Assembly (NCBI RefSeq): GCF_013416775.1
Contig: NZ_SZVI01000003.1
Coordinates: 124,001 to 188,000 of the forward strand
DNA from: Rhodoferax sp. BLA1
GTDB lineage: Bacteria > Pseudomonadota > Gammaproteobacteria > Burkholderiales > Burkholderiaceae_C
Reading direction: 5' to 3'
DNA: 64,000 nt
Position 1 is the stretch's first letter, and each line of letters opens with the position of its first letter. Below the pieces are notes generated by a model. That model ran no database searches. It had not been told where the DNA came from and saw only the letters and a list, made by a program, of their open reading frames with translations. Made by a program: the position numbers and the translations under genes. Positions 1-64,000 of the stretch are shown piece by piece.

Positions 1-1362
1 GTTTTTGACCGGGCCATTCTGGAGACCCTGCCACGGGTTGACCGCAGGGTGGAATTTATCCGCGAATCCTTGGTGGAACTGGATGAGGCGCTACGACTTT
101 TGAGCAAACGTCCAGATGCTGGCCTGATCGTGTGCCACGCGGTGGCCAGTGATGAGATTCCCCGCCTGGCGCACCAGCTCAAGGTGCAAGCGGTGTTTGC
201 CGGAAACGACTATGAGCCGCAAGCCATCAGCCGCGACACCGTGGTTGCCAGCGCACTGCAGATGGCAGGCATCCCGCTGATCACCTGCAAAGACCATGTG
301 ATATTTGAGCGCCGCGAGATCCTGACGCAAAGCGGCGGCGTCTACGGCGTGTTCACCCCGTACAAGAACAACTGGCTCTCGCGTCTGGCCCCTGAACACC
401 TGGTGGACCACGATGTCAGCACGCTGGGAAACCGCTTGGCGCCACGACCACCCGAGTTTCAGACACTGGTTCCGACTCTGGCCGACATCGGTTTTGAGCC
501 TAGCAACCTGGGGCAGCTCAAAATCCCAACCGGCATGTCCGGCGGCGCGAGACTGTTTGAGGACTTTTTCGAACGCATGGACCGATATGACCACACCCGC
601 GATTTCCCGGCCATCAAGGGGCCGAGTTACCTGGGGGTGCACCTGCGTTTTGGTACGGTGTCACTGCGCCGACTGGTGGCCATCGCCTGGCAGCGCCAGC
701 TGGCAGGTAGCGCAGGCGCTGCGGTGTGGCTTAGCGAGCTGGTCTGGCGCGACTTTTATGTGGCCATTCTGGCCAACTTCCCCCATGTGGCCACCCAGGC
801 CTTCAAACCCGAATATGACGCGATTTCTTGGGAGACTGGCCCCGAGGCCGAGGCCCTGTTCGCCGCCTGGTGTGCCGGGCGCACCGGTTACCCGCTGGTG
901 GACGCAGCCATGGCGCAGCTCAACCAGACCGGCTACATGCACAACCGCCTGCGCATGGTGGTCGGCAGCTTCCTGGTGAAAGACCTGGGACTGGACTGGC
1001 GCTGGGGTGAAGCCTACTTTGCCAAACACCTCAATGACTTTGACTTGAGCGCCAACAACGGCGGCTGGCAATGGGTGGCCTCCAGCGGCTGTGATGCACA
1101 ACCCTACTTTCGTATCTTCAATCCCTTCAGCCAGAGTGAAAAATTTGACCCCGAGGGCAAGTTCATCCGGCGCTACCTGCCGCAACTGGCGCCACTGTCC
1201 AACAAAAGCATCCACGCGCCCTGGCTGGCCAAACCGCTGGAGTTACAAGCCGCAGGCCTCAGCCTGGGTGGCAACTACCCGCAACCACTGGTGCAACACG
1301 ACGCGGCGCGGGCCAAAACCCTGGCGCGGTATGCGGTGGTGAAAAAAGCCCCGAGCGCTTGA
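1..1362 (+). CDS. phrB: Deoxyribodipyrimidine photolyase (5' end outside the window)
   Basis: Light-dependent repair enzyme that splits UV-induced pyrimidine dimers using FAD and an antenna cofactor. The frame is open back to base 1, and the first in-window residues (VFDRAILETLPRVDRRVEFI) match the inside of the N-terminal antenna domain, so the true start lies upstream; the GTG at 49 is not needed as a start. The C-terminal FAD domain carries the family landmarks: WRDFY, GYPLVDAAMAQLNQTGYMHNR, NNGGWQW and DAQPYFRIFNP. About 453 residues are visible, close to full length. It converges on pilL, and a copy of the dispersed repeat lies between the two genes. Confidence 0.96.
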   Translation, partial: VFDRAILETLPRVDRRVEFIRESLVELDEALRLLSKRPDAGLIVCHAVASDEIPRLAHQLKVQAVFAGNDYEPQAISRDTVVASALQMAGIPLITCKDHVIFERREILTQSGGVYGVFTPYKNNWLSRLAPEHLVDHDVSTLGNRLAPRPPEFQTLVPTLADIGFEPSNLGQLKIPTGMSGGARLFEDFFERMDRYDHTRDFPAIKGPSYLGVHLRFGTVSLRRLVAIAWQRQLAGSAGAAVWLSELVWRDFYVAILANFPHVATQAFKPEYDAISWETGPEAEALFAAWCAGRTGYPLVDAAMAQLNQTGYMHNRLRMVVGSFLVKDLGLDWRWGEAYFAKHLNDFDLSANNGGWQWVASSGCDAQPYFRIFNPFSQSEKFDPEGKFIRRYLPQLAPLSNKSIHAPWLAKPLELQAAGLSLGGNYPQPLVQHDAARAKTLARYAVVKKAPSA

Positions 1363-1406
1363 GTCACCCGCCTGGGGTGAAGCAACGCAGGGCTGTCAAT
1401 AATTTT

Positions 1407-1442
1407 GATAGCTGCTAACCCTTATTGCATAAGGGCTAGAGG
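1407..1442 (+). repeat. Dispersed palindromic repeat, copy 1
   Basis: Reference copy used here for the 36-bp family. It has a GATAGCTGCTAA head, a 17-bp hairpin core of CCCTTAT and ATAAGGG arms around a short centre (1419-1435), and a CTAGAGG tail. The flanking tail runs into the last codons and the stop of pilL. Confidence 0.85.
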
Positions 1443-1443
1443 T

Positions 1444-4400
1444 CTATTTGGCTTGCAAACTGGCGTCACAATACCCGCGCACCAGGGCCAACAGTTCGTC
1501 CTCCGGATAGGGCTTGCCGAGGTAGTGGTCGACCCCGAGCGCACGCGCGTAGTCGCGGTGTTTTTCGGCGATGCGTGAGGTGATCATGATCACCGGCAGG
1601 TCTTTTAGCCGGTCATCACTGCGGATGTTGCGCACCAGGTCAAAGCCGTCCATACGCGGCATCTCGATGTCAGCCAGCACCACCACCGGTTTTTCCAGCT
1701 GCAGCTGCTCCAAGGCCTGCAGACCATCGGCGGCCAGGGCCACCCGGTAACCTTCACGCTTCAAGAGCCGCTGCGTGACACGCCGCACGGTGATCGAGTC
1801 GTCTACCACCAGCACCAGCGGCACCTGGCTGGCCGGGGTAACTTGGCCAGCCGGTGTGGCACCCTGTGTCTCGCCATCTGTTGGTGCAGCCCCCGCATGG
1901 CCTGTCGTGTAGGCCTGGGCCTGTTCACCATAAGCCGCTGCCAGCGCCACCGGGTTGTAGATCAGCACCACCGCACCAGAGGCCAGTGCCGACATGCCCA
2001 CCAGACCCGGCAGGCGTGACAACTGTGGCCCGAGGTTCTTGACCACCACTTCCTGGTTGCCCAGCACCTCGTCCACATGCAGGGCCACCAACTGGCCCGC
2101 GCTGCGGAAAACGGCCACCGGCGCCGTTTTGGCCGACGGCTCGCTGCTGGAAGCTGAGGTTTGCAACAAGGCACCGGCCCAGTAAAAGGCCAGTCCCTGC
2201 CCGTTGTAATCAAAACGCCCCGATTGGTAGGCCGCGTGCAACACCGCCTGCGGCACCCGGCGCACCAGTTCGATCTGGTTGGCGGGCACACCCATCACCA
2301 GCTCACCCAGGCGCAGCAGCACCACCTGGTTGACCGCCGTGGTCAAGGGCAGCACCAGCTTGAAGCGGCTGCCCTGACCGGCTGTGGTGCTGAGCTCCAC
2401 CCGGCCCCCAAGGGCATTGACCTCGTTGCGCACCACATCCAGACCAATCCCGCGCCCGGCCATCTCGCTGAGCTCTGGTGCGGTGGACAGGCCCGAGCTG
2501 AAGACCAAGTTGGCCACCTGGGCCTCGGTCAACACCTGATCGGCCTCGATCAAGCCCTGGGCCAGCGCTTTGGCGCGGATACGCGCCAGGTCCAGCCCCA
2601 AGCCGTCATCGGTAAAACTCACCGCCACATCGTTGCTCTGTTGCTCCACCGTGAGGGTGATGACACCGACCTCGGGTTTGCCAGCGGCCAGACGTGCCGC
2701 CGTGGGCTCAATGCCATGACCCACCGCGTTGCGCAAAATGTGTTCGAACGCCGGTACGGCACGCTCCAGCACACCACGGTCCAGTTCGAGAGAACCCCCC
2801 TCAATCTCCAGCCGCGCCGGTTTGCCAAAATCTTTAGCGGCCTGGCGCACCACGCCATGCAGGCGCTCGGCCACACTGTCGAACTCGACCATGCGGGTGC
2901 GCAGCAGATCACGCTGCAAATCACGTGTCTGACGGCCCTGCGCCGCCAGATCGTCTTCGACACCGGCCACCGTTTGCTGCAGGGTGCGCTGCAAGGTGGC
3001 CACGTCGTGCACCGACTCGGCCATCATGCGGGTGAGTTCCTGCACCCGGGTGAAGCGGTCGAATTCGAGCGGATCAAAACCCTGCTCGGAGTCCTTAGCC
3101 AGCGCCATGCGCGACTGCATTTGTGACTCGGACTGGAGCTCCAGGTCGCGCAACTGCCCACGCAGGCGCGACAGGTTGCTGGTCAGCTCCCCCAGCGAGC
3201 CATGCAACTGGCCCAGGCGCGACTCCAGCCGTGAGCGCGAGATCATCACCTCACCGGCCTGGTCCACCATGTGGTCGATCAGCTGGGCCTTGACCCGAAT
3301 GGTCTGGCTGGAAGCGCGGCGCAACGGTGCTGCGGTCAGCGGCGCCAGGCCCGGCAGCGGTGTTCCCAGCTCACGGGCAGCGGGTGCAGGGTCGGTCACA
3401 TCCTCCAGCGCCGAATCCAGTTCCCCTGCCATGGTGGGCGCCACCTCCGGCAACACCAGCTCGGTCAGCGGTGTGGCGCGCAAGGCCTCAAAACGCTGGG
3501 TAATGGCATCCAGTTGCGCTAGCAAGGGTGTCACCTGGCTAGTATGCGCGGTCTCGGCATCAATCAGTTCAACCGCCGACTCCATGCGGTGTGCCATCTC
3601 GCCCAAGCCCATCGCCCCGGCGAGCCGGGCACTGCCCTTGAGGGTGTGCAAAACGCGCAAGACCTCCTGGCGGGCACCGAGGTTGTCGGGGCGCACACCC
3701 CACTGCCGCAGCGCACCACTGAGTTGTGGCAACAGTTCCAGGGCTTCTTCTTCAAACACCGAGAACAGGTCCACATCCAGCGTGTCCACCACCTCGCTGG
3801 GCAACTCGCTCGCGGCAGCAGGCAACTCGGGCACAGAGAGCTCAGGCTCGGCCTTCTCAAAATCGATGTCACCCAGGTCGACCTCGGAGACCGGTGCCGG
3901 CTCTGGCTGCTGGGCCAACAGGTCAACATCAGGCGGCGCCAACACGTCGTCAAAATCCAGATCCAGTTCGTGCGGATCCTCGTCGAGCCAAGACAGCGGC
4001 GAGACCGGTTGTGAGAGGTCGCTGTCGAGCACCGCCTTGAGCGCAGCCAGGATCTCCGGGTCCGGTTGTTTGAGGAAACCCGCCGCAAACTGGTGCAGCA
4101 GACGCCGGATGTCTTCGGCCGCGTCAACAAACAGTTGCGCGTGTTCGGGCAGGCCGGCCTCACCCAGGTGGGTGTGTTCCAGCGTATGCTCCAGCGCCCG
4201 AGCCAGTTCGGACAAGTCCAGGAAACCCACGGTAGCCGAGCTGCCTGCGAGCGAATGCGCCAGGCCAATGGCCGAATCGGGCACCGGCTGCGCCAGCTCC
4301 ATCGACCACTCGGTCAATTCGGTCAACAACCGGCGCGACCATTCGTCGGCCTCATTCAAGTACACGTTGTAGAGCGGGATACCAATCCGCAACGCACCAA

Positions 4401-7218
4401 TCACCTTGACCTGTTCTTCGGCGGGCTCAGATGGCGCCTCCAACACGTCCTCCACGGCGTCAGGCAACACCCCGTCGGCCTCAACGACACCAGGCTCTGG
4501 TTCTGCTTCGGCATCGGGCAACATCAGCTCAATCGGCTCTTCGCTGTCCGGTGCCGTCTCGGCCGGTGCCAACACATCGTCCAAAGGCACACCCAGCGAC
4601 GCCAGCGGGTCCTCCGGCACGTCTGGCGGCTCTTCGGAAAAGTCTGCAAAGTTGCTCAGCAGCGTTTCGCTGAAGTCCACCATCTGTGTTTCGCTGAAAT
4701 CCTGCGCGGCAGGACTGTCAGCATCTGTCAACACCTCAACCGGCGTCTGCACCTCATCCGCGACACTGGGTGCTGGTGGCATAGCCACGGGCTGCGCCAA
4801 GTCATCCAGCGCCGCCAACTCAGCCAACTCGTCAGACGCCTCTTCTGGCGCAGACACGTGTGCCTCAAGCTTGGCGCCATGCAGCAGCAGCTCGGTGGCG
4901 ACACCGTCAACCCGCAAACTGTCGGCTGCGCGGCGAAACGGATCAGCGCTCCAGGCACTGTCGTTGTTGCCAGAGATGTCGTTGATCCACTGGCCAAAAC
5001 CTTGCAAGGCCTGGTGGGCCAGGTGCACCAGTTCCGGGCTGGCGGGCAACTGTTGTGGCAACCAGGCGTTGAGCAACTGCTCCATGGCCCAGGCCGCTTC
5101 ACCAAACTCGGTCAGGCCCACCATGCGGGCGCTGCCCTTGAGGGTGTGGAAAGACCGCCGCAAGCTGGTCTGCTGGTCCATCGCGGCAGGGTTGTTGTGC
5201 AAAGCCAGCACCGCACCCAGACCGGTCTCAATCACCTCGTGGGCTTCTTCCAGGAAGATGTCGCGCAACTCGGCGTCATCGTCTTCCTCGGCCACCAAGG
5301 GCGCCACCAACGGCGTGGCGGCTTCGGCAACCCGTTCTTTCGGTGCTGCCACAACCGGCACAGCCAGTGCGGGCACCGGTGGGGGTGGCACAGGGGTGGC
5401 GGGCAGCGCAGGTTCAGCCGGTACCGGCAGCGTTGCAGAAGGCTCGTCCGCCGCCACGGTTTGGCGCCCCATGACCGAGCGAAATTCACCGGCCGACTCG
5501 TCATACACAAACAGCTTTTTGGCCAGCTCACGCTGGTAACTGAGCATGTCAACCAGGAAGCCGAGTGCGCCCAGGCTGTTGCCGAGTTTGTCGAAATCTG
5601 CCGTGTGGTCTTGTGGGCTGGTGTCGCCACTGATCAGCGTCCGCTCCACACTGTCGCGCATGCGCAGCGCCGCCAGCGCCGCCTGGTCCAGCCCCAGCAC
5701 AGAAAACACCCCGCGCATCTGCGCCAGCCGCCCCGGCACCTCATGCAGCGGCAAGGTGTCTGTGGGCTGGCGGAAAAACGTGTCCAGCGCGCCCTCCACC
5801 TCACCCAGGGTGCTGCGCAGCTCATCGACCACACTGCCCATGACCTGGCGGTCACTGACCCGCCGGTACAACTCTTCCATCCAGCTGTCCATCGGCTCGG
5901 GTTGGCCACCCGCGTTGACATGGTCCAAACGCTGGGCCAGACGGTTGCCACGCGCCACCGTCTGGGCGCTGTCCGGGTCCAGCTCGTCATACGCCGACTC
6001 CAGGTACAACACGGAGGTAGCCACCTCCATCGCCAGCGACACGTCTGGTGCAGCGCCAGATCGGGTGACGCTCTCAAGCGCTCGCATCAAGGCGGCAGCC
6101 AGTTCACGGTTGTCGGGGTGTAACTTCACCACCGAATCGGCCACCAACGCAAATTGATCGGCCGCCGTCTTGATCCGACTGACGTCACCACCACTCAGGG
6201 ATGACCAGGTTTCTGCGGCAGCGGCAACGCGTTTGCGCGCCTGCGCCAGCACCGCCGGATCAAACAGGCCAAACTGGGGGGTCTCGTAATCCACCCGGAC
6301 CGGTGCGGCAAAACCCCAGGCCTGATGCACCGCTTGCAAGGCCGGTGTCTGCCCCGCGCTCAGCGGTGCCGCCTGGGCACAAAAGAACAACAGGTCACGC
6401 ACCAGCCGTTCGGAAATCTCAGACTCACCCCGCACCAGGGTGCGGTACTGCAGCAGCACATGGGTCGCCGCCCGTTTTTCGTACACATCGCTGGCACACA
6501 ACCGGTAAGCCACTGCTTCAAAATAAGCAGCACACACCATCCACCAAGTGCGAGGGTTAAGCTGTTTTTGTGCTGCGGCAAAGCCCAGACTGATGTCACG
6601 CATGGCCAGCGCCGAAGGCACATGAGCGGCCTTCACCACGTTGAGGATCAGGCCATCTATGCGCGAGCGGACCACCGCGTCGTAAGCCAGCGGCGCGACG
6701 CTTGAGGGCACCGGCACATCCACCCAGTGCCAGTCATGGGCCCACAGGTCTGCCGGATGGATGCGCTCATCACCAGTCAAGGCCAACACATCGCGGTATT
6801 GCGGAAACAAGGCCACCGACGACAAAGGTTTGCCCTTGAGCACCCCTTCCAGGTAATCGGTCAGCGCAAAGCTGGCGCGCTCGACCCGCTGCGCGGCGTC
6901 GTCACTGCAGAACTCGGGGCGCTGAACAAATTTCTGCACCAAGGCTTCCATCGCGCGCAACATGGTGGCAGGCGCTTCCAGCCCCACCATCTCCAGCGCA
7001 CCCACCGCCTGGTGTAACTGCTGGCGCGCTATGCGCAGGTGGCTGGCGTCCAGCGCGGCCAGGTCCGAGCCCCGGGACAACTCGGCATCACGCACAAAAC
7101 GGCGCAGCGCCTGGGTGGCGCCATCCAGGGATTTGCGCAACTCGTCGAGCACCCAGGCCAGTGGCCCCAAATCGGGCTCAAGGTGGCTGATGTCGGTGGT
7201 GGTTGCAGCAACTAGCAT
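1444..7218 (-). CDS. pilL: Chp/Pil chemotaxis hybrid histidine kinase (ChpA/PilL type)
   Basis: CheA-like kinase of the type IV pilus chemosensory pathway, 1924 residues. Three histidine phosphotransfer segments are recognisable: FHTLKGSARMVG (His about 691), AHSLAGSSATVG (His about 988) and LHTLKGSARLAG (His about 1191). Two further Hpt-like segments near residues 60 and 490 look degenerate. A CheA core follows: N box RNAVGHG (about 1497), G boxes DDGLGLD and GRGIGLDVV, and a CheW-like domain. A C-terminal receiver has its phospho-acceptor Asp near 1850 (LADIEMPRMDG). Acidic Pro/Ala-rich linkers join the domains. It is the last gene of the pilGHIJL operon. No methyltransferase or methylesterase gene accompanies it. 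Confidence 0.95.
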   Translation of the reverse strand: MLVAATTTDISHLEPDLGPLAWVLDELRKSLDGATQALRRFVRDAELSRGSDLAALDASHLRIARQQLHQAVGALEMVGLEAPATMLRAMEALVQKFVQRPEFCSDDAAQRVERASFALTDYLEGVLKGKPLSSVALFPQYRDVLALTGDERIHPADLWAHDWHWVDVPVPSSVAPLAYDAVVRSRIDGLILNVVKAAHVPSALAMRDISLGFAAAQKQLNPRTWWMVCAAYFEAVAYRLCASDVYEKRAATHVLLQYRTLVRGESEISERLVRDLLFFCAQAAPLSAGQTPALQAVHQAWGFAAPVRVDYETPQFGLFDPAVLAQARKRVAAAAETWSSLSGGDVSRIKTAADQFALVADSVVKLHPDNRELAAALMRALESVTRSGAAPDVSLAMEVATSVLYLESAYDELDPDSAQTVARGNRLAQRLDHVNAGGQPEPMDSWMEELYRRVSDRQVMGSVVDELRSTLGEVEGALDTFFRQPTDTLPLHEVPGRLAQMRGVFSVLGLDQAALAALRMRDSVERTLISGDTSPQDHTADFDKLGNSLGALGFLVDMLSYQRELAKKLFVYDESAGEFRSVMGRQTVAADEPSATLPVPAEPALPATPVPPPPVPALAVPVVAAPKERVAEAATPLVAPLVAEEDDDAELRDIFLEEAHEVIETGLGAVLALHNNPAAMDQQTSLRRSFHTLKGSARMVGLTEFGEAAWAMEQLLNAWLPQQLPASPELVHLAHQALQGFGQWINDISGNNDSAWSADPFRRAADSLRVDGVATELLLHGAKLEAHVSAPEEASDELAELAALDDLAQPVAMPPAPSVADEVQTPVEVLTDADSPAAQDFSETQMVDFSETLLSNFADFSEEPPDVPEDPLASLGVPLDDVLAPAETAPDSEEPIELMLPDAEAEPEPGVVEADGVLPDAVEDVLEAPSEPAEEQVKVIGALRIGIPLYNVYLNEADEWSRRLLTELTEWSMELAQPVPDSAIGLAHSLAGSSATVGFLDLSELARALEHTLEHTHLGEAGLPEHAQLFVDAAEDIRRLLHQFAAGFLKQPDPEILAALKAVLDSDLSQPVSPLSWLDEDPHELDLDFDDVLAPPDVDLLAQQPEPAPVSEVDLGDIDFEKAEPELSVPELPAAASELPSEVVDTLDVDLFSVFEEEALELLPQLSGALRQWGVRPDNLGARQEVLRVLHTLKGSARLAGAMGLGEMAHRMESAVELIDAETAHTSQVTPLLAQLDAITQRFEALRATPLTELVLPEVAPTMAGELDSALEDVTDPAPAARELGTPLPGLAPLTAAPLRRASSQTIRVKAQLIDHMVDQAGEVMISRSRLESRLGQLHGSLGELTSNLSRLRGQLRDLELQSESQMQSRMALAKDSEQGFDPLEFDRFTRVQELTRMMAESVHDVATLQRTLQQTVAGVEDDLAAQGRQTRDLQRDLLRTRMVEFDSVAERLHGVVRQAAKDFGKPARLEIEGGSLELDRGVLERAVPAFEHILRNAVGHGIEPTAARLAAGKPEVGVITLTVEQQSNDVAVSFTDDGLGLDLARIRAKALAQGLIEADQVLTEAQVANLVFSSGLSTAPELSEMAGRGIGLDVVRNEVNALGGRVELSTTAGQGSRFKLVLPLTTAVNQVVLLRLGELVMGVPANQIELVRRVPQAVLHAAYQSGRFDYNGQGLAFYWAGALLQTSASSSEPSAKTAPVAVFRSAGQLVALHVDEVLGNQEVVVKNLGPQLSRLPGLVGMSALASGAVVLIYNPVALAAAYGEQAQAYTTGHAGAAPTDGETQGATPAGQVTPASQVPLVLVVDDSITVRRVTQRLLKREGYRVALAADGLQALEQLQLEKPVVVLADIEMPRMDGFDLVRNIRSDDRLKDLPVIMITSRIAEKHRDYARALGVDHYLGKPYPEDELLALVRGYCDASLQAK

Positions 7219-7254
7219 GGGTCAGACAGTCAAAACAAAGGGAGATGAAGCCAA

Positions 7255-9519
7255 TCAGACAATGCGGAATCGCGCCACCGATTGCCGCAACTCCTCAGCC
7301 ACCGTGGACAACTCACGCACCTGCGCTGCGGTGGCGCGGGTGCCTTCACCGGTCTGCTCGGTCACCGCAAAAATGTGCTGGATGTTGCCAGCCACCTCGT
7401 TGGCCATGTTGGCCTCGTGCTGGGTGGCCCCCGAAATTTGCTCGATCAGTTCGGCCAGCCGACGTGACACCTGGTCAATCTCGGACAAGGCCGAACCCGC
7501 GCTGTCGGACAGTTTGGCCCCCTCCACCACCCCTTGGGTGGAGCGCTCCATGGCGCCCACCGCGTCCTGGGTGTCGGTCTGGATCGCCTTGACCAGGGCC
7601 GAAATCTGGCGTGTGGCGTCGGCCGAGCGTTCTGCCAGGCGTTGCACTTCTTCAGCCACCACAGAGAACCCTCGCCCGGCCTCACCCGCAGATGCGGCCT
7701 GGATGGCGGCGTTGAGCGCCAGCACATTGGTCTGCTCGGTGATGTCGGAGATCAGCTCGGTGATTTCACCAATTTCTTGGGAAGACTCACCCAGGCGTTT
7801 GATGCGTTTGGAGGTTTCCTGAATCTGGTCACGGATGGTGTTCATGCCACCAATCGTGTTTTGCACCGCCTGCAAGCCCACCGCCGCCGCCTTCAAGGAC
7901 TGGCGCGCCACATCGGCGGACTGCTGCGCCTGAGCCGACACCTGGTTGATACGCTGGGCCATGTCCACCACCGACTGGCCGGTTTCGCGAATTTCATGCA
8001 GCTGCTCTTGGGAGGCGGCCAACAACTCGGTGGAGGCCATGTCGACTTCGGCGGTGGTGGCAGCGACCTTGGTGGCGGTGTTTTGCACATTGCCAACCAG
8101 AGAACGCAATTCCTCCACGGTGTAGTTCACCGAATCAGCGATGGCGCCGGTGATGTCTTCGGTGACCGTGGCCTGTTGTGTCAAATCGCCTTCGGCCACC
8201 GTCTGCAGCTCGTTCATGAGGCGCAAAATGGCCGCCTGGTTGGCGTCGTTGACACGTTTGGCATCCTGCTCCTGCTGCTGCGCTTCCAGACGCAAACGCT
8301 CTGCACTGGCCTGGCGCTGGCGGCTGTCAAGCAACTGCACCCGCGACAAACCCGCAGCACTGAGCAAGGCCAGCAGCGCCGCAACAACCAGCACCCCCAA
8401 AGCCACACGACTCAAGCCCCCCTCAGACGAGAGCACGGTTTGCAAGGTGCCCAACTCCTTGCGCAACACCTCGCTGTCAGCCAGGAAGGATGGCTGCACC
8501 GCGTGTGCCGCCGCCAGCCCAGGCTGGTTGTCCCGCAGCACCACCGCCTGCGCCAGGGTGCTCTCGGAGAGCTTGATCATGTCCGCCAGCCGGTCCCGGG
8601 CAGCGGCATCGGTAGCAGCAGACAGATTCAAATCCGCGCTGCCATCCAGCAGGCCACGCGCGAGGTCAAGGTACAGGGCCAAATCCCGGCCAAACAAGAG
8701 CACCGGCTCGGGGCCAACGCCCTGCGCGAGGGTCAGATCACTGGCCGCTTTGCCAATGTTCTGCGCCAAAACCACCAGTTGACGCGAAACAGCCAGATTC
8801 ACCGCCGAGGCGTTCTGCTGCACCATCAGGGTCGGCATGTCTTGGGTTTTGTCCAGCAACTCGGCTGGCTGGCGCGCAATCACCTTCAAGGCAACGCCGA
8901 CCTGGGTCAGGGCCTTTTGCTGCGCCAACAAGGTTGCCATGTTTTTATCGGTGCGCTCCACCGCCGGGGTGATGGTGGCCAAGCTGGCCTGATGAACCTC
9001 ACCGAGCTGGTCCACTCGCAGCTCCGAATCCCCCTGGGCCAGGCCACGCACCGAGCGAGTCAGCACCTGGGTACTCTGCGCCACGTCGGGAAACGCATTG
9101 ACCTCACCGAGCATCGCTTGCGACACCAATCTGACCAGGCGCTGCGACTCCAGCTGCGCCTGCGTGGTCGCTGCCACTTGGCGCGCCACCTGATCACTGC
9201 CGCTCAAACCAAACAACACCGCCCCCACCAACAACACCAAGGCCAGCCCCATCAGGATGGACAGGGTGCGCTGGTGCTGCGCCACTGTCTTTTGGCCCAG
9301 CGGTGACAAGTTGATCAGGTCAGCGGCCACCGGCGCTTCGTCCGGCACCGTCGTCGGCTGGCCATTGCCCTGAGGCAGCGGCGGCGGTTCGTTGGACACC
9401 AGCTCCGGCGGCGCCTGGTAAGTCGACCCATCGGGCATGCCCAGACTCAGCCCCGAGTCCAGGTCAGCGTCCTGGGGTTTCTTTTTGAATAGGTCTTTGA
9501 AGCGATCAACAATAGCCAT
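7255..9519 (-). CDS. pilJ: Twitching motility methyl-accepting chemoreceptor
   Basis: Transmembrane receptor that feeds the PilL kinase, 754 residues. It has a charged cytoplasmic N-terminus, a first membrane segment near residues 83-105, a long periplasmic region of the PilJ type, and a second segment near 370-395. A long methyl-accepting coiled coil follows; its hairpin tip contains EVQRLAERSADATRQI near residue 626. The gene sits between the CheW-like pilI and the kinase pilL, as in Pseudomonas. The start at ATG 9519 gives the expected MAIVDRFKDLF N-terminus. Confidence 0.95.
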   Translation of the reverse strand: MAIVDRFKDLFKKKPQDADLDSGLSLGMPDGSTYQAPPELVSNEPPPLPQGNGQPTTVPDEAPVAADLINLSPLGQKTVAQHQRTLSILMGLALVLLVGAVLFGLSGSDQVARQVAATTQAQLESQRLVRLVSQAMLGEVNAFPDVAQSTQVLTRSVRGLAQGDSELRVDQLGEVHQASLATITPAVERTDKNMATLLAQQKALTQVGVALKVIARQPAELLDKTQDMPTLMVQQNASAVNLAVSRQLVVLAQNIGKAASDLTLAQGVGPEPVLLFGRDLALYLDLARGLLDGSADLNLSAATDAAARDRLADMIKLSESTLAQAVVLRDNQPGLAAAHAVQPSFLADSEVLRKELGTLQTVLSSEGGLSRVALGVLVVAALLALLSAAGLSRVQLLDSRQRQASAERLRLEAQQQEQDAKRVNDANQAAILRLMNELQTVAEGDLTQQATVTEDITGAIADSVNYTVEELRSLVGNVQNTATKVAATTAEVDMASTELLAASQEQLHEIRETGQSVVDMAQRINQVSAQAQQSADVARQSLKAAAVGLQAVQNTIGGMNTIRDQIQETSKRIKRLGESSQEIGEITELISDITEQTNVLALNAAIQAASAGEAGRGFSVVAEEVQRLAERSADATRQISALVKAIQTDTQDAVGAMERSTQGVVEGAKLSDSAGSALSEIDQVSRRLAELIEQISGATQHEANMANEVAGNIQHIFAVTEQTGEGTRATAAQVRELSTVAEELRQSVARFRIV

Positions 9520-9540
9520 GAGGTCAACCCGGTAAAAAAA

Positions 9541-10065
9541 TCAAGCGCCAATGCTTAAAAAAGCAGCGGTCTGAGACAAGGCATACAGGTCAATTTCCTG
9601 CCACACCTGGTCGTCTGTGTCCGTCAAACGGTGGCCAAACCAGGCGGGTGACCCCGGCGCTGCGGGCGCCATGTGGGTGAACGCTTCCTGGCGGCGCAGC
9701 CCCATCAAACCATCCAGCACCAACGCACAGTTGAGCCCCGATTCGGCATTCAGGGTAACCAGCCGGACCTGAGCCCAGGCCTGCTCACTGCGTGCCGCTG
9801 CATCACCCATCAGTGCCAGCAAGTCCACCACACCATACAGCCCACCACGCAGGTTGGCCACACCACAAAACCAGGGCTGGGTGTAAGGCACCCGGGTAAT
9901 GTTGGGCAGAGGAAAAATTTCACCCGACTGCGACAGCGGCAACAGGTAGTGCGCCTCACCCAGACGCACCGCCAGCCAAGCCACAGACACCGACTGCCCC
10001 TGGGCTGACTGGAGTCTGTCCGCCAGCCGGGTTTGCAGGTCTCTGAGGGCTTGTTTGTTGCTCAT
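9541..10065 (-). CDS. pilI: CheW-like adaptor PilI
   Basis: Single CheW-domain protein (174 residues) expected to couple the PilJ receptor to the PilL kinase. The start codon overlaps the pilH stop as ATGA (10062-10065), indicating translational coupling. The domain begins around residue 25 (VSVAWLAVRLGEAHYLLPLSQ) and contains the conserved GVANLRGGLYGVVDL segment. Identity rests on the domain together with its fixed position between pilH and pilJ. Confidence 0.93.
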   Translation of the reverse strand: MSNKQALRDLQTRLADRLQSAQGQSVSVAWLAVRLGEAHYLLPLSQSGEIFPLPNITRVPYTQPWFCGVANLRGGLYGVVDLLALMGDAAARSEQAWAQVRLVTLNAESGLNCALVLDGLMGLRRQEAFTHMAPAAPGSPAWFGHRLTDTDDQVWQEIDLYALSQTAAFLSIGA

Positions 10066-10445
10066 TGAGGTTTGGAGGGTCCGCCCAGCGCCTTGATTTT
10101 GTCCATCAGTTCCTGAGCGTTGACAGGTTTGGTGATGTAGTCACTGGCGCCCTGGCGCAGCCCCCAAACCCGGTCGGTCTCCTGGTTCTTGCTGGTGCAG
10201 ATGATGATCGGAATCTCGGCGTACTCCGGTGTGCGGTGGATCGAGCGTGTCAGCTGGAAGCCGTTTTGCCCGGGCATAACCACATCCATCAGGATCAGGT
10301 CGGGTTTGGCGTCAGCCAGGCGTTTCAGCGCTTCCTCACCGCTTTCGGCGGTACGCACCGACAGACCGTTGTCTTGCAACAGCCCACTGAGAAACATCAA
10401 CTCGGTTTTAGAGTCATCAACAATCAATACTTCACGAATAGTCAC
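10062..10445 (-). CDS. pilH: Response regulator PilH
   Basis: Stand-alone CheY-like receiver of 127 residues with an acidic pair at D10/D11, phospho-acceptor D54 (LILMDVVMPG), T84 and K106. It starts with GTG, which overlaps the pilG stop as GTGA (10442-10445). In Pseudomonas the PilG and PilH pair act downstream of the ChpA kinase on pilus extension and retraction. It is distinguished from pilG by gene order and by its ITKPV C-terminal motif. Confidence 0.93.
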   Translation of the reverse strand: MTIREVLIVDDSKTELMFLSGLLQDNGLSVRTAESGEEALKRLADAKPDLILMDVVMPGQNGFQLTRSIHRTPEYAEIPIIICTSKNQETDRVWGLRQGASDYITKPVNAQELMDKIKALGGPSKPQ

Positions 10446-10852
10446 GCGGGATCCCCTTGTAGGGTGGCAGCATATTGCGCCACAGCTTTGAGCAATTGGT
10501 CTTTGGTAAATGGTTTGGTCAGGTAGTCTTGCGCACCCACCATGCGGCCACGCGCCTTGTCAAACACGCCGTCTTTGGACGACAGCATGATCACCGGCAC
10601 GCTGGCAAACTTGGTGTTGCGTTTGATGATGGCACAGGTCTGGTACCCGTCCAGGCGGGGCATCAGGATGTCGCAAAAAACCAGATCGGGCTGATAGTCA
10701 CTGACCTTGGACAAGGCATCAAACCCGTCCTCGGCCAGCATCACATCATGCTGGCCCGCTTTGAGAAATATCTCTGCGCTGCGCCGGATGGTGTTGCTGT
10801 CATCCACCACCAGAATTTTCAAATTGGATCCGCTTGTGTTCACCCGATGCAT
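10442..10852 (-). CDS. pilG: Response regulator PilG
   Basis: CheY-like receiver of 136 residues. Acidic pair D17/D18, phospho-acceptor D61 (LVFCDILMPRLDG), and a conserved lysine in YLTKPF. First signalling gene of the Chp operon, immediately after the rubredoxin gene (39-bp gap) and translationally coupled to pilH. The ATG at 10852 is chosen; a GTG four codons in is possible but would trim only a short tail. Confidence 0.94.
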   Translation of the reverse strand: MHRVNTSGSNLKILVVDDSNTIRRSAEIFLKAGQHDVMLAEDGFDALSKVSDYQPDLVFCDILMPRLDGYQTCAIIKRNTKFASVPVIMLSSKDGVFDKARGRMVGAQDYLTKPFTKDQLLKAVAQYAATLQGDPA

Positions 10853-10891
10853 CTCCAGAGTTGATGTTGGAAAACGTTACCCAACGAGGTG

Positions 10892-11065
10892 TCAGATGCG
10901 CACCATCTCAAAATCGTCCTTGCGGGCGCCACATTCAGGGCAGGCCCAGTTCAAAGGCACCTTGTCCCAAGGTGTCCCTGCGGGCACACCGCTGTCAGGA
11001 TCACCCACGGTTTCATCATATATCCAGCCACAGATCAAACACATCCAGGTTGTTGACGAGGTCAC
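10892..11065 (-). CDS. rubA: Rubredoxin
   Basis: Small one-iron electron carrier. Two Cys-x2-Cys knuckles are visible (MCLICGWIY and ACPECGARKDDF) that bind Fe in a tetra-Cys site, with the conserved WDKVPLNW segment between them. A longer frame begins at 11122, but the GTG at 11065 gives the usual size (57 residues) and has an AGGTG ribosome site 8 bases upstream, so I chose it. Rubredoxin heading the pilGHIJL operon is a recurrent betaproteobacterial arrangement; no function for it in pilus control is evident from the sequence. Confidence 0.9.
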   Translation of the reverse strand: MTSSTTWMCLICGWIYDETVGDPDSGVPAGTPWDKVPLNWACPECGARKDDFEMVRI

Positions 11066-11215
11066 GGGTTGGGCACCTTTGCAAAGATCGGAAAAAAACC
11101 TGTCCACCGCCCTGCGCGGCAAGCCACTGGCTCGCTATTCTGCCTCAAGAAATTTGCAGCTTGATGCTTTTATACCTGAGCTATGTCAGCCTTCTGTCTG
11201 TGCGGAGAGAGACAA

Positions 11216-11307
11216 TTCAAGAAGCGTGACTTAGTGGGCACCATCTGCGATTGGCAGTGAACCCCTTGCCCCGCTTTTTTACCCGATCTTTTCAAGAAGC
11301 GCACTTT
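11216..11307 (+). repeat. Imperfect direct repeat in the hemL upstream region
   Basis: TTCAAGAAGCG followed by ACTT occurs at 11216-11232 and again, one base shorter, at 11291-11306. The second copy supplies the weak ribosome site of hemL. The rest of 11066-11309, between the divergent rubA and hemL, has no gene and no clear promoter that I can defend. Confidence 0.4.
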
Positions 11308-11309
11308 TC

Positions 11310-12620
11310 ATGACCACTCACACCGACCTCAACCAGACCTTGTTCGAACGCGCCAAACACGTCATCCCCGGCGGCGTCAACTCACCCGTGCGGGCTTTTC
11401 GCGCGGTGGGCGGCACACCCCGCTTCATCAGCCGCGCCCAGGGCGCCTATATCTGGGACGCCAACGGCCAAAAATACATCGACTACATCGGTTCCTGGGG
11501 CCCGATGATCCTGGGCCACGGCCACCCGGCGGTGGTGGAGGCGGTGCAAAAAGCGGTGCTGGAAGGTTTTTCCTACGGCGCCCCCACCGAACGCGAGGTG
11601 GAACTGGCCGAAGAAATCCTCAAGATCATGCCCAGCATGGACATGGTGCGCCTGGTCAGCTCGGGCACTGAAGCCGGCATGAGCGCCATCCGCTTGGCAC
11701 GCGGTGCCACGGGCCGCAAAACCATCCTCAAGTTCGAGGGCTGTTACCACGGCCACGCCGACGCGCTGCTGGTCAAGGCCGGCTCGGGCCTGGCCACCTT
11801 TGGCAACCCCACCAGCGCTGGTGTGCCGCCTGAGGTGGTGCAACACACCATGGTGCTCGAATACAACAACGTCGAGCAGATCGAAGCCGCGTTTGCCGAA
11901 CATGGCCAAGAGATTGCCTGCATCATCATCGAGCCAATTGCCGGCAACATGAACTTTGTGCGCGCCAGCGTGCCCTTCATGAAACGCTGCCGCGAACTCT
12001 GCACCGCCAACGGCGCACTGCTGATCCTCGATGAGGTGATGACCGGCTTCCGCGTGGCGCTCGGTGGTGCACAAAGTGTCTACGCCAAGGCCATCCCAGG
12101 TTTCGAGCCCGACATCACGGTGATGGGCAAGGTGATTGGTGGCGGCATGCCGCTGGCGGCCTTTGGTGCCAAACGGGCGGTGATGGAAAACCTGGCACCG
12201 CTCGGTGGTGTCTACCAGGCCGGCACCCTGTCGGGCAACCCGATTGCCACCGCCTGCGGTCTGGCCACGCTCAAAGAGATCAGCAAACCCGGCTTTTATG
12301 ACGAGCTGGGCCGCAAGACCCAGTCCCTGATCAGCGGCCTGAAAAGCGCGGCGGCGGCAGAAGGCGTGGCTTTCAGCGGCGACAGCCAGGGCGGCATGAT
12401 GGGCTTTTTCCTGCTGGACACCTTACCCAGCACCTACAGCGAAGTCATGACCACGAACGGCGCCAAATTCAACCAGCTGTTCCACGGCCTGCTGGACCGC
12501 GGCGTCTACATCGCGCCAGCCCTGTATGAAGCCGGGTTTGTGAGTGCCGCGCACACCGACGAGGACATTGCGACCTCGGTGGCGGCGGCGCGTGAGATCT
12601 TCAAGCTGCTTGCAAAGTAG
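11310..12620 (+). CDS. hemL: Glutamate-1-semialdehyde 2,1-aminomutase
   Basis: PLP enzyme that converts glutamate-1-semialdehyde to 5-aminolevulinate, the first committed tetrapyrrole precursor in the C5 pathway. 436 residues. It shows [13 protein letters not shown] at the N-terminus, [15 protein letters not shown], the LDEVMTGFR aspartate region and the PLP lysine at about K274 (MGKVIGGG). It is transcribed away from the rubredoxin-pil operon. A repeat copy starts at its stop codon and a strong terminator follows. Confidence 0.97.
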
Positions 12621-12654
12621 GAGCTGCTGGCCCTTTTGGAATAAGGGCTGGAGG
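12619..12654 (+). repeat. Dispersed palindromic repeat, copy 2
   Basis: AGCTGCTGGCCCTTTTGGAA with matching ATAAGGGCTGGAGG. It begins at the hemL stop codon and precedes the intrinsic terminator. Confidence 0.8.
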
Positions 12655-12666
12655 CCAATTTCGTAC

Positions 12667-12693
12667 AAAAAGCGGCCGATGGCCGCTTTTTTT
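12667..12693 (+). terminator. Intrinsic terminator after hemL
   Basis: AAAAAGCGGCC, loop GAT, GGCCGCTTTTTTT: a stem with a run of seven T. The A-run on the other side makes it potentially bidirectional. Confidence 0.85.
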
Positions 12694-12762
12694 GTCGCTC
12701 ACTGCGAATGCAGCCGCAACAAGGAATGCCAGCACGTGACACACCAAAACCTGTCCCCGTGA

Positions 12763-12867
12763 ATGTTTGGCGATGTCAGCGTCCCCAACCAAGAGGAATA
12801 TGACGAGTTTCACTACAAGCGCCTGATCGCCTTGATGCTGTTTGGGGACTTGTTCACCTCAAGTTAA
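12763..12867 (+). CDS. Possible short ORF or gene remnant of unknown origin
   Basis: A 34-codon frame starting right after an in-frame TGA: MFGDVSVPNQEEYDEFHYKR, then a hydrophobic end. Its TAA overlaps the antisense stop of the nuclease gene. There is no convincing ribosome site. It could be the tail of a decayed gene or chance. The 243 bp from 12621 to 12863 otherwise hold the repeat and the terminator. Confidence 0.15.
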   Translation: MFGDVSVPNQEEYDEFHYKRLIALMLFGDLFTSS

Positions 12868-13721
12868 CGCAAAGCCGCATTAAGAAGTTGCGCCAATCGC
12901 AGGCCGGCCTTGCCGAGTTGTTCGCGTATCAATGGAGCGGATTGTTGCTGGTACCCCAGGTCAAGCACCACGGGCCCATGTAACTCAGCACCACAGCTGA
13001 ACCCCGGCAAAGGGTCATAGACAAATTGGCGGGACAGCAAACGTGTTTCCCGCATCCACTGCGTGGGTGCGTCTGCCGCTGGTGCCGAAGTGAACTCTGG
13101 CAACGGCGTCGCCACCACCGGGCTGCCTGCAAGTGCGAGCTTAGTCAAACTGTTGTCCCAGGCCTGGTGCAAGGTGGTGCCGGGTCGCGTGGGCTGACCT
13201 TCCAGGTTGACCTGGATGTCCTTGCCATACACACCTGAATGCATCGGCATATGCAGGTCTCCCACCAGATGCACCACCCATTTCAGAGCCTCGTTGCGCG
13301 CGCGTGGGGTTTGGGCTGGGTCTTGCAAAATCTGGGCGTTGTGGATGATGAGTTGGTCCACACAATGCCCGTCCGTGCAGGCACCTAGTGCCTCGGAGCA
13401 CACCGGATTGGCCCGTGTGTGCCAGCCTTTGTAGGTGCCCGCAGGCGCAATTTCCCGGATTTCGTCGGGCCAAGAGGCAATATGGGCCAGCGTGGTGCGA
13501 CCCGAGGGTTGCTGGTCACGATCAAGATCGTTTTTTAACAGGCTCCTCACCTGCTCTGTGGCCGCTGGCGTCAGTTGGGTCGCGGCGATCTCGGCCACGG
13601 TGGCGTGGCCCAACTTACCCCACGACCAACCCAACACCGGGCAACTGGCCAACAGGCCCCCGACCAGCAGTGTGCGCAGCCACAGGGTTCCGGCAATCCC
13701 ATGGGCAGGTGCGGGCAGCAT
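12864..13721 (-). CDS. Secreted S1/P1-type nuclease
   Basis: Zinc-dependent single-strand nuclease of the S1/P1 / phospholipase C fold, 285 residues. A signal peptide with a hydrophobic core (TLWLRTLLVGGLLASCPVLG) is followed directly by WSWGKLGH. In this family the mature N-terminal Trp coordinates zinc. Further ligand motifs are SWPDEIR, GWHTRAN and HLVGDLHMPMHSG. It probably acts in the periplasm or outside the cell on nucleic acids. The start abuts the purH stop (TAA ATG), so it is likely cotranscribed with purH. Confidence 0.88.
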   Translation of the reverse strand: MLPAPAHGIAGTLWLRTLLVGGLLASCPVLGWSWGKLGHATVAEIAATQLTPAATEQVRSLLKNDLDRDQQPSGRTTLAHIASWPDEIREIAPAGTYKGWHTRANPVCSEALGACTDGHCVDQLIIHNAQILQDPAQTPRARNEALKWVVHLVGDLHMPMHSGVYGKDIQVNLEGQPTRPGTTLHQAWDNSLTKLALAGSPVVATPLPEFTSAPAADAPTQWMRETRLLSRQFVYDPLPGFSCGAELHGPVVLDLGYQQQSAPLIREQLGKAGLRLAQLLNAALR

Positions 13722-15320
13722 TTAATGCCGGAAGTGACGAACGCCAGAAAACACCATAGCCACACCACGCTCGTTGGCGGCGTCGATCACCTCCTGGTCG
13801 CGCATCGAGCCGCCGGGCTGGATGATGCAGGTGGCGCCTGCGTCCACCACCACGTCCAGGCCGTCGCGGAACGGGAAGAAAGCGTCACTGGCAACAGCTG
13901 TGCCAGCCAGGCTCAGGCCAGCGGCGTCAGCCTTGATGCTGGCGATGCGGGCCGAGTCCAGGCGGCTCATCTGGCCGGCGCCCACACCCATGGTCATGCC
14001 TGCCTTGCAGAAGACGATGGCGTTGCTCTTGACGAACTTGCCGATCTTCCAGGCAAACAGCAGGTCTTGTAACTGCTCGGCTGTCGGTTGCACCTTGGTG
14101 ACCACTTTCAGGTCGGCCAGGGTCAGTTCGTGGTTGTCGGCAGTCTGCATCAGCAGGCCGGAGCCGACACGTTTGACGTCCACCGCGTTGCGGCCATTGG
14201 CCCAGTCGCTGGCGCCACCCGGTGGCAGCGCGATCTTGAGGATACGCACATTGACCTTGGTCTTGAACACCGCGAGCGCCTCGGGCGTGAAGTCCGGAGC
14301 CATCAGCACCTCGATGAACTGCTTCGACATCTGTAGCGCAGCTGCCTCGTCCAGTGTGCAGTTGAGGGCGATGATGCCGCCAAAGGCGGAGGTCGGGTCG
14401 GTTTGAAAGGCTTTGCTGTAGGCCCGCAGCGCGTCCACCCCCACGGCCACACCGCAAGGGTTGGCGTGTTTGACGATCACGCAGGCGGCGCCGTCTTTCG
14501 CGGCATCAAAACTCTTGACACATTCCCAGGCGGCGTCGGCATCTGCGATGTTGTTGTAGCTGAGTTCCTTGCCCTGCAGTTGCACGGCGGTCACCAATGA
14601 GCCGGGCGCCGGGTACAGGTCGCGGTAGAAGGCGGCGCTCTGGTGCGGGTTTTCGCCGTAACGCAGGTCCTGCAACTTGATGAAGTTGCTGTTGGCCTGC
14701 GCCGGGAACAGCGCGGGCACCGGGGCACTCACCGCTTCGTCAAAGGTGATGGCGGACAGATAGTTGCTGATGGCGGCGTCGTACTGGGCGACACGGTTAA
14801 AGGCGGCCACACTCAGCGCAAACTTGGTGGCCAGGGTCAGCTTGCCGTCGGCTTGGAGTTCGGCCAGCACCTGCGGGTACTGGCTGGCGTCGGTCAGGAT
14901 ACCCACGTCTTTCCAGTTTTTGGCGGCGCTGCGCACCATGGCCGGACCGCCGATGTCGATGTTCTCAATGGCGTCTTCGAGCGTGCAACCTTCTTTTGCC
15001 ACGGTGGCCTCAAACGGGTAGAGGTTGATCACCGCCAGGTCGATGGTGTCGATGGCATAGGCCTTGAGCGCGGCCATGTGTTCGGGCAGATCGCGGCGCG
15101 CCAGCAGGCCACCGTGCACCTTGGGGTGCAGGGTTTTGACACGGCCATCGAGCATCTCGGGGAAACCGGTGACACCCGCCACCTCGGTCACCGGCAAACC
15201 GCTGTCGGCCAACAGCTTGGCGGTGCCGCCGGTGGAGATCAGCTTGATGCCCAGCGCGTGTAAGGCCTGGGCAAATTCGACGATGCCGGTTTTGTCAGAG
15301 ACGGATAGAAGTGCGTTCAT
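13722..15320 (-). CDS. purH: Bifunctional AICAR formyltransferase / IMP cyclohydrolase
   Basis: Catalyses the last two steps of de novo IMP synthesis. 532 residues. The N-terminal cyclohydrolase domain shows [18 protein letters not shown] and STGGTAKLL. The transformylase domain shows [23 protein letters not shown] and the typical C-terminus FSGVRHFRH. It lies downstream of dusB-fis, separated by repeat copy 3, and is followed without a gap by the nuclease gene. Confidence 0.97.
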
Positions 15321-15370
15321 GGTGTCGGGTGGTTGGAAAGGAAAGTGGCTTGAATTGGAAGGAAAAATAA

Positions 15371-15406
15371 GCTCCAGCCCTTATGCTTCAAGGGCTGGCA
15401 GCTATC
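15371..15406 (-). repeat. Dispersed palindromic repeat, copy 3
   Basis: Reads on the minus strand as TAGCTGCCAGCCCTTGAAGC and ATAAGGGCTGGAGC, starting at the fis stop codon (TGA then TAGCTGCC). Lies between fis and purH. Confidence 0.8.
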
Positions 15407-15641
15407 AATCGATGAGTTTGTGTTCGAGCAGCTTTTTGCGCAAGGTGTTGCGATTGAGGCCCAGCCACTGGGCGGCTTTGGACTGGTTGTTGTCGGCGCG
15501 TTGCATCACCACCTCCAGCAGCGGTTTCTCGACCACGCTGATCAGCATGTCGTACATGCCGTCGGGCTCGCTGCCGCCCAGATCACACAGGTAGCCTTCG
15601 ACGTTGCTGCGCACACATTCGGCGATGTGCATGGGTTTCAT
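15405..15641 (-). CDS. fis: Nucleoid-associated DNA-binding protein Fis
   Basis: 78 residues, with the canonical C-terminal helix-turn-helix NNQSKAAQWLGLNRNTLRKKL and the preceding dimerisation helices. Bends DNA and activates stable RNA genes during rapid growth. The ATG overlaps the dusB stop as ATGA (15638-15641), conserving the dusB-fis operon known from enterobacteria. Confidence 0.95.
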   Translation of the reverse strand: MKPMHIAECVRSNVEGYLCDLGGSEPDGMYDMLISVVEKPLLEVVMQRADNNQSKAAQWLGLNRNTLRKKLLEHKLID

Positions 15642-16681
15642 GGTGTCTTCTCCAGATTCAAACGGTTTCCTTCGGGGGTGGCGCGCGCGGGCAGCCGGTC
15701 CATGCGCTCGTGCAGCGCGTCAAAAAAGTAGGCAACGGCGGCCAACTGCTGGGCGCCGTCATCCAAGGTGTTCATGTGGGCACAAAACACATCGCCACCG
15801 GGCAGCGACTTGACATACCAGCCGATGTGTTTGCGCGCGGTGCGCACGCCCAGGTACTCGCCATACAGGCTGTAATGGTCTTGCAGGTGGTCCAGCATCA
15901 GGTGCTTGACCTCGCCCACCAGAGGCGGGGCCAGCAGCGTGCCGGTGTCCAGAAAGTGTGCGATCTCGCGGAAGATCCACGGCCGGCCCTGCGCGGCGCG
16001 GCCAATCATGATGGCGTCGGCGCCGGTGGCATCCAACACAGCGCGCGCTTTGTGCGGGCTGTCGATGTCGCCATTGGCCACCACCGGAATTGACACGGCG
16101 GACTTGACCTCGGCAATGGTGGCGTATTCGGCCTGGCCTTTGTAACCCTGCTCGCGGGTACGGCCATGCACGGTGAGCATCTGCACACCGGCCTGCTCAA
16201 AGGCACGTGCCAATGGCACCGCGTTCTTGTGCGCCTGGTCCCAGCCGGTGCGCATCTTGAGGGTGACCGGCACCCCCAGCGGGGCACAGGCCTGCACCAC
16301 CGCCTCCACAATCTGCAGGGCCAGGGGCTCGTCTTGCATCAGGGCCGAACCGGCCCATTTGTTGCACACCTTTTTGGCCGGGCAGCCCATGTTGATGTCA
16401 ATCACCTGGGCGCCGTGGTCGATGTTGTAACGCGCGGCATCGGCCATCATGGCGGGCTCGGTGCCCGCAATCTGCACCGCGATCAGCCCGGACTCACCGG
16501 CGTGGTTGACACGGCGGCTGGTTTTGGCAGAAGCCAACAAATCGGGGCGGCTGGTGACCATTTCGCTGACCGCGTACCCCGCGCCCAGGCGTTTGCACAG
16601 CTGGCGAAACGGGCGATCGGTGACGCCTGCCATGGGCGCCACAAAATAAGCATTGGGCAGCAAATAAGGGCCGATGTTCAT
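15638..16681 (-). CDS. dusB: tRNA-dihydrouridine synthase B
   Basis: FMN enzyme that reduces uridine to dihydrouridine in tRNA D-loops. The frame runs upstream to 16783, but the ATG at 16681 gives the family N-terminus MNIGPYLLPNAYFVAPMAGV, so I trimmed 34 codons; the result is 347 residues. Motifs: GVTDRPFRQLC, DINMGCPAKKVCN (catalytic Cys), TVHGRTREQGY and VVANGDI. Translationally coupled to fis downstream. Confidence 0.95.
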   Translation of the reverse strand: MNIGPYLLPNAYFVAPMAGVTDRPFRQLCKRLGAGYAVSEMVTSRPDLLASAKTSRRVNHAGESGLIAVQIAGTEPAMMADAARYNIDHGAQVIDINMGCPAKKVCNKWAGSALMQDEPLALQIVEAVVQACAPLGVPVTLKMRTGWDQAHKNAVPLARAFEQAGVQMLTVHGRTREQGYKGQAEYATIAEVKSAVSIPVVANGDIDSPHKARAVLDATGADAIMIGRAAQGRPWIFREIAHFLDTGTLLAPPLVGEVKHLMLDHLQDHYSLYGEYLGVRTARKHIGWYVKSLPGGDVFCAHMNTLDDGAQQLAAVAYFFDALHERMDRLPARATPEGNRLNLEKTP

Positions 16682-16886
16682 GCTGGCAAAAAAGAAAAAC
16701 TGGGGAATCACCAATGATTGACCGGCAAGACATGTCAACCAGCGTGGGGCTGGGCGCAGGTACTTGCCGGGATGGACAGGCATTCTAACTGCTTAAAAAA
16801 GCGGCACCCCAAGCACCTGGCAGCACGCCAGGGCACAAACCCACACCGGCCAAGGCCAATCCGGGCCTTCCTATACTCGGCCACCC

Positions 16887-17357
16887 ATGGACGCCTGGAT
16901 CGACCCCCTTCTCAGCTGGCTTGCCCTGCCACAGTACGGCCTGAGCAGTGTGTTTGTGGTGGCCTTTGTGTCGGCCACATTGCTGCCTATGGGCTCCGAG
17001 CCAGCGGTGTTTGGCCTGGTCCAGCTCAACCCACATCTGTTCTGGCCAGCCATCGGGGTGGCCACGCTGGGCAACACCCTGGGTGGCGCGTTAACTTGGT
17101 GGATGGGCCTGGCCTCCCACAAGGTGGTGGACCGTTACCAGCATTCACCCCACCACCTGCGGGCGCTGGCCTGGCTCGAAAAACTTGGCCCCAAAGCCTG
17201 CCTGCTGGCCTGGCTGCCGGTGGTGGGCGACCCGCTGTGCGCGGTGGCGGGCTGGCTCAAACTGCCGTTCTGGCCCTGCCTGGTCTACATGGCGATTGGC
17301 AAGTTTGCCCGCTACCTGACGATGACGGCGGTGCTGGTGGGTGCGTTTGGCGGCTGA
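16887..17357 (+). CDS. YqaA-family inner membrane protein (DedA/SNARE-associated type)
   Basis: 156 residues, with several hydrophobic segments and the helical-hairpin signature of the DedA superfamily (GNTLGGALTWWMG and the later GDPLCAVAGWLKLPFWP). YqaA-type members are half-size DedA relatives of unknown substrate. Divergent from dusB across a 205-bp spacer in which I see no gene. Confidence 0.8.
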   Translation: MDAWIDPLLSWLALPQYGLSSVFVVAFVSATLLPMGSEPAVFGLVQLNPHLFWPAIGVATLGNTLGGALTWWMGLASHKVVDRYQHSPHHLRALAWLEKLGPKACLLAWLPVVGDPLCAVAGWLKLPFWPCLVYMAIGKFARYLTMTAVLVGAFGG

Positions 17358-17396
17358 GACGCAGGCTCAGCCCGCGCCATCACCCGCTACACCTCT

Positions 17397-17432
17397 GAGA
17401 GCTACCGACCCTTATCGAAAAAGGGCTAGAGG
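17397..17432 (+). repeat. Dispersed palindromic repeat, copy 4
   Basis: GAGAGCTACCGACCCTTATC with AAAAAGGGCTAGAGG, between the convergent yqaA-like gene and ychF. Confidence 0.8.
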
Positions 17433-17453
17433 CCTGTTTGACTGATAACAATC

Positions 17454-18539
17454 TCAGGAGCTGAACAGGAAGTTCATCACGTCGCCATCCTTGACGACAT
17501 AGTCCTTGCCTTCGGCGCGCATCTTGCCGGCGTCTTTGGCGCCTTGTTCACCTTTGAAAGCGATGAAGTCTTCATAAGCGATGGTCTGGGCGCGGATGTA
17601 ACCCTTCTCGAAGTCGGTGTGGATCACACCGGCGGCTTGCGGCCCGGTGTCGCCCTTGTGGATGGTCCAGGCGCGCACTTCCTTGACACCTGCGGTGAAG
17701 TAAGTTTGCAGGCCCAGCAGGTCGTAGGCCGAGCGGATCAGGCGGTTCAGACCCGGCTCGTGCAGGCCGAGCTCTTCCAGGAACATCTGGCGGTCCTCGT
17801 CACTCATCTCGGCCATTTCGGCCTCCAGCTTGGCGCTGATCGCCACCACCGGCGCGTTTTGCGCGTTGGCGTAGGCGGTCAGCCGGTCGAGCAGCGGGTT
17901 GTTGGTGAAACCGTCTTCAGCCACATTGGCGACAAACATCGCGGGTTTGGCGGTGATCAGGAAAAACTGCTTGAGCAACGGCAACTCTTCCTTGCTGAAG
18001 TCGAGTGTGCGCACCGGCTTGGCTTCGTTGAGCGCCACCTGACACTTTTCAAGAATCGTCACCAGCTTGGCCGACTCCTTGTCCCCTGAGCGCGCCAGCT
18101 TGGTCACGCGGTGCAGGGCTTTTTCCACAGCCGCTAGGTCGGCCAGGCACAACTCGGTCTGGATCACCTCAATGTCGGAGATCGGGTCGACCTTGCCGGA
18201 CACGTGCACCACGTTGTCATCCTCAAAACAGCGCACCACGTTGATGGTGGCATCGGTCTCGCGGATGTGGGCCAAAAACTTGTTACCCAGGCCTTCACCG
18301 GTGCTGGCACCGGCCACCAGACCGGCGATATCCACAAACTCGACGATGGCGCGCTGCACTTTTTGCGGGTTCACGATGGCGGACAAGGCGTCCAGCCGGG
18401 CGTCTGGCACTTCCACAATGCCCACATTGGGCTCAATGGTGCAAAACGGGTAGTTTTCCGCAGCAATGCCTGCCTTGGTGAGTGCGTTGAACAGGGTCGA
18501 TTTACCGACGTTGGGCAAGCCCACGATGCCACATTTCAT
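17454..18539 (-). CDS. ychF: Ribosome-associated ATPase YchF (OLA1)
   Basis: Obg-family P-loop NTPase that prefers ATP and binds ribosomes. 361 residues from ATG 18539 ([20 protein letters not shown]); the frame extends upstream, but the family starts here. Visible: Walker [10 protein letters not shown], Walker B region [14 protein letters not shown], the non-canonical nucleotide-specificity motif NVAED where GTPases have NKxD, and a C-terminal TGS domain ending GDVMNFLF. Confidence 0.96.
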
Positions 18540-18656
18540 AAAAATCCTAACGAGTTGGGGGCGCTCTGGCGCAGGGCCAAACTGGCGCAAGCGGCCAGAC
18601 TGGCTAAACCCTGGATTATCCATGAGGCTGCCGGGGCACTTCTACAATCATCCGCC

Positions 18657-19778
18657 ATGAAACACCAATATGACATCTGCATCCGGGGCGGCGGCATTGT
18701 GGGCCACACCCTGGCCTTGTTGCTGGCACGTGAACGCCTCAAGGTGGCCCTGGTGGCCAAACCACCGGCCCAGCCCGCCGCCAGCGCCGCAGATGTGCGC
18801 GCCTACGCCTTGAATGCCAAGTCCAGGGCGCTGCTGGAGTCGGTGCGCTGCTGGCCGGACGCGCAACACGCCACCGCCGTCACCCACATGCAGGTGTTGG
18901 GTGACGATGGCGGCGAGGTCAACTTCTCGGCATCGGCGCTGGATGTCCCCGCGCTGACCTGGATTGTGGATGTGCCGCTGCTGGAGGCCCGGCTGGCCGA
19001 GGCGGTGCGTTTTCAGCCGCAGATCGAGCTGCTGGACAGCCCGGCACCCGCCAGCCTGATGGTGGTGTGTGAAGGCAAAAACAGCGCCACCCGGGCCGAG
19101 CTGGGTGTGGCGTTTGAGACAACACGCTACAGCCAGCGTGCGATTGCGACGCGCCTGAGCACCGAACAGGCCCACGGCCAGACCGCACGCCAGTGGTTCA
19201 CGCAAGGCGAGATCCTGGCCTTTTTGCCACTCGAGGGTGAACAGGGCCACAGCGTGGGAATCGTCTGGTCGGTGCAGGAGAACCGGGTGGAGGCCCTGAT
19301 GGCAGCCAGCGACGATGACTTTTGTGCTGAACTGGGACAAGTCAGCCAGCACTGTCTGGGCCAGTTGAAACTGACCAGCCCGCGCGTGGCCTGGCCCTTA
19401 CAAGCCGCACAAGCCAGCCGCTGGATCGGCCACACGGTCGACGGCCAGGCCTGGGCGCTGGCCGGTGATGCTGCTCACGCGGTGCACCCGCTGGCCGGGC
19501 AAGGGCTCAACTTGGGTCTGGGTGACGCGGCTGAGTTGGCGCGTATCCTGCAAAACCGCGCCTACTGGCGCCCGGTCAACGACCCCAAGCTGCTGCGCCA
19601 GTACGAGCGGGCTCGCCGTGCCGAGGTGGGCACCACCGCACTGGCCATGGACGGCCTGCAGCGACTATTTTCCAGGAACAGCCCCAACTGGCAGGCTCTG
19701 CGCAACTGGGGCATGAACGGTTTTGAGCGCAGCGGCCAGGCCAAACAATGGGCGGCACGTTACGCCATGGGCCTTTGA
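18657..19778 (+). CDS. UbiH/UbiF-family FAD monooxygenase
   Basis: Flavin-dependent aromatic hydroxylase of the ubiquinone-biosynthesis family, 373 residues from ATG 18657. The FAD-binding GRGGGIVGHTLALLLARE-type Rossmann motif is at residues 9-25 and the second FAD motif is GDAAHAVHPLAGQGLNLGLGD. Family members hydroxylate the ubiquinone ring (C5, C6 or C1); which position this one acts on cannot be told from sequence alone. It lies 20 bp upstream of dsbC and is divergent from ychF. Confidence 0.87.
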   Translation: MKHQYDICIRGGGIVGHTLALLLARERLKVALVAKPPAQPAASAADVRAYALNAKSRALLESVRCWPDAQHATAVTHMQVLGDDGGEVNFSASALDVPALTWIVDVPLLEARLAEAVRFQPQIELLDSPAPASLMVVCEGKNSATRAELGVAFETTRYSQRAIATRLSTEQAHGQTARQWFTQGEILAFLPLEGEQGHSVGIVWSVQENRVEALMAASDDDFCAELGQVSQHCLGQLKLTSPRVAWPLQAAQASRWIGHTVDGQAWALAGDAAHAVHPLAGQGLNLGLGDAAELARILQNRAYWRPVNDPKLLRQYERARRAEVGTTALAMDGLQRLFSRNSPNWQALRNWGMNGFERSGQAKQWAARYAMGL

Positions 19779-19798
19779 ACACATTGACTGGAACCACG

Positions 19799-20521
19799 AT
19801 GAAACGACTCTCTCACCTGATCACCTGCGCCGCGCTGCTGGCCACCTGCACCCTCACCAGCGCCTTGGCGCAAGAGGCGGCCATCCGCAAAAACCTGGGT
19901 GAGCGTGTGCCCCAACTCGGCAAGATCGACGAAGTCAGCAAAACACCCATCGCCGGTGTCTACGAGCTGCGCATCAACGGCACCGACATCCTGTACACCG
20001 ACGCCCAAGGCGACTTCCTGATCCAGGGCAACCTGATCGACACCAAACAGCGCCGCAACCTGACCGAAGAGCGGGTTGACAAACTCAGCGCCATCCAGTT
20101 CGACAGCCTGCCGCTCAAGGATGCCTTCACCATCGTGCGCGGCAACGGCAAACGCAAGCTGGCGGTGTTTGAGGACCCCAACTGCGGCTATTGCAAACGG
20201 TTCGAGGAGGGCCTGCAACAAATCAACAATGTGACGGTCTACATGTTCCTCTACCCGGTGTTGGGGCCGAACTCGGTCGACAAGAGCAAAACCATCTGGT
20301 GCGCCAAAGACAAAGCCAAAAGCTGGAGCGACTGGATGCTCAAAGGCGTAGAGCCCAGCAGCGCTAAATGCGACAGCACCGCGGTGGACCGCAATGTTCA
20401 GCTGGGCAAAAAACACAAGATCAACGGCACACCCACCCTGATTTTTGCCGACGGCACCCGGGTGCCGGGCGCGATTGGCCCGGATCAAGTGGAAAAGTAC
20501 CTGAGCCAGTCTGGCAGCTAA
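19799..20521 (+). CDS. dsbC: Periplasmic disulfide isomerase DsbC
   Basis: 240 residues. The ATG at 19799 gives a clean signal peptide (hydrophobic core then SALAQ). It has an N-terminal dimerisation region and a thioredoxin fold with the active site CGYC at C129/C132. A second Cys pair follows (WCAKD and AKCDS) and the cis-Pro loop is GTPTLIF. It shuffles wrong disulfides in periplasmic proteins and is kept reduced by DsbD, which is not in this window. Confidence 0.94.
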   Translation: MKRLSHLITCAALLATCTLTSALAQEAAIRKNLGERVPQLGKIDEVSKTPIAGVYELRINGTDILYTDAQGDFLIQGNLIDTKQRRNLTEERVDKLSAIQFDSLPLKDAFTIVRGNGKRKLAVFEDPNCGYCKRFEEGLQQINNVTVYMFLYPVLGPNSVDKSKTIWCAKDKAKSWSDWMLKGVEPSSAKCDSTAVDRNVQLGKKHKINGTPTLIFADGTRVPGAIGPDQVEKYLSQSGS

Positions 20522-20533
20522 CAGAGGCAACCC

Positions 20534-22333
20534 ATGCAAGCCATCCACTACCAGATCAGCGCACACAACTTACACGCCCACCTGTTTGACATCACACTGA
20601 ACATCCCTAGCCCCGCCGCCCAACAGGTGGTGAGCCTGCCGGTGTGGATTGCAGGCAGTTATCTGGTACGTGAATTTGCCAAACACCTGCAGAGTTTGAA
20701 CGCCCGCCAGGGTAAAAAGACCGTGGCCATCACCCAGCTCGACAAAAACAGCTGGCAGATCGACTGCCAGGCCGGCAAACCGCTGAACCTGAACTACCAG
20801 GTGTATGCCTTTGACAACTCGGTGCGTACCGCCTGGCTGGACGCCCAACGTGGTTTCTTCAACGGCACCAGCCTGTGCCTGCGGGTGCACGGCCAGGAAG
20901 ACCAAGCCCATCAACTGACCCTCGCCAACGATGACCTGCCAAGCGACTGGCAGGTGGCCACCGCATTGCGGCCTGAGAAAACCAGCCCCAAAGGCTTTGG
21001 CAGCTACCTGGCGGACAACTACGACGAACTGGTCGACTCGCCGGTGGAACTGGGCAATTTCTGGAGCGGCAGCTTCAGCGCCGGGGGTGTCGAACACCGT
21101 TTTGTGGTGGCTGGCGCTTGCGCCAGTTTTGACGGCGCACGCCTGCTGGCCGACACCCAGGCCATTTGCGAGGCCGAAATGACGTTCTGGCACGGCCCAG
21201 CCGCCAAGGGTAAATCACGCAGCGCCAAAAACAGCCCACCGCATGACCGTTATGTTTTTATGCTCAACGCGGTGGACAACAGTTATGGCGGGCTGGAGCA
21301 CCGCCACAGCACCGCATTGATCTGCAAACGTGCCGATCTGCCCCGCCTGGGGCAGAGCCGTGCCTTAGGCGCCACGGATGGCTACGCCAACCTGCTCGGC
21401 CTGATTTGCCACGAGTACTTCCACACCTGGAACGTCAAACGCCTGCGCCCGGCCGAGTTCACGCGGTATGACTATGGGCGTGAAAACTACACCGAACTGC
21501 TGTGGTTTTTTGAGGGCTTCACGAGTTATTACGACGACCTGCTGCTGCGCCGCGCCGGGCTGATCGACAACGCCACCTACCTGGCGCTGCTGTGCAAAAA
21601 CATCAACATCGTGCAACAAAGCCCGGGGCGCCTGGTGCAAACGGTGGCGCAAGCCAGTTTTGACGCCTGGGTCAAGTACTACCGGCAGGACGAAAACAGC
21701 CCCAACGCCACCATCAGTTATTACACCAAGGGCGCGCTGGTGGCGCTGTGCCTGGACATGAGCCTACGTCAGGGCGGCAAAACCAGCCTGGACGCGGTGA
21801 TGCGGGCGCTGTGGCAACGCTGCCAGGGCGGCCCGATGACCGAGGCCGACGTGCTGACCGTGTTGCAGGAACTCTCGGGCGAGTCTTACGCCGAGCGGTT
21901 GGCGACCTGGGTGCACAGCACGGCCGAGCTGCCGCTGCAGGCCCTGCTGCGTGCGCAGGGCGTGGACTATCTGGAAGATGCGACGGGCCTGGCCGATCAG
22001 CTCGGCCTCAAACTCAGCGAGTCGGGCGGTATCCGTATCAAGACCGTGCTGCGCGGCAGCGCCGCTGAGGTGGCCGGGTTTGCGGCGGGTGACGAGTGGC
22101 TGGCGGTGTTGCCCACAGCGGGCAAAGGCCAAACGGCCGGCGGCTGGCGCCTCAACAAACTCGATGAACTGCCGCTGTACGTGGACCTGACCCATGCGTT
22201 CGAGGCGCTGGTAGCGCGTGACCAACGCCTGATGCACTTGCCGGTCCGTTTGACCAAAGGCGTCACCCAGGTCAAACTCTCGGCCAGCCCGAGCCAACAG
22301 CTGGCGGCCTGGCTGGAAACCCAAAAACAATAG
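20534..22333 (+). CDS. M61 glycyl aminopeptidase-like metalloprotease with PDZ domain
   Basis: 599 residues. Zinc-binding [14 protein letters not shown] at H293/H297 with the downstream glutamate in EGFTSYYDD, as in gluzincins of family M61. The N-terminal beta domain carries [17 protein letters not shown] domain follows near residues 480-560 ([27 protein letters not shown]). No signal peptide is obvious. It lies 12 bp after dsbC, so it is probably cotranscribed. The TAG stop lies within the start of repeat copy 5. Confidence 0.9.
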
Positions 22334-22364
22334 CTATCAGCCCTTTTGGAATAAGGGCGACAGG
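22329..22364 (+). repeat. Dispersed palindromic repeat, copy 5
   Basis: TAGCTATCAGCCCTTTTGGA and ATAAGGGCGACAGG. The TAG of the repeat head is the stop codon of the M61 peptidase gene. Confidence 0.8.
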
Positions 22365-22406
22365 CCATTTTTTTACTCAAGCGTTTGTATTCACCAAGGA
22401 GTCGGC

Positions 22407-23186
22407 ATGAGCTACGAACTGATCACCGTGCGTGTGGAAGCTGGCAAGGTTGGCATCATCACCCTGAACCGACCCAAACAGCTCAATGCGCTCAACGACC
22501 AGCTGATGAGTGAGCTGGGCGCCGCGCTGCAGGCGTTTGACGCGGACAACGCCATTGCCTGCACGATCCTCACCGGCAGCGAAAAAGCTTTTGCCGCCGG
22601 TGCCGACATCGGCGCCATGGCCAGCTACAGCTTTGCCGACGCCTACAAGGGCGACTTCATCACCCGCAACTGGGAGCAGATCCGCAGCGTGCGCAAACCG
22701 GTGATTGCTGCGGTGAGCGGTTTTGCGCTGGGCGGCGGTTGTGAACTGGCGATGATGTGTGACTTCATCATCGCCGCCGACAACGCCAAATTTGGCCAGC
22801 CCGAGATCAAACTCGGCATCATCCCCGGCGCCGGTGGCACACAACGCCTGCCACGCGCTGTCGGCAAGGCCAAAGCCATGGACATGGCCCTCACCGGCCG
22901 CATGATGGACGCGGTGGAGGCCGAACGCGCCGGGCTGGTCAGCCGTGTGGTGCCGCTGGACAAGCTGATGGACGAGGCCCTGGGCGCGGCCCTGATGATC
23001 AGCGAGTTCTCACAGATCGCGGTCATGGCGGCCAAGGAGTCGGTCAACCGCGCGTTTGAAGGCAGCTTGAGTGACGGTGTGATGTTTGAGCGCCGCCTGT
23101 TCCACGCCTTGTTTGCCACGGCCGACCAGAAAGAAGGCATGGACGCCTTCGTCAACAAACGCAAAGCCAACTTCAGCCACCAATAA
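22407..23186 (+). CDS. Enoyl-CoA hydratase
   Basis: Crotonase-fold enzyme, 259 residues, adding water to trans-2-enoyl-CoA in fatty acid or short-chain acyl-CoA degradation. Oxyanion-hole motifs [11 protein letters not shown] and [13 protein letters not shown], and the second catalytic glutamate in [17 protein letters not shown]. Both catalytic Glu positions are present, so a true hydratase is likely. The sequence resembles mitochondrial ECHS1-type enzymes. Stand-alone gene preceded by a good GGAG ribosome site. Confidence 0.93.
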
Positions 23187-23199
23187 CGGACAACCCAGT

Positions 23200-23230
23200 T
23201 TGCCAAAAGGCCATTTCTTCCCGCTATAAT
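23200..23230 (+). promoter_or_regulatory. Promoter of the tRNA-Met gene
   Basis: Perfect -10 TATAAT at 23225-23230, about 12 bases before the mature tRNA 5' end. The candidate -35 TTGCCA (23200-23205) has a long 19-base spacer, so the -35 is uncertain. Confidence 0.65.
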
Positions 23231-23241
23231 CTTGCCTCGTT

Positions 23242-23318
23242 GGTGATATAGCTCAGCTGGTTAGAGCGCAGCATTCATAATGCTGATGTCGGTGGTTCAA
23301 ATCCACCTATCACCACCA
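23242..23318 (+). tRNA. tRNA-Met (CAT anticodon)
   Basis: 77-base cloverleaf with encoded CCA: acceptor GGTGATA pairs with TATCACC; D arm GCTCAGCTGGTTAGAGC; anticodon stem CAGCA/TGCTG with loop TTCATAA (anticodon CAT); T arm GGTGG TTCAAAT CCACC. The intact acceptor pair G1-C72 rules out initiator tRNA. Elongator Met is the likely identity, but CAT also serves lysidine-modified tRNA-Ile2. Confidence 0.93.
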
Positions 23319-23337
23319 AGATTTTTCAGGAAACCTC

Positions 23338-23373
23338 AAAAACCCGCACGCTCTCCAGCCTGGCGGGTTTTTT
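23338..23373 (+). terminator. Terminator after tRNA-Met
   Basis: AAAAACCCGC, a 15-base loop, then GCGGGTTTTTTG. Confidence 0.75.
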
Positions 23374-23423
23374 GTTGTCTCGCGCTCCAAGCTTGGCGCC
23401 GCTCTACATCGGAGGTATTGGGT

Positions 23424-23978
23424 TTGTCTGATCGGAAAAAAAGGATAGGTGCCAGCGGCTGGTTGGGCGCTGTTCTGTTGGCTGCTGTGGGTGCGGCCGC
23501 GTGGTTCAGGCAGGAGTTTGTGCCTGCCTGGGCCATGGCTCAGCCCACCATCGAGCCGCTGTGGCAACACCTCAAAACGCCCTCGCAGTGGCCCAACTGG
23601 GTGGCCTACTTGGTCAGCATCCCATCGGTGCTGGCCGTGTTGTTCCTGGGCTGGCGTTACCTGCAGTACCGGAAAAGCAGCCGACGACTGTTCAAGCAGC
23701 TGAGTTATCTGGGCTCGGTCTGGCGTTGGAACAGCCCGGCAGACCTGCCCATGGCCTTGAAACCCTACTGCCCCAACTGCAACGCCCTGCTGGTCTACGA
23801 AGAACTGGGCGGACGAGCTGGCAACCAGTCGCAATCGGTGGCGCTGCACTGTGAAGCCTGCCAGACCATCCCGACCGAACAACCCGGCACCTGGAAATAC
23901 CTGCAGGCGCGCGCCGCGCGCGAGATCGATCGCCTGATCCGCACTGGTGAATGGCGGCAACATGTGCCAGGCCATTAA
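23424..23978 (+). CDS. Membrane-anchored zinc-ribbon protein, function unknown
   Basis: 184 residues from a TTG start with GGAGG 8 bases upstream (23411-23415). The frame runs back into the tRNA gene, which cannot be translated, so a start after the tRNA terminator is required. Two hydrophobic segments (GWLGAVLLAAVGAAAWF and WVAYLVSIPSVLAVLFLGWRYL) are followed by a cytoplasmic tail. The tail has two Cys-x2-Cys pairs (CPNC and CEAC) that look like a zinc ribbon. I recognise no family. Confidence 0.7.
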   Translation: MSDRKKRIGASGWLGAVLLAAVGAAAWFRQEFVPAWAMAQPTIEPLWQHLKTPSQWPNWVAYLVSIPSVLAVLFLGWRYLQYRKSSRRLFKQLSYLGSVWRWNSPADLPMALKPYCPNCNALLVYEELGGRAGNQSQSVALHCEACQTIPTEQPGTWKYLQARAAREIDRLIRTGEWRQHVPGH

Positions 23979-24076
23979 AGCGGTGAAGCCAATCGCCCAC
24001 CCGCTCTTGCGGGGCCTGCGGCTCTGATACCCTTGTGGCCAAACCACCACCGCACCAACCAAGCCAAAACTGATCC

Positions 24077-25471
24077 ATGAAACCCCACCTTGGTCTGTTG
24101 TCTGCGGGGCTCTTGATCACGCTGTCTGCGTTGGCGCAGACGCCTTCGCTGACGTTTGAGTCGGCCTGGGACCGTCTTCAATCCGGCTCTGACCAGCTGG
24201 CTGCGGCCCAGGCAGGTGTCGACAGCAAAGCCCTGCAGTCCCAAGGCCTCCAGGGCCTGGGCGGGCCGGTAGTGCAGCTGAGCGCCGCTGCGTACGCCTA
24301 CAACCTGAACCTGGATGTGAATCTGGACACGGTCAACAAAAGCCTGTCCCAGATCGGCCAGCAGCTGCCCCCATCACTGCACGCCATGGGCATCAGCCTG
24401 CCGCAGTTGCCGTCGAGCTACAGCTACAACCGATCGGACACCGGCACCACCAAAAACATCTCCTTCGTCTGGCCGCTCTACACCGGTGGTGTGGCCGACT
24501 CGGTGCGTGGTTTTGTGCAGGCGCAAGGCGACGAAGCCCGTGCCGATGCCGACAAAACCGGCCAGGCGCTGATGACCCAACTGGTGCAGCGTTATTTTGG
24601 CGCCCAGCTCAGCGCCCGGGCCGCTGGTTTGCGCCAGGCGGCACTGGATGACATCAGTCAACACGATGCGGCGACCGCCAAGATGCTGGCCTCAGGCGTG
24701 ATCTCGCGGGTCGAACGCTTGCAGGCGCAGGTCGCGCTGGAAGAGGCCAAACGGCAGGCCCAAAAAGCCCAGAGTGACGCCGAACTGGCTGCCGTGGCCC
24801 TGGCACGCACGCTGCAGATGGAGACGCTGGTGACACCAGCCACCCCGCTGTTTGTGTTGACCCAGCCGGTGGAGCCGCTGGCCCATTTTTTGTCGGAGGC
24901 GCTCTCGCGCCACCCAGGGCTGGCCAAGGTAGCGGCCAAACAGGCACAGGCCGAACAGTTGCACCAGGGTCAGGAGGGTTTGCGCAAGCCGCAGGTTTTT
25001 GCCTTTGGCCAGCGTGAGTTGCAAACAGGTCAGGCCGATTGGGTGGCCGGGGTCGGGGTGCGCTGGACCCTGTTTGATGCGGTCGACCGCGACCTGCTAG
25101 CCGCCGCCTCAACCAAACAGATTGAACAAGCCCAGCGCACCGAGTTACAAGCACGCAGCGACATCAGCCTGCTGGTCGAAAAAAACTGGCGCCAGCTCGA
25201 ACAGACACGGCGCCAGTTTCTGGCCACCGAGCCCGGCGTGACCCTGGCCAAAGAGGTGCTGCGCCTGCGCCGCGCCGCCTTGCGCGAAGGCACCGGCACC
25301 GTGCTGGAGCTGATGGATGCCGACGTCAACCTGGTCAAAGTGGAAACCGAACGCGCCCAGGTGGCTTACGACTATGTGCTGGCGCTGGCCAGTTTGCTCG
25401 AGAGCTGCGGCCTGTCTGACAGCTTCAGCCGTTATGCCAGCCGCGCCGATGTGAGGATAGAGGGATCATGA
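24077..25471 (+). CDS. TolC-family outer membrane efflux protein
   Basis: 464 residues with a signal peptide (LLSAGLLITLSALAQ). Two repeated long helical regions are typical of outer membrane factors; the second contains RAALREGTGTVLELMDADVNLVKVE, equivalent to the TolC repeat. It should form the outer membrane channel of the exporter encoded next. The stop overlaps the HlyD start as ATGA (25468-25471). Confidence 0.9.
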   Translation: MKPHLGLLSAGLLITLSALAQTPSLTFESAWDRLQSGSDQLAAAQAGVDSKALQSQGLQGLGGPVVQLSAAAYAYNLNLDVNLDTVNKSLSQIGQQLPPSLHAMGISLPQLPSSYSYNRSDTGTTKNISFVWPLYTGGVADSVRGFVQAQGDEARADADKTGQALMTQLVQRYFGAQLSARAAGLRQAALDDISQHDAATAKMLASGVISRVERLQAQVALEEAKRQAQKAQSDAELAAVALARTLQMETLVTPATPLFVLTQPVEPLAHFLSEALSRHPGLAKVAAKQAQAEQLHQGQEGLRKPQVFAFGQRELQTGQADWVAGVGVRWTLFDAVDRDLLAAASTKQIEQAQRTELQARSDISLLVEKNWRQLEQTRRQFLATEPGVTLAKEVLRLRRAALREGTGTVLELMDADVNLVKVETERAQVAYDYVLALASLLESCGLSDSFSRYASRADVRIEGS

Positions 25472-26451
25472 CAACAAGCCGACCCGTGAAAAATGTGGCG
25501 CTGGGCGTTGCGGCCGCTGCCGTGGTGGCCCTGCTGGCCTATGGTTTCTGGCAAGCCAGCCAGCCCGCACCCGAGGTGTTTCAGGGCCAGATGGAGGCGC
25601 ATGAAACCGACATCGCGCCCAAGGTCACCGCCCGCATCGCTGAGGTGCTGGTCCAGGAAGGTGACCAGGTTCAGGCAGGCAGCACCCTGATGCGAACCCA
25701 CAGCCCCGAAGTGAGCGCCAAACTGGCCCAGGCCACCGGTGCCCAACAGGCGGCCCAGGCCCTGTCTGACAAGGCCCAGAACGGTGCGCGCCCGCAGGAG
25801 ATCGAGATGGCTCGCCTGCAATGGCAGCGTGCCCAGTCAGCCGCTGAACTGGCCGAGGTCTCTTACAAACGGGTGGCCGGTCTGGCCAAAGAAGGTTTGG
25901 TGGCGGACCAGAAACGCGACGAGGCTTATGCCAACTTCAGCACCTCACGCGACCAGGCGCTGGCCGCCAAAGCCCAGTACGAGCTGGCCCGCGCGGGCGC
26001 ACGGGCCGAAGACAAGGCCGCCGCCAAGGCCCAGGTGCAACAGGTCACTGGCGTGGTGGCCGAGGTGCAAGCCGCCCAGGACGAAACCGAGTTGAAAAGC
26101 CCGGTGGCCGGTGAGGTGGCCAAGGTGCTGGCCAAGGTGGGTGAACTCTCCGCCCAGGGTGTGGCGGTGGTCACAGTGGTGGACCTGGCCGATCAGTGGG
26201 TGGTGCTCAATGTGCGTGAAGACCGTCTGCAGCGTTTTGCCAACGGCAGCGAGTTTGAGGCGGTGCTGCCTGCACTGGGCAAGCAGCAGGTGCGTTTCAA
26301 GGTGTTCTACACCGCGGTCTTGCCCGACTTCGCCACTTGGCGCGCCACCCGCGCCGGGCAAGGTTTTGATGCGCGCACCTTTGAGGTCAAGGCCCGGCCA
26401 CTGGTGCGCATCGAGGGCGCGCGCCCCGGCATGAGTGTGCTGGTGCAGTGA
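25468..26451 (+). CDS. HlyD-family periplasmic adaptor
   Basis: 327 residues with an N-terminal membrane anchor (GVAAAAVVALLAYGFW). A split biotinyl/lipoyl domain follows (KVTARIAEVLVQEGDQVQAG and later ELKSPVAGEVAKVLAKVGEL). A long alpha-hairpin around residues 80-190 should contact the TolC partner. It couples inner membrane permeases to the outer membrane channel. Of the YhiI/YbhG type by length and partners. Confidence 0.91.
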   Translation: MTTSRPVKNVALGVAAAAVVALLAYGFWQASQPAPEVFQGQMEAHETDIAPKVTARIAEVLVQEGDQVQAGSTLMRTHSPEVSAKLAQATGAQQAAQALSDKAQNGARPQEIEMARLQWQRAQSAAELAEVSYKRVAGLAKEGLVADQKRDEAYANFSTSRDQALAAKAQYELARAGARAEDKAAAKAQVQQVTGVVAEVQAAQDETELKSPVAGEVAKVLAKVGELSAQGVAVVTVVDLADQWVVLNVREDRLQRFANGSEFEAVLPALGKQQVRFKVFYTAVLPDFATWRATRAGQGFDARTFEVKARPLVRIEGARPGMSVLVQ

Positions 26452-26473
26452 TCTGCCTGCCCAGCAGCGTGGC

Positions 26474-27661
26474 ATGACAAGCTTCTGGCGCACCTTGGTC
26501 AACAGCGCCCGGCGCGAGGCCAGGCGGTTGCGAACTTGCCCATGGGATCTGTCCATGGTTTCCTGGGTGCCGCTGTTGGCCTGCACGGTCATGGCTTGGA
26601 TATTCTCCGCTGGCCTGCCGCAACAACTGCCGATTGGCCTGATGGACCAGGACCATTCGGCCCTGTCGCGCCAGCTGGGCCGTTTTCTGGCCGCCACACC
26701 GGGCTTGAAACTGGTGGCCAGTTACGACGACACAGCGCAGGCCACGCAGGCGCTGCGACGCACCGAGGTCTATGCGGTGGTCAGCATCCCTGCCGACTTT
26801 TCACGCCAAATCAAGCTTGGCCAGGCAGCGCAGGTCACTCTTTTGCATAACGCCCAGCTGGGCACCCATTCCGGCCTGATCCAGCGTGATGTGCGCACAG
26901 CGGTGGCCACCCTCTCGGCTGGGGTCGAGATGAGTGCACGCAACAAACGCGGCCAGCCTGCGTTGTTGACGCGGGTGGCGATGGAGCCGATCCAGACCCA
27001 GCTGGTGACCCTGTTCAACGTCTCCCTCAACTACGAACAGTTTCTGGCCGCCGCGCTGATCCCGGCGCTGTTGCACATCCTGGCCATGACCGCCGGTGCC
27101 TGGGCCGTAGGGCGTGAACTGCGTGATGCCACGCTGGGTCAGTGGCTGGGTGATTCACCGGGCTGGTCAAGCGCCAGCGCCGCGCTGCTGGGCAAGCTGG
27201 CCTGGCCCTTCATCAGCCTGGGGCTGGTGGGCACGGCCAGCCTGCTGGGCCTGACCTGGGGACGCGGCTGGTTTCCAACCGGCTCTCTGGCCTGCGTGCT
27301 GTTGGCGCTGTTGGGCCTGCTGGCCTTGTCCCTGGCGATGGGTGCGGCAGTCGCGGCGGGTACGCTGTCTTTACGCACTGCACTTTCAGCCACCGGCTTT
27401 ATCACCGCACCCGCCTTTGCCTTCAGCGGAGTGGGGTTTCCGCTGCAGTCGATGCCGGTGCTGGCGCGTGGCTGGGCTGAGTTGTTGCCCTACACCCATT
27501 ACATCCGGCTGCAGATGGAGCAGCTGCAGATGGGCGCGCCGCTGCGTTACAGCAGCCTGGGTTTGGCCGGTCTGTGGCTGGCCACCACTGTGCTGGGGGC
27601 TTTGTCGGCGCAGCTGCTGGTGCGTGCGGCGCGGCAACCCGAGCGTTGGGGTGGCCGCTGA
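26474..27661 (+). CDS. ABC-2 type transporter permease, first subunit
   Basis: 395 residues from ATG 26474. One N-terminal membrane helix (VPLLACTVMAWIFSAG), a periplasmic domain of about 150 residues, then five or six helices and a C-terminal cytoplasmic tail: the YhhJ/YbhR layout. No nucleotide-binding protein is encoded beside it. The stop overlaps the next start as TGATG. Confidence 0.87.
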   Translation: MTSFWRTLVNSARREARRLRTCPWDLSMVSWVPLLACTVMAWIFSAGLPQQLPIGLMDQDHSALSRQLGRFLAATPGLKLVASYDDTAQATQALRRTEVYAVVSIPADFSRQIKLGQAAQVTLLHNAQLGTHSGLIQRDVRTAVATLSAGVEMSARNKRGQPALLTRVAMEPIQTQLVTLFNVSLNYEQFLAAALIPALLHILAMTAGAWAVGRELRDATLGQWLGDSPGWSSASAALLGKLAWPFISLGLVGTASLLGLTWGRGWFPTGSLACVLLALLGLLALSLAMGAAVAAGTLSLRTALSATGFITAPAFAFSGVGFPLQSMPVLARGWAELLPYTHYIRLQMEQLQMGAPLRYSSLGLAGLWLATTVLGALSAQLLVRAARQPERWGGR

Positions 27662-28791
27662 TGAACGCGTTGTCCAGACTGTGGCAGGCTTGGCTAGCCA
27701 CGCTAAAGACCATAGCACGCGACAAAGGCTTGGTGCTGATTTTGGGCCTAGCGCCGCTGATTTATGGCTTTTTTTACCCCTGGCCTTATGGCACCCAGGT
27801 CGTGACCCGCGTGCCGGTGGCGGTGGTGGACCTGGACCACAGCAACCTGTCGCGCCAAATCACGCGTTATGTGCAGGCCAGCCCACGCGTTGAGGTGCGC
27901 CTGATCACGGGCGACGAACATGCCGCACAACAAGCCCTGTGGGCTGGTGAGATCGAAGGTTTTGCTGTTCTGCCGCGCGACCTCAAACGCAGCGTGCTGC
28001 GCGGCAGCCCTGCGGTGGTCACGGTGCAGGCCAACGGCAGCTATGCGCTGCTCAACAAAGCCGTGTCTTACGGGTTCTCAGAAGCCATTGGCACCGTGTC
28101 AGCCGGTGTCGAGATCGCCAAACTGGAGGCCGCAGGGCAAGGCAAGCTGCAGGCCCAGGCCAGCCGCAGCCCGATCAGCACCCAGCTGGTGGCTTTGTTC
28201 AACCCGACCGAGGGTTATGGCAGTTATGTGGTGCCCGCAGTGGCCTTGCTGATCCTGCAGCAGACCCTGCTGATGGGCCTGGGCATGCTGGTGGGTTTGT
28301 GGTGTGAAACGGGCCAAAACCGTGCCGACGCCTTCACCTGGCTGGGCCGGCTGCTCGCATTTTGCACAGTCGGCTGGGCCAACGGGCTGCTGTACTTTGG
28401 CTGGATTTACTGGTTGCAGGACTTCCCGCGTGGCGGCAACCCGGGTGGTGCGCTGTTGCTGCTGGCCTGTTATGTGCCGGCCATCTGCACCCTCGGCGCC
28501 TTGCTAGGGGTGTGGTTTGGCAACCGCGAACGGGCCCTACAGGTGTTGTTGTTCAGCGCGCTGCCGGTGATTTTTGTCTCGGGCTTTTCGTGGCCCAGTG
28601 AGTCCTTGCCCCCACTTCTGCAGCATCTGCGCTGGCTGTTTCCGAGCACCGCCGGGATTCAGGCCTCGCTCAAACTCAACCAGATGGGGGCACCGCTGTC
28701 GGATGTGGCCGGGTTGCTGGGGCTGTTGAGCCTGTTGGCGCTGGGTTGTGGCGGCTGGCTGCTGCGGGTCACGCGTCTGCGCCAACCCTGA
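27661..28791 (+). CDS. ABC-2 type transporter permease, second subunit
   Basis: 376 residues, homologous in layout to the preceding permease: N-terminal helix LVLILGLAPLIYGFFYPW, a periplasmic domain, and helices near residues 195-370 (VVPAVALLILQQTLLMGLGMLVG). The frame extends upstream, but the ATG at 27661 coupled to the previous stop is the natural start. Presumably it forms a heterodimer with its neighbour. Confidence 0.87.
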   Translation: MNALSRLWQAWLATLKTIARDKGLVLILGLAPLIYGFFYPWPYGTQVVTRVPVAVVDLDHSNLSRQITRYVQASPRVEVRLITGDEHAAQQALWAGEIEGFAVLPRDLKRSVLRGSPAVVTVQANGSYALLNKAVSYGFSEAIGTVSAGVEIAKLEAAGQGKLQAQASRSPISTQLVALFNPTEGYGSYVVPAVALLILQQTLLMGLGMLVGLWCETGQNRADAFTWLGRLLAFCTVGWANGLLYFGWIYWLQDFPRGGNPGGALLLLACYVPAICTLGALLGVWFGNRERALQVLLFSALPVIFVSGFSWPSESLPPLLQHLRWLFPSTAGIQASLKLNQMGAPLSDVAGLLGLLSLLALGCGGWLLRVTRLRQP

Positions 28792-28808
28792 GCAGCTATT
28801 TCAACGAC

Positions 28809-29135
28809 TCAATCGTCCAGAGACGGCTCGCCATCACCCTGGCCCGCTGGATCACGCGCCTTGCGCACCCCGGGTTTGGCCAGCAACTCCAGGTAAAAAG
28901 CATCTGCACCGTCTAACGCCGCCGCGTCGATCAGGGCCGTGATGTTGGCCACATGCACGGCCTCAGCGCTGTCTTCGCTGCGGCCAAAGCGGCAATCAAA
29001 GTCCCAGAAATCGACACCCTCTGGCAAGGCCTTGTTGCGCTCGCGCTTCATGTACTGGCGAATTTCGTGTTTGGTGGCGTCCAACACACGGTCGCGGTTT
29101 TTGCCTTCGATGTTGATTTTGAATGTTTTTCTCAC
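28809..29135 (-). CDS. Conserved small protein, DUF6172-like
   Basis: 108 residues from GTG 29135 with AAAGGA upstream. The basic N-terminal half contains KHEIRQYMKRERNKALPEGVDFWDFDC, which I recall as the hallmark of DUF6172; the family assignment is from memory. No membrane segment. Function unknown. Convergent with the exporter genes and divergent from rhlE. Confidence 0.75.
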   Translation of the reverse strand: MRKTFKINIEGKNRDRVLDATKHEIRQYMKRERNKALPEGVDFWDFDCRFGRSEDSAEAVHVANITALIDAAALDGADAFYLELLAKPGVRKARDPAGQGDGEPSLDD

Positions 29136-29313
29136 GGTGTCCTTTGCATCAATCTGAACCCGAGCCCCACAGGCTCACAGGATTCGCAGGGGGTCGATTA
29201 TGCGGCTTGCCCCCACATAGGTGGCCAAAACCCCGCCCGCTTGTGTTACACCTGCGCCCTTGATGCTGCGCCATCCCTCGGCCCGCCACCCTTTTTGACT
29301 CTTTGAGCACACC

Positions 29314-30561
29314 ATGACTTTCCCCTCCCTGGGCCTTTCGCCCGCCCTGCTGGCCGCGCTTTCCCAACTGGGCCACAGCAGCCCGACCCCGATCCAGCAA
29401 GGCGCGATTCCCCCCGCCCTGGCCGGGCAGGATGTGCTGGGCTCGGCGCAGACCGGCTCCGGCAAAACCCTGGCCTTTGCCCTGCCGCTGTTGCAGCGTT
29501 TACAAGCCAGCACGAGCCGGGTGCGCCCAGCACAGGCGCTGGTGCTGGTGCCCACGCGGGAGCTGGCGACCCAGGTCGGTGAGGTGATCCAGTCGCTGGC
29601 GCAGCATTTGCCTCAGCGGGTCAAGGTGTCGGTGTTTTTTGGCGGTGTCTCGATCAACCCACAAATGATGGGGCTGCGCGGCGGTACCGATGTGGTGGTG
29701 GCCACACCGGGTCGGCTGCTGGACCTAGTGGCCCACAACGCTCTCAAACTCGACCAGGTCAAGCTGCTGGTGCTCGACGAGGCCGACCGCATGCTCGACC
29801 TGGGTTTTGCCGAGGAACTGGCCCAACTGCTGGCCTTGTTGCCGACCCAGCGCCAGAATCTGTTCTTCTCGGCCACCTTCAGCCCAGCGGTGCAAGCCCT
29901 GGCGCACACACTGCTGCACAACGCGGTGCGGGTCGAGGTGGATGCCAGCCAACAGCAACCGGTGGAGATTGTCCAGCGCGCCATCGCCGTGGACACACCC
30001 CAACGCACCCAGCTGCTGCGCCACCTGATCAAGCAGAACAGCTGGGAGCGCACCCTGGTGTTTGTCGCCACCAAGTTTGCCGCCGAGATCGTGGCCGACA
30101 AGTTACGCAAGGGCGGGCTGACCGCCGAGCCCTTCCATGGTGAATTGAGCCAGGGCAAACGCAGCCAGGTGCTGACCGACTTCAAGGCCGAGCGCCTGCA
30201 AGTGGTGGTGGCCACCGATGTGGCTGCGCGTGGGCTCGACATTGTGGGCCTGCCGGTGGTGGTGAACTATGACCTGCCGCGTTCGACCCAGGACTACACC
30301 CACCGCATTGGCCGCACCGGCCGCGCCGGTGAGCCCGGGCTGGCCCTGAGTTTTGTTTGCGCCGAATCCAGTGCGCACTGGCGTCTGATCCAGAAACGCA
30401 ACCAGTTGACCGTGACGCTGGAAAGCGAGCCCGGCTTTGAGGCGCAAGAAGTTGCCCCACCCGAATCGAGCGCGCCCGAAGCCCCGGGCAATGGTGGCAT
30501 CAAGGGCAAACGCCCGAGCAAGAAGGACAAGTTACGCGCTGCCGCCGGGTCGGGAAAGTGA
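29314..30561 (+). CDS. rhlE: DEAD-box ATP-dependent RNA helicase, RhlE type
   Basis: 415 residues with all helicase motifs: Q motif (PTPIQQGAIPPAL), Walker A AQTGSGKT (K51), PTRELA, TPGRLLD, DEAD in VLDEADRMLDLGF, SAT in FFSATF, then VATDVAARGLDI and HRIGRTGRAG. A short basic C-terminal tail (KGKRPSKKDKLR) fits RhlE, which acts in ribosome assembly and RNA turnover. The spacer 29136-29313 to the divergent gene shows nothing clear. Confidence 0.93.
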   Translation: MTFPSLGLSPALLAALSQLGHSSPTPIQQGAIPPALAGQDVLGSAQTGSGKTLAFALPLLQRLQASTSRVRPAQALVLVPTRELATQVGEVIQSLAQHLPQRVKVSVFFGGVSINPQMMGLRGGTDVVVATPGRLLDLVAHNALKLDQVKLLVLDEADRMLDLGFAEELAQLLALLPTQRQNLFFSATFSPAVQALAHTLLHNAVRVEVDASQQQPVEIVQRAIAVDTPQRTQLLRHLIKQNSWERTLVFVATKFAAEIVADKLRKGGLTAEPFHGELSQGKRSQVLTDFKAERLQVVVATDVAARGLDIVGLPVVVNYDLPRSTQDYTHRIGRTGRAGEPGLALSFVCAESSAHWRLIQKRNQLTVTLESEPGFEAQEVAPPESSAPEAPGNGGIKGKRPSKKDKLRAAAGSGK

Positions 30562-30597
30562 CCCATTAAAATCCGTGCTTTCTTTCACAGCCTCTGG

Positions 30598-31044
30598 ATG
30601 TACACCATGAAACGCTGGCTTCTGCAGTTCAAAACCCCCTTGCTGGTCCTGGCCTTGTGCCTGATGGGCGCCGCCTGCCTGCTGCCCGGTGTGGCCGAGG
30701 CGCAGGGCCTGGCGAAGCGCGATTTCCCACCCAAGGCATTGCGGGGTTTGCTGGAGGTCACCGCGCCGCCGAACATCCTGCTTGACCGCAAACCGCGACG
30801 CCTGTCCCCCGGCGCACGCATCAAGGACACCAAAAACCTGATCGTGATGTCGGCCAGCCTGGTCGGCAAAGAGCTGCTGGTGAACTACGTGGCTGACCCG
30901 CAGGGCCTGATCCACGAGGTGTGGATCCTGACGCCGACCGAGGTCCAACAAAAACGTGCCGGTCTGGAGACCCTGACCAACATCCGCTTCGGATCGGACC
31001 TGGACCGCACGGCCCGCCATCCCGAGCCAGCGGCCAGCCAGTAG
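30598..31044 (+). CDS. Exported protein of unknown function
   Basis: 148 residues. Signal peptide with a long hydrophobic core (FKTPLLVLALCLMGAACLL) ending at GVAEAQG. The mature part is about 110 residues with no cysteines and a basic patch LLDRKPRRLSPGARIK. The next ATG, three codons in, is an equally good start; no clear ribosome site separates them. Follows rhlE by 36 bp. I do not recognise the family. Confidence 0.7.
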   Translation: MYTMKRWLLQFKTPLLVLALCLMGAACLLPGVAEAQGLAKRDFPPKALRGLLEVTAPPNILLDRKPRRLSPGARIKDTKNLIVMSASLVGKELLVNYVADPQGLIHEVWILTPTEVQQKRAGLETLTNIRFGSDLDRTARHPEPAASQ

Positions 31045-31118
31045 CCACACTGCGGCCAGGTCCAGGCACACCACGCCAGCATCTGGCGCCCGGCCTTTTA
31101 TTTCATTGGCCAAATTGG

Positions 31119-31154
31119 CCTCTAGCCCTTATGCAATAAGGGCTTACAGCTACA
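31119..31154 (-). repeat. Dispersed palindromic repeat, copy 6
   Basis: Minus-strand reading: TAGCTGTAAGCCCTTATTGC then ATAAGGGCTAGAGG. In the spacer before miaB, not next to a minus-strand gene end. Its core is a near-perfect palindrome. Confidence 0.85.
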
Positions 31155-31185
31155 AACAACATAGTTTTTCCCGGATACCCGAACC

Positions 31186-32547
31186 ATGAGCAAAAAAGTC
31201 TTTATCAAAACCTACGGCTGCCAGATGAACGAGTACGACTCGGACAAGATGAGCGACGTGCTGGGTGCCGCGCAAGGTTACGAGCCCACCGACAACGTCG
31301 AGGAAGCCGATCTGATCCTGTTCAACACCTGCTCGGTGCGCGAAAAAGCGCAGGAGAAAGTCTTTTCCGACCTGGGCCGGGTCAAACACCTCAAGAAAAA
31401 AGGCGCGCTGATTGGGGTCGGCGGCTGTGTCGCCAGCCAGGAAGGCGAAGCCATCATCGCGCGCGCACCCTATGTGGACGTGGTGTTTGGCCCGCAGACG
31501 CTGCACCGACTGCCGCAGATGCTTGACGAGCGCGCCCGCCTGAACCGCTCGCAGGTGGACATCAGCTTTCCCGAGATCGAGAAGTTTGACCACATGCCCG
31601 CCGCCCGGGTGGACGGCGCCAGCGCCTTTGTGAGCATCATGGAAGGCTGCTCCAAATACTGCAGTTACTGCGTGGTGCCCTACACCCGGGGTGAAGAAGT
31701 GCACCGCCCATTTGAGGACGTGCTGGTGGAAGTGGCTGGCTTGGCCGACCAGGGCGTCAAAGAAATCACCCTGCTCGGCCAGAACGTCAACGCCTGGCGC
31801 GCCAAGATGATTAGCAACGCGGGCGTTGCGGGCGACACCGGCGAGATGGCCGACTTTGCCACCCTGCTCGAATACGTGTCCGACATCCCCGGCATCGAGC
31901 GCATCCGTTATGTCACCAGCCACCCCAACGAGTTCACCCCGGCGCTGATTGCCGCCTACGACAAGTTGCCCAAACTGGTCAGCCACCTGCACCTGCCGGT
32001 GCAACACGGCTCCGACCGCATCCTGATGGCGATGAAACGTGGCTACACCGCCATGGAGTACAAAAGCACGGTGCGCAAGCTGCGCGCGATCCGCCCCAAC
32101 ATGGCGCTCAGTTCCGACTTCATCGTCGGTTTTCCGGGTGAGACCGAGGAAGACCACAGCAAACTCATGAAGCTGATGGACGACATCGGTTTTGACAACA
32201 GTTTCAGCTTCATCTTCAGCCCACGTCCGGGCACACCGGCTGCCAACCTGGCTGACGACACCCCGCACGACGTGAAACTGCGTCGCCTGCAACAGGTGCA
32301 GGCCAACATCAACAACAACATGGCGCGCATCAGCGCCAGCCTGGTCGGCACCACACAACGCCTGCTGGTGGAAGGCGCGTCCAAACGCGACGGTGGCGAG
32401 CTGATGGGCCGCACCGAATGCAACCGCGTGGTCAATTTTGTCGGCCAACCACGGCTGGTTGGCCAGATGGTGGATGTGGCCATCACCGAAACGCGCACCT
32501 ACACCCTGCGCGGTGACGTGTTGACCAGCGAGTCCGCGACCGCCTGA
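31186..32547 (+). CDS. miaB: tRNA-2-methylthio-N6-dimethylallyladenosine synthase
   Basis: Radical-SAM methylthiotransferase that finishes ms2i6A at tRNA position 37. 453 residues. N-terminal UPF0004 cluster cysteines C12, C49 and C81; radical-SAM motif C155-x3-C159-x2-C162 (CSKYCSYC); C-terminal TRAM domain. Single gene with its own upstream spacer; a degenerate repeat copy follows its stop. Confidence 0.97.
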
Positions 32548-32560
32548 TTGCTATCTAAAC

Positions 32561-32596
32561 TGGAGCTTCTTGCCCAATATACAAAAGGGCTAGAAG
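32561..32596 (+). repeat. Dispersed palindromic repeat, copy 7 (degenerate)
   Basis: GGAGCTTCTTGCCCAATATA and AAAAGGGCTAGAAG, 13 bp after the miaB stop. The arms are partly decayed. The rest of 32597-32767 shows no gene; a TAGAAT at about 32716 could be a -10 for the next gene. Confidence 0.6.
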
Positions 32597-32767
32597 CCTG
32601 TTTTCCGTAAATCCCGGGCAACACGCCCTGGGTCCTTGTGTACCAGCCGCAACAGGCTGTGAGGGCCGCCCACCCCCAACACGACACGACCCAAGACAGG
32701 GCACGCCACCCTCGCTAGAATTTGCGGTACCCCCCTTCCTCTGGCTTGCTGATGAAACACTGGCGTC

Positions 32768-33592
32768 ATGCATAGGACCTCACACCGTCTGCATCGGCTT
32801 GCTTTGCTTGCCACGGCGACGGCTTGCCTGTGTGGCCTGACCCTACCAGTCGGCGCCGGGCCGATTGTTTTGCAAGACGGCAAAGCACCCGCAGATGCGA
32901 TGGTCGACACCAGCAAGCTGGTGACGCTGGAGCACCAGGACACTCTCCCAGTTGATGAGCTCATCCAATGGGACAAGCCAGCCGCAACCGCCCCCCAAGG
33001 CCGAGCCTCATCGGCCGCCGCAGCCCAAGCCACGGCCTCCTCCCCAGCCAAACCAGCGCAAGCAGCGGCCAGCGCAGCCACAGCGGTTGCAAGCACGCAA
33101 CCCACCGTGGGCGACGAGCTGCGCAAAAACATCAAGGAGAGCGTGCGCCCGGTGTATGAGCAACTGCTTGACTCCGGTGCCATCGATGCCGTGCACGATG
33201 TGAAAGAAAGTCTTGGGCTCAACAAAGGCCAGTGGAACGACCAAACCCAGGCCGGCGGTCAACCCAAGGCGACCAACCAATGGGACACCCCCGGGGCCAA
33301 CCTGCCCCCCAGAACCGCTGCCCAGGCGCAAATGGACCGTGAACTGGCCGGCATGATGCGCGAGAAACTGATTGACCAGATCACTCCTTGGGTGATTGGG
33401 CTGGTGGGCCTGTACATCGTGGCTTATCTGGCCAAGCTGCTGTACGGTTATGTGCGCTGGAGGTCGGCCCGCCGCTTGGAACAACGCATCAGTCGCGCCA
33501 AACGCCATGCCGCGCGCAGCCAACACAGCGCCCGCGTCCCTAGCAATCCCCCCACCCACCAGGCACCGCTGGAGCCCGACAAGCCGGTTTGA
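32768..33592 (+). CDS. Exported, membrane-anchored protein of unknown function
   Basis: 274 residues. N-terminal signal peptide (LALLATATACLCGLTLPVGAG) and a low-complexity Ala/Pro/Ser linker at about residues 70-115. A predicted helical part (ELRKNIKESVRPVYEQLLDS) and one membrane helix near 215-235 (WVIGLVGLYIVAYLAKLLYG) follow, ending in a basic Arg-rich tail. The layout suggests a periplasmic domain tethered to the inner membrane. No family recognised. Confidence 0.65.
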   Translation: MHRTSHRLHRLALLATATACLCGLTLPVGAGPIVLQDGKAPADAMVDTSKLVTLEHQDTLPVDELIQWDKPAATAPQGRASSAAAAQATASSPAKPAQAAASAATAVASTQPTVGDELRKNIKESVRPVYEQLLDSGAIDAVHDVKESLGLNKGQWNDQTQAGGQPKATNQWDTPGANLPPRTAAQAQMDRELAGMMREKLIDQITPWVIGLVGLYIVAYLAKLLYGYVRWRSARRLEQRISRAKRHAARSQHSARVPSNPPTHQAPLEPDKPV

Positions 33593-33714
33593 CTCTGCTG
33601 TCCTCGCCTGCGACGCTGGCCCAGAAGGTGCAGCGGTTTTCCTTGATCCAACACAGGTTCGACGGCCAGAATCAGGGTCAAAATGGCGCCCGATTGACAC
33701 TCAGGAGCCCCGAC

Positions 33715-34149
33715 ATGAGCCCAACGGACTCGCAACTTGCCGCCTTCAAAGCCATCCGACAAGAAGCCCAAAGCCTGATGCGGACCCGCCTGACCAGCGA
33801 GGTGCGCGACAGCCTGGAGCGCATCCTTCACGTCACCCGCGTCCAGATCAACGCTGGCAATGCCGCGCTGCAAGCGCAGGCGTCGCAGGACGACAACATT
33901 CCACCCAAACCCCAGGGACTGCAGGAGCGGCTGAGTCAGACGCCTTCGGAGAAACGATCCAGAATCATCTGGGTAGTGGTGATCGCGCTGTGGGTGGTGG
34001 TGGGGTACATCGGCAGCCAGAACATCAAACAAATCCTGCAGCTGCCGCCCAAGACCGCGCAGGCGGCAGAAGCTGAACCCGCTGTCGAGGTGTCAGCCAC
34101 TACCGCTGCGGAACCAGCCCCAGAATCCGCCCAAAAGACATCAAAATAA
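33715..34149 (+). CDS. Small single-pass membrane protein, unknown function
   Basis: 144 residues from ATG 33715, which has AGGAG seven bases upstream. The frame also opens at TTG 33589, but that start has no ribosome site. The N-terminal cytoplasmic helix is rich in charged residues, the membrane helix is IIWVVVIALWVVVGYIG near 80-97, and the tail is acidic and Ala/Glu-rich. Follows the previous membrane-anchored gene on the same strand. No family recognised. Confidence 0.65.
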   Translation: MSPTDSQLAAFKAIRQEAQSLMRTRLTSEVRDSLERILHVTRVQINAGNAALQAQASQDDNIPPKPQGLQERLSQTPSEKRSRIIWVVVIALWVVVGYIGSQNIKQILQLPPKTAQAAEAEPAVEVSATTAAEPAPESAQKTSK

Positions 34150-34184
34150 GTAGCAACCAGCCCTTATCCAATAAGGGCTAGAGG
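34149..34184 (+). repeat. Dispersed palindromic repeat, copy 8
   Basis: TAGCAACCAGCCCTTATCCA and ATAAGGGCTAGAGG, starting at the stop of the preceding gene. The tail forms a small extra hairpin (AGAGGCCTAAAAGCCTCT) before the convergent ffh stop. Confidence 0.85.
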
Positions 34185-34204
34185 CCTAAAAGCCTCTAAT
34201 TTGG

Positions 34205-35578
34205 TTAAAACGGCATTTTCGGCATGCCACCCATGCCTTTCATGCCACCCAGGCGCTTCATCATTTTCATCATGCCGCCGCCCTTCATCTTTTTCATCAT
34301 GTCCTGCATCTGCTCAAACTCCTTGAGCATGCGGTTGACTTCCTGCACCTGAACGCCCGCACCGGCGGCAATACGGCGCTTGCGGGTGGCTTTGATCAGC
34401 TCGGGTTTGCGCCGCTCCAGCGGCGTCATGCTGTGGATGATGCCTTCCTTGCGTTTGATGTCTTTTTCAACCCGGCCCATGTCGACCTGGCCCGCTTTGG
34501 CCGCCATCGCAGTGGGCAATTTGTCCATCAGGCTGGACAGCCCCCCCATCTGTTTCATCTGCTGAATCTGGCTCAGAAAGTCGTTGAGGTCAAACGCCGC
34601 ACCACTTTTGACCTTGGCCGCCAGCTTTTGTGCGCTGGCCATGTCCACCCCGGCGGTGACCTGCTCAACCAGGGCCAGGATGTCGCCCATGCCGAGCACC
34701 CGGCCAGCGTGGCGTTCGGCATCAAACACCTCCAGGCCATCGAGTTTTTCACTGGTGCCGGCAAACTTGATCGGCGCGCCGGTGATCTGCCGCACCGAAA
34801 GTGCCGCACCGCCACGTGAATCACCGTCGAGTTTGGTCAGGACAATGCCGGTCAGCGGCAGCGCCTCCTTGAACGCCTTGGCGGTGTTGATCGCGTCCTG
34901 GCCCTGCATGGCGTCCACCACAAACAGGGTTTCCACCGGGTGGATGGCCGCGTGTAACTCGCGGATTTCGCGCATCAAGGCCTCGTCAATCGCCAGGCGG
35001 CCAGCGGTGTCAACCAGCAGCACGTCGAAGAAGTGTTTTTTGGCGTAGTCGAGTGCGGCCAGGGCGATGTCGACTGGCTTCTGGTCGGGCGTGCTGAGGA
35101 ACCATTCGGCACCGGCCTGTTTGGTCACGGTCTTGAGCTGTTCAATGGCCGCCGGGCGGTACACGTCACCGGACACCGTCAGCACTTTCTTGCCACGTTT
35201 TTCCATCAGGTGTTTGGCCAGCTTGGCGGTGGTGGTGGTTTTACCCGCACCCTGCAGGCCAGCCATCAGGATCACCGCTGGCGGTTGTGCCGCCAGGTTG
35301 ATGTCGGCCACACCGTCACCCATGGTGGCGGCCAATTCCTTGTTGACGATGCTCACCAGCGCCTGGCCAGGGGTGAGCGAACCCAACACCTCCTGGCCCA
35401 GCGCCTTCTCCTTGACCCGGGCAATGAAGTCGCGCACCACCGGCAAGGCCACGTCGGCCTCGAGCAGGGCCATGCGCACTTCGCGCAGCATGTCAGACAC
35501 ATTGGTCTCGGTGATGCGGGCCTGTCCGCGTATTTCCTTGACCAGGCGGGAGAGTTTGTCGGTGAGTGCTGAAGCCAT
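34205..35578 (-). CDS. ffh: Signal recognition particle protein Ffh
   Basis: GTPase that binds signal sequences and 4.5S RNA for cotranslational membrane targeting. 457 residues from ATG 35578; the frame opens 13 codons earlier. N domain, then G1 GLQGAGKTTTTAKLA, DTAGRLAID and TKLDGDSRGG. The C-terminal M domain is Met-rich (MMKKMKGGGMMKMMKRLGGM). Divergent from ypjD, as in many proteobacteria. Confidence 0.97.
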   Translation of the reverse strand: MASALTDKLSRLVKEIRGQARITETNVSDMLREVRMALLEADVALPVVRDFIARVKEKALGQEVLGSLTPGQALVSIVNKELAATMGDGVADINLAAQPPAVILMAGLQGAGKTTTTAKLAKHLMEKRGKKVLTVSGDVYRPAAIEQLKTVTKQAGAEWFLSTPDQKPVDIALAALDYAKKHFFDVLLVDTAGRLAIDEALMREIRELHAAIHPVETLFVVDAMQGQDAINTAKAFKEALPLTGIVLTKLDGDSRGGAALSVRQITGAPIKFAGTSEKLDGLEVFDAERHAGRVLGMGDILALVEQVTAGVDMASAQKLAAKVKSGAAFDLNDFLSQIQQMKQMGGLSSLMDKLPTAMAAKAGQVDMGRVEKDIKRKEGIIHSMTPLERRKPELIKATRKRRIAAGAGVQVQEVNRMLKEFEQMQDMMKKMKGGGMMKMMKRLGGMKGMGGMPKMPF

Positions 35579-35656
35579 AGGGGTGAATCCGACAAGCGGA
35601 ACCTGAGTTGGCGCCATCAGGGGAAATGGCGGGTGACAAAACGCTAAACTGTAGCC

Positions 35657-36463
35657 ATGATTTTACCCAGTGCTTCTCCTCTGACGTGGACACTGTCGCT
35701 GGCGGCGGCTGCAGCCTATGCGGTGTCTGCCACGGGCTCCTCACGCGCCAACCAGACCTTGCCACGCATCACCGTGTGGCTGGCCTGGACTTTGCACGGC
35801 TGTTTGCTCGCCTGGGGCCTGTGGGGCGGTGAGCGTCCGCTGTTTGGTTTTGCACCAGCCTTGTCGATCACCGCGTGGCTGGTCGGGCTGGTCTATGCCG
35901 TTGAAAACGTGGTGTTTCCGCAGCTCAAAACACCCTGGATGTTGTCGGGCGGGGGGGCGGCGGCGGTGTTGCTGACACTGGTGTTCCCGGGTGAGCCACT
36001 CAGTGCCCATCTGTCAGCCTGGCTGCCCTTGCATTGGGCGCTGGGCATCGCCTCGTATGGCCTGTTTGCAGTGGCGGTGATCCATGCCTGGATGATGACG
36101 CGTGCCGAGGCCCGCATCCGCAGTGCCTCTGGTGGTTTTGACGGCATGCCCTTGCTGACCATGGAGCGCCTCACCTTCCGTTTTGTGAATGTGGGTTTTG
36201 TGCTGCTGTCGGCCACCCTGATTGCCGGTTTTTTCTTTGGCTCACACCTGTACGGCAGCGCCCACGCGCTCAAGTGGGACCACAAAGCGATTTTTTCGGT
36301 CTTGTCCTGGTTGACCTTTGGTGTGTTGCTGATCGGGCGCGCGCGCTTTGGCTGGCGGGGTCGCAAGGCGGTGCGGGTGTTGTATGTCGGCTCAGGTTTG
36401 CTGCTGCTGGCCTATGTGGGTTCGCGCTTTGTGCTTGAGGTGATGCTGGAGCGCGCCTTGTGA
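35657..36463 (+). CDS. ypjD: YpjD-type inner membrane protein (CcsA/cytochrome c assembly family)
   Basis: 268 residues, eight or so hydrophobic segments, with the CcsA/CcmC-like core (LPLHWALGIASYGLFAVAVIHAW and the later SAHALKWDHKAIFSVLSW). Family members handle haem, but YpjD has no proven role in cytochrome c maturation; its position next to ffh is conserved. The stop overlaps the next gene's GTG by four bases. Confidence 0.87.
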   Translation: MILPSASPLTWTLSLAAAAAYAVSATGSSRANQTLPRITVWLAWTLHGCLLAWGLWGGERPLFGFAPALSITAWLVGLVYAVENVVFPQLKTPWMLSGGGAAAVLLTLVFPGEPLSAHLSAWLPLHWALGIASYGLFAVAVIHAWMMTRAEARIRSASGGFDGMPLLTMERLTFRFVNVGFVLLSATLIAGFFFGSHLYGSAHALKWDHKAIFSVLSWLTFGVLLIGRARFGWRGRKAVRVLYVGSGLLLLAYVGSRFVLEVMLERAL

Positions 36464-36678
36464 AAGCGCTGCTGTTGCTGGCCGTGCTGCTGGCAGGCAT
36501 CTGGCTTTGGCGCCAACGCGGCGCAGCGGCCAAACCGCCCCAGCCAACCAAGACGCCCATACAGCAGGACATGCTGCGCTGCCAGCAATGTGGCATGCAC
36601 ATTCCCAGCAATGAAGCCATCGACGGCCAGCTGGGCAGCTACTGCTGTGCAGAACATCTGCACCTGTCCGAACCCTGA
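36460..36678 (+). CDS. PP0621-family small membrane protein
   Basis: 72 residues from GTG 36460, coupled to ypjD (GTGA overlap). One N-terminal membrane helix (LLLLAVLLAGIWLWRQ), then four cysteines (CQQCG and YCCAEH) with histidines, suggesting a small metal-binding domain. The family name is from memory. Function unknown. It precedes pilS by 15 bp, so it may be cotranscribed with pilSR. Confidence 0.8.
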   Translation: MKALLLLAVLLAGIWLWRQRGAAAKPPQPTKTPIQQDMLRCQQCGMHIPSNEAIDGQLGSYCCAEHLHLSEP

Positions 36679-36693
36679 CCTGCACACCTGCCA

Positions 36694-38385
36694 GTGACGC
36701 CCCTCTGGCTCCCTGTTTCACCTGCCGCCGATTCAGGCGCAGACCACCCGCAGGAATTCGAGCGTTTGTGGCGTGGGTTCATGACCGCTCGGGCCACCCT
36801 GGGTGGGGTGCTGGTGGTTTTCCAAGGCGGCGTTTTGGTGCTGCTGCCGCAGTCCGGCAGCACGCTGCTGTGGATTTGTCTGGCCTATTTTGCTGCCGCC
36901 CTGACGGTGCGCTTGACCACCCGTCCGCAACAATTGCAACCGGTGCTGGACGCACAATGGCTGCGCACCGTGGGGGTGGATGTGCTGGCCTTTGCCACCT
37001 TGCAGATGTTGCAGGGTGGAGCCATCAATTACGCCCCCTTGTTTGCCTTGCCGGTGTTGATGGTCAGCGTGCTGGGCTCGATGTTGCTGGCCATGGCCAC
37101 GGCAGCTTGCATCACCTTGCTGCTGTTTGCCCATGCGTTTTGGTTGTTGATTCAGAACACAGGGGATGTTGGAACGATTTTTTTGCAGGCAGCCCTCACT
37201 GGTGCTGGTTGTTTTGCCATTTCTTTTATAGCAAACCAACTCGCCACCCGGCTCGCCAGTGTCGAGCTGCGGGCGCAGCGCAACCAACTGGCCGCGACGG
37301 AACAGCGCCAGGTGAACGAGCTGGTGATCCGATCGCTGACAGAAGGTGTGCTGGTGGTGGACGAACATGGCAAAGTGCGCTCGGCCAACCCGGCGGCCCG
37401 CCTGCTGCTCGGCACCCAGGCCCCGACCAGTGAACTCGACTTGGGCCGCTATCCGGGCGCGCAGGCGCTGATGCAGCTGATCGAGACCAGTTTTGTCAAC
37501 CAGGCGCCGCAGCAGGGTGACATCAGCCTACGCCAACCCGGGCACAGCACACGCAGACTGCGGATACGCACCCAGCTCACAGACAGCTCGCAGGACCGCG
37601 CCAAGGGCCTGTGTGTGGTGTTTTTGCAAGACCAGCGCGAGGTGCAGGCGCGCATCCGCGCCGAAAAGCTGGCTGGCATGGGCCGGATGTCGGCAGCAGT
37701 GGCGCATGAAATACGCAACCCCCTGGCCGCCATCACCCAAGCCAACGCGCTGCTGGCCGAGGACCTGAGCGACCCAGCGCAGCAGCGCCTGGCACAGATG
37801 GTGGGGCAAAACGCCTTGCGACTGGAAAACATCGTCCAGGATGTGCTGCACCTGACCCATGCGGGTGCGTCAGGTGGCGACGATTCGGCGCAGCCGCTGG
37901 ACCTGTGCGAGAGTACCGAACGGATCTGCCGCGACTGGCGCAGCCAGCACGCGGTGACGGCCCCGTTGGTGGTGCGTCTGCCGACGGACCTGCCCAAGGT
38001 CTGGTTTGACGTCGAGCATTTGCGTCGCGTGCTGATCAACCTGCTGGACAACGGACTGCGCTACGCCAGCCACCAGCCCGCCAGCATGCAGGTGACAGTG
38101 GGGCTGACAGAGCCCGGTTCGCCGCAACGCGGGGTGACACTTCGGGTATGGAGTGATGGTGCTGCGCTGGACAGCTCGATGGAGCAGCATTTGTTTGAAC
38201 CCTTTTTTTCAACCGAGAGCCGCTCCAGCGGCCTGGGGTTGTACATTTGCCGCGAGCTGTGCGAAAGTCATGGCGCAAGCATTTCTTACGAACGCAGTGA
38301 AAGACAATTGGCCCACCAGCACCACCCCGGCAATGAATTCAGTGTCACCTTCAAGCTGGCACCCAGCAACTTCAGCACACCATGA
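36694..38385 (+). CDS. pilS: PilS sensor histidine kinase
   Basis: 563 residues from GTG 36694. Six hydrophobic segments in the first 190 residues, then a PAS-like region. The kinase shows the phospho-histidine H338 (AAVAHEIRNPLAAI), an N box (NLLDNGLRYA) and a C-terminal G box (SSGLGLYICRELCE). In Pseudomonas PilS senses pilin in the membrane and phosphorylates PilR. The stop overlaps pilR as ATGA. There is no pilA in the window. Confidence 0.93.
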   Translation: MTPLWLPVSPAADSGADHPQEFERLWRGFMTARATLGGVLVVFQGGVLVLLPQSGSTLLWICLAYFAAALTVRLTTRPQQLQPVLDAQWLRTVGVDVLAFATLQMLQGGAINYAPLFALPVLMVSVLGSMLLAMATAACITLLLFAHAFWLLIQNTGDVGTIFLQAALTGAGCFAISFIANQLATRLASVELRAQRNQLAATEQRQVNELVIRSLTEGVLVVDEHGKVRSANPAARLLLGTQAPTSELDLGRYPGAQALMQLIETSFVNQAPQQGDISLRQPGHSTRRLRIRTQLTDSSQDRAKGLCVVFLQDQREVQARIRAEKLAGMGRMSAAVAHEIRNPLAAITQANALLAEDLSDPAQQRLAQMVGQNALRLENIVQDVLHLTHAGASGGDDSAQPLDLCESTERICRDWRSQHAVTAPLVVRLPTDLPKVWFDVEHLRRVLINLLDNGLRYASHQPASMQVTVGLTEPGSPQRGVTLRVWSDGAALDSSMEQHLFEPFFSTESRSSGLGLYICRELCESHGASISYERSERQLAHQHHPGNEFSVTFKLAPSNFSTP

Positions 38386-39866
38386 CCACCTCTGTCAGTC
38401 CGGCCCACATTCTGGTGGTTGATGACGAGCCCGACCTGCGCACGTTGTACGAGTTGACGCTGCTGCGTGAAGGGCATCGGGTGGACACCGCCGACAACCT
38501 GCAACAGGCGCGTGCGCTGCTGGCAACACAGCACTTTGATGTGGTGATCACCGACATGCGCCTGCCCGACGGGCTGGGCATGTCACTGTTGCACCACATC
38601 AAAACGCAGGGACGCGAGGAGCGCAGCATTGTCATCACCGCTTACGGCTCAGCACAAAACGCGGTGGAGGCGCTCAAGGCCGGGGCTTTTGATTACCTGA
38701 CCAAACCGGTGGACCTGAAACAGTTTCGCGCGGTGGTGGCGTCTGCCGTGCGTAGTGTGGCGCCCGCTGTCACGGCGGAGCCCGCCCTCACCAACAAATC
38801 GGCACCGGGCACGGTAGCCGGGGCCTTGGGCCAGCGTGCGCTGGACCGGCTGATTGGGCAGTCGGACTGCATGCAGCAGATCAAGGCCCGCATCCTGAAA
38901 GTGGCCACCAGCATGGCACCGGTGATGGTGACTGGTGAGTCGGGCACCGGCAAAGAGCTGGTGGCCTATGCCATCCACGCCAACAGCCACCGCGCCAAAG
39001 GACCGTGGGTCGCGGTGAACTGCGGTGCCATCCCCGAGACCCTGCTGGAGGCCGAATTTTTTGGTGCCCGCAAAGGCGCCTACACCGGGGCCACCCAAGA
39101 CCGCGAAGGCTTCTTCCAGGCAGCCCGTGGCGGCACCTTGTTTCTTGACGAGATTGGTGACCTGCCACTGCCGATGCAGTCCAAACTGCTGCGTGCGATT
39201 CAAGAGCGGCGTATTCGTCCGCTGGGTTCCAACCAGGAAGAGGTGGTGGACGTGCGCATTGTCAGCGCCACCCACAAACATCTGGCGCAGGAGGTTCAGA
39301 ACGGGAGCTTCCGGCAGGATCTGTTTTTCCGACTCAATGTGATCGACCTGGTGATCGCGCCGCTGCGTGAGCGTGCGCAGGACCTGCCCGACCTGTGCCA
39401 GGCCTTGCTGACACGGATTGCACAAGAGTCGGACATGCCCACACCCGTTCTGTCCAACGAAATGCTGCGCGAGCTCTCAAGCCTGCCTTTGCCGGGCAAT
39501 GTGCGGGAGCTGGAGAACCTGCTGTACCGTGCGGTCGCCTTGGGTGATGGTCAGACCTTGCAGCTGGATCGGCCGATGCAGTTTTCACCCGCCGTCAATG
39601 ACTCAACGCTGGATGCCCCCGAGTTTGATCTGCCACCATCGGACCGGCCTGAGCCGGGCACCTATGATCAACGCACCGATGACCTGCAAACCCAACTGGA
39701 CATGCTTGAGCGTGCGTTGCTGGTGCAGGCGCTGCAAGCCACACAGTTCAATCGCACCGCAGCAGCAGCGCGACTGGGTCTGAATCTGCGGCAAATACGT
39801 TACCGCATGGCACGACTCAAAATAGACGCACCAAGCAACGACGAGCGCGCGGATGACAGCCTCTGA
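38382..39866 (+). CDS. pilR: PilR sigma-54-dependent response regulator
   Basis: 494 residues. Receiver with phospho-acceptor D58 ([11 protein letters not shown]). AAA+ domain with Walker A GESGTGKE (185-192) and the sigma-54 contact loop GAYTGA (232-237), which has Tyr where GAFTGA is usual. C-terminal Fis-type helix-turn-helix near 455-480 ([20 protein letters not shown]). Expected to activate pilA transcription with RpoN. Its end overlaps the ampD start by 14 bp. Confidence 0.94.
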
Positions 39867-40461
39867 GCCCGTACTGACCCAGCCTGATGACAGCTTGTGG
39901 CGCGATGGTTGGTACCGTTTTGCCGCACACCAGCCTTCCCCCAACTACGGCCCGCGCCCGAGCGGCAGCTGCATCGATCTGATTGTGTTGCACTCCATCA
40001 GCCTGCCACCAGGTCAGTATGGTGGTGATGAAGTGCAGCAGCTGTTCACCAACCAGCTGGACTGGCAGGCACACCCTTATTTTGAGAGCATCCGCGGGCT
40101 CACGGTGTCGTCCCATTTTTTTATCCGGCGTGATGGTGAACTCTGGCAATTTGTCAGTTGTGATGACCGCGCTTGGCATGCCGGTCTCTCCAGTTACCGA
40201 GGGCGCAGCAACTGCAATAACGACAGCATCGGCATCGAACTCGAAGGGCTGGAAGGTGCGTGTTTTGAAGCCGCACAATACGCCACGCTGGCGGCTGTGT
40301 GTGCCAGCATCCTGCAGCATTACCCCGTCCACCATCTGGCTGGGCACGAACACATTGCACCGGGACGCAAAGGCGACCCCGGCCCCGGCTTTGACTGGCG
40401 ACATCTGCAAAAAACACTGGCCCTGCATTCGAGTTATTTGCCACAGGGGCTTCAGGGCTGA
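39853..40461 (+). CDS. ampD: 1,6-anhydro-N-acetylmuramyl-L-alanine amidase AmpD
   Basis: Cytoplasmic zinc amidase that removes the stem peptide from anhydro-muropeptides during wall recycling. 202 residues. Zinc ligands H47 (IVLHSIS), H165 and D175, and catalytic E129 (IGIELEG) and K173 (GRKGDPGPGFDW), match AmpD spacing. Overlaps the pilR end, so it belongs to the pilSR operon. Loss of AmpD derepresses AmpC beta-lactamases in other bacteria; no ampC is visible here. Confidence 0.95.
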   Translation: MTASEPVLTQPDDSLWRDGWYRFAAHQPSPNYGPRPSGSCIDLIVLHSISLPPGQYGGDEVQQLFTNQLDWQAHPYFESIRGLTVSSHFFIRRDGELWQFVSCDDRAWHAGLSSYRGRSNCNNDSIGIELEGLEGACFEAAQYATLAAVCASILQHYPVHHLAGHEHIAPGRKGDPGPGFDWRHLQKTLALHSSYLPQGLQG

Positions 40462-40574
40462 AGCACCCTTCCGGTCAAGCTGTGCTGATGCGCAACAATG
40501 TCAACTTCCTGACAGTTTGATACCTGAATTTCTTTCCATTTGCCGTGTCAGCTCTCATAATTCACGGATTGGAA

Positions 40575-40835
40575 ATGACTATGCTGCTCTGGGACAAAAA
40601 AGTTTTACACCCCGCCAGTTTGCTTTCGCTTTTGGACCTGCCAATGTCGCCTGTGGCAGCACGTCTTCTGGCACCCTTTGTCGCCTTGCCCACCGGCGCA
40701 AGCACCGCCAAAACCCAACCCGATTTCACAACACAGGCGTGCGAGACTCTCGCACCATGGGCTTGTGCACACCTATTCACGGCGCTGGGCTTTACCCAGC
40801 CAGATGAATCGCTTTATGCCCAATCATTGGCATAA
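40575..40835 (+). CDS. Small hypothetical protein
   Basis: About 86 residues from ATG 40575 (or ATG 40581); a GTG at 40545 is also possible. Begins MTMLLWDKKVLHPASLLSLL and is Ala/Leu-rich with three cysteines and no membrane helix. No family recognised. Its only support is an open frame with reasonable composition directly upstream of the histone-like gene on the same strand. Confidence 0.4.
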   Translation: MTMLLWDKKVLHPASLLSLLDLPMSPVAARLLAPFVALPTGASTAKTQPDFTTQACETLAPWACAHLFTALGFTQPDESLYAQSLA

Positions 40836-40868
40836 AGTGTCCTTTGCATCTCGACCAAGGAGAAGACG

Positions 40869-41438
40869 ATGGCAACTGCAAAAAAAGCACCCGTAAAGAA
40901 AGCTGCTCCAGCAGCCAAGGCCATCGCGGCCAAGGCACCTGAGGCAATCAAAAAAGCTGCGCCGGCCAAAGCCGCCGTAGCCAGCAAGAAGGTCGCACCA
41001 GCGACCAAAACCGCTGCACCGGCCAAGAAAGTAGCCGCAGCGCCCAAGCCTGCTGCAGCCGCCAAGAAGGCCGCCACCCCCGCCAAAAAAGTGGCGCCTG
41101 TCGCCAAAGCCGCTCCGGCCAAGAAAGCCGCTCCAGCCAAAAAAGTAGCCGTCGCACCTGCAGCCGTCAAAAAGGCAGCGCCCAGCAAAAAAGCTGCGGC
41201 CCCCGCCAAAGTGGTCGCTCCCGCCAAGAAAGCCGTGCCAACCAAAAAGGCAAGCGTTGCAGCGCCACCCGCAACGGCCAAAAAGCCAGCTCCGAGCAAA
41301 AAAGCGGCTGCACCGGCCAGAGCCGCTGCACCTGCTGCCAAAGCGACCAAAGCCAGCGCCAGCAAACCCGCTGCTGCCTCAAAAACCAAGCTCAATCCGC
41401 AAGCAGCCTGGCCTTTTCCGACAGGCAAGAAGCCCTGA
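40869..41438 (+). CDS. Histone H1-like Ala/Lys/Pro-rich DNA-binding protein
   Basis: 189 residues composed almost entirely of Ala, Lys, Pro and Val in irregular PAKKA/KKAAP modules, like AlgP and other bacterial H1 C-terminal-domain proteins. There is no folded core. The C-terminus ends in a distinct LNPQAAWPFPTGKKP. It probably binds DNA or other polyanions non-specifically. Strong ribosome site (AAGGAGAAG) before the ATG and a strong terminator after the stop, so it is likely well expressed and monocistronic. Confidence 0.85.
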   Translation: MATAKKAPVKKAAPAAKAIAAKAPEAIKKAAPAKAAVASKKVAPATKTAAPAKKVAAAPKPAAAAKKAATPAKKVAPVAKAAPAKKAAPAKKVAVAPAAVKKAAPSKKAAAPAKVVAPAKKAVPTKKASVAAPPATAKKPAPSKKAAAPARAAAPAAKATKASASKPAAASKTKLNPQAAWPFPTGKKP

Positions 41439-41461
41439 GTGGTGTGAGCGCGATCCAGCCC

Positions 41462-41493
41462 AGCCTGCAGCCTTCTGGCTGCAGGCTTTTTTT
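41462..41493 (+). terminator. Strong intrinsic terminator of the histone-like gene
   Basis: Eleven-base-pair perfect stem AGCCTGCAGCC / GGCTGCAGGCT with loop TTCT, followed by seven T. Lies between convergent genes. Confidence 0.92.
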
Positions 41494-41500
41494 GTGTTGA

Positions 41501-42547
41501 TCAGGGGTAAAAAGCCAGTAAACGGTAACCCACCACTGCTGGTGCAGAAGTCTCGATTTGGAGACGCAGGTTGACCCGTACCGGCCACTCGGCGTGGGCG
41601 GTCAAATGGTCGGCAGTCGCGTCAAGCTCAGCTGGCGACAACACCCGGCGCACCACCGCTTGCTCTTGCGCGTCGGTCAGCGTCAACTCGACACTGGGCA
41701 TGGACAGCCTCAAGTCAGAGGTGTTTTTGAGGATAAAACTCAAGCGGTAGTGGTCTGACGCCCCTTGGCTGAACGCCGCCGAGTCAATGGCCATCGACTC
41801 AATCTGCGCCAATGGCTCCACCGAACAATGCAAGAGCTTGCAGACCGATTCCAGCGCGGGTTGCCAAGGAGGTCGCGCTGCAGCCAGCCGATCATGGTCC
41901 TGATACACCCATTGACCAGCCAACACCAGCAGCAGCAAACCACCCAGTCCAGCCCACACAGCACGCGCCCCAGCGCGAGCTCGCACAGAGGGTTGGGCGG
42001 CATCACGCATGAAGGACGGCGGCAAGACAGGGTCCGCCGTGGCCTGTACCATTGAATCATCTGGCGGCGTCTGAGCCTCTGGAACCAGCCCGGCGGCATC
42101 CGGGCTTGAGCTTGCTTCCTCAAGCATGACCACACTGTCAGAAGACACCTCCACTTGCGCAGTCATCAGCGCGCCATCGTCTTGTGAGGCCGAGGCGTCC
42201 AGATTGCCAAGCATGCTTGCTTGATCCATGGCCAGACCGGTGCCTGACTCTGGCTCCGACTCAGGTTCAGGTTCAGGTTCAGAGAGATCGTGGGGCAGCT
42301 CCTGGTCTTGTTCGCCCCCTTGCTCCAAAACGCCTTGCGCCGGTGCTTCTAGCGACAGGTCTACGGGCGCCGAAGCCGCGTCGTTTACCCGAAGCTCGGG
42401 CTCGGTGGAAGCCTCCATCAGATGTTGGGTGGCGTCAAAAATCTCGCCACATTGACCACACTTGACCCAGCCTTGAGAAATTCGCAGCTGATCTGGCACC
42501 ACCTTGTACAAGGTGGTGCAGGCCGGGCAACGTGTCAGAAGGCTCAT
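41501..42547 (-). CDS. Zinc-ribbon and DUF3426 membrane protein
   Basis: 348 residues. An N-terminal MJ0042-type zinc ribbon (CPACTTLYKV and CGQCGEIFDA) is followed by an acidic linker with a Glu-Pro/Glu-Ser run near residue 90. A membrane helix sits near 195-212 (AVWAGLGGLLLLVLAGQWVY), followed by a periplasmic DUF3426 domain. Common in beta- and gammaproteobacteria next to prmA; its function is unknown. Last gene of the accB-accC-prmA run on the minus strand. Confidence 0.88.
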   Translation of the reverse strand: MSLLTRCPACTTLYKVVPDQLRISQGWVKCGQCGEIFDATQHLMEASTEPELRVNDAASAPVDLSLEAPAQGVLEQGGEQDQELPHDLSEPEPEPESEPESGTGLAMDQASMLGNLDASASQDDGALMTAQVEVSSDSVVMLEEASSSPDAAGLVPEAQTPPDDSMVQATADPVLPPSFMRDAAQPSVRARAGARAVWAGLGGLLLLVLAGQWVYQDHDRLAAARPPWQPALESVCKLLHCSVEPLAQIESMAIDSAAFSQGASDHYRLSFILKNTSDLRLSMPSVELTLTDAQEQAVVRRVLSPAELDATADHLTAHAEWPVRVNLRLQIETSAPAVVGYRLLAFYP

Positions 42548-42581
42548 GAACGGTGAGGATAGTGACCGTTGCGCCAGGCTG

Positions 42582-43469
42582 TCAACGCGCGGCGGTCATC
42601 AGTATCCAGCCATCCTCTTGGTCCGCCACTTGCAGGGCGCAATAAGGCGCATAGGCGGCCTTGAGCTCATCCGCCTGGCGTTCCAGAATACCGGCCAGCA
42701 CCAGGTGCCCGCCTTCAGCCACGCGCGACCACAACAGCGGCGCCAGCACTTTCAAGGGTGTTGCCAAGATGTTGGCTAACACCGTCTGGTACGTGTCCGA
42801 GACCATCTCCGGCAGACCGGCACGCAAGCTGACCTGGTTGGCCTGTGCGTTCAAATCCGTGGCATCAACCGCCGCCGTGTCAATGTCGACCGCATCCACG
42901 TCTGTGGCACCGAATTTGGCCGCACCCACGGCCAAGATGCCGGACCCACAGCCGTAATCCAGCACCCGGGACAAAGCACTGCTATTGCCATGGCGTGCAA
43001 TCCAGCGCAGACACATCCGGGTGGTGGGGTGTGTACCGGTGCCAAATGCCAAGCCGGGGTCCAGCCGGATCACCACCCGCGCCTGTGCAGGCGGTTCGTG
43101 CCAGGTCGGGACAATCCAGAACTCAGGGGTGATCTCCACCGGCGCAAACTGGGACTGGGTCAACCGGACCCAGTCTTGTTCGGGAACATGATCGATGCCC
43201 AGCAGCTCACAACCCACAAAAAAGTCCTGGGCCTGCAAAAGTTGCAAGGCGCTTTGTGCCTGAGCCTGCTCATGAAACAACGCCAACACCCGTGACCGCT
43301 GCCAACCGTCTTTGGGTGGCGGCATGCCGGGCTCACCAAACAAGGCCTGTTCGGCATCCGTCTGCGCGTCCGCATCCTCCACACTGACACTCAGGGCGTC
43401 AAGTGCATCGAGTGCGTCACTCAGCAGCTCAACCCGATCTTCCGGGCACATCAATCGCAACTCAAACAT
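42582..43469 (-). CDS. prmA: Ribosomal protein L11 methyltransferase
   Basis: SAM-dependent trimethylation of L11. 295 residues from ATG 43469, which has AAGG eight bases upstream; a TTG two codons earlier is also open. SAM motif LDYGCGSGILAVGAAKFGA, substrate loop DPGLAFGTGTHPTTRMCL, and NILATPLKVLAP in the active site. Nine bases after the accC stop, so it shares that transcript. Confidence 0.95.
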   Translation of the reverse strand: MFELRLMCPEDRVELLSDALDALDALSVSVEDADAQTDAEQALFGEPGMPPPKDGWQRSRVLALFHEQAQAQSALQLLQAQDFFVGCELLGIDHVPEQDWVRLTQSQFAPVEITPEFWIVPTWHEPPAQARVVIRLDPGLAFGTGTHPTTRMCLRWIARHGNSSALSRVLDYGCGSGILAVGAAKFGATDVDAVDIDTAAVDATDLNAQANQVSLRAGLPEMVSDTYQTVLANILATPLKVLAPLLWSRVAEGGHLVLAGILERQADELKAAYAPYCALQVADQEDGWILMTAAR

Positions 43470-43478
43470 GCACAACCT

Positions 43479-44831
43479 TCATTTGCGGGCGTGATCGGCC
43501 AACCAACCTTCGAGGTAGTGGATGTTGGTACTGCCCTCCATGAACTTGGCATCCACCATCAACTCACGATGCAAGGCAATGTTGGTGTTGATACCTTCCA
43601 CCACCGTCTCACCCAGTGCCGTGCGCATGCGTGCCAGTGCCTGTTCACGGGTGTCACCATGGGCAATCACCTTGCCAATCATCGAGTCGTAATTTGGTGG
43701 CACAAAATAATTGGTGTACACATGGGAATCGACCCGGATGCCCGGGCCACCGGGCGGGTGCCACATGCTGATGCGTCCCGGTGACGGCATGAAGTTGTAG
43801 GAATCCTCTGCATTCAAACGGCACTCGATGGCATGGCCCCGAATCTGGATCTGGCGCTGGGTGAACGGCAGTTTCTCACCAGCGGCCACCATGATCTGGG
43901 TGCGCACAATGTCCACACCGGTGGTCATCTCCGTGACCGGGTGCTCCACCTGAACACGGGTGTTCATCTCGATGAAGTAAAACTCACCGTCCTCGTACAG
44001 AAACTCAAACGTGCCAGCGCCACGGTAACCAATGCGTTTGCAGGCCGCCACACAACGTTCACCAATGCGTTCGATGACCTTGCGCGGGATGCCCGGCGCG
44101 GGTGCCTCTTCAATCACTTTTTGGTGGCGCCGCTGCATCGAGCAATCGCGCTCACCCAGGTACACCGCATTTTTGTACTTGTCGGCAATGATCTGGATTT
44201 CGATGTGACGCGGGTTCTGCAGGTATTTCTCCATGTAGACCGCCGCGTTATTGAAGGCCGCTCCGGCCTCGGCCTTGGTCATCTGCACCGCGTTGACCAG
44301 GGCGGCCTCGGTGTGCACCACCCGCATGCCGCGCCCACCACCGCCTCCGGCGGCCTTGATGATCACCGGATAACCGATGGTTTTGGCCATGCGTTTGATC
44401 TGCACCGGATCGTCCGGCAACTCGCCTTCCGAGCCCGGCACACAAGGCACACCCGCCTTGATCATGGCCTGCTTGGCAGAAACCTTGTCGCCCATGATTC
44501 GGATGGACTCCGGCGTAGGCCCGATGAACTGGAAGCCACTGCGCTCCACACGTTCAGCAAAGTCGGCGTTTTCGCTCAGGAACCCGTAACCCGGGTGGAT
44601 GGCCTCTGCATCAGTCACCTCGGCGGCAGAAATGATGGCGGGCATGTTCAGATAACTCAGGCCCGATTGCGCTGGCCCGATACAAACAGCCTCCTCGGCC
44701 AGTTTGACATACTTGGCTTCGCGATCCGCCTCCGAATACACCATGACCGCCTTGATGCCCATCTCTCGACAGGCGCGCTGAATCCGCAAGGCGATTTCGC
44801 CACGATTGGCGATCAGAATTTTTTTAAACAT
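43479..44831 (-). CDS. accC: Biotin carboxylase subunit of acetyl-CoA carboxylase
   Basis: 450 residues, ATP-grasp enzyme that carboxylates biotin on AccB. N-terminal [14 protein letters not shown]; the glycine-rich ATP loop [12 protein letters not shown]; catalytic region [33 protein letters not shown]. Fifteen bases downstream of accB in the usual accBC order. First committed step of fatty acid synthesis, together with AccAD encoded elsewhere. Confidence 0.97.
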
Positions 44832-44846
44832 GGGTGACGCCCGGCA

Positions 44847-45305
44847 TCATTCGATGATGAACAAGGGTTGACCGTATTCCACAGCCTGGCCGTTGTCAGC
44901 GAGGATGCGTTTGATCGTGCCACTCTTGTCTGCCTCAATTTCATTGAGGATCTTCATCGCCTCAATGATGCACAAGGTGTCACCTTCCTTGACGGCATCA
45001 CCAATTTCCACAAAGGACTTGGCACCAGGTGAAGCCGAACGGTAGAAGGTGCCTACCATCGGGGACTTGGTCACATGACCTGTTTCAGCGACCTCAGCTG
45101 GCGCAGCCGGACTGGCCGACTCCATAGACACTGAGGGCGCCGCTACGGGTGCCATCGCGGTTGGCGCAGCGGTTTGAACATACTGGGGGACCATCGTGCC
45201 GCCTTTGACAATGCGGACTTTGCCTTCGGCCTCGGTGATTTCGAGTTCTGAGACGTTTGATTCTGACACCAGGTCGATCAAAGTTTTGAGTTTTCTAAGG
45301 TCCAT
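44847..45305 (-). CDS. accB: Biotin carboxyl carrier protein
   Basis: 152 residues. N-terminal [20 protein letters not shown] helix, an Ala/Pro linker at about 45-72, and a biotinyl domain with the acceptor lysine K118 in EAMK. The protruding thumb residues ([18 protein letters not shown]) mark it as a true BCCP rather than a generic lipoyl domain. Leads the accB-accC-prmA operon; the upstream spacer is 118 bp. Confidence 0.97.
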
Positions 45306-45423
45306 GACTTCTCCAACGAACGGTAAGGAAATTTGGTTGACAGAGCTTCAATTTCCACTAACTCATTGCAAATTGCCGTCAAATCAACCCAAGACACACT
45401 ATTTTACAACCAGAACGGCATGC

Positions 45424-45975
45424 TCACGACAGCTCGGCCTGTCGCCATGCAGCCAGATCCTGGGGGGTTAACTGGCCTATTTTACGGTGCCGCACATCGC
45501 CTGCGGAGCCAAACACCACGGTAAATGGCAGCCCGCCACTCACATTACCCAGTGAGCGACTCAGGTCTGTGCCCTCAAAACCGGCCATGGCAACCGGAAA
45601 AACCAAGGGACTGTGGGCCAAAAAACGCTTCACGGGCGCAACCTGATCCACCGCCAAACCCAGAACTTGCCAACTTTTGGAAACATTTTCAGCATAAAAG
45701 GCATTCAGTAATGGCAACTCCGCCAAACACGGCGGACACCAGGTGGCCCAAAAATTCAGCACAAGAGGTTTACCCCTGAATCCCGCCATCTGGAGAGGCG
45801 AGCCATCCACCTGGTTGAACTTTTGCTGCCAAAAAGCCCGCTCGGCGGGAGTCAAAGCCGCTTTGGCATCGGGCGTGCGTTGCATCACACCCATCGCGCC
45901 ACCCGCCGTCAACACCACACCAGCTGCCGTCAGCCAAGATCTGCGCGACCAGCCTGCCGCCTTCTGCGGGGTCAT
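45424..45975 (-). CDS. TlpA-like periplasmic thioredoxin
   Basis: 183 residues. N-terminal membrane anchor or signal with twin arginine (SRRSWLTAAGVVLTAGGAMG), then a TlpA/ResA thioredoxin fold with active site WCPPC (C80/C83) and the cis-Pro loop GGLPFTVVF. Probably a periplasmic disulfide reductase, for instance in cytochrome c or cupredoxin maturation; the partner is unknown. The start overlaps the preceding gene's stop by four bases. Confidence 0.88.
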   Translation of the reverse strand: MTPQKAAGWSRRSWLTAAGVVLTAGGAMGVMQRTPDAKAALTPAERAFWQQKFNQVDGSPLQMAGFRGKPLVLNFWATWCPPCLAELPLLNAFYAENVSKSWQVLGLAVDQVAPVKRFLAHSPLVFPVAMAGFEGTDLSRSLGNVSGGLPFTVVFGSAGDVRHRKIGQLTPQDLAAWRQAELS

Positions 45976-46565
45976 GTCACCACCTCCCCAAGCAAGCGAA
46001 GCAAGGCTTGGCGATCACCACGCGGCACCCGCCCTTTGGCGTCAGGCAGTAACGCACCACGCACATCGTCACGGTCGTAAATCATCAAATGCACACCCAC
46101 TTCTTCGTTCAAATCGGCACAAAACGCATGAACACTCAAGGCCTCCACACTGTCGCCGTTGAAGCCCGTCACCGTGCGCGGCACATAACTGACCCGTCTG
46201 TCGATCAGCGCAATTTCGGCAGATTTGCAATCGTCACAAAACAATTGCAGGTAGATGTCGGACAAACGTGTGGCCGTGCCATGCCACACCGCCCCACCCA
46301 GATAGGGACGGAATTCCTGCAAACGACCCATCCAGACCAGGGCCAAACGGCGCAACGCCAACAACTCCTGCGGCTGGGTGTCGGCACAAAACACCGAGAT
46401 GTAGTCACGCACCGCCTCTTCGACCAGGTCATTGCCTGGCAAGGCCACACGGGCATTCAAACCCAAGGCCTTGACCGCGCGGCGCTTGGCCGGGCCATAT
46501 TCCAGCCCCTCCTCCACGACCCAACGCGCCGCTTGTGCGGCAATCTCGCTTTGAACATCACTCAT
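45972..46565 (-). CDS. Conserved protein, possible degenerate nucleotidyltransferase fold
   Basis: 197 residues from ATG 46565 (MSDVQSEIAAQAARWVVEEG); the frame upstream runs antisense into mpl and is discarded. The segment GGAVWHGTATRLSDIYLQLF resembles the active-site strand of minimal nucleotidyltransferases, with one of the two acidic positions replaced (DIY for DID). That is weak inference. Coupled to the TlpA-like gene by a four-base overlap and divergent from mpl. Confidence 0.7.
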   Translation of the reverse strand: MSDVQSEIAAQAARWVVEEGLEYGPAKRRAVKALGLNARVALPGNDLVEEAVRDYISVFCADTQPQELLALRRLALVWMGRLQEFRPYLGGAVWHGTATRLSDIYLQLFCDDCKSAEIALIDRRVSYVPRTVTGFNGDSVEALSVHAFCADLNEEVGVHLMIYDRDDVRGALLPDAKGRVPRGDRQALLRLLGEVVT

Positions 46566-46649
46566 AGAAGGCGGATTCTGCCCTGATTCAAAACGCTGCC
46601 AGATTGTGGGGAGAGCAAGTGTCTGTGTGCGGGTCTTTAAAATCCACCG

Positions 46650-48053
46650 ATGCACATTCATATTCTGGGTATTTGCGGCACATTCATGGGCGGCCTGGCC
46701 GCCTTGGCGCGGGAGGCGGGTCACCGGGTTACCGGTTGTGATGCGGGGGTCTACCCCCCCATGAGCGATCAGTTGCGCGCCCTGGGCATCGAGCTCATCG
46801 AAGGTTTTGGCGCAGAACAACTGAGCTTACATCCTGACGTGTTTGTGGTGGGCAATGTGGTCAGCCGCGCCCGCCTGGGCGACGGCACCCCCAAATTCCC
46901 GCTGATGGAAGCCATTCTGGACGCCGGCCTGCCCTACACCAGCGGCCCACAGTGGCTCAGTGAACACATTTTGCAGGGACGCCATGTGGTGGCGATTGCG
47001 GGCACCCACGGCAAAACCACCACCACCGCCATGACCACCTGGATTTTGGAACAGGCGGGCTTGATGCCTGGTTTTCTGGTGGGAGGCGTGCCGCTGAACT
47101 TTGGCGTCTCGGCCCGGCTTGGCCAGGGCAAGGCCTTTGTCATCGAAGCGGACGAGTACGACACCGCGTTTTTTGACAAACGCAGCAAGTTTGTGCACTA
47201 CCGCCCGCGCACCGCAGTGCTCAACAACCTGGAGTTCGACCATGCCGACATCTTTGAGAATCTGGCGGCGATTGAGCGCCAGTTTCACCATTTGGTGCGC
47301 ACCGTCCCGGGCGCAGGTGCCCACGGCAGCGGTCGGGTGGTGGTCAACGGGCTGGAGGAAAGCCTGGCCCGGGTGTTGCACCAGGGCTGCTGGAGCGAGG
47401 TGCGCAGTTTTGGCGCAGCAGTCAGCGACTTTGCCGCTGCCGGCCCCGCGCATGACTTTGATGTGTTGCACCAGGGCCGGGTGGTCGGTCATGTCAGCTG
47501 GGGCCTGACCGGTGTGCACAACCAGCTCAACGCGCTGGCGGCGATCGCAGCGGCCGAGCATTTGGGCGTGGCGCCAGACGCTGCTGCAGCGGCGCTAGGC
47601 AGTTTCGAGAATGTCAAACGGCGTATGGAAGTGCGTGGCACGGTAGCGACAGACGATGGTGGCAAGGTGACGGTATATGACGACTTTGCGCATCACCCGA
47701 CCGCCATTCGCACCACCCTGGATGGTCTGCGCAGCAGGTTGAGCCCTGGGGAACGCATCCTGGCGGTGTTCGAGCCGCGCTCCAACACCATGAAACTCGG
47801 CACCATGAAGGCGCTGCTGCCCTGGAGCCTGGAAAGTGCCGACCTGTCGTTTTGCCACAGCGCCGGGCTCGGCTGGGACGCCGCGGGCGCCCTGGCGCCG
47901 ATGGGTGACAAGGTCCTGGTGAGTGACCAACTCGACGAGCTGGTCAGCGCCGTGACACGTGTCGCCCGCGCCGGAGACCACATCGTGTGCATGAGCAATG
48001 GCGGCTTTGGGGGCGTGCATGCCAAGCTGCTCAAAGCACTACAAGATAAATAG
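46650..48053 (+). CDS. mpl: UDP-N-acetylmuramate:L-alanyl-gamma-D-glutamyl-meso-diaminopimelate ligase
   Basis: Murein recycling ligase that joins recovered tripeptide to UDP-MurNAc. 467 residues. Mur-ligase features: N-terminal HILGICGTFMGGLAALA, ATP loop GTHGKTTTTAMTTWIL, DEYDTAFFDKRSKF (typical of Mpl rather than MurC) and YDDFAHHPTAI. Its TAG stop lies in the head of repeat copy 9. It complements ampD and anmK found in this window. Confidence 0.95.
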   Translation: MHIHILGICGTFMGGLAALAREAGHRVTGCDAGVYPPMSDQLRALGIELIEGFGAEQLSLHPDVFVVGNVVSRARLGDGTPKFPLMEAILDAGLPYTSGPQWLSEHILQGRHVVAIAGTHGKTTTTAMTTWILEQAGLMPGFLVGGVPLNFGVSARLGQGKAFVIEADEYDTAFFDKRSKFVHYRPRTAVLNNLEFDHADIFENLAAIERQFHHLVRTVPGAGAHGSGRVVVNGLEESLARVLHQGCWSEVRSFGAAVSDFAAAGPAHDFDVLHQGRVVGHVSWGLTGVHNQLNALAAIAAAEHLGVAPDAAAAALGSFENVKRRMEVRGTVATDDGGKVTVYDDFAHHPTAIRTTLDGLRSRLSPGERILAVFEPRSNTMKLGTMKALLPWSLESADLSFCHSAGLGWDAAGALAPMGDKVLVSDQLDELVSAVTRVARAGDHIVCMSNGGFGGVHAKLLKALQDK

Positions 48054-48084
48054 CAATATGCCCTTTATAAATAAGGGACAGAGG
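48049..48084 (+). repeat. Dispersed palindromic repeat, copy 9
   Basis: TAGCAATATGCCCTTTATAA and ATAAGGGACAGAGG. The leading TAG is the stop codon of mpl. Confidence 0.8.
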
Positions 48085-48166
48085 CCAAAAATAGCATTGA
48101 TCTTGATGCACCTCGGCATGGCACTCCCGCTGCACCCCAGCTGAATCACCGTGGTTTTTATCGCTG

Positions 48167-48185
48167 GGCGGGTGCCGCACCCGCC
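48167..48185. other. GC-rich hairpin between mpl and aroG
   Basis: GGCGGGTG, loop CCG, CACCCGCC: a perfect 8-bp stem between convergent genes. No T run follows on either strand, so terminator function is uncertain. Confidence 0.45.
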
Positions 48186-48208
48186 ACAGCGCACGACACA
48201 CCGTCAGG

Positions 48209-49351
48209 TCAGCGTGCTCGGCGTTGCAACACCGCTTGTGACAACACTTCCAGCGTTTGCAGGGAATCATCCCAGCCCAGGCAGGCGTCGGTGATGCTCT
48301 GGCCATAAGCCAGTTTGTCGGTCTTGTCCTTGCCAGGGGTAAATTTCTGTGCACCCGCATTCAGGTGGCTTTCCACCATGACACCAAACACCTGCCGGGA
48401 GCCTGAGCTCAACTGCGCGGCGATGTCCCGTGCCACCTCCAGTTGTTTCTCGTGTTGTTTGCTGCTGTTGGCGTGGCTGCAATCCACCATCAGCGTCTGT
48501 GGCAACTTGGACTTGGCCAGCTCGGCACAGGCCTGGGCCACACTGGCAGCGTCGTAGTTGGGCGTCTTGCCACCACGCAGGATCACGTGGCAGTCCTTGT
48601 TGCCCTTGGTCTGGACAATCGCCACCTGACCGTTTTTGTGCACCGACAAAAAGTGGTGGCCACCAGCGGCGGCGTGGATGGCGTCGGTGGCAATCTTGAT
48701 GTTGCCGTCGGTGCCGTTCTTGAAACCAATCGGTGCCGACAGGCCCGAGGCCAGCTCGCGGTGCACCTGGCTCTCGGTGGTACGCGCGCCAATCGCGCCC
48801 CAGGAGATCAGATCGCCCAGGTACTGTGGCGAGATCACATCGAGGAACTCGCTGGCAGCAGGTAGACCCAGGCGGTTGATGTCGATCAGCAGCTGGCGTG
48901 CGATGCGCAGGCCTTCGTCAATGCGGAAACTCTCGTCCAGGTACGGGTCGTTGATCAGGCCCTTCCAGCCCACGGTGGTACGGGGTTTCTCAAAATAGAC
49001 ACGCATCACAATTTCGAGCGAGTCGGCGTATTTGTCGCGCTGCACTTTCAGCTTGCGGGCGTACTCCAGCGCCGCTGCCGGGTCGTGGATGGAACACGGG
49101 CCAATCACCACCAGCAGCCGGTCATCCTTGCCACCCATGATGTGGTGGATGTTGCGCCGGGTGGTGCTGATCATCTTTTCAACCGGTGTGCCATGGATTG
49201 GGAAAAACCGGATCAGGTGTTCTGGGGGGGGTAACACGGTGATGTCCTTGATGCGTTCGTTGTCGGTTTCACCGGTTCTGTCGGTGGTGTTCACGTTCAA
49301 AGAACTGGCCCAGGCATCCTGGTCGGGAGAAACAACGGCTTTGGCATTCAT
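48209..49351 (-). CDS. aroG: 3-deoxy-7-phosphoheptulonate (DAHP) synthase, class I
   Basis: First enzyme of the shikimate pathway, condensing erythrose-4-phosphate with PEP. 380 residues. Family signatures: LVVIGPCSIHDPAAALEYA, MRVYFEKPRTTVGWKGLINDP, SWGAIGARTTESQVHRELASG, GFKNGTDGN, and a metal-site region VDCSHANSSK. It is an AroF/G/H-type enzyme, normally feedback-inhibited by one aromatic amino acid; which one cannot be read off here. The upstream leader encodes a Phe-rich peptide and a terminator, pointing to attenuation control. Confidence 0.95.
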   Translation of the reverse strand: MNAKAVVSPDQDAWASSLNVNTTDRTGETDNERIKDITVLPPPEHLIRFFPIHGTPVEKMISTTRRNIHHIMGGKDDRLLVVIGPCSIHDPAAALEYARKLKVQRDKYADSLEIVMRVYFEKPRTTVGWKGLINDPYLDESFRIDEGLRIARQLLIDINRLGLPAASEFLDVISPQYLGDLISWGAIGARTTESQVHRELASGLSAPIGFKNGTDGNIKIATDAIHAAAGGHHFLSVHKNGQVAIVQTKGNKDCHVILRGGKTPNYDAASVAQACAELAKSKLPQTLMVDCSHANSSKQHEKQLEVARDIAAQLSSGSRQVFGVMVESHLNAGAQKFTPGKDKTDKLAYGQSITDACLGWDDSLQTLEVLSQAVLQRRAR

Positions 49352-49386
49352 GGAAGATTTCCTTGCAAGGTTGACATCAAAAGCAC

Positions 49387-49416
49387 AAAAAAAAACCGCC
49401 GGGAGAACCGGCGGTT
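49387..49416 (-). terminator. Transcription attenuator in the aroG leader
   Basis: On the minus strand: AACCGCCGG, loop TTCTC, CCGGCGGTT, then a T run of nine in total, ending about 35 bases before the aroG ATG. A perfect 9-bp stem with a U tract placed upstream of the gene it would terminate is the layout of an attenuator rather than of an end-of-operon terminator. Confidence 0.85.
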
Positions 49417-49448
49417 GGGAGGAATCAGGACGTTTTATCTGGGTACGT

Positions 49449-49517
49449 TCAGGACTCTCGGCCGCCGAAGGGGCTGGAGAACCAAAAGTAGCTAAAGAAA
49501 AAGGTCACGGATAACAT
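49449..49517 (-). CDS. Phe-rich leader peptide of aroG
   Basis: A 22-residue frame, MLSVTFFFSYFWFSSPFGGR then ES, with six Phe, one Tyr and one Trp, five of the Phe falling in residues 6-13. It stops 33 bases before the attenuator stem. RNA segment UCGGCGG near the end of the frame (49462-49468) can pair with the terminator 5' arm CCGCCGG (49408-49414). GGUUCUC over the Trp12-Phe13 codons (49477-49483) can pair with GAGAGUC at the frame end (49453-49459, with two G-U pairs). These are the alternative structures of a ribosome-mediated attenuator. The ribosome site is weak. Confidence 0.75.
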   Translation of the reverse strand: MLSVTFFFSYFWFSSPFGGRES

Positions 49518-49548
49518 GGTGAAGACTGTAGCACAGTCGCCAGAGGCC

Positions 49549-51009
49549 TCAGGCGGTGCCGCCCACGGTCAGACCGTCGATGCGCAAGGTCGGCTGCCCG
49601 ACACCCACCGGCACACTCTGGCCTTCTTTGCCGCAGGTGCCCACACCGCTGTCGAGCCTCATGTCGTTGCCGATCATGCTGACCCGTTTGAGGCATTCCG
49701 GCCCACTGCCGACCAGGGTGGCGCCCTTGACCGGGTACTGGATCTTGCCGTTTTCCACCCAGTAGGCCTGGCTGGCCGAAAAGACGAACTTGCCCGAGGT
49801 GATGTCCACCTGGCCACCGCCAAAGTTGGTGGCGTACAAGCCCTTTTTGATGCTCGCGACAATTTCCTCAGGCGCTTTGTCACCACCAAGCATGTAGGTA
49901 TTGGTCATGCGCGGCAGCGGCACATGGGCGTAACTCTCGCGACGGCCATTGCCGGTGGGTGCGACACCCATCAGGCGCGCGTTCATCGCGTCCTGGATGT
50001 AGCCTTTGAGGATGCCGTCTTCAATCAGCACATTACACGCACTGGCATTGCCTTCGTCGTCCACATTGAGGCTGCCGCGGCGGTCTGCCAGGGTACCGTC
50101 GTCGAGCACGGTCACACCTTTGGCGGCCACGCGCTGGCCGATCCGGCCGCTGAACGCGCTGGAGCCTTTACGGTTGAAGTCACCTTCCAGGCCATGGCCA
50201 ATCGCCTCATGCAGCAGGATGCCGGGCCAGCCCGGGCCTAGCACCACGGTCATTTCACCTGCCGGCGCCGGGCGCGCTTCCAGATTGGTCAACGCGGCGC
50301 TGACCGCCTCGTCCACGTATTTTTCGATCAAAGCGTCGTCAAAATAGGCAAAACCAAAACGGCCGCCACCACCGGCCGAGCCGACCTCGCGACGGCCTTT
50401 TTGCTCGGCAATCACCGTCACACTCAGGCGCACCAGCGGGCGCACATCGGCGGCCAGGGTGCCGTCGGCACGCGCCAGCAACACCACATCGTGCTCGGCT
50501 GCCAGACCTGCCATGACCTGCGCCACGCGCGGGTCCTTGGCACGGGCGAGCTTCTCCACCTTTTCCAGCAGGGCCACCTTGGCGGCGCTGTCCAGGCTGA
50601 TGATCGGGTCTTGGCCGCCGTACAGTGAACGCGAAGACGCTATTTTTTTGGAAGCTACTCGCGCTTTTCTACCAAGGGCTGCAGCTGAAATCGTGCGTAC
50701 CGTGTTGGCGGCATCCATGAGCGAGGCTTCAGAAATATCGTCCGAGTAGGCAAAGGCAGTTTTTTCGCCACTGACGGCGCGCACACCCACACCCTGATCG
50801 ATGGAGAACGAGCCGGTCTTGACGATGCCTTCTTCCAGGCTCCAGCCCTCGCTGCGGGTGTACTGGAAATACAGGTCGGCTTCGTCGACCTGATGCGCCT
50901 TGATGGCCGCCAGGGCCCGGCTCAAATGGGTTTCATCCAGCCCAAACGGGGTCAACAACAAAGACTTGGCAACGCCCAGGCGTGCAATGGTAGGTTCACG
51001 TGAAATCAT
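49549..51009 (-). CDS. tldD: Metalloprotease TldD
   Basis: Subunit of the TldD/TldE protease that trims peptides such as microcins and CcdA. 486 residues from ATG 51009; 36 upstream codons are discarded. Zinc motif HEAIGHGLEGDF (H267, E268), an N-terminal QGVGVRAVSGEKTAFAYSD domain and C-terminal PVGVGQPTLRIDGLTVGGTA. The partner gene pmbA/tldE is not in the window. The variable segment at about residues 108-120 is encoded by a copy of the dispersed repeat. Same strand as aroG, 198 bp upstream of it. Confidence 0.96.
   Translation of the reverse strand: MISREPTIARLGVAKSLLLTPFGLDETHLSRALAAIKAHQVDEADLYFQYTRSEGWSLEEGIVKTGSFSIDQGVGVRAVSGEKTAFAYSDDISEASLMDAANTVRTISAAALGRKARVASKKIASSRSLYGGQDPIISLDSAAKVALLEKVEKLARAKDPRVAQVMAGLAAEHDVVLLARADGTLAADVRPLVRLSVTVIAEQKGRREVGSAGGGGRFGFAYFDDALIEKYVDEAVSAALTNLEARPAPAGEMTVVLGPGWPGILLHEAIGHGLEGDFNRKGSSAFSGRIGQRVAAKGVTVLDDGTLADRRGSLNVDDEGNASACNVLIEDGILKGYIQDAMNARLMGVAPTGNGRRESYAHVPLPRMTNTYMLGGDKAPEEIVASIKKGLYATNFGGGQVDITSGKFVFSASQAYWVENGKIQYPVKGATLVGSGPECLKRVSMIGNDMRLDSGVGTCGKEGQSVPVGVGQPTLRIDGLTVGGTA
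50650..50685 (+). repeat. Dispersed palindromic repeat, copy 12, inside tldD
   Basis: AGCTACTCGCGCTTTTCTAC and CAAGGGCTGCAG; about 21 of 36 positions match copy 1 without gaps, including AGCT, CTT and AAGGGCT in register. It is read antisense in frame within tldD, giving the AALGRKARVASKK stretch. Confidence 0.55.
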
Positions 51010-51085
51010 GCGGGCGATTCTAGGGCTTGGGGTCATTGGCAGCGGATGGCGCTGCGGCGCAACCCCAAGACCCTTGCGGCATCGC

Positions 51086-52240
51086 TCAGGACTGCACCAG
51101 CCGGTGCGACTTGGCAATCGACATCAAAATGCCCAGCCCCAGCCCAAGCGTCACCATCGCGGTGCCGCCGTAGCTGATGAACGGCAGCGGCACCCCCACC
51201 ACCGGCAAGATGCCACTGACCATGCCCATGTTGACAAAGGCGTAGCAGAAAAAAATCATGGCCATCGCCCCTGCGAGCAGCCGGGTGAATACCGTGGGCG
51301 CCTCCAAGGCAATCGCCAATGCACGCAGCACCAGGAAAATGAACGCGGCAATCAGCAGCAGGTTGCCGACGAGGCCAAACTCTTCGGAGAACGCGGCAAA
51401 GATGAAGTCGGTGGTGCGCTCGGGAATGAACTCCAGGTGGGTCTGCGTGCCTTGCATGAAACCTTTGCCCCACACCCCACCCGAGCCGATGGCGATCATG
51501 CCCTGAATGATGTGAAAACCCTTGCCCAGCGGGTCACGCGTCGGATCCAGCAAGGTGCAGATGCGCTGCTGTTGGTACTCACGCAGCACCACCCAGCGCA
51601 CCCCATCAGCGCACAACTGGGGCTCAAACACCACCAGCAAAGTGATACCAACCAGGCCCAGCAACAAAGGCGGCGCCACCAGCTTCCAGCTCAGCCCGGC
51701 AAAAAAGATCACCGACAAACCCGCCGCCAGCACCAGCAGAGAGGTGCCCAGATCCGGCTGCTTCATGATCAACCCCACTGGCAGCGCCAGCAACAGGCCG
51801 GCCACCAGAAAGTCCAGCGGGCGCAACTGGCCTTCTCTTCGCTGGAACCACCAGGCCAGCATCAAAGGCATGGCGATCTTGAGGATTTCACTGGGCTGGA
51901 TGATCACCCCGATATTGAGCCAGCGTGTGGCGCCTTTTTTGGTGATCCCCATCACGGCCACGGCAAGCAGCAGGGACACCCCCACCACGTAGAGCGGCAC
52001 CGCCAGACTCATCAAACGCTGCGGCGGTATCTGAGCCACCACAAACAAAATGGCACCAGCAATCAGCATGTTTCGCCCGTGATCCATGAAACGGGTGCCG
52101 TGGTCATAACCCGAGGAGTACATGGTGAGCAGCCCTGCGCAGGCCAGCAAGATCACCCCAAAAGCCAACAGACCGTCAAAACCGGCTACCCAGGGGGCCA
52201 AGCGACGCAGCAGCGAGGGACGTTCAAAAGCGAAGGACAT
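51086..52240 (-). CDS. rodA: Rod-shape-determining protein RodA (SEDS glycosyltransferase)
   Basis: 384 residues with about ten membrane helices. SEDS-family motifs: GATRWLNIGVIIQPSEILKIAMP, KQPDLGTSLLVLAAG, DPLGKGFHIIQGMIAIGSGG, FIPERTTDFIFAAFSEEFG and VPLPFISYGGTAMV. Polymerises glycan strands for cell elongation with PBP2. The usual mreBCD-mrdA neighbours are absent on this side. Upstream of tldD by 76 bp on the same strand. Confidence 0.95.
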   Translation of the reverse strand: MSFAFERPSLLRRLAPWVAGFDGLLAFGVILLACAGLLTMYSSGYDHGTRFMDHGRNMLIAGAILFVVAQIPPQRLMSLAVPLYVVGVSLLLAVAVMGITKKGATRWLNIGVIIQPSEILKIAMPLMLAWWFQRREGQLRPLDFLVAGLLLALPVGLIMKQPDLGTSLLVLAAGLSVIFFAGLSWKLVAPPLLLGLVGITLLVVFEPQLCADGVRWVVLREYQQQRICTLLDPTRDPLGKGFHIIQGMIAIGSGGVWGKGFMQGTQTHLEFIPERTTDFIFAAFSEEFGLVGNLLLIAAFIFLVLRALAIALEAPTVFTRLLAGAMAMIFFCYAFVNMGMVSGILPVVGVPLPFISYGGTAMVTLGLGLGILMSIAKSHRLVQS

Positions 52241-52267
52241 GTTGGGATTATCCGGTGCCAGGGCAGC

Positions 52268-52726
52268 TCACGCCGTCATGCGCAGCGGAATCGTGACAGG
52301 CCCGTCGTTCACCAGATGGACCTGCATGTCGGCGCCAAACTCACCAGTCTGCACCACCGGGTGCAAACGGCGTGCCTGCGCCACCACATGCTCAAACCAG
52401 CGCCGGCCCTCATCGGGAGACGCGGCAGCGCTGAATCCTGGCCGGTTGCCGCCCGAGGTGTCGGCGGCCAGCGTGAACTGGCTCACCAGCAACAGGCCCC
52501 CGGCATGCCCCTGACCGTCCATGTCCTGCAGGCTGTGGTTCATCTTGCCAGCGGCATCGCTGAAGATGCGTAACTTGAGGATCTTGGCCAGCATCCGGTC
52601 ACACACGGCGGCGTTTTCGTCGGGCTCGGCGCACAACAGCACCACCAGGCCAGCGTCAATCGCGCCAATCACCTGACCGGCCACTTCAACGCGGGCGGAG
52701 CGCACCCGCTGCAACAACGCGATCAT
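52268..52726 (-). CDS. dtd: D-aminoacyl-tRNA deacylase
   Basis: 152 residues. Removes D-amino acids mischarged on tRNA. Landmarks: N-terminal [15 protein letters not shown], the [20 protein letters not shown] segment, and the Gly-cisPro motif region NDGPVTIPL near the C-terminus. Twenty-seven bases upstream of rodA on the same strand. Confidence 0.94.
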
Positions 52727-52881
52727 GGGCGCCTGACTTTCATCACACGCCTCCCCGCCCGCATGGCGTGGCAGGTGTTGGCAAACGTTTTGGGGGGATC
52801 AGCTGGGGTCTGCATGGGTGAGGCGTGTCGACAAGCTTTGGCAACGAAAGTTCTGTGCGGCAAACGAAACACTACATCTTA

Positions 52882-52917
52882 TATAGCTGCTACCCCTTAT
52901 CCAATAAGGGCTAGAGG
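52882..52917 (+). repeat. Dispersed palindromic repeat, copy 10
   Basis: TAGCTGCTACCCCTTATCCA and ATAAGGGCTAGAGG. Lies in the 224-bp spacer between tyrS and dtd; the remainder of that spacer (52727-52881) shows no gene. Confidence 0.85.
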
Positions 52918-52950
52918 CACAAAAAATTCGCAACACAGCGCCCCAAGCCC

Positions 52951-54195
52951 TTAACCCAGAGTCACCCGTGCGAACTTGCGTTTGCCCACCTGCAGCACAT
53001 AGGTGCCGGCGCCCAGCTTCAGACCCTTGTCGCTGACCACATTGGCGTCGATGCGTACACCACCGCCGTCGATCAAGCGGTTGCCTTCGCCACTCGATGC
53101 GGCCAGCCCGGCCGATTTGAGCAAGGCACCAATGCCCAACGCGGCACCACCCTCACCCAGCGGCAGGCTGATTTCGGGGATCTCATCCGGGATACCACCT
53201 TTGCTGCGGTTGATGAAGTCCTGCTCGGCCGCATCGGCCGCCGCCGCCGAGTGGAAGCGTGCCGTGATTTCCTTGGCCAGCGCCACCTTGGCGTCCTTGG
53301 GGTTGCGCCCGCCAGACACCTCGGCCTTGAGTGCCGCAATCTCGGCCTCGGACTTGAAGCTCAAGAGGGTGTACCAGCGCCACATCAGCACGTCGGAAAT
53401 GCTCAGGCACTTGGCAAACATGGTGTTGGCGTCTTCGGAAATGCCGATGTAGTTGTTCTTGCTCTTGGACATCTTCTCGACGCCGTCCAGGCCTTCGAGC
53501 AGTGGCATGGTCAAAATGCACTGCGGCTCCTGGCCGTACTCGGCCTGCAAGGTGCGCCCCATCAGCAGATTGAACTTCTGGTCGGTACCGCCCAGCTCTA
53601 GGTCACTCTTTAACGCCACGCTGTCATAACCTTGCATCAGCGGGTAGATGAACTCGTGCACGGCAATCGGTGTGCCTGCCTTGAAACGGTCATGGAAGTC
53701 GTTGCGCTCCATCATGCGCGCCACGGTGTAACGGCTGGCCAGCTGGATCAGGCCACGCGCGCCCAGCGGGTCACTCCATTCGCTGTTGTAACGAATTTCG
53801 GTCTTGCTCGGGTCCAGCACCAGCGAGGCCTGGCGGTAATAGGTTTCGGCGTTGACCTTGATCTGCTCTGGGGTGAGTGGTGGTCGCGTGCTGTTGCGCC
53901 CTGACGGGTCGCCAATCATGCTGGTGAAGTCACCAATCAAGAAGATCACCGTGTGGCCCAGGTCCTGCAGCTGGCGCATCTTGTTGAGCACCACGGTGTG
54001 GCCGATGTGGATGTCGGGCGCAGTGGGGTCGAGACCGAGCTTGATACGCAGTGGTGTACCGGTGGTTTGGGAACGCGCCAGCTTCTTGACCCACTCTTCT
54101 TGGGGGATCAATTCTTCACAGCCGCGCAGCGTCACCGCCAGCGCCTCACGGACGTGATCAGAAACGGTAAAGTCAGGGGTTTGGGTAGTAGTCAT
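52951..54195 (-). CDS. tyrS: Tyrosyl-tRNA synthetase
   Basis: 414 residues from ATG 54195 ([19 protein letters not shown]); the long upstream frame is antisense to the M23 peptidase and discarded. Class I motifs HIGH ([10 protein letters not shown]) and KMSKS (EKMSKSKNN), tyrosine pocket [15 protein letters not shown], and a C-terminal S4 RNA-binding domain ([17 protein letters not shown]). Confidence 0.97.
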
Positions 54196-54337
54196 AAGGG
54201 TTTTCCCGCATGCATCCTGCGGGTAGGGGTTTATACTCAGTCGCTGTTTTAAGCGTGATTTTAAATGGGTGTTTTTCGGGGGTTTGAGCAGCTGTTTGTT
54301 GCACGCAATCCACGTACGCCAACAACAGGATGCTCCC

Positions 54338-55708
54338 TTGATCAACTCAGCCCTGAATCGTGGCCAAGCTTTGCTGATGAGCTCTGTCGCCACAGCAGCC
54401 AAATACCCCAAACACCTCACCGCGATTGTCACCGCCACCCTGCTGGCCGGCGGCGGCGGCGCTTGGGCGCTGGCCTCTCTCGGGCCGGATGTGTCCGAAT
54501 TGCCGGTGCAAATGGTGCTGGAGGCCGTGCAACCCCAGTTACCACCTGAGGCGACTGAGCTTGACACACCCGCCTTGAATCTCTACCGCTCGGACCTCAC
54601 GCGCACCACCGACACGGCCGACACCTTGCTTAAACGCATGGGGGTAGATGATCCGCAAGCGGCGCAGTTTTTGCGCACCAACCCGATGGCCCGGCAAGCC
54701 CTGTTCAGCCGCAGTGGCCGCCACGTCAGTATTGAAACGGTGGACACCCACCGGCTTGGCAAACTCAGCGCGCGCTGGAGCCCCGACGAGGGCACCCATT
54801 TCCAGCGCCTGGTGGTGGAGCGTGATGCCAAGGGGTTCAGCGCACGCCTGGAATCTGCTCCTCTGGTGGCCAGCACACGCCTGGCCAGTGGCACCATCCA
54901 ATCCTCTCTGTTTGCGGCCACCGATGAAGCGGGTTTGCCCGATGTGGTAGCCAGCCAATTGGCTGAACTGTTCTCGGGCGACATCGATTTTCGCCGCGCA
55001 TTACGCAAGAACGACCGTTTTAATGTGGTTTACGAGGTGCTTGAAGGTGACGGCGAACGCCTGCGCACGGGAAGAGTTCTGAGCGCCGAGTTTGTCAACG
55101 CGGGCAAAGTGTTCCAGGCCATGTGGTTTCAGCCTCCGGGCAAGGACAGTGCCGGGCAAGCGTATCGGGGCGGCTACTATGCCCTGGACGGCCGCAGCCT
55201 GCGCCGTGCTTTCCTGAGTTCTCCAGTGGCCTTTTCGCGGGTCAGCAGCGGTTTTGCCATGCGTTTTCACCCGATCCTGAACCAGTGGCGCAGGCACCTG
55301 GGCACCGACTTTGCGGCCCCCACCGGCACACCGGCTCGAACCGTGGGTGATGGTGTGGTGAGTTTTGCGGGGGTACAAAACGGTTATGGCAATGTGATCT
55401 TCATCCAGCACCGCAATGCCACGGAGACGGTCTACGCCCACCTGAGCAAAATTCTGGTCAAACGCGGCCAGACAGTGACACAAGGTGACACCATTGGTCT
55501 GGTCGGCTCGACCGGTTGGGCCACTGGTCCCCACCTGCACTTCGAGGTGCGTGTCGCCGGGGTGCAACAAGACCCGATGGCCATGGCGCAAAAGAGCGAG
55601 ACAGTGCCGGTGCCCGTCGCCGCCCTGCCCGTCTTCAAACAGGTCGCCAGCAACGTGAAAACCCAGTTGCAAGCAGCGGCCAGCCTGCAATCTACCCGGT
55701 TTGAGTGA
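54338..55708 (+). CDS. M23-family peptidoglycan endopeptidase
   Basis: 456 residues from TTG 54338, which has AGGA seven bases upstream; other frame-openers lack a ribosome site. A membrane anchor or signal ([18 protein letters not shown]) is followed by OapA/LysM-like middle regions and a C-terminal LytM domain. The zinc ligands are intact: [18 protein letters not shown] and [10 protein letters not shown]. MepM-like, cutting stem-peptide crosslinks during wall growth. Divergent from tyrS and followed by anmK 50 bp downstream. Confidence 0.92.
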
Positions 55709-55758
55709 ACCCCAGCGCATGATGAGCCGGGACTGAGACCTCAGCGCATTGCCGCAGC

Positions 55759-56895
55759 ATGGCAGAGTATTGCATCGGCCTGATGTCGGGCACCTCGCTA
55801 GACGGTGTTGATGGTGTTCTGGTGGATTTCTCAGACGCCAAGCTTCACGTCCTGGCGCGTGCTTCCCTGCCATTTGAGCCCTTGTTCCGCGCCGAATTAC
55901 TGGCACTCAACAGTCCAACACACAACGAGTTACACCGAGCCGCGCTGGCTGGCAACCAGATTGCCGCAGCCTATGCCCAGGTGGTCCAGCAACTGCTCGA
56001 ACAAGTAGCCTCCTCGGCAAGTGACACGATCAAGATCAGCGCCATTGGCGCCCATGGTCAGACGGTGCGCCACCAGCCCCACAGAACATCCAATGACGCA
56101 GCGGGTGTTGGCTACACACTTCAGCTCAACAACCCAGCCCTGTTGGCAGAACTGACGGGCATCACGGTGGTCGCCGACTTTCGCAGCCGCGACATCGCCG
56201 CGGGGGGGCAAGGTGCACCACTGGTCCCCGCGTTTCATCAGTTTGTTTTTGGACAAGCCGGCACCACCGTGTCGGTGCTGAACCTGGGCGGCATCGCCAA
56301 CGTGAGTGTGCTGCCTGCCAACCCGAGCGAACCAGTGCTAGGGTTTGACTGCGGCCCGGGCAATGCCTTGATGGATGCCTGGTGCCAACAGCAGACCGGC
56401 CAACCTTTTGACACCGGTGGTGCCTGGGCCGCCAGCGGGCAGTGCCTGCCCGAGCTGTTGGCACGGCTGCGCGATGAACCCTATTTCAACCAGGCCCCAC
56501 CCAAAAGTACGGGCCGTGATCTGTTCAGCCTGACCTGGTTACAAAACAAACTGCAGGGGTTTGCCAGCTCACGCGGCCAGGACATCCAGGCCACTCTGAC
56601 AGAATTGACTGCCAGCGCTTGTGTGGATTGTGTCAACAGCTATGCAAAAGAGAGCAAATTGCTGGTCGTGTGCGGGGGGGGCGCCTTCAACACCGAGCTC
56701 CTGAGGCGCCTGCAGGCCGGACTGCCTCAGCTGCAAGTCACCACCTCGGACCAGCACGGTCTGCCTGCGCTCGACGTGGAGGCTGCGGCATTTGCCTGGC
56801 TGGCACGCCAAGCCATCCAGCGCCAACCAGGCAATCTGCCCAGCGCCACCGGTGCGGCAGGCCCCAGGGTTCTGGGAGCCATTTACCCCGCCTGA
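55759..56895 (+). CDS. anmK: Anhydro-N-acetylmuramic acid kinase
   Basis: Phosphorylates anhMurNAc released in wall turnover. 378 residues. N-terminal IGLMSGTSLDGVDGVLVDFS, GAHGQTVRHQP, TVVADFRSRDIAAGGQGAPL, and GFDCGPGNALMDAW typical of the family. Cotranscribed with the M23 peptidase and ended by a strong bidirectional terminator. Together with ampD and mpl it makes a recycling set in this window. Confidence 0.96.
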   Translation: MAEYCIGLMSGTSLDGVDGVLVDFSDAKLHVLARASLPFEPLFRAELLALNSPTHNELHRAALAGNQIAAAYAQVVQQLLEQVASSASDTIKISAIGAHGQTVRHQPHRTSNDAAGVGYTLQLNNPALLAELTGITVVADFRSRDIAAGGQGAPLVPAFHQFVFGQAGTTVSVLNLGGIANVSVLPANPSEPVLGFDCGPGNALMDAWCQQQTGQPFDTGGAWAASGQCLPELLARLRDEPYFNQAPPKSTGRDLFSLTWLQNKLQGFASSRGQDIQATLTELTASACVDCVNSYAKESKLLVVCGGGAFNTELLRRLQAGLPQLQVTTSDQHGLPALDVEAAAFAWLARQAIQRQPGNLPSATGAAGPRVLGAIYPA

Positions 56896-56910
56896 GCAAC
56901 AACCAGGCAT

Positions 56911-56940
56911 AAAAAAACCGCCCGGTCAGGCGGTTTTTTT
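56911..56940. terminator. Bidirectional terminator between anmK and erpA
   Basis: AAAAAAACCGCC, loop CGGTCA, GGCGGTTTTTTT: perfect 12-bp stem including A/T runs on both sides, between convergent genes. Confidence 0.93.
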
Positions 56941-56960
56941 ATGGGGAAGACAGGGCTTGA

Positions 56961-57326
56961 TCAGTTCGAGAAACTCGAGCCACAGCCGCAGGTGCTGGTG
57001 GCATTGGGGTTCTTGATGACAAACTGGGCGCCTTGCAGGTCTTCCTTGTAATCAATCTCGGCGCCGACCAAGTACTGGTAACTCATGGCATCGATCAACA
57101 GCGACACGCCGTTTTTGGTCATGGTGGTGTCGTCATCGTTGACAATTTCATCAAAGGTGAACCCGTACTGAAAGCCTGAGCAGCCACCACCCTGGACAAA
57201 CACACGCAACTTCAGATCAGGGTTGCCTTCTTCAGCAATCAGGTCAGCCACCTTGGCGGCCGCGCTGTCTGTGAACAGGATCGGGGCGGGCATTTCGGTT
57301 TGAATGGCTTCAGCAACAGCGCTCAT
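56961..57326 (-). CDS. erpA: Iron-sulfur cluster insertion protein ErpA
   Basis: A-type Fe-S carrier, 121 residues, with the three conserved cysteines C49 ([11 protein letters not shown]), C113 and C115 (STCGCGSSF). Delivers clusters to target enzymes such as IspG. Ends at the shared terminator; the start has a usable GGAG region upstream. Confidence 0.95.
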
Positions 57327-57383
57327 ACAGGTCTCCAGGAAATTGAGTGGGGCAATCCTACAACAAGTTGGTCAACAGCAGGC

Positions 57384-57794
57384 TCACGGATTGTTTGCCG
57401 TCAATTTGAGTGTGGGCTTTCCCTCCAGCAACTCCTGCACATCGTCGACGATGGGGCACAGCCGCCCATCCACCATGGCGCCCTGGTGCATTTCGAGCAT
57501 CTTGTAAGTCACATCGCCGGTGATGCGTGCCTTGGGTTGCAGTTCCAGCAAGACACGGGCATGCACCGGCCCGCGTACCTGTCCGTTGACTATGACATGG
57601 TCTGCCAGCACTTCTCCGGTCACTACAGCCGACTCCGAGATCACCAGAATACTGGGCTGCTCCGCCACACCGGTGACATTGCCCCGGATCTCACCATCCA
57701 CACGGGAACCCTCGCTGAAACTGAAATTGCCATCCAACTGGCAGCCCTGGGCAATCAGGCTTTTGATGGGCGGTTGCTTCTTTTTATTGAACAT
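57384..57794 (-). CDS. Bactofilin
   Basis: 136 residues from ATG 57794 (MFNKKKQPPIKSLIAQG). A central right-handed beta-helix of repeated strands (SRVDGEIRGNVTG, SAVVTGEVLADHVIVNGQV, ARITGDVTYKMLEMHQGAMVDG) with short disordered ends defines the bactofilin fold. Self-assembles into filaments that scaffold wall enzymes. Ten bases downstream of the DUF6776-like gene, so cotranscribed. Confidence 0.92.
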   Translation of the reverse strand: MFNKKKQPPIKSLIAQGCQLDGNFSFSEGSRVDGEIRGNVTGVAEQPSILVISESAVVTGEVLADHVIVNGQVRGPVHARVLLELQPKARITGDVTYKMLEMHQGAMVDGRLCPIVDDVQELLEGKPTLKLTANNP

Positions 57795-57804
57795 GAGACA
57801 CCTT

Positions 57805-58542
57805 TTAGGGGATGGAGATGGTTTGCTGCGCACGCACAGTTTGCCCATTCAGCACTTTGACGGTGACCGATTTCACCACCGTCTGTGCTGGGGGCGAATA
57901 CACACCCTCAACCCGTCCGTATTGTTTAATTTTGACATTCAGGGCACCACCGACTGGGTTGCCCGTCCAGGCTTTGCCATTGGACAGACCTGCAAACACC
58001 AGCTCCAAACGACCTTCAAATTCAACCGGGTTCTTCATCCCTTGAATCACCAGCACCTGCCACTTGAGATCACCAGAGGCCAAGCGTTCCGCCTGCAAAC
58101 CACGGATGGCGAGTGCGCCTGCGTTGCCATCCACGGCTGGGATCAATTTTTCAAAAAAGCCCAAATCATCCTTGAGCCGCTGGTTCTCCAGCATCAACTG
58201 CCGGGTGGTTTCGGTCAGCTTGTCACTGGTCACTTTGGTGGTGGTCAGCACCGTGTCGGCGGTATTGGCCACGGACTGGGCCTGATCACGCTCGGCGGTC
58301 AAAATTTCGATGCGGGCTTTCAGTGCCTCGTTGTCGAACTGCAATTGCTGAAATTGCGCTTTGCTGCCGTGGTCGACGCCAGCGATCTCCTTGCCAAGCT
58401 CAAACGCCCACAGACCGATGGCGGCACAAAAGCCCGCCACCAGCGCCAGCACAGCCCAACGAAATGGCCATGGCAAAGCACTGCGCACCGCCATGCGCGG
58501 CGCGCTGACGGTGAGTCGTCGCATCAACAGTTTGAATCGCAT
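57805..58542 (-). CDS. DUF6776-like single-pass membrane protein
   Basis: 245 residues from ATG 58542 (MRFKLLMRRL); an ATG six codons further in is possible. A membrane helix near residues 28-46 (WAVLALVAGFCAAIGLWAF), a coiled coil at about 55-125 rich in Leu/Glu/Gln, and a C-terminal beta-rich domain. I recall this family as DUF6776 and the usual partner of bactofilin in betaproteobacteria. It is plausibly the membrane anchor or regulator of the filament. Confidence 0.8.
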   Translation of the reverse strand: MRFKLLMRRLTVSAPRMAVRSALPWPFRWAVLALVAGFCAAIGLWAFELGKEIAGVDHGSKAQFQQLQFDNEALKARIEILTAERDQAQSVANTADTVLTTTKVTSDKLTETTRQLMLENQRLKDDLGFFEKLIPAVDGNAGALAIRGLQAERLASGDLKWQVLVIQGMKNPVEFEGRLELVFAGLSNGKAWTGNPVGGALNVKIKQYGRVEGVYSPPAQTVVKSVTVKVLNGQTVRAQQTISIP

Positions 58543-58568
58543 CAGGTAGCCCCAGGCATCAAAATGCA

Positions 58569-58602
58569 AACAGCCGCCAGAACTTGCATCCAGGCGGCTG
58601 TT
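58569..58602 (-). terminator. Hairpin after rpsI
   Basis: AACAGCCGCC pairs with GGCGGCTGTT across a 14-base loop, 17 bases after the rpsI stop. The T run is short (GCATTTT), so efficiency is uncertain. Confidence 0.6.
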
Positions 58603-58618
58603 GTGATCGAAGCGGAAA

Positions 58619-59011
58619 TTAACGCTTGGAGAACTGCTTGCGACGGCGAGCACCGTGCAAACCGACCTTCTTACGCTCAACTTCGCGGGCATCGCGGGTC
58701 ACGAAACCAGCTTTGCTCAACTCGGGCTTGAGGGTTGCATCATAGTCGATCAGGGCACGGGTGATACCGTGGCGCACCGCACCGGCTTGACCCGATTCAC
58801 CGCCACCAGCCACATTGACCATGATGTCAAAGGTTTCAGCGTGGTTGGTCAGCATCAGGGGCTGCTTGCAGATCATGATCGAGGTTTCGCGGCCAAAGAA
58901 CTTTTGAATGTCTTTGCCGTTGACGACGATTTGGCCGGAGCCCTTCTTCAGGAAAACACGAGCGACGCTGGATTTGCGACGACCGGTACCATTGTTCCAT
59001 TCACCAATCAT
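58619..59011 (-). CDS. rpsI: 30S ribosomal protein S9
   Basis: 130 residues. Conserved [34 protein letters not shown] and the basic tail ending in KQFSKR that reaches the ribosomal P site. Nine bases downstream of rplM in the universal rplM-rpsI operon. Confidence 0.98.
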
Positions 59012-59020
59012 GTGAGCTCC

Positions 59021-59449
59021 TTAGATTTCCAACACTTTGGGTTGCTGGGCAGTGTGCGGGTGCTCTGCACCACCGTACACCTTGAGCTTCTTGATCATGG
59101 CGTAGCCCAGGGGACCCTTGGGCAGCATGCCCTTGACGGCTTTTTCCAAAGCGCGGCCAGGGAACTTGGCTTGCATGTCACGGAAGTTGGTGGAGCTGAT
59201 GCCACCTGGAAAACCGGAGTGGCTGTAATAGATTTTGTCGAGGGACTTGGCACCGGTCACGCGCAGTTGAGCTGCGTTGGTCACGATGATGAAGTCGCCG
59301 GTATCGACGTGAGGCGTGTAAATGGCCTTGTGTTTGCCGCGCAAACGGAGAGCAACTTCGCTGGCTACTCGTCCGAGGACCTTGTCGGTCGCGTCAATCA
59401 CAAACCACTCGTGCACGACCTCAGCGGGTTTTGCGCTGAAAGTTGACAT
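59021..59449 (-). CDS. rplM: 50S ribosomal protein L13
   Basis: 142 residues from ATG 59449; upstream codons in frame are discarded because the protein family starts at [11 protein letters not shown]. Signatures: [37 protein letters not shown] and [19 protein letters not shown]. First gene of the operon with rpsI, preceded by a long structured leader. Confidence 0.98.
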
Positions 59450-59614
59450 GAGATTTCTCTTTTCTACAGAGGGTTTGGAGGGCTCTTTTCCACGGTCGGC
59501 GTTCCTCTGATGGGAATCTCTTAGGTGGGGAATCACTCGGCACACGGCCCATTGGGACGCTACTGAGACGCTTCGCCGCGGAGCCACAAAAGCGCTGCGA
59601 AGCCGAGCATTATA
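59450..59614 (-). promoter_or_regulatory. Promoter and structured 5' leader of rplM-rpsI
   Basis: On the minus strand a perfect -10 TATAAT (59609-59614) predicts a start near 59602 and a leader of about 150 bases. The leader opens with a hairpin, GCTTCGC (59597-59603) pairing with GCGAAGC (59570-59576). No reliable -35 is seen. L13 is autoregulated in E. coli, so this leader may serve that role; that is inference. Confidence 0.6.
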
Positions 59615-59647
59615 CAAATTTCCTGGGCAACGCGGTAACATCGACGG

Positions 59648-60646
59648 ATGTTCAGTTATCGCCACGCCTTTCATGCCGGCAACCATGCCGATGTCCTCAA
59701 GCACACTGCCTTGCTGGCGGTGCTGCGCCACATGACCCAAAAGGACACGGCGCTCAACGTGTTTGACACCCATGCCGGAGCGGGCTTGTACCGACTGGAC
59801 GGTGATTACGCCCAGACCAGCGGCGAGGCGGCCGATGGTTACCTCAAACTGCTGGCCGCCCTCGCGCCCACGGCCTCTACAGAAAACAAGGCGTCAGCCC
59901 CCACCCCTCAAGGACAGGCCGCTACGAATAGTGCAGCAGCCAAACCTGGCGCCACCAAAAGCGCCAAGCCAGCCGCCGTGGCCCCGGCGTTACAGGACTA
60001 CCTGGACCTGGTGGCCAGCTTCAACAAAGCCGGCAGCCACAAGGTGTACCCGGGCTCACCTTTCATCATCCACCACCTGCTGCAGGAGCGTGACCGGGAT
60101 CGCCTCAAGTTGTTTGAGATCCACCCGACCGATGCCAAAACCCTGGGCGCCAACATCGCGCAGCTCAATGCCGGGCGCTCGATTGCAGTGCTGCAGGAAG
60201 ACGGGTTTGAGGGGCTCAAGAAGTTTTTGCCACCCCCGTCGCGCCGGGCGCTGGTGCTGTGTGACCCAAGCTACGAAATCAAGAGCGACTACCCGCGTGT
60301 GGTGGACATGCTGACCGACGCGGTCAAACGTTTTGCTACCGGCACCTACATGGTCTGGTACCCGATCATCCCGCGCCCCGAAGCACATGACCTGCCGCGC
60401 AAGCTCAAGACCCTGGCCAACCGCGAAAAGCTGCCCTGGCTCAACGCCACACTCACCGTCAAATCCAGCAAGCTGGGCCACGACGAGGCCGGTGAGGTGG
60501 TGCGCCCTGGCCTGCCCGCCAGCGGGGTCTTTGTGATCAACCCACCCCACACGCTCAAAGCCGCATTAACTGCCGCGTTGAGCCAGGCCGCGCAGTTTCT
60601 GGCGCAGGGCAAACACAAGGCGTTTGAGGTGGAGTCGGGCAACTAG
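59648..60646 (+). CDS. rlmJ: 23S rRNA (adenine-2030-N6)-methyltransferase
   Basis: 332 residues; the E. coli enzyme is about 280. N-terminal [22 protein letters not shown] site [22 protein letters not shown], and the catalytic tetrad as DPSY (D206-Y209) where most N6-adenine enzymes have DPPY. The extra length is an Ala/Pro/Lys-rich insertion at about residues 74-118 that holds a possible copy of the dispersed repeat. Divergent from rplM, convergent with the DsbA-like gene. Confidence 0.93.
59891..59926 (-). repeat. Possible degenerate repeat copy 13 inside rlmJ
   Basis: Plus-strand order GGCGTC, AGCCC, nine bases, AAGG, seven bases, GCTA follows the spacing of a reversed family member. About 18 of 36 positions match copy 1. 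It sits exactly within the insertion that lengthens RlmJ. Confidence 0.35.
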
Positions 60647-60647
60647 C

Positions 60648-61274
60648 TTAGGGCCAGCTGCGAACCTGATCGGTCGCCGCCCAGGCGCTGTTGAACCAGG
60701 CATCACCCTGCAGATAGGCCTTGAGCATGGGCAAGGCGTCCAGGCCCCAGAACAGTTTGCCATCCACCTCGAAGGTGGGCACCCCGAACACTCCGTTGGC
60801 GATTGCATCGTCGGTATGGGCGCGTAACTGGCTCTTGACCAGCTCATCATTGGCATCACGCTTGGGAGCCAGCTGCCCGGTCAGCGTCTGCAGGCGGTCT
60901 GCATCCGCCGCATCAGCCCCCCCCTGCCAGACATGGCGAAAAATGTTTTCGCACACATAACGGTTGGGTAAGCCGGACTCGCTGCAGGCCAGCGCCAAGC
61001 GCAGCAAGCCAATCGGGTTGAACGGATGCTGCGCTGGCAGTTGCAGCTCCAGCCCGTGTTGACGCGCCAGCCACAACACATGGCGGTAGGTCCATTCGCG
61101 TTTTCCGGGAATCTCAGCCGGACCGAGCTGGCCATGGTGCTTGAGCAGCGCGGCGAACAGCACCGGTTTGTAGCTCACGCTGTAACTCTGCCCCATCAGC
61201 GCCTCGGGCAGGGTCTCAAACGCCAGATAGGCGTAAGGCGAGATGAAGTCCAGGTAAAACGTGATGTGTTTCAT
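60648..61274 (-). CDS. DsbA-family 2-hydroxychromene-2-carboxylate isomerase-like protein
   Basis: 208 residues from ATG 61274, which overlaps the DUF1289 stop (ATGA). Thioredoxin fold of the kappa-GST/NahD type: FYLDFISPYAYLAFE with Ser12 where DsbA has its first Cys; NPIGLLRLALACSE; cis-Pro loop FGVPTFEVDGKLFWG. Such enzymes isomerise aromatic intermediates using glutathione. No aromatic degradation genes surround it, so the substrate is unknown. Confidence 0.85.
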   Translation of the reverse strand: MKHITFYLDFISPYAYLAFETLPEALMGQSYSVSYKPVLFAALLKHHGQLGPAEIPGKREWTYRHVLWLARQHGLELQLPAQHPFNPIGLLRLALACSESGLPNRYVCENIFRHVWQGGADAADADRLQTLTGQLAPKRDANDELVKSQLRAHTDDAIANGVFGVPTFEVDGKLFWGLDALPMLKAYLQGDAWFNSAWAATDQVRSWP

Positions 61275-61519
61275 GCGCTGTGCTGCGCCAGGCGCGCCTC
61301 GATGTTGAGCCAGATGGCGCGGCGTTGCTGGCTGTCCGCGCTGCCCCATATGCGGATTTCGTCCAGGGTGCGCAGGCAGCCCTGGCACAGGGCGGTGTCC
61401 TCGTCCATCTGGCACACCGACAGACAGGGCGACGGCACAGGATTGAGGTCATTTTGGCCTCTAGCCCTTATATCCATAGCGCTAACAGCTAGAAATTTCA
61501 TAGCATCCTGAGACAACAT
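61271..61519 (-). CDS. DUF1289 small Cys-rich protein with repeat-encoded N-terminus
   Basis: 82 residues from ATG 61519, which overlaps the upstream stop as TGATG and has AGGAGG seven bases ahead. The DUF1289 core PCLSVCQMDEDTALCQGCLRTLDEI with four Cys occupies residues 31-55 and probably binds a metal. The first 25 or so residues (MLSQDAMKFLAVSAMDIRAR) are largely encoded by repeat copy 11. Translation could also restart at the ATG at 61477 within the repeat. Confidence 0.85.
   Translation of the reverse strand: MLSQDAMKFLAVSAMDIRARGQNDLNPVPSPCLSVCQMDEDTALCQGCLRTLDEIRIWGSADSQQRRAIWLNIEARLAQHSA
61458..61493 (-). repeat. Dispersed palindromic repeat, copy 11, inside the DUF1289 gene
   Basis: Minus-strand TAGCTGTTAGCGCTATGG then ATATAAGGGCTAGAGG; about 25 of 36 positions match copy 1, with the 3' half perfect. 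Read in the sense frame of the DUF1289 gene. Confidence 0.75.
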
Positions 61520-62034
61520 CAAATCACCTCCTGCAGCGCAATGTCAACGATGGGCGCGCCGGTCAGATGCGCCAAGTCATCGGGGTGCAACTTGAACACC
61601 CCGTGCGGGTGGCCCGCTGCGGCCCAGATCTCTTCAAAACGCAGCAGGTCGCGGTCGATCAGTGTCACAGGCAGCGTGGCATGGCCCACCGGCGACACCC
61701 CGCCAATCGAGAAGCCGGTGCTGGCTTTGACAAAGTCGGCGTCGGCGCGGCCGAGTTTCTGGCCGTCGGCACACACCAGCGCCTGCACCTTTTTTTCATC
61801 AACCCGGCGGTCGCCCGAGGTGATGACCAGCACCGCGGCGGCGTCGGGTTTGCGCTTGAAGATGATGCTTTTGGCAATCTGTCCGAGCTGGATGCCCAAC
61901 GCGTCAGCCGCCTGCTGGGCGGTGCGGGCGGCGTCACTGAGCATCACCGGCGCATGCGGGTGGCCTTTGTCGCGCAGCACCTGGGTCACACGTACCACGC
62001 CCTCGGGCAGGGGTTTGGAAACTACTTGGTTCAT
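61519..62034 (-). CDS. YbaK/EbsC-family aminoacyl-tRNA deacylase
   Basis: 171 residues with the YbaK fold: ARTAQQAADALGIQLGQIAKSIIFK (catalytic-type Lys), GDRRVDEKK, and TGFSIGGVSPVGH. Family members clear mischarged Cys- or Ala-tRNA(Pro); the exact substrate is not deducible here. The start overlaps the HMG-CoA lyase stop by four bases and the end overlaps the DUF1289 start. Confidence 0.88.
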   Translation of the reverse strand: MNQVVSKPLPEGVVRVTQVLRDKGHPHAPVMLSDAARTAQQAADALGIQLGQIAKSIIFKRKPDAAAVLVITSGDRRVDEKKVQALVCADGQKLGRADADFVKASTGFSIGGVSPVGHATLPVTLIDRDLLRFEEIWAAAGHPHGVFKLHPDDLAHLTGAPIVDIALQEVI

Positions 62035-62942
62035 GATGTCAAACGTTGGTTGAACAGCGCTTTGCCAGCGCGTGAGTTGCTTGGGCGGCCCAGGTAATCG
62101 CTGATGAACTGGCCCGCGTTGATGAGTTGGTCCAGGTCAATGCCGGTCTCGATGCCCATGCCGTGCAACAGGTAGACCACGTCTTCAGTCGCTACATTTC
62201 CAGTAGCACCTTTGGCATACGGGCAGCCGCCCAGACCCGCCACCGAGGTATCAAACTGCCATACCCCCATCTGCAGGCAAATCAGGGTGTTGGCCAGCGC
62301 CTGGCCGTAGGTGTCGTGGAAATGGCCCGAGACTTGGTTGATGTCAAAGTGCTTCAGGGTGGCCTCCATCGCGCGCTGCACTTTCAAGGGGGTGCCCACA
62401 CCAATCGTGTCAGCCACACCCACATGCTGCACGCCAATGCCTTTCATGAGCCCGGCCAGATAGTCCACCCGCTCGGGCGCGATGTCGCCTTCGTAAGGGC
62501 AGCCCACGGCGCAGCTCATGGCACCGCGCACAAAAATACCTGCGGCGCGGGCGGCAGCCACCACCGGCGCAAAACGCTCGATGCTCTCGGCGATGCTGCA
62601 GTTGATGTTTTTCTGGCTGAAGGCCTCGCTGGCGGAGCCAAACACCACAATTTCATCGGGCTTGGACAACAGGGCCGCCTCAAAACCTTTCAGATTGGGC
62701 GTCAGCACCGAGTAGCGCACACCCGGCTGGCGCGCGATGCCCGCCATGACCTCCGCGTTGTCGGCCATCTGAGGTACCCATTTGGGGCTGACAAAACTGG
62801 TGACTTCGATCTCTTTCAGACCAGCGGCCTGCAGGCGGTGCACCAGCTCGATCTTGATCGCAGCGGGCACCAGCTGTTTTTCGTTCTGCAGGCCATCGCG
62901 TGGGCCCACATCAACCAGTTTGACTTGAAGAGGATAGGACAT
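62031..62942 (-). CDS. mvaB: Hydroxymethylglutaryl-CoA lyase
   Basis: 303 residues from ATG 62942 (MSYPLQVKLVDVGPRDGLQNE). DRE-TIM aldolase that splits HMG-CoA to acetoacetate and acetyl-CoA in leucine degradation. Motifs: VGPRDGLQNEKQ, TSFVSPKWVPQMAD, SGHFHDTYGQALAN (metal ligands) and the catalytic-loop signature VAGLGGCPYAKGATGN. No other leucine catabolism genes are adjacent. Confidence 0.93.
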   Translation of the reverse strand: MSYPLQVKLVDVGPRDGLQNEKQLVPAAIKIELVHRLQAAGLKEIEVTSFVSPKWVPQMADNAEVMAGIARQPGVRYSVLTPNLKGFEAALLSKPDEIVVFGSASEAFSQKNINCSIAESIERFAPVVAAARAAGIFVRGAMSCAVGCPYEGDIAPERVDYLAGLMKGIGVQHVGVADTIGVGTPLKVQRAMEATLKHFDINQVSGHFHDTYGQALANTLICLQMGVWQFDTSVAGLGGCPYAKGATGNVATEDVVYLLHGMGIETGIDLDQLINAGQFISDYLGRPSNSRAGKALFNQRLTS

Positions 62943-63051
62943 AAACAAATGCTCAAGCAAAGACGGACACGACAACCCCGCCCAGTGACACCAACCGATG
63001 CAGTGTAGCCATGCGCCAACCGAGGTGCTGCCCGCAACAACCCTAGGCCCC

Positions 63052-63615
63052 CTAGGTGTAGTCCATCATCAGGATGGCGCGGGTATTGGGCTCCAGCGCC
63101 TCGTAAGAATGGGCCGTGTCTGCGGGGTAGGACGCATAGTCTCCTGGCAGCAGCTCAATGGTTTTGCCGTCAGGCCCGACGCTGGCTCGACCGCTCAGCA
63201 CAATGACATGCTCCACCGTTCCTGCCGCATGGGGGAGCGATATTTTGGAGATGCCGGGCTCGAAATCGATGCGGTAAATGTCCCGGCGAACCCGTGGTGG
63301 ACACGCCGAGAGCAGAACCGCCTCATATGCCGCATCTGTCGCACGCGTCGCCATCCCCTGCGACGCACGGATCACTTGCACCGGCACAACGGGCGGGTCA
63401 AGCAAGCGGCTGAACGGCAGGTTCAAACCCATCGCCAGCGCCCACAGGCTTTCCAGCGATGGGTTGCCAACACCCGCCTCCAGCTGGGAGAGGGTGGACT
63501 TGGCCACACCAGCCTTGCGGGCCAGCTCTGAAATCGACAACCCGGCCTGTTCCCGCTCACGTTTGAGCGCCGCCGCAATGGCGGGCAAAGGGCTTGTTTC
63601 GGATTCTTTTGACAT
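63052..63615 (-). CDS. XRE-family regulator with C-terminal cupin domain
   Basis: 187 residues. Helix-turn-helix at about 12-66 (LSISELARKAGVAKSTLSQLEAGVGNPSLESLWALA) and a cupin domain at 110-185 (AGTVEHVIVLSGRASVGPDGK and PGDYASYPADTAHSYEAL), a typical small-ligand-sensing architecture. Divergent from azlC with 63 bp between them, so it very likely controls that amino acid exporter and itself. Confidence 0.92.
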   Translation of the reverse strand: MSKESETSPLPAIAAALKREREQAGLSISELARKAGVAKSTLSQLEAGVGNPSLESLWALAMGLNLPFSRLLDPPVVPVQVIRASQGMATRATDAAYEAVLLSACPPRVRRDIYRIDFEPGISKISLPHAAGTVEHVIVLSGRASVGPDGKTIELLPGDYASYPADTAHSYEALEPNTRAILMMDYT

Positions 63616-63616
63616 G

Positions 63617-63678
63617 TTTTTTATAAAAAACGATTGTTCTGTTTGACATTCAAATCCAATTCGTTCATTATATTGAAC
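63617..63678. promoter_or_regulatory. Shared operator/promoter region between the regulator gene and azlC
   Basis: AT-rich. Contains a perfect 14-bp palindrome TTTTTTATAAAAAA (63617-63630) next to the regulator start, and an inverted repeat GTTCA-N6-TGAAC (63663-63678) abutting the azlC ATG. A consensus -35 TTGACA (63643-63648) with CATTAT 17 bases later would start transcription at or next to the azlC ATG. Confidence 0.55.
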
Positions 63679-64000
63679 ATGCGATCTTTATTCAAAACAC
63701 TTGACCGCGCCACGTTGGGCGACATGGGTCTGGTCTGCCTGGCAGACGGCGTTGTGGGGATGTCATTTGGCGCCATCGCGGTCTCTGGCGGCTTGCCCCT
63801 GTGGTTTCCCGTGGCGCTGTCGATCCTGGTTTTTGCGGGTGGGGCGCAGTTTGCAACGGTAGGTGTGCTCTTGGCGGGCGGCGACCCTGTGACGGCTGCC
63901 ATGACAGGCCTGGCGCTCAACGGCCGCCTGCTGGCTTACGGCCTGACCGTGTCCGAGTTGCTTGGCCAAGGCTGGATGGCGCGCCTGCTGGGGGCCCATT
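63679..64000 (+). CDS. azlC: AzlC-family branched-chain amino acid exporter subunit (3' end outside the window)
   Basis: First 107 residues visible, from MRSLFKTLDRATLGDMGL. The AzlC core follows: DGVVGMSFGAIAVSGGLP, PVALSILVFAGGAQFATVGVLLAGG and GLALNGRLLAYGL, with alternating hydrophobic helices. Works with a small AzlD partner, expected just beyond the window. No ribosome site precedes the ATG, which fits a leaderless transcript. Confidence 0.88.
   Translation, partial: MRSLFKTLDRATLGDMGLVCLADGVVGMSFGAIAVSGGLPLWFPVALSILVFAGGAQFATVGVLLAGGDPVTAAMTGLALNGRLLAYGLTVSELLGQGWMARLLGAH

Follow-up and report, generated by a model that had tools for sequence, protein, structure and literature searches.

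A Predicted Phenylalanine-Rich Leader Peptide and Transcription Attenuator Upstream of aroG in Rhodoferax and Related Burkholderiales

The DAHP synthase gene aroG of Rhodoferax sp. BLA1 is very probably controlled by a ribosome-mediated transcription attenuator. The window, that is, the whole stretch of 64,000 nucleotides that was analyzed, carries on its minus strand the end of tldD, an extended -10-like element, a short open reading frame (ORF), a hairpin, and a DAHP synthase gene, in this order (Table 1). An initial annotation had described most of these parts, and they are present on the minus strand: a frame of 22 codons (49517..49449) with six Phe, one Tyr, and one Trp, followed by a perfect 9-bp hairpin (49416..49394) and a T run, with the first base of the hairpin 33 positions past the last base of the leader stop codon and all of it before aroG. 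The identity of the downstream gene was also borne out. Its product scored 532.7 bits against the NCBIfam profile TIGR00034 aroFGH (cut-off, 173.2), which identifies it as a 3-deoxy-7-phosphoheptulonate synthase, and 547 bits against the AroG-specific model NF006723, which is below the cut-off of 568 for that model. The protein encoded upstream of the leader is TldD, based on a profile match. The aromatic ORF is unique in the window, as it is the only short ORF (12 to 45 codons) with at least seven aromatics in 10 residues. Four short ORFs in the window have at least five aromatics in 10 residues, and a terminator is found behind the leader ORF only. Twenty simulated windows yielded 22 ORFs with at least five aromatics in 10 residues, none with at least seven and none with a terminator.

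Table 1. Parts of the predicted aroG attenuator, with positions in the window
Feature	Position	Strand	Basis or remark
Predicted extended -10 promoter element, TGCTACAGT	49525..49533	-	7 nt 5' of the leader ATG; read from the sequence
Leader peptide ORF, 22 codons, MLSVTFFFSYFWFSSPFGGRES	49449..49517	-	Predicted first element of a leaderless mRNA
Putative sensor codons, FFFSYFWF (five Phe, Tyr, Trp)	49479..49502	-	Sixth Phe downstream; positional conservation in 140 leaders
Region 1, GGUUCUC, pairing partner of GAGAG (pause or anti-antiterminator hairpin)	49477..49483	-	Predicted fold
Region 2, CGGCGG (49467..49462) plus GAGAG (49459..49455), in the 3'-terminal part of the leader ORF	49455..49467	-	Frame-independent retention; co-variation with region 3
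Region 3, AACCGCCGG, terminator 5' arm and partner of region 2	49408..49416	-	Terminator call, fold, co-variation
Region 4, CCGGCGGTT, terminator 3' arm	49394..49402	-	Terminator call, fold, pair counts
U tract of the intrinsic terminator, nine T	49387..49395	-	First two bases are the last two of region 4
aroG, DAHP synthase, presumed regulated gene	48209..49351	-	Start at 49351; NCBIfam profiles

Judging from its conservation, the combination of leader and terminator before aroG is not a chance occurrence. We searched 150 genomes of the same family, including that of the window itself, and found an aroG match in 149. One aroG upstream region per genome was kept for 141 genomes (30 plus 111 loci); the nine genomes left out comprise one without a match and eight with weaker matches only (less than 70% identity or unlisted). 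An aromatic leader with a terminator is present in 140 of these 141 loci, and in the remaining locus (L224) the contig stops too near the gene. The automatic criterion, an ORF with at least five aromatics within 10 residues, recovered 138 of them, and L133 and L220, which reach only four, were added by eye, their leaders being clear on inspection. On the antisense strand of the 141 loci, which served as a control, we found one to four aromatics in 140 and five in one. A terminator was called in all 141 loci; in L175 the automatic call is misplaced, and the real hairpin is present after the leader. At least three Phe residues occur in 139 of the 140 leaders, at least one Tyr in 137, and at least one Trp in 131, and alignment on the Trp codon gives Phe(-1) in 138, Trp(0) in 129, Phe(+1) in 125, and Tyr(-2) in 112. 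The strict core pattern TTYTGGTTCTC-N5..14-GGCGG-N2..3-GAGAG is present in 86 of the 150 genomes, always as a single copy; the same pattern reversed, which served as a control, occurs in no genome. In the genome of the window, the only site with a core-like pattern is the aroG leader. Relatives that keep the hairpin and lose the frame or the aromatic codons had been named in advance as an outcome that would speak against attenuation; this outcome was looked for in the relatives and did not occur.

The comparison of the leaders separates three layers of constraint, namely, translation, an RNA segment, and the pairing between regions 2 and 3. On this comparative evidence, the leader ORF is translated: the ATG that comes first downstream of the promoter motif, chosen blind to the frame, lies 27, 30, 33, 36, or 39 nt from the Trp codon, a multiple of three in all 107 measurable leaders. 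The Phe and Tyr codons at positions -6 to -2 vary synonymously among the 140 leaders. At two neighboring sites, the third-base preference for Phe is opposite, with TTT in 131 and TTC in 7 leaders at Phe(-1) and TTC in 118 and TTT in 7 at Phe(+1). The preference for TTC at Phe(+1) may be explained by UUC-UC being part of region 1, the partner of GAGAG. A rare-codon bias of the leaders was not supported, with a TTT:TTC ratio of 385:241 versus 43:29 in five genes of the window. The second half of the leader (CGGCGG..GAGAG) is kept as RNA. Of the 140 leaders, 134 contain GAGAG or a sequence close to it, and the other six have no recognizable GAGAG. This segment stands in the usual leader frame in 116 of the 134 (with peptides such as VPGGREA and HRTGGGEA) and in another frame in 18 (with peptides such as NAPAVE and VPRRMRG), so that the encoded C terminus changes and the RNA segment remains constant. 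In 13 leaders with peptides ending in GG (L092, L107, L141, L142, L162, L175, L179, L181, L183, L184, L200, L213, and L216), the stop codon TGA follows GGCGG immediately and shares bases with the beginning of GAGAG (GGCGGATGAGAG), and translation termination there thus falls on the antiterminator arm itself.

Both pairings drawn by the initial annotation were confirmed: the terminator 5' arm is a possible partner of UCGGCGG, and GAGAG, in the last codons of the frame, is a possible partner of GGUUCUC. The mean pairing score of region 2 was 20.5 with its own terminator arm and 19.1 with the arms of other genomes (maximum, 19.5 in 200 shuffles). Counts of Watson-Crick pairs between regions 2 and 3 gave 1194 in 183 leaders from within and outside the family, compared to a shuffle average of 1120.0 (highest value, 1148; 1000 shuffles), and 861 in the 132 leaders within the family, compared to a mean of 835.9 and a maximum of 854, in shuffles that do not correct for relatedness among leaders. 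The same kind of test for the terminator pairing between regions 3 and 4 gave 1275 versus a maximum of 1216. The 183 leaders were taken from a set of 192, nine of which were dropped as a region could not be located. The automatic choice of region 2 was wrong in several Oxalobacteraceae, where it took AGCGG downstream of GGCGG, and this weakened the test and did not help it. Compensatory changes, which had been proposed as a check on the stems, were found for the 2:3 pairing, if not in every leader. In eight leaders, CGACG(G) / C(CG)TCG replaces CGGCGG / CCGCCG, and L218 and L226 have the pair AGCGG / CCGCT; in L152 and L206, CCGTCG is opposite an unchanged region 2, which results in a G-U pair with no compensating change. 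In L226 and in the leaders with CGACGG, the terminator 3' arm retains G and forms G-U, indicating that compensation in these leaders is specific to the 2:3 pairing; L218 has a change in its 3' arm as well. The peptides of the eight CGACGG leaders are mostly alike, and one event may underlie all of them. These results are consistent with a mutually exclusive antiterminator built on the terminator 5' arm, supported by co-variation that is uncorrected for relatedness.

Folding was computed for 138 leaders with the ribosome fixed at set codons and its footprint assumed to extend 13 nt from the start of the A site (two of the 140 leaders were dropped, as the region could not be located). In the nascent RNA, where region 4 is still missing, the 2:3 probability exceeded 0.5 in 135 leaders with the ribosome at Trp, in 128 with the ribosome at Phe(-4), and in 131 at Phe(+1). 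With the ribosome at the stop codon, this was the case in only 16. As the 2:3 pairing is high at every tested aromatic codon and low at the stop codon, a stall would give the antiterminator and completion of the leader the terminator. In the model, a ribosome on the sensor codons frees region 2, and a ribosome at the stop codon covers it. In full-length leaders without a ribosome, the probability of pairing between regions 1 and 2 exceeded 0.5 in 127 of 138. The expectation that a ribosome stalled for charged tRNA-Phe favors the antiterminator agrees with the folding of nascent RNA but not with that at equilibrium, where in full-length RNA with the ribosome stalled at Trp the terminator is favored in 125 of 138 leaders. 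This suggests that the antiterminator must win kinetically. When no ribosome is present, 62 of 138 nascent RNAs nevertheless adopt the 2:3 pairing, so that shut-off without translation may not be clean; for the nascent RNA of the window itself, the antiterminator probability was 0.92. The terminator forms in 136 of 138 full-length RNAs without a ribosome. Leader pairing with region 3 exceeded 0.5 in 138 of 139 real leaders (one was dropped, as a region could not be located) and in 331 of 695 shuffled leaders, which indicates that G+C content gives part of the pairing signal.

A generic sigma-70 scan did not give a promoter in the region, and the extended -10 element was found only through comparison of the leaders. 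TGnTAnnnT ends 5 to 10 nt 5' of the leader ATG in 126 of the 140 family leaders (14 lack it at this spacing) versus 3 of the 827 remaining ATGs of these stretches, and a stricter -10 motif has a spacing of 7 nt in 38 of 63 cases. Transcription usually starts 6 to 8 nt past the -10 hexamer, and the spacing found here would therefore place the start site at or next to the leader AUG. Four Shine-Dalgarno 4-mers were sought in positions -16..-4 and were found in none of the 140 leaders. We predict that the leader mRNA is leaderless, both in the window (49517..49533) and for the family leaders. In the Burkholderia and Oxalobacteraceae leaders, -10-like sequences apparently lie further upstream, as judged by eye, and we therefore claim leaderlessness for the family of the window only. 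Passages in PMC7298713 and PMC11857589 describe leader mRNAs that begin at the leader ATG or a single base away from it for the attenuators of Sinorhizobium meliloti trpL and Corynebacterium glutamicum ilvL, respectively. These are alike in their leaderless-type start and differ in their control, which is by Trp and by branched-chain amino acids, respectively.

Based on these data, we propose that transcription would begin at or a few bases from the leader AUG and that the leader would be read from a leaderless mRNA. When charged tRNA is scarce for Phe, probably also for Tyr and, in the family of the window, perhaps for Trp, the ribosome would stall in F-F-F-S-Y-F-W-F. Region 2 (CGGCGG) would then be free and would pair with the emerging region 3 (CCGCCG) before region 4 exists, so that the terminator would be blocked and RNA polymerase would reach aroG. 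With a good supply, the ribosome would reach the stop codon and cover region 2, the 3:4 terminator would form, and aroG would be off. The basis for this in the sequence is the ORF, the terminator, the selection on the frame, the constraint at the RNA level, and the co-variation between regions 2 and 3; from these we infer the promoter, the start site, the stalling, the kinetic trapping of the antiterminator, and the identity of the sensed amino acids.

A peptide of this kind could also act by nascent-chain arrest, in which a motif around YFWFS stalls the ribosome in response to a ligand, such as a free aromatic amino acid, and not to uncharged tRNA. The positions are indeed more uniform than a pure codon counter needs (F(-1) in 138, W(0) in 129, and Y(-2) in 112 of the 140 leaders), but the uniform W-F-S codons overlap RNA region 1, position 0 is other than Trp in 11 of the 140 leaders, and the motif is different in other families, as in MTCFFFTGYFYFSNS, MSAKFYFYFFSDL, and MTRRFFFFFYYF. 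TnaC-like leaders, which work by nascent-chain arrest, halt the ribosome at the stop codon, and the distance of this codon from a key Trp is conserved. In the aroG leaders the stop codon lies 7 to 17 codons past the Trp position, unlike in fixed-stop arrest, and a TnaC-like spacing is not found. Taken together, we regard arrest on a ligand as improbable. We also think it unlikely, if somewhat easier to imagine, that the leader is a leaderless OR gate reading the charging of Phe, Tyr, and Trp jointly, with YFWFS adding a nascent-chain role or a role in trans for the peptide or the terminated small RNA. If this were true, one leader peptide would set the common first step of the pathway from three amino acids.

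Two further explanations do without translation of the leader. The hairpin lies between tldD and aroG and could be a constitutive terminator or insulator behind tldD, next to a chance or inert ORF, and a tldD match, in any order or on any strand, was found in 76 of 110 related full-length loci (26/32, 24/48, and 26/30). However, an insulator for tldD needs no ORF frame, no aromatic codons, no promoter-to-ATG spacing, and no co-variation between regions 2 and 3. Moreover, a candidate promoter is located downstream of tldD and ahead of the hairpin, so that constant termination at the hairpin would silence aroG, and this explanation is very hard to maintain. A translation-independent RNA switch that binds a ligand or a protein would fit the strong conservation of GGUUCUC..CGGCGG..GAGAG as RNA, but the conserved RNA parts are mainly the pairing segments, and the first half of the leader is conserved as a reading frame. 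In addition, there was no Rfam match at the gathering score in 20 related loci or in positions 48000..51000 of the window, and we give such a switch very little credence. A permissive Rfam search of the same positions of the window returned sroD over the element (E value, 0.14; 23.6 bits compared to a gathering score of 50) and a CRISPR repeat outside it (E value, 0.62), both of which we consider chance matches.

The combination of leader and terminator before aroG is not restricted to one family. Among the best 80 of the named aroG loci listed, the automatic criterion gave a leader with a terminator in 63 and none in 16, and one region was too short. Leader-bearing records belong to Polaromonas, Variovorax, Acidovorax, Comamonas, Hydrogenophaga, and Rhizobacter, among others, as well as to Burkholderia, Paraburkholderia, Caballeronia, Massilia, Rugamonas, and Janthinobacterium. 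No leader was found in three Polynucleobacter loci, in two Cupriavidus copies (L037 on chromosome 2 and L039), and in single loci of Thauera, Azoarcus, Rhodocyclus, and Methylotenera; the copy of another Cupriavidus (L074) has a leader. The Polynucleobacter and Cupriavidus AroG relatives without a leader (L034, L035, L036, L037, and L039) have 72 to 75% identity. In Polynucleobacter, the tldD end is still directly upstream, which suggests that the leader may have been lost. At L024, which was counted among the loci without a leader, a terminator accompanies a short ORF that reaches four aromatics in 10 residues, possibly a leader that has weakened. A search across the order covered 120 genomes and gave a match at an E value of 1e-80 in 91, of which 88 are outside the family. 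A leader was present in 19 of 58 upstream regions outside the family (58 from 31 families and 19 in 12 families, with the borderline locus L273 excluded from the 19), and the other 39 aroG loci had no leader by the automatic criterion. The family of the window retains the frame, the aromatic codons, the hairpin, and the 2:3 pairing, and part of the other families of the order retain them in diverged form. Eight of the 19 peptides from outside the family are without Trp and one (L237) is without Tyr, indicating that Phe is the constant residue, that Tyr is nearly so, and that Trp depends on the lineage. This refines the mixed Phe/Tyr/Trp peptide of the initial annotation. On an AroG tree of 82 rows, a quick tree with many open forks, the leader label needs 7 changes compared to 15.6 in shuffles, which suggests that the leader is inherited with some gains or losses. 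Three loci from metagenome bins labelled Planctomycetota or Verrucomicrobia (L048, L050, and L052) have an AroG that is placed among proteobacterial AroG proteins on the tree, possibly the result of binning contamination or transfer.

Among known systems, the enterobacterial pheA (pheL) and pheST leaders combine a Phe-rich peptide with alternative antiterminator and terminator hairpins. The aroG leader resembles them in both respects, but their targets are pheA or the Phe-tRNA synthetase genes and not a DAHP synthase gene; they are mentioned in passages of PMC11802643. The initial annotation held that attenuation of a DAHP synthase gene in a betaproteobacterium is not a textbook case. We found no betaproteobacterial description of the aroG leader element among the literature matches listed, which mostly do not cover subscription literature, so that an earlier mention is possible, and the main text of a survey of premature terminators (PMC2965389) has neither aroG nor DAHP. 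For DAHP synthase genes as such, there is an experimental precedent. The passages of PMC11802643, referring to Neshat et al. 2014, describe for C. glutamicum aroR-aroF a leader with Phe-Tyr-Phe that precedes an operon containing a DAHP synthase gene and ribosome-mediated attenuation that responds to Phe limitation, Tyr being without effect, and this attenuator is also predicted in a passage of PMC4046766. Compared by description only, it is like the aroG leader in having a Phe/Tyr leader peptide, a DAHP synthase gene, and ribosome-mediated attenuation, and it is different in that it belongs to an actinobacterium, has a short aromatic run, and has no Trp in the described motif. A uORF upstream of aroF in Acholeplasma (uORFC-13-1) is likewise a prediction, based on 24 sequences from Acholeplasma and the environment (passage in PMC8632094); it contains one or more Phe codons and, together with a terminator, precedes a DAHP synthase gene. 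The closest precedent is C. glutamicum aroR-aroF; the attenuation mechanism is already known, and the aroG leader is a well-supported new instance of it as far as can be read from sequence. What seems to be new is the predicted leaderless leader mRNA and the diverged versions in other families of the Burkholderiales. In Vibrio, aroA(I-alpha-Y) encodes a Tyr-regulated DAHP synthase. Attenuators are predicted before Vibrio aroA(I-alpha-Y)-tyrA (PMC1173090) and Shewanella aroF (PMC2659441). These are alike in cis-regulatory attenuation before a DAHP synthase gene and differ in being gammaproteobacterial and predictions only, with no leader peptide given in the passages concerned. The TyrR and TrpR regulons described in the passage of PMC5343134 are also gammaproteobacterial.

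The predicted attenuator would provide a concrete and testable mechanism by which Comamonadaceae, and part of the Burkholderiales beyond them, control the first step of aromatic biosynthesis, and for engineers of aromatic products it would be a defined site for relieving control. The natural compensatory changes in the alignment separate the constraint on the antiterminator from that on the terminator and may serve as a test set for attenuation models. It is also a case where a leaderless, non-Shine-Dalgarno start is predicted for an attenuator ORF across a large family. The genome of the window has a second DAHP synthase (L113, 1330..2421), whose upstream region has no aromatic leader by eye, and this paralogue may therefore supply a basal, unattenuated activity. 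The DAHP synthase paralogues L289 and L290 of other family members had no leader by the automatic criterion. On the same strand, within 48209..54567 and upstream of aroG, there are tldD, a rodA-like gene, and dtd-like and tyrS-like ORFs (the last three identified by eye from translations), which would be tyrosine-related genes lying near one another.
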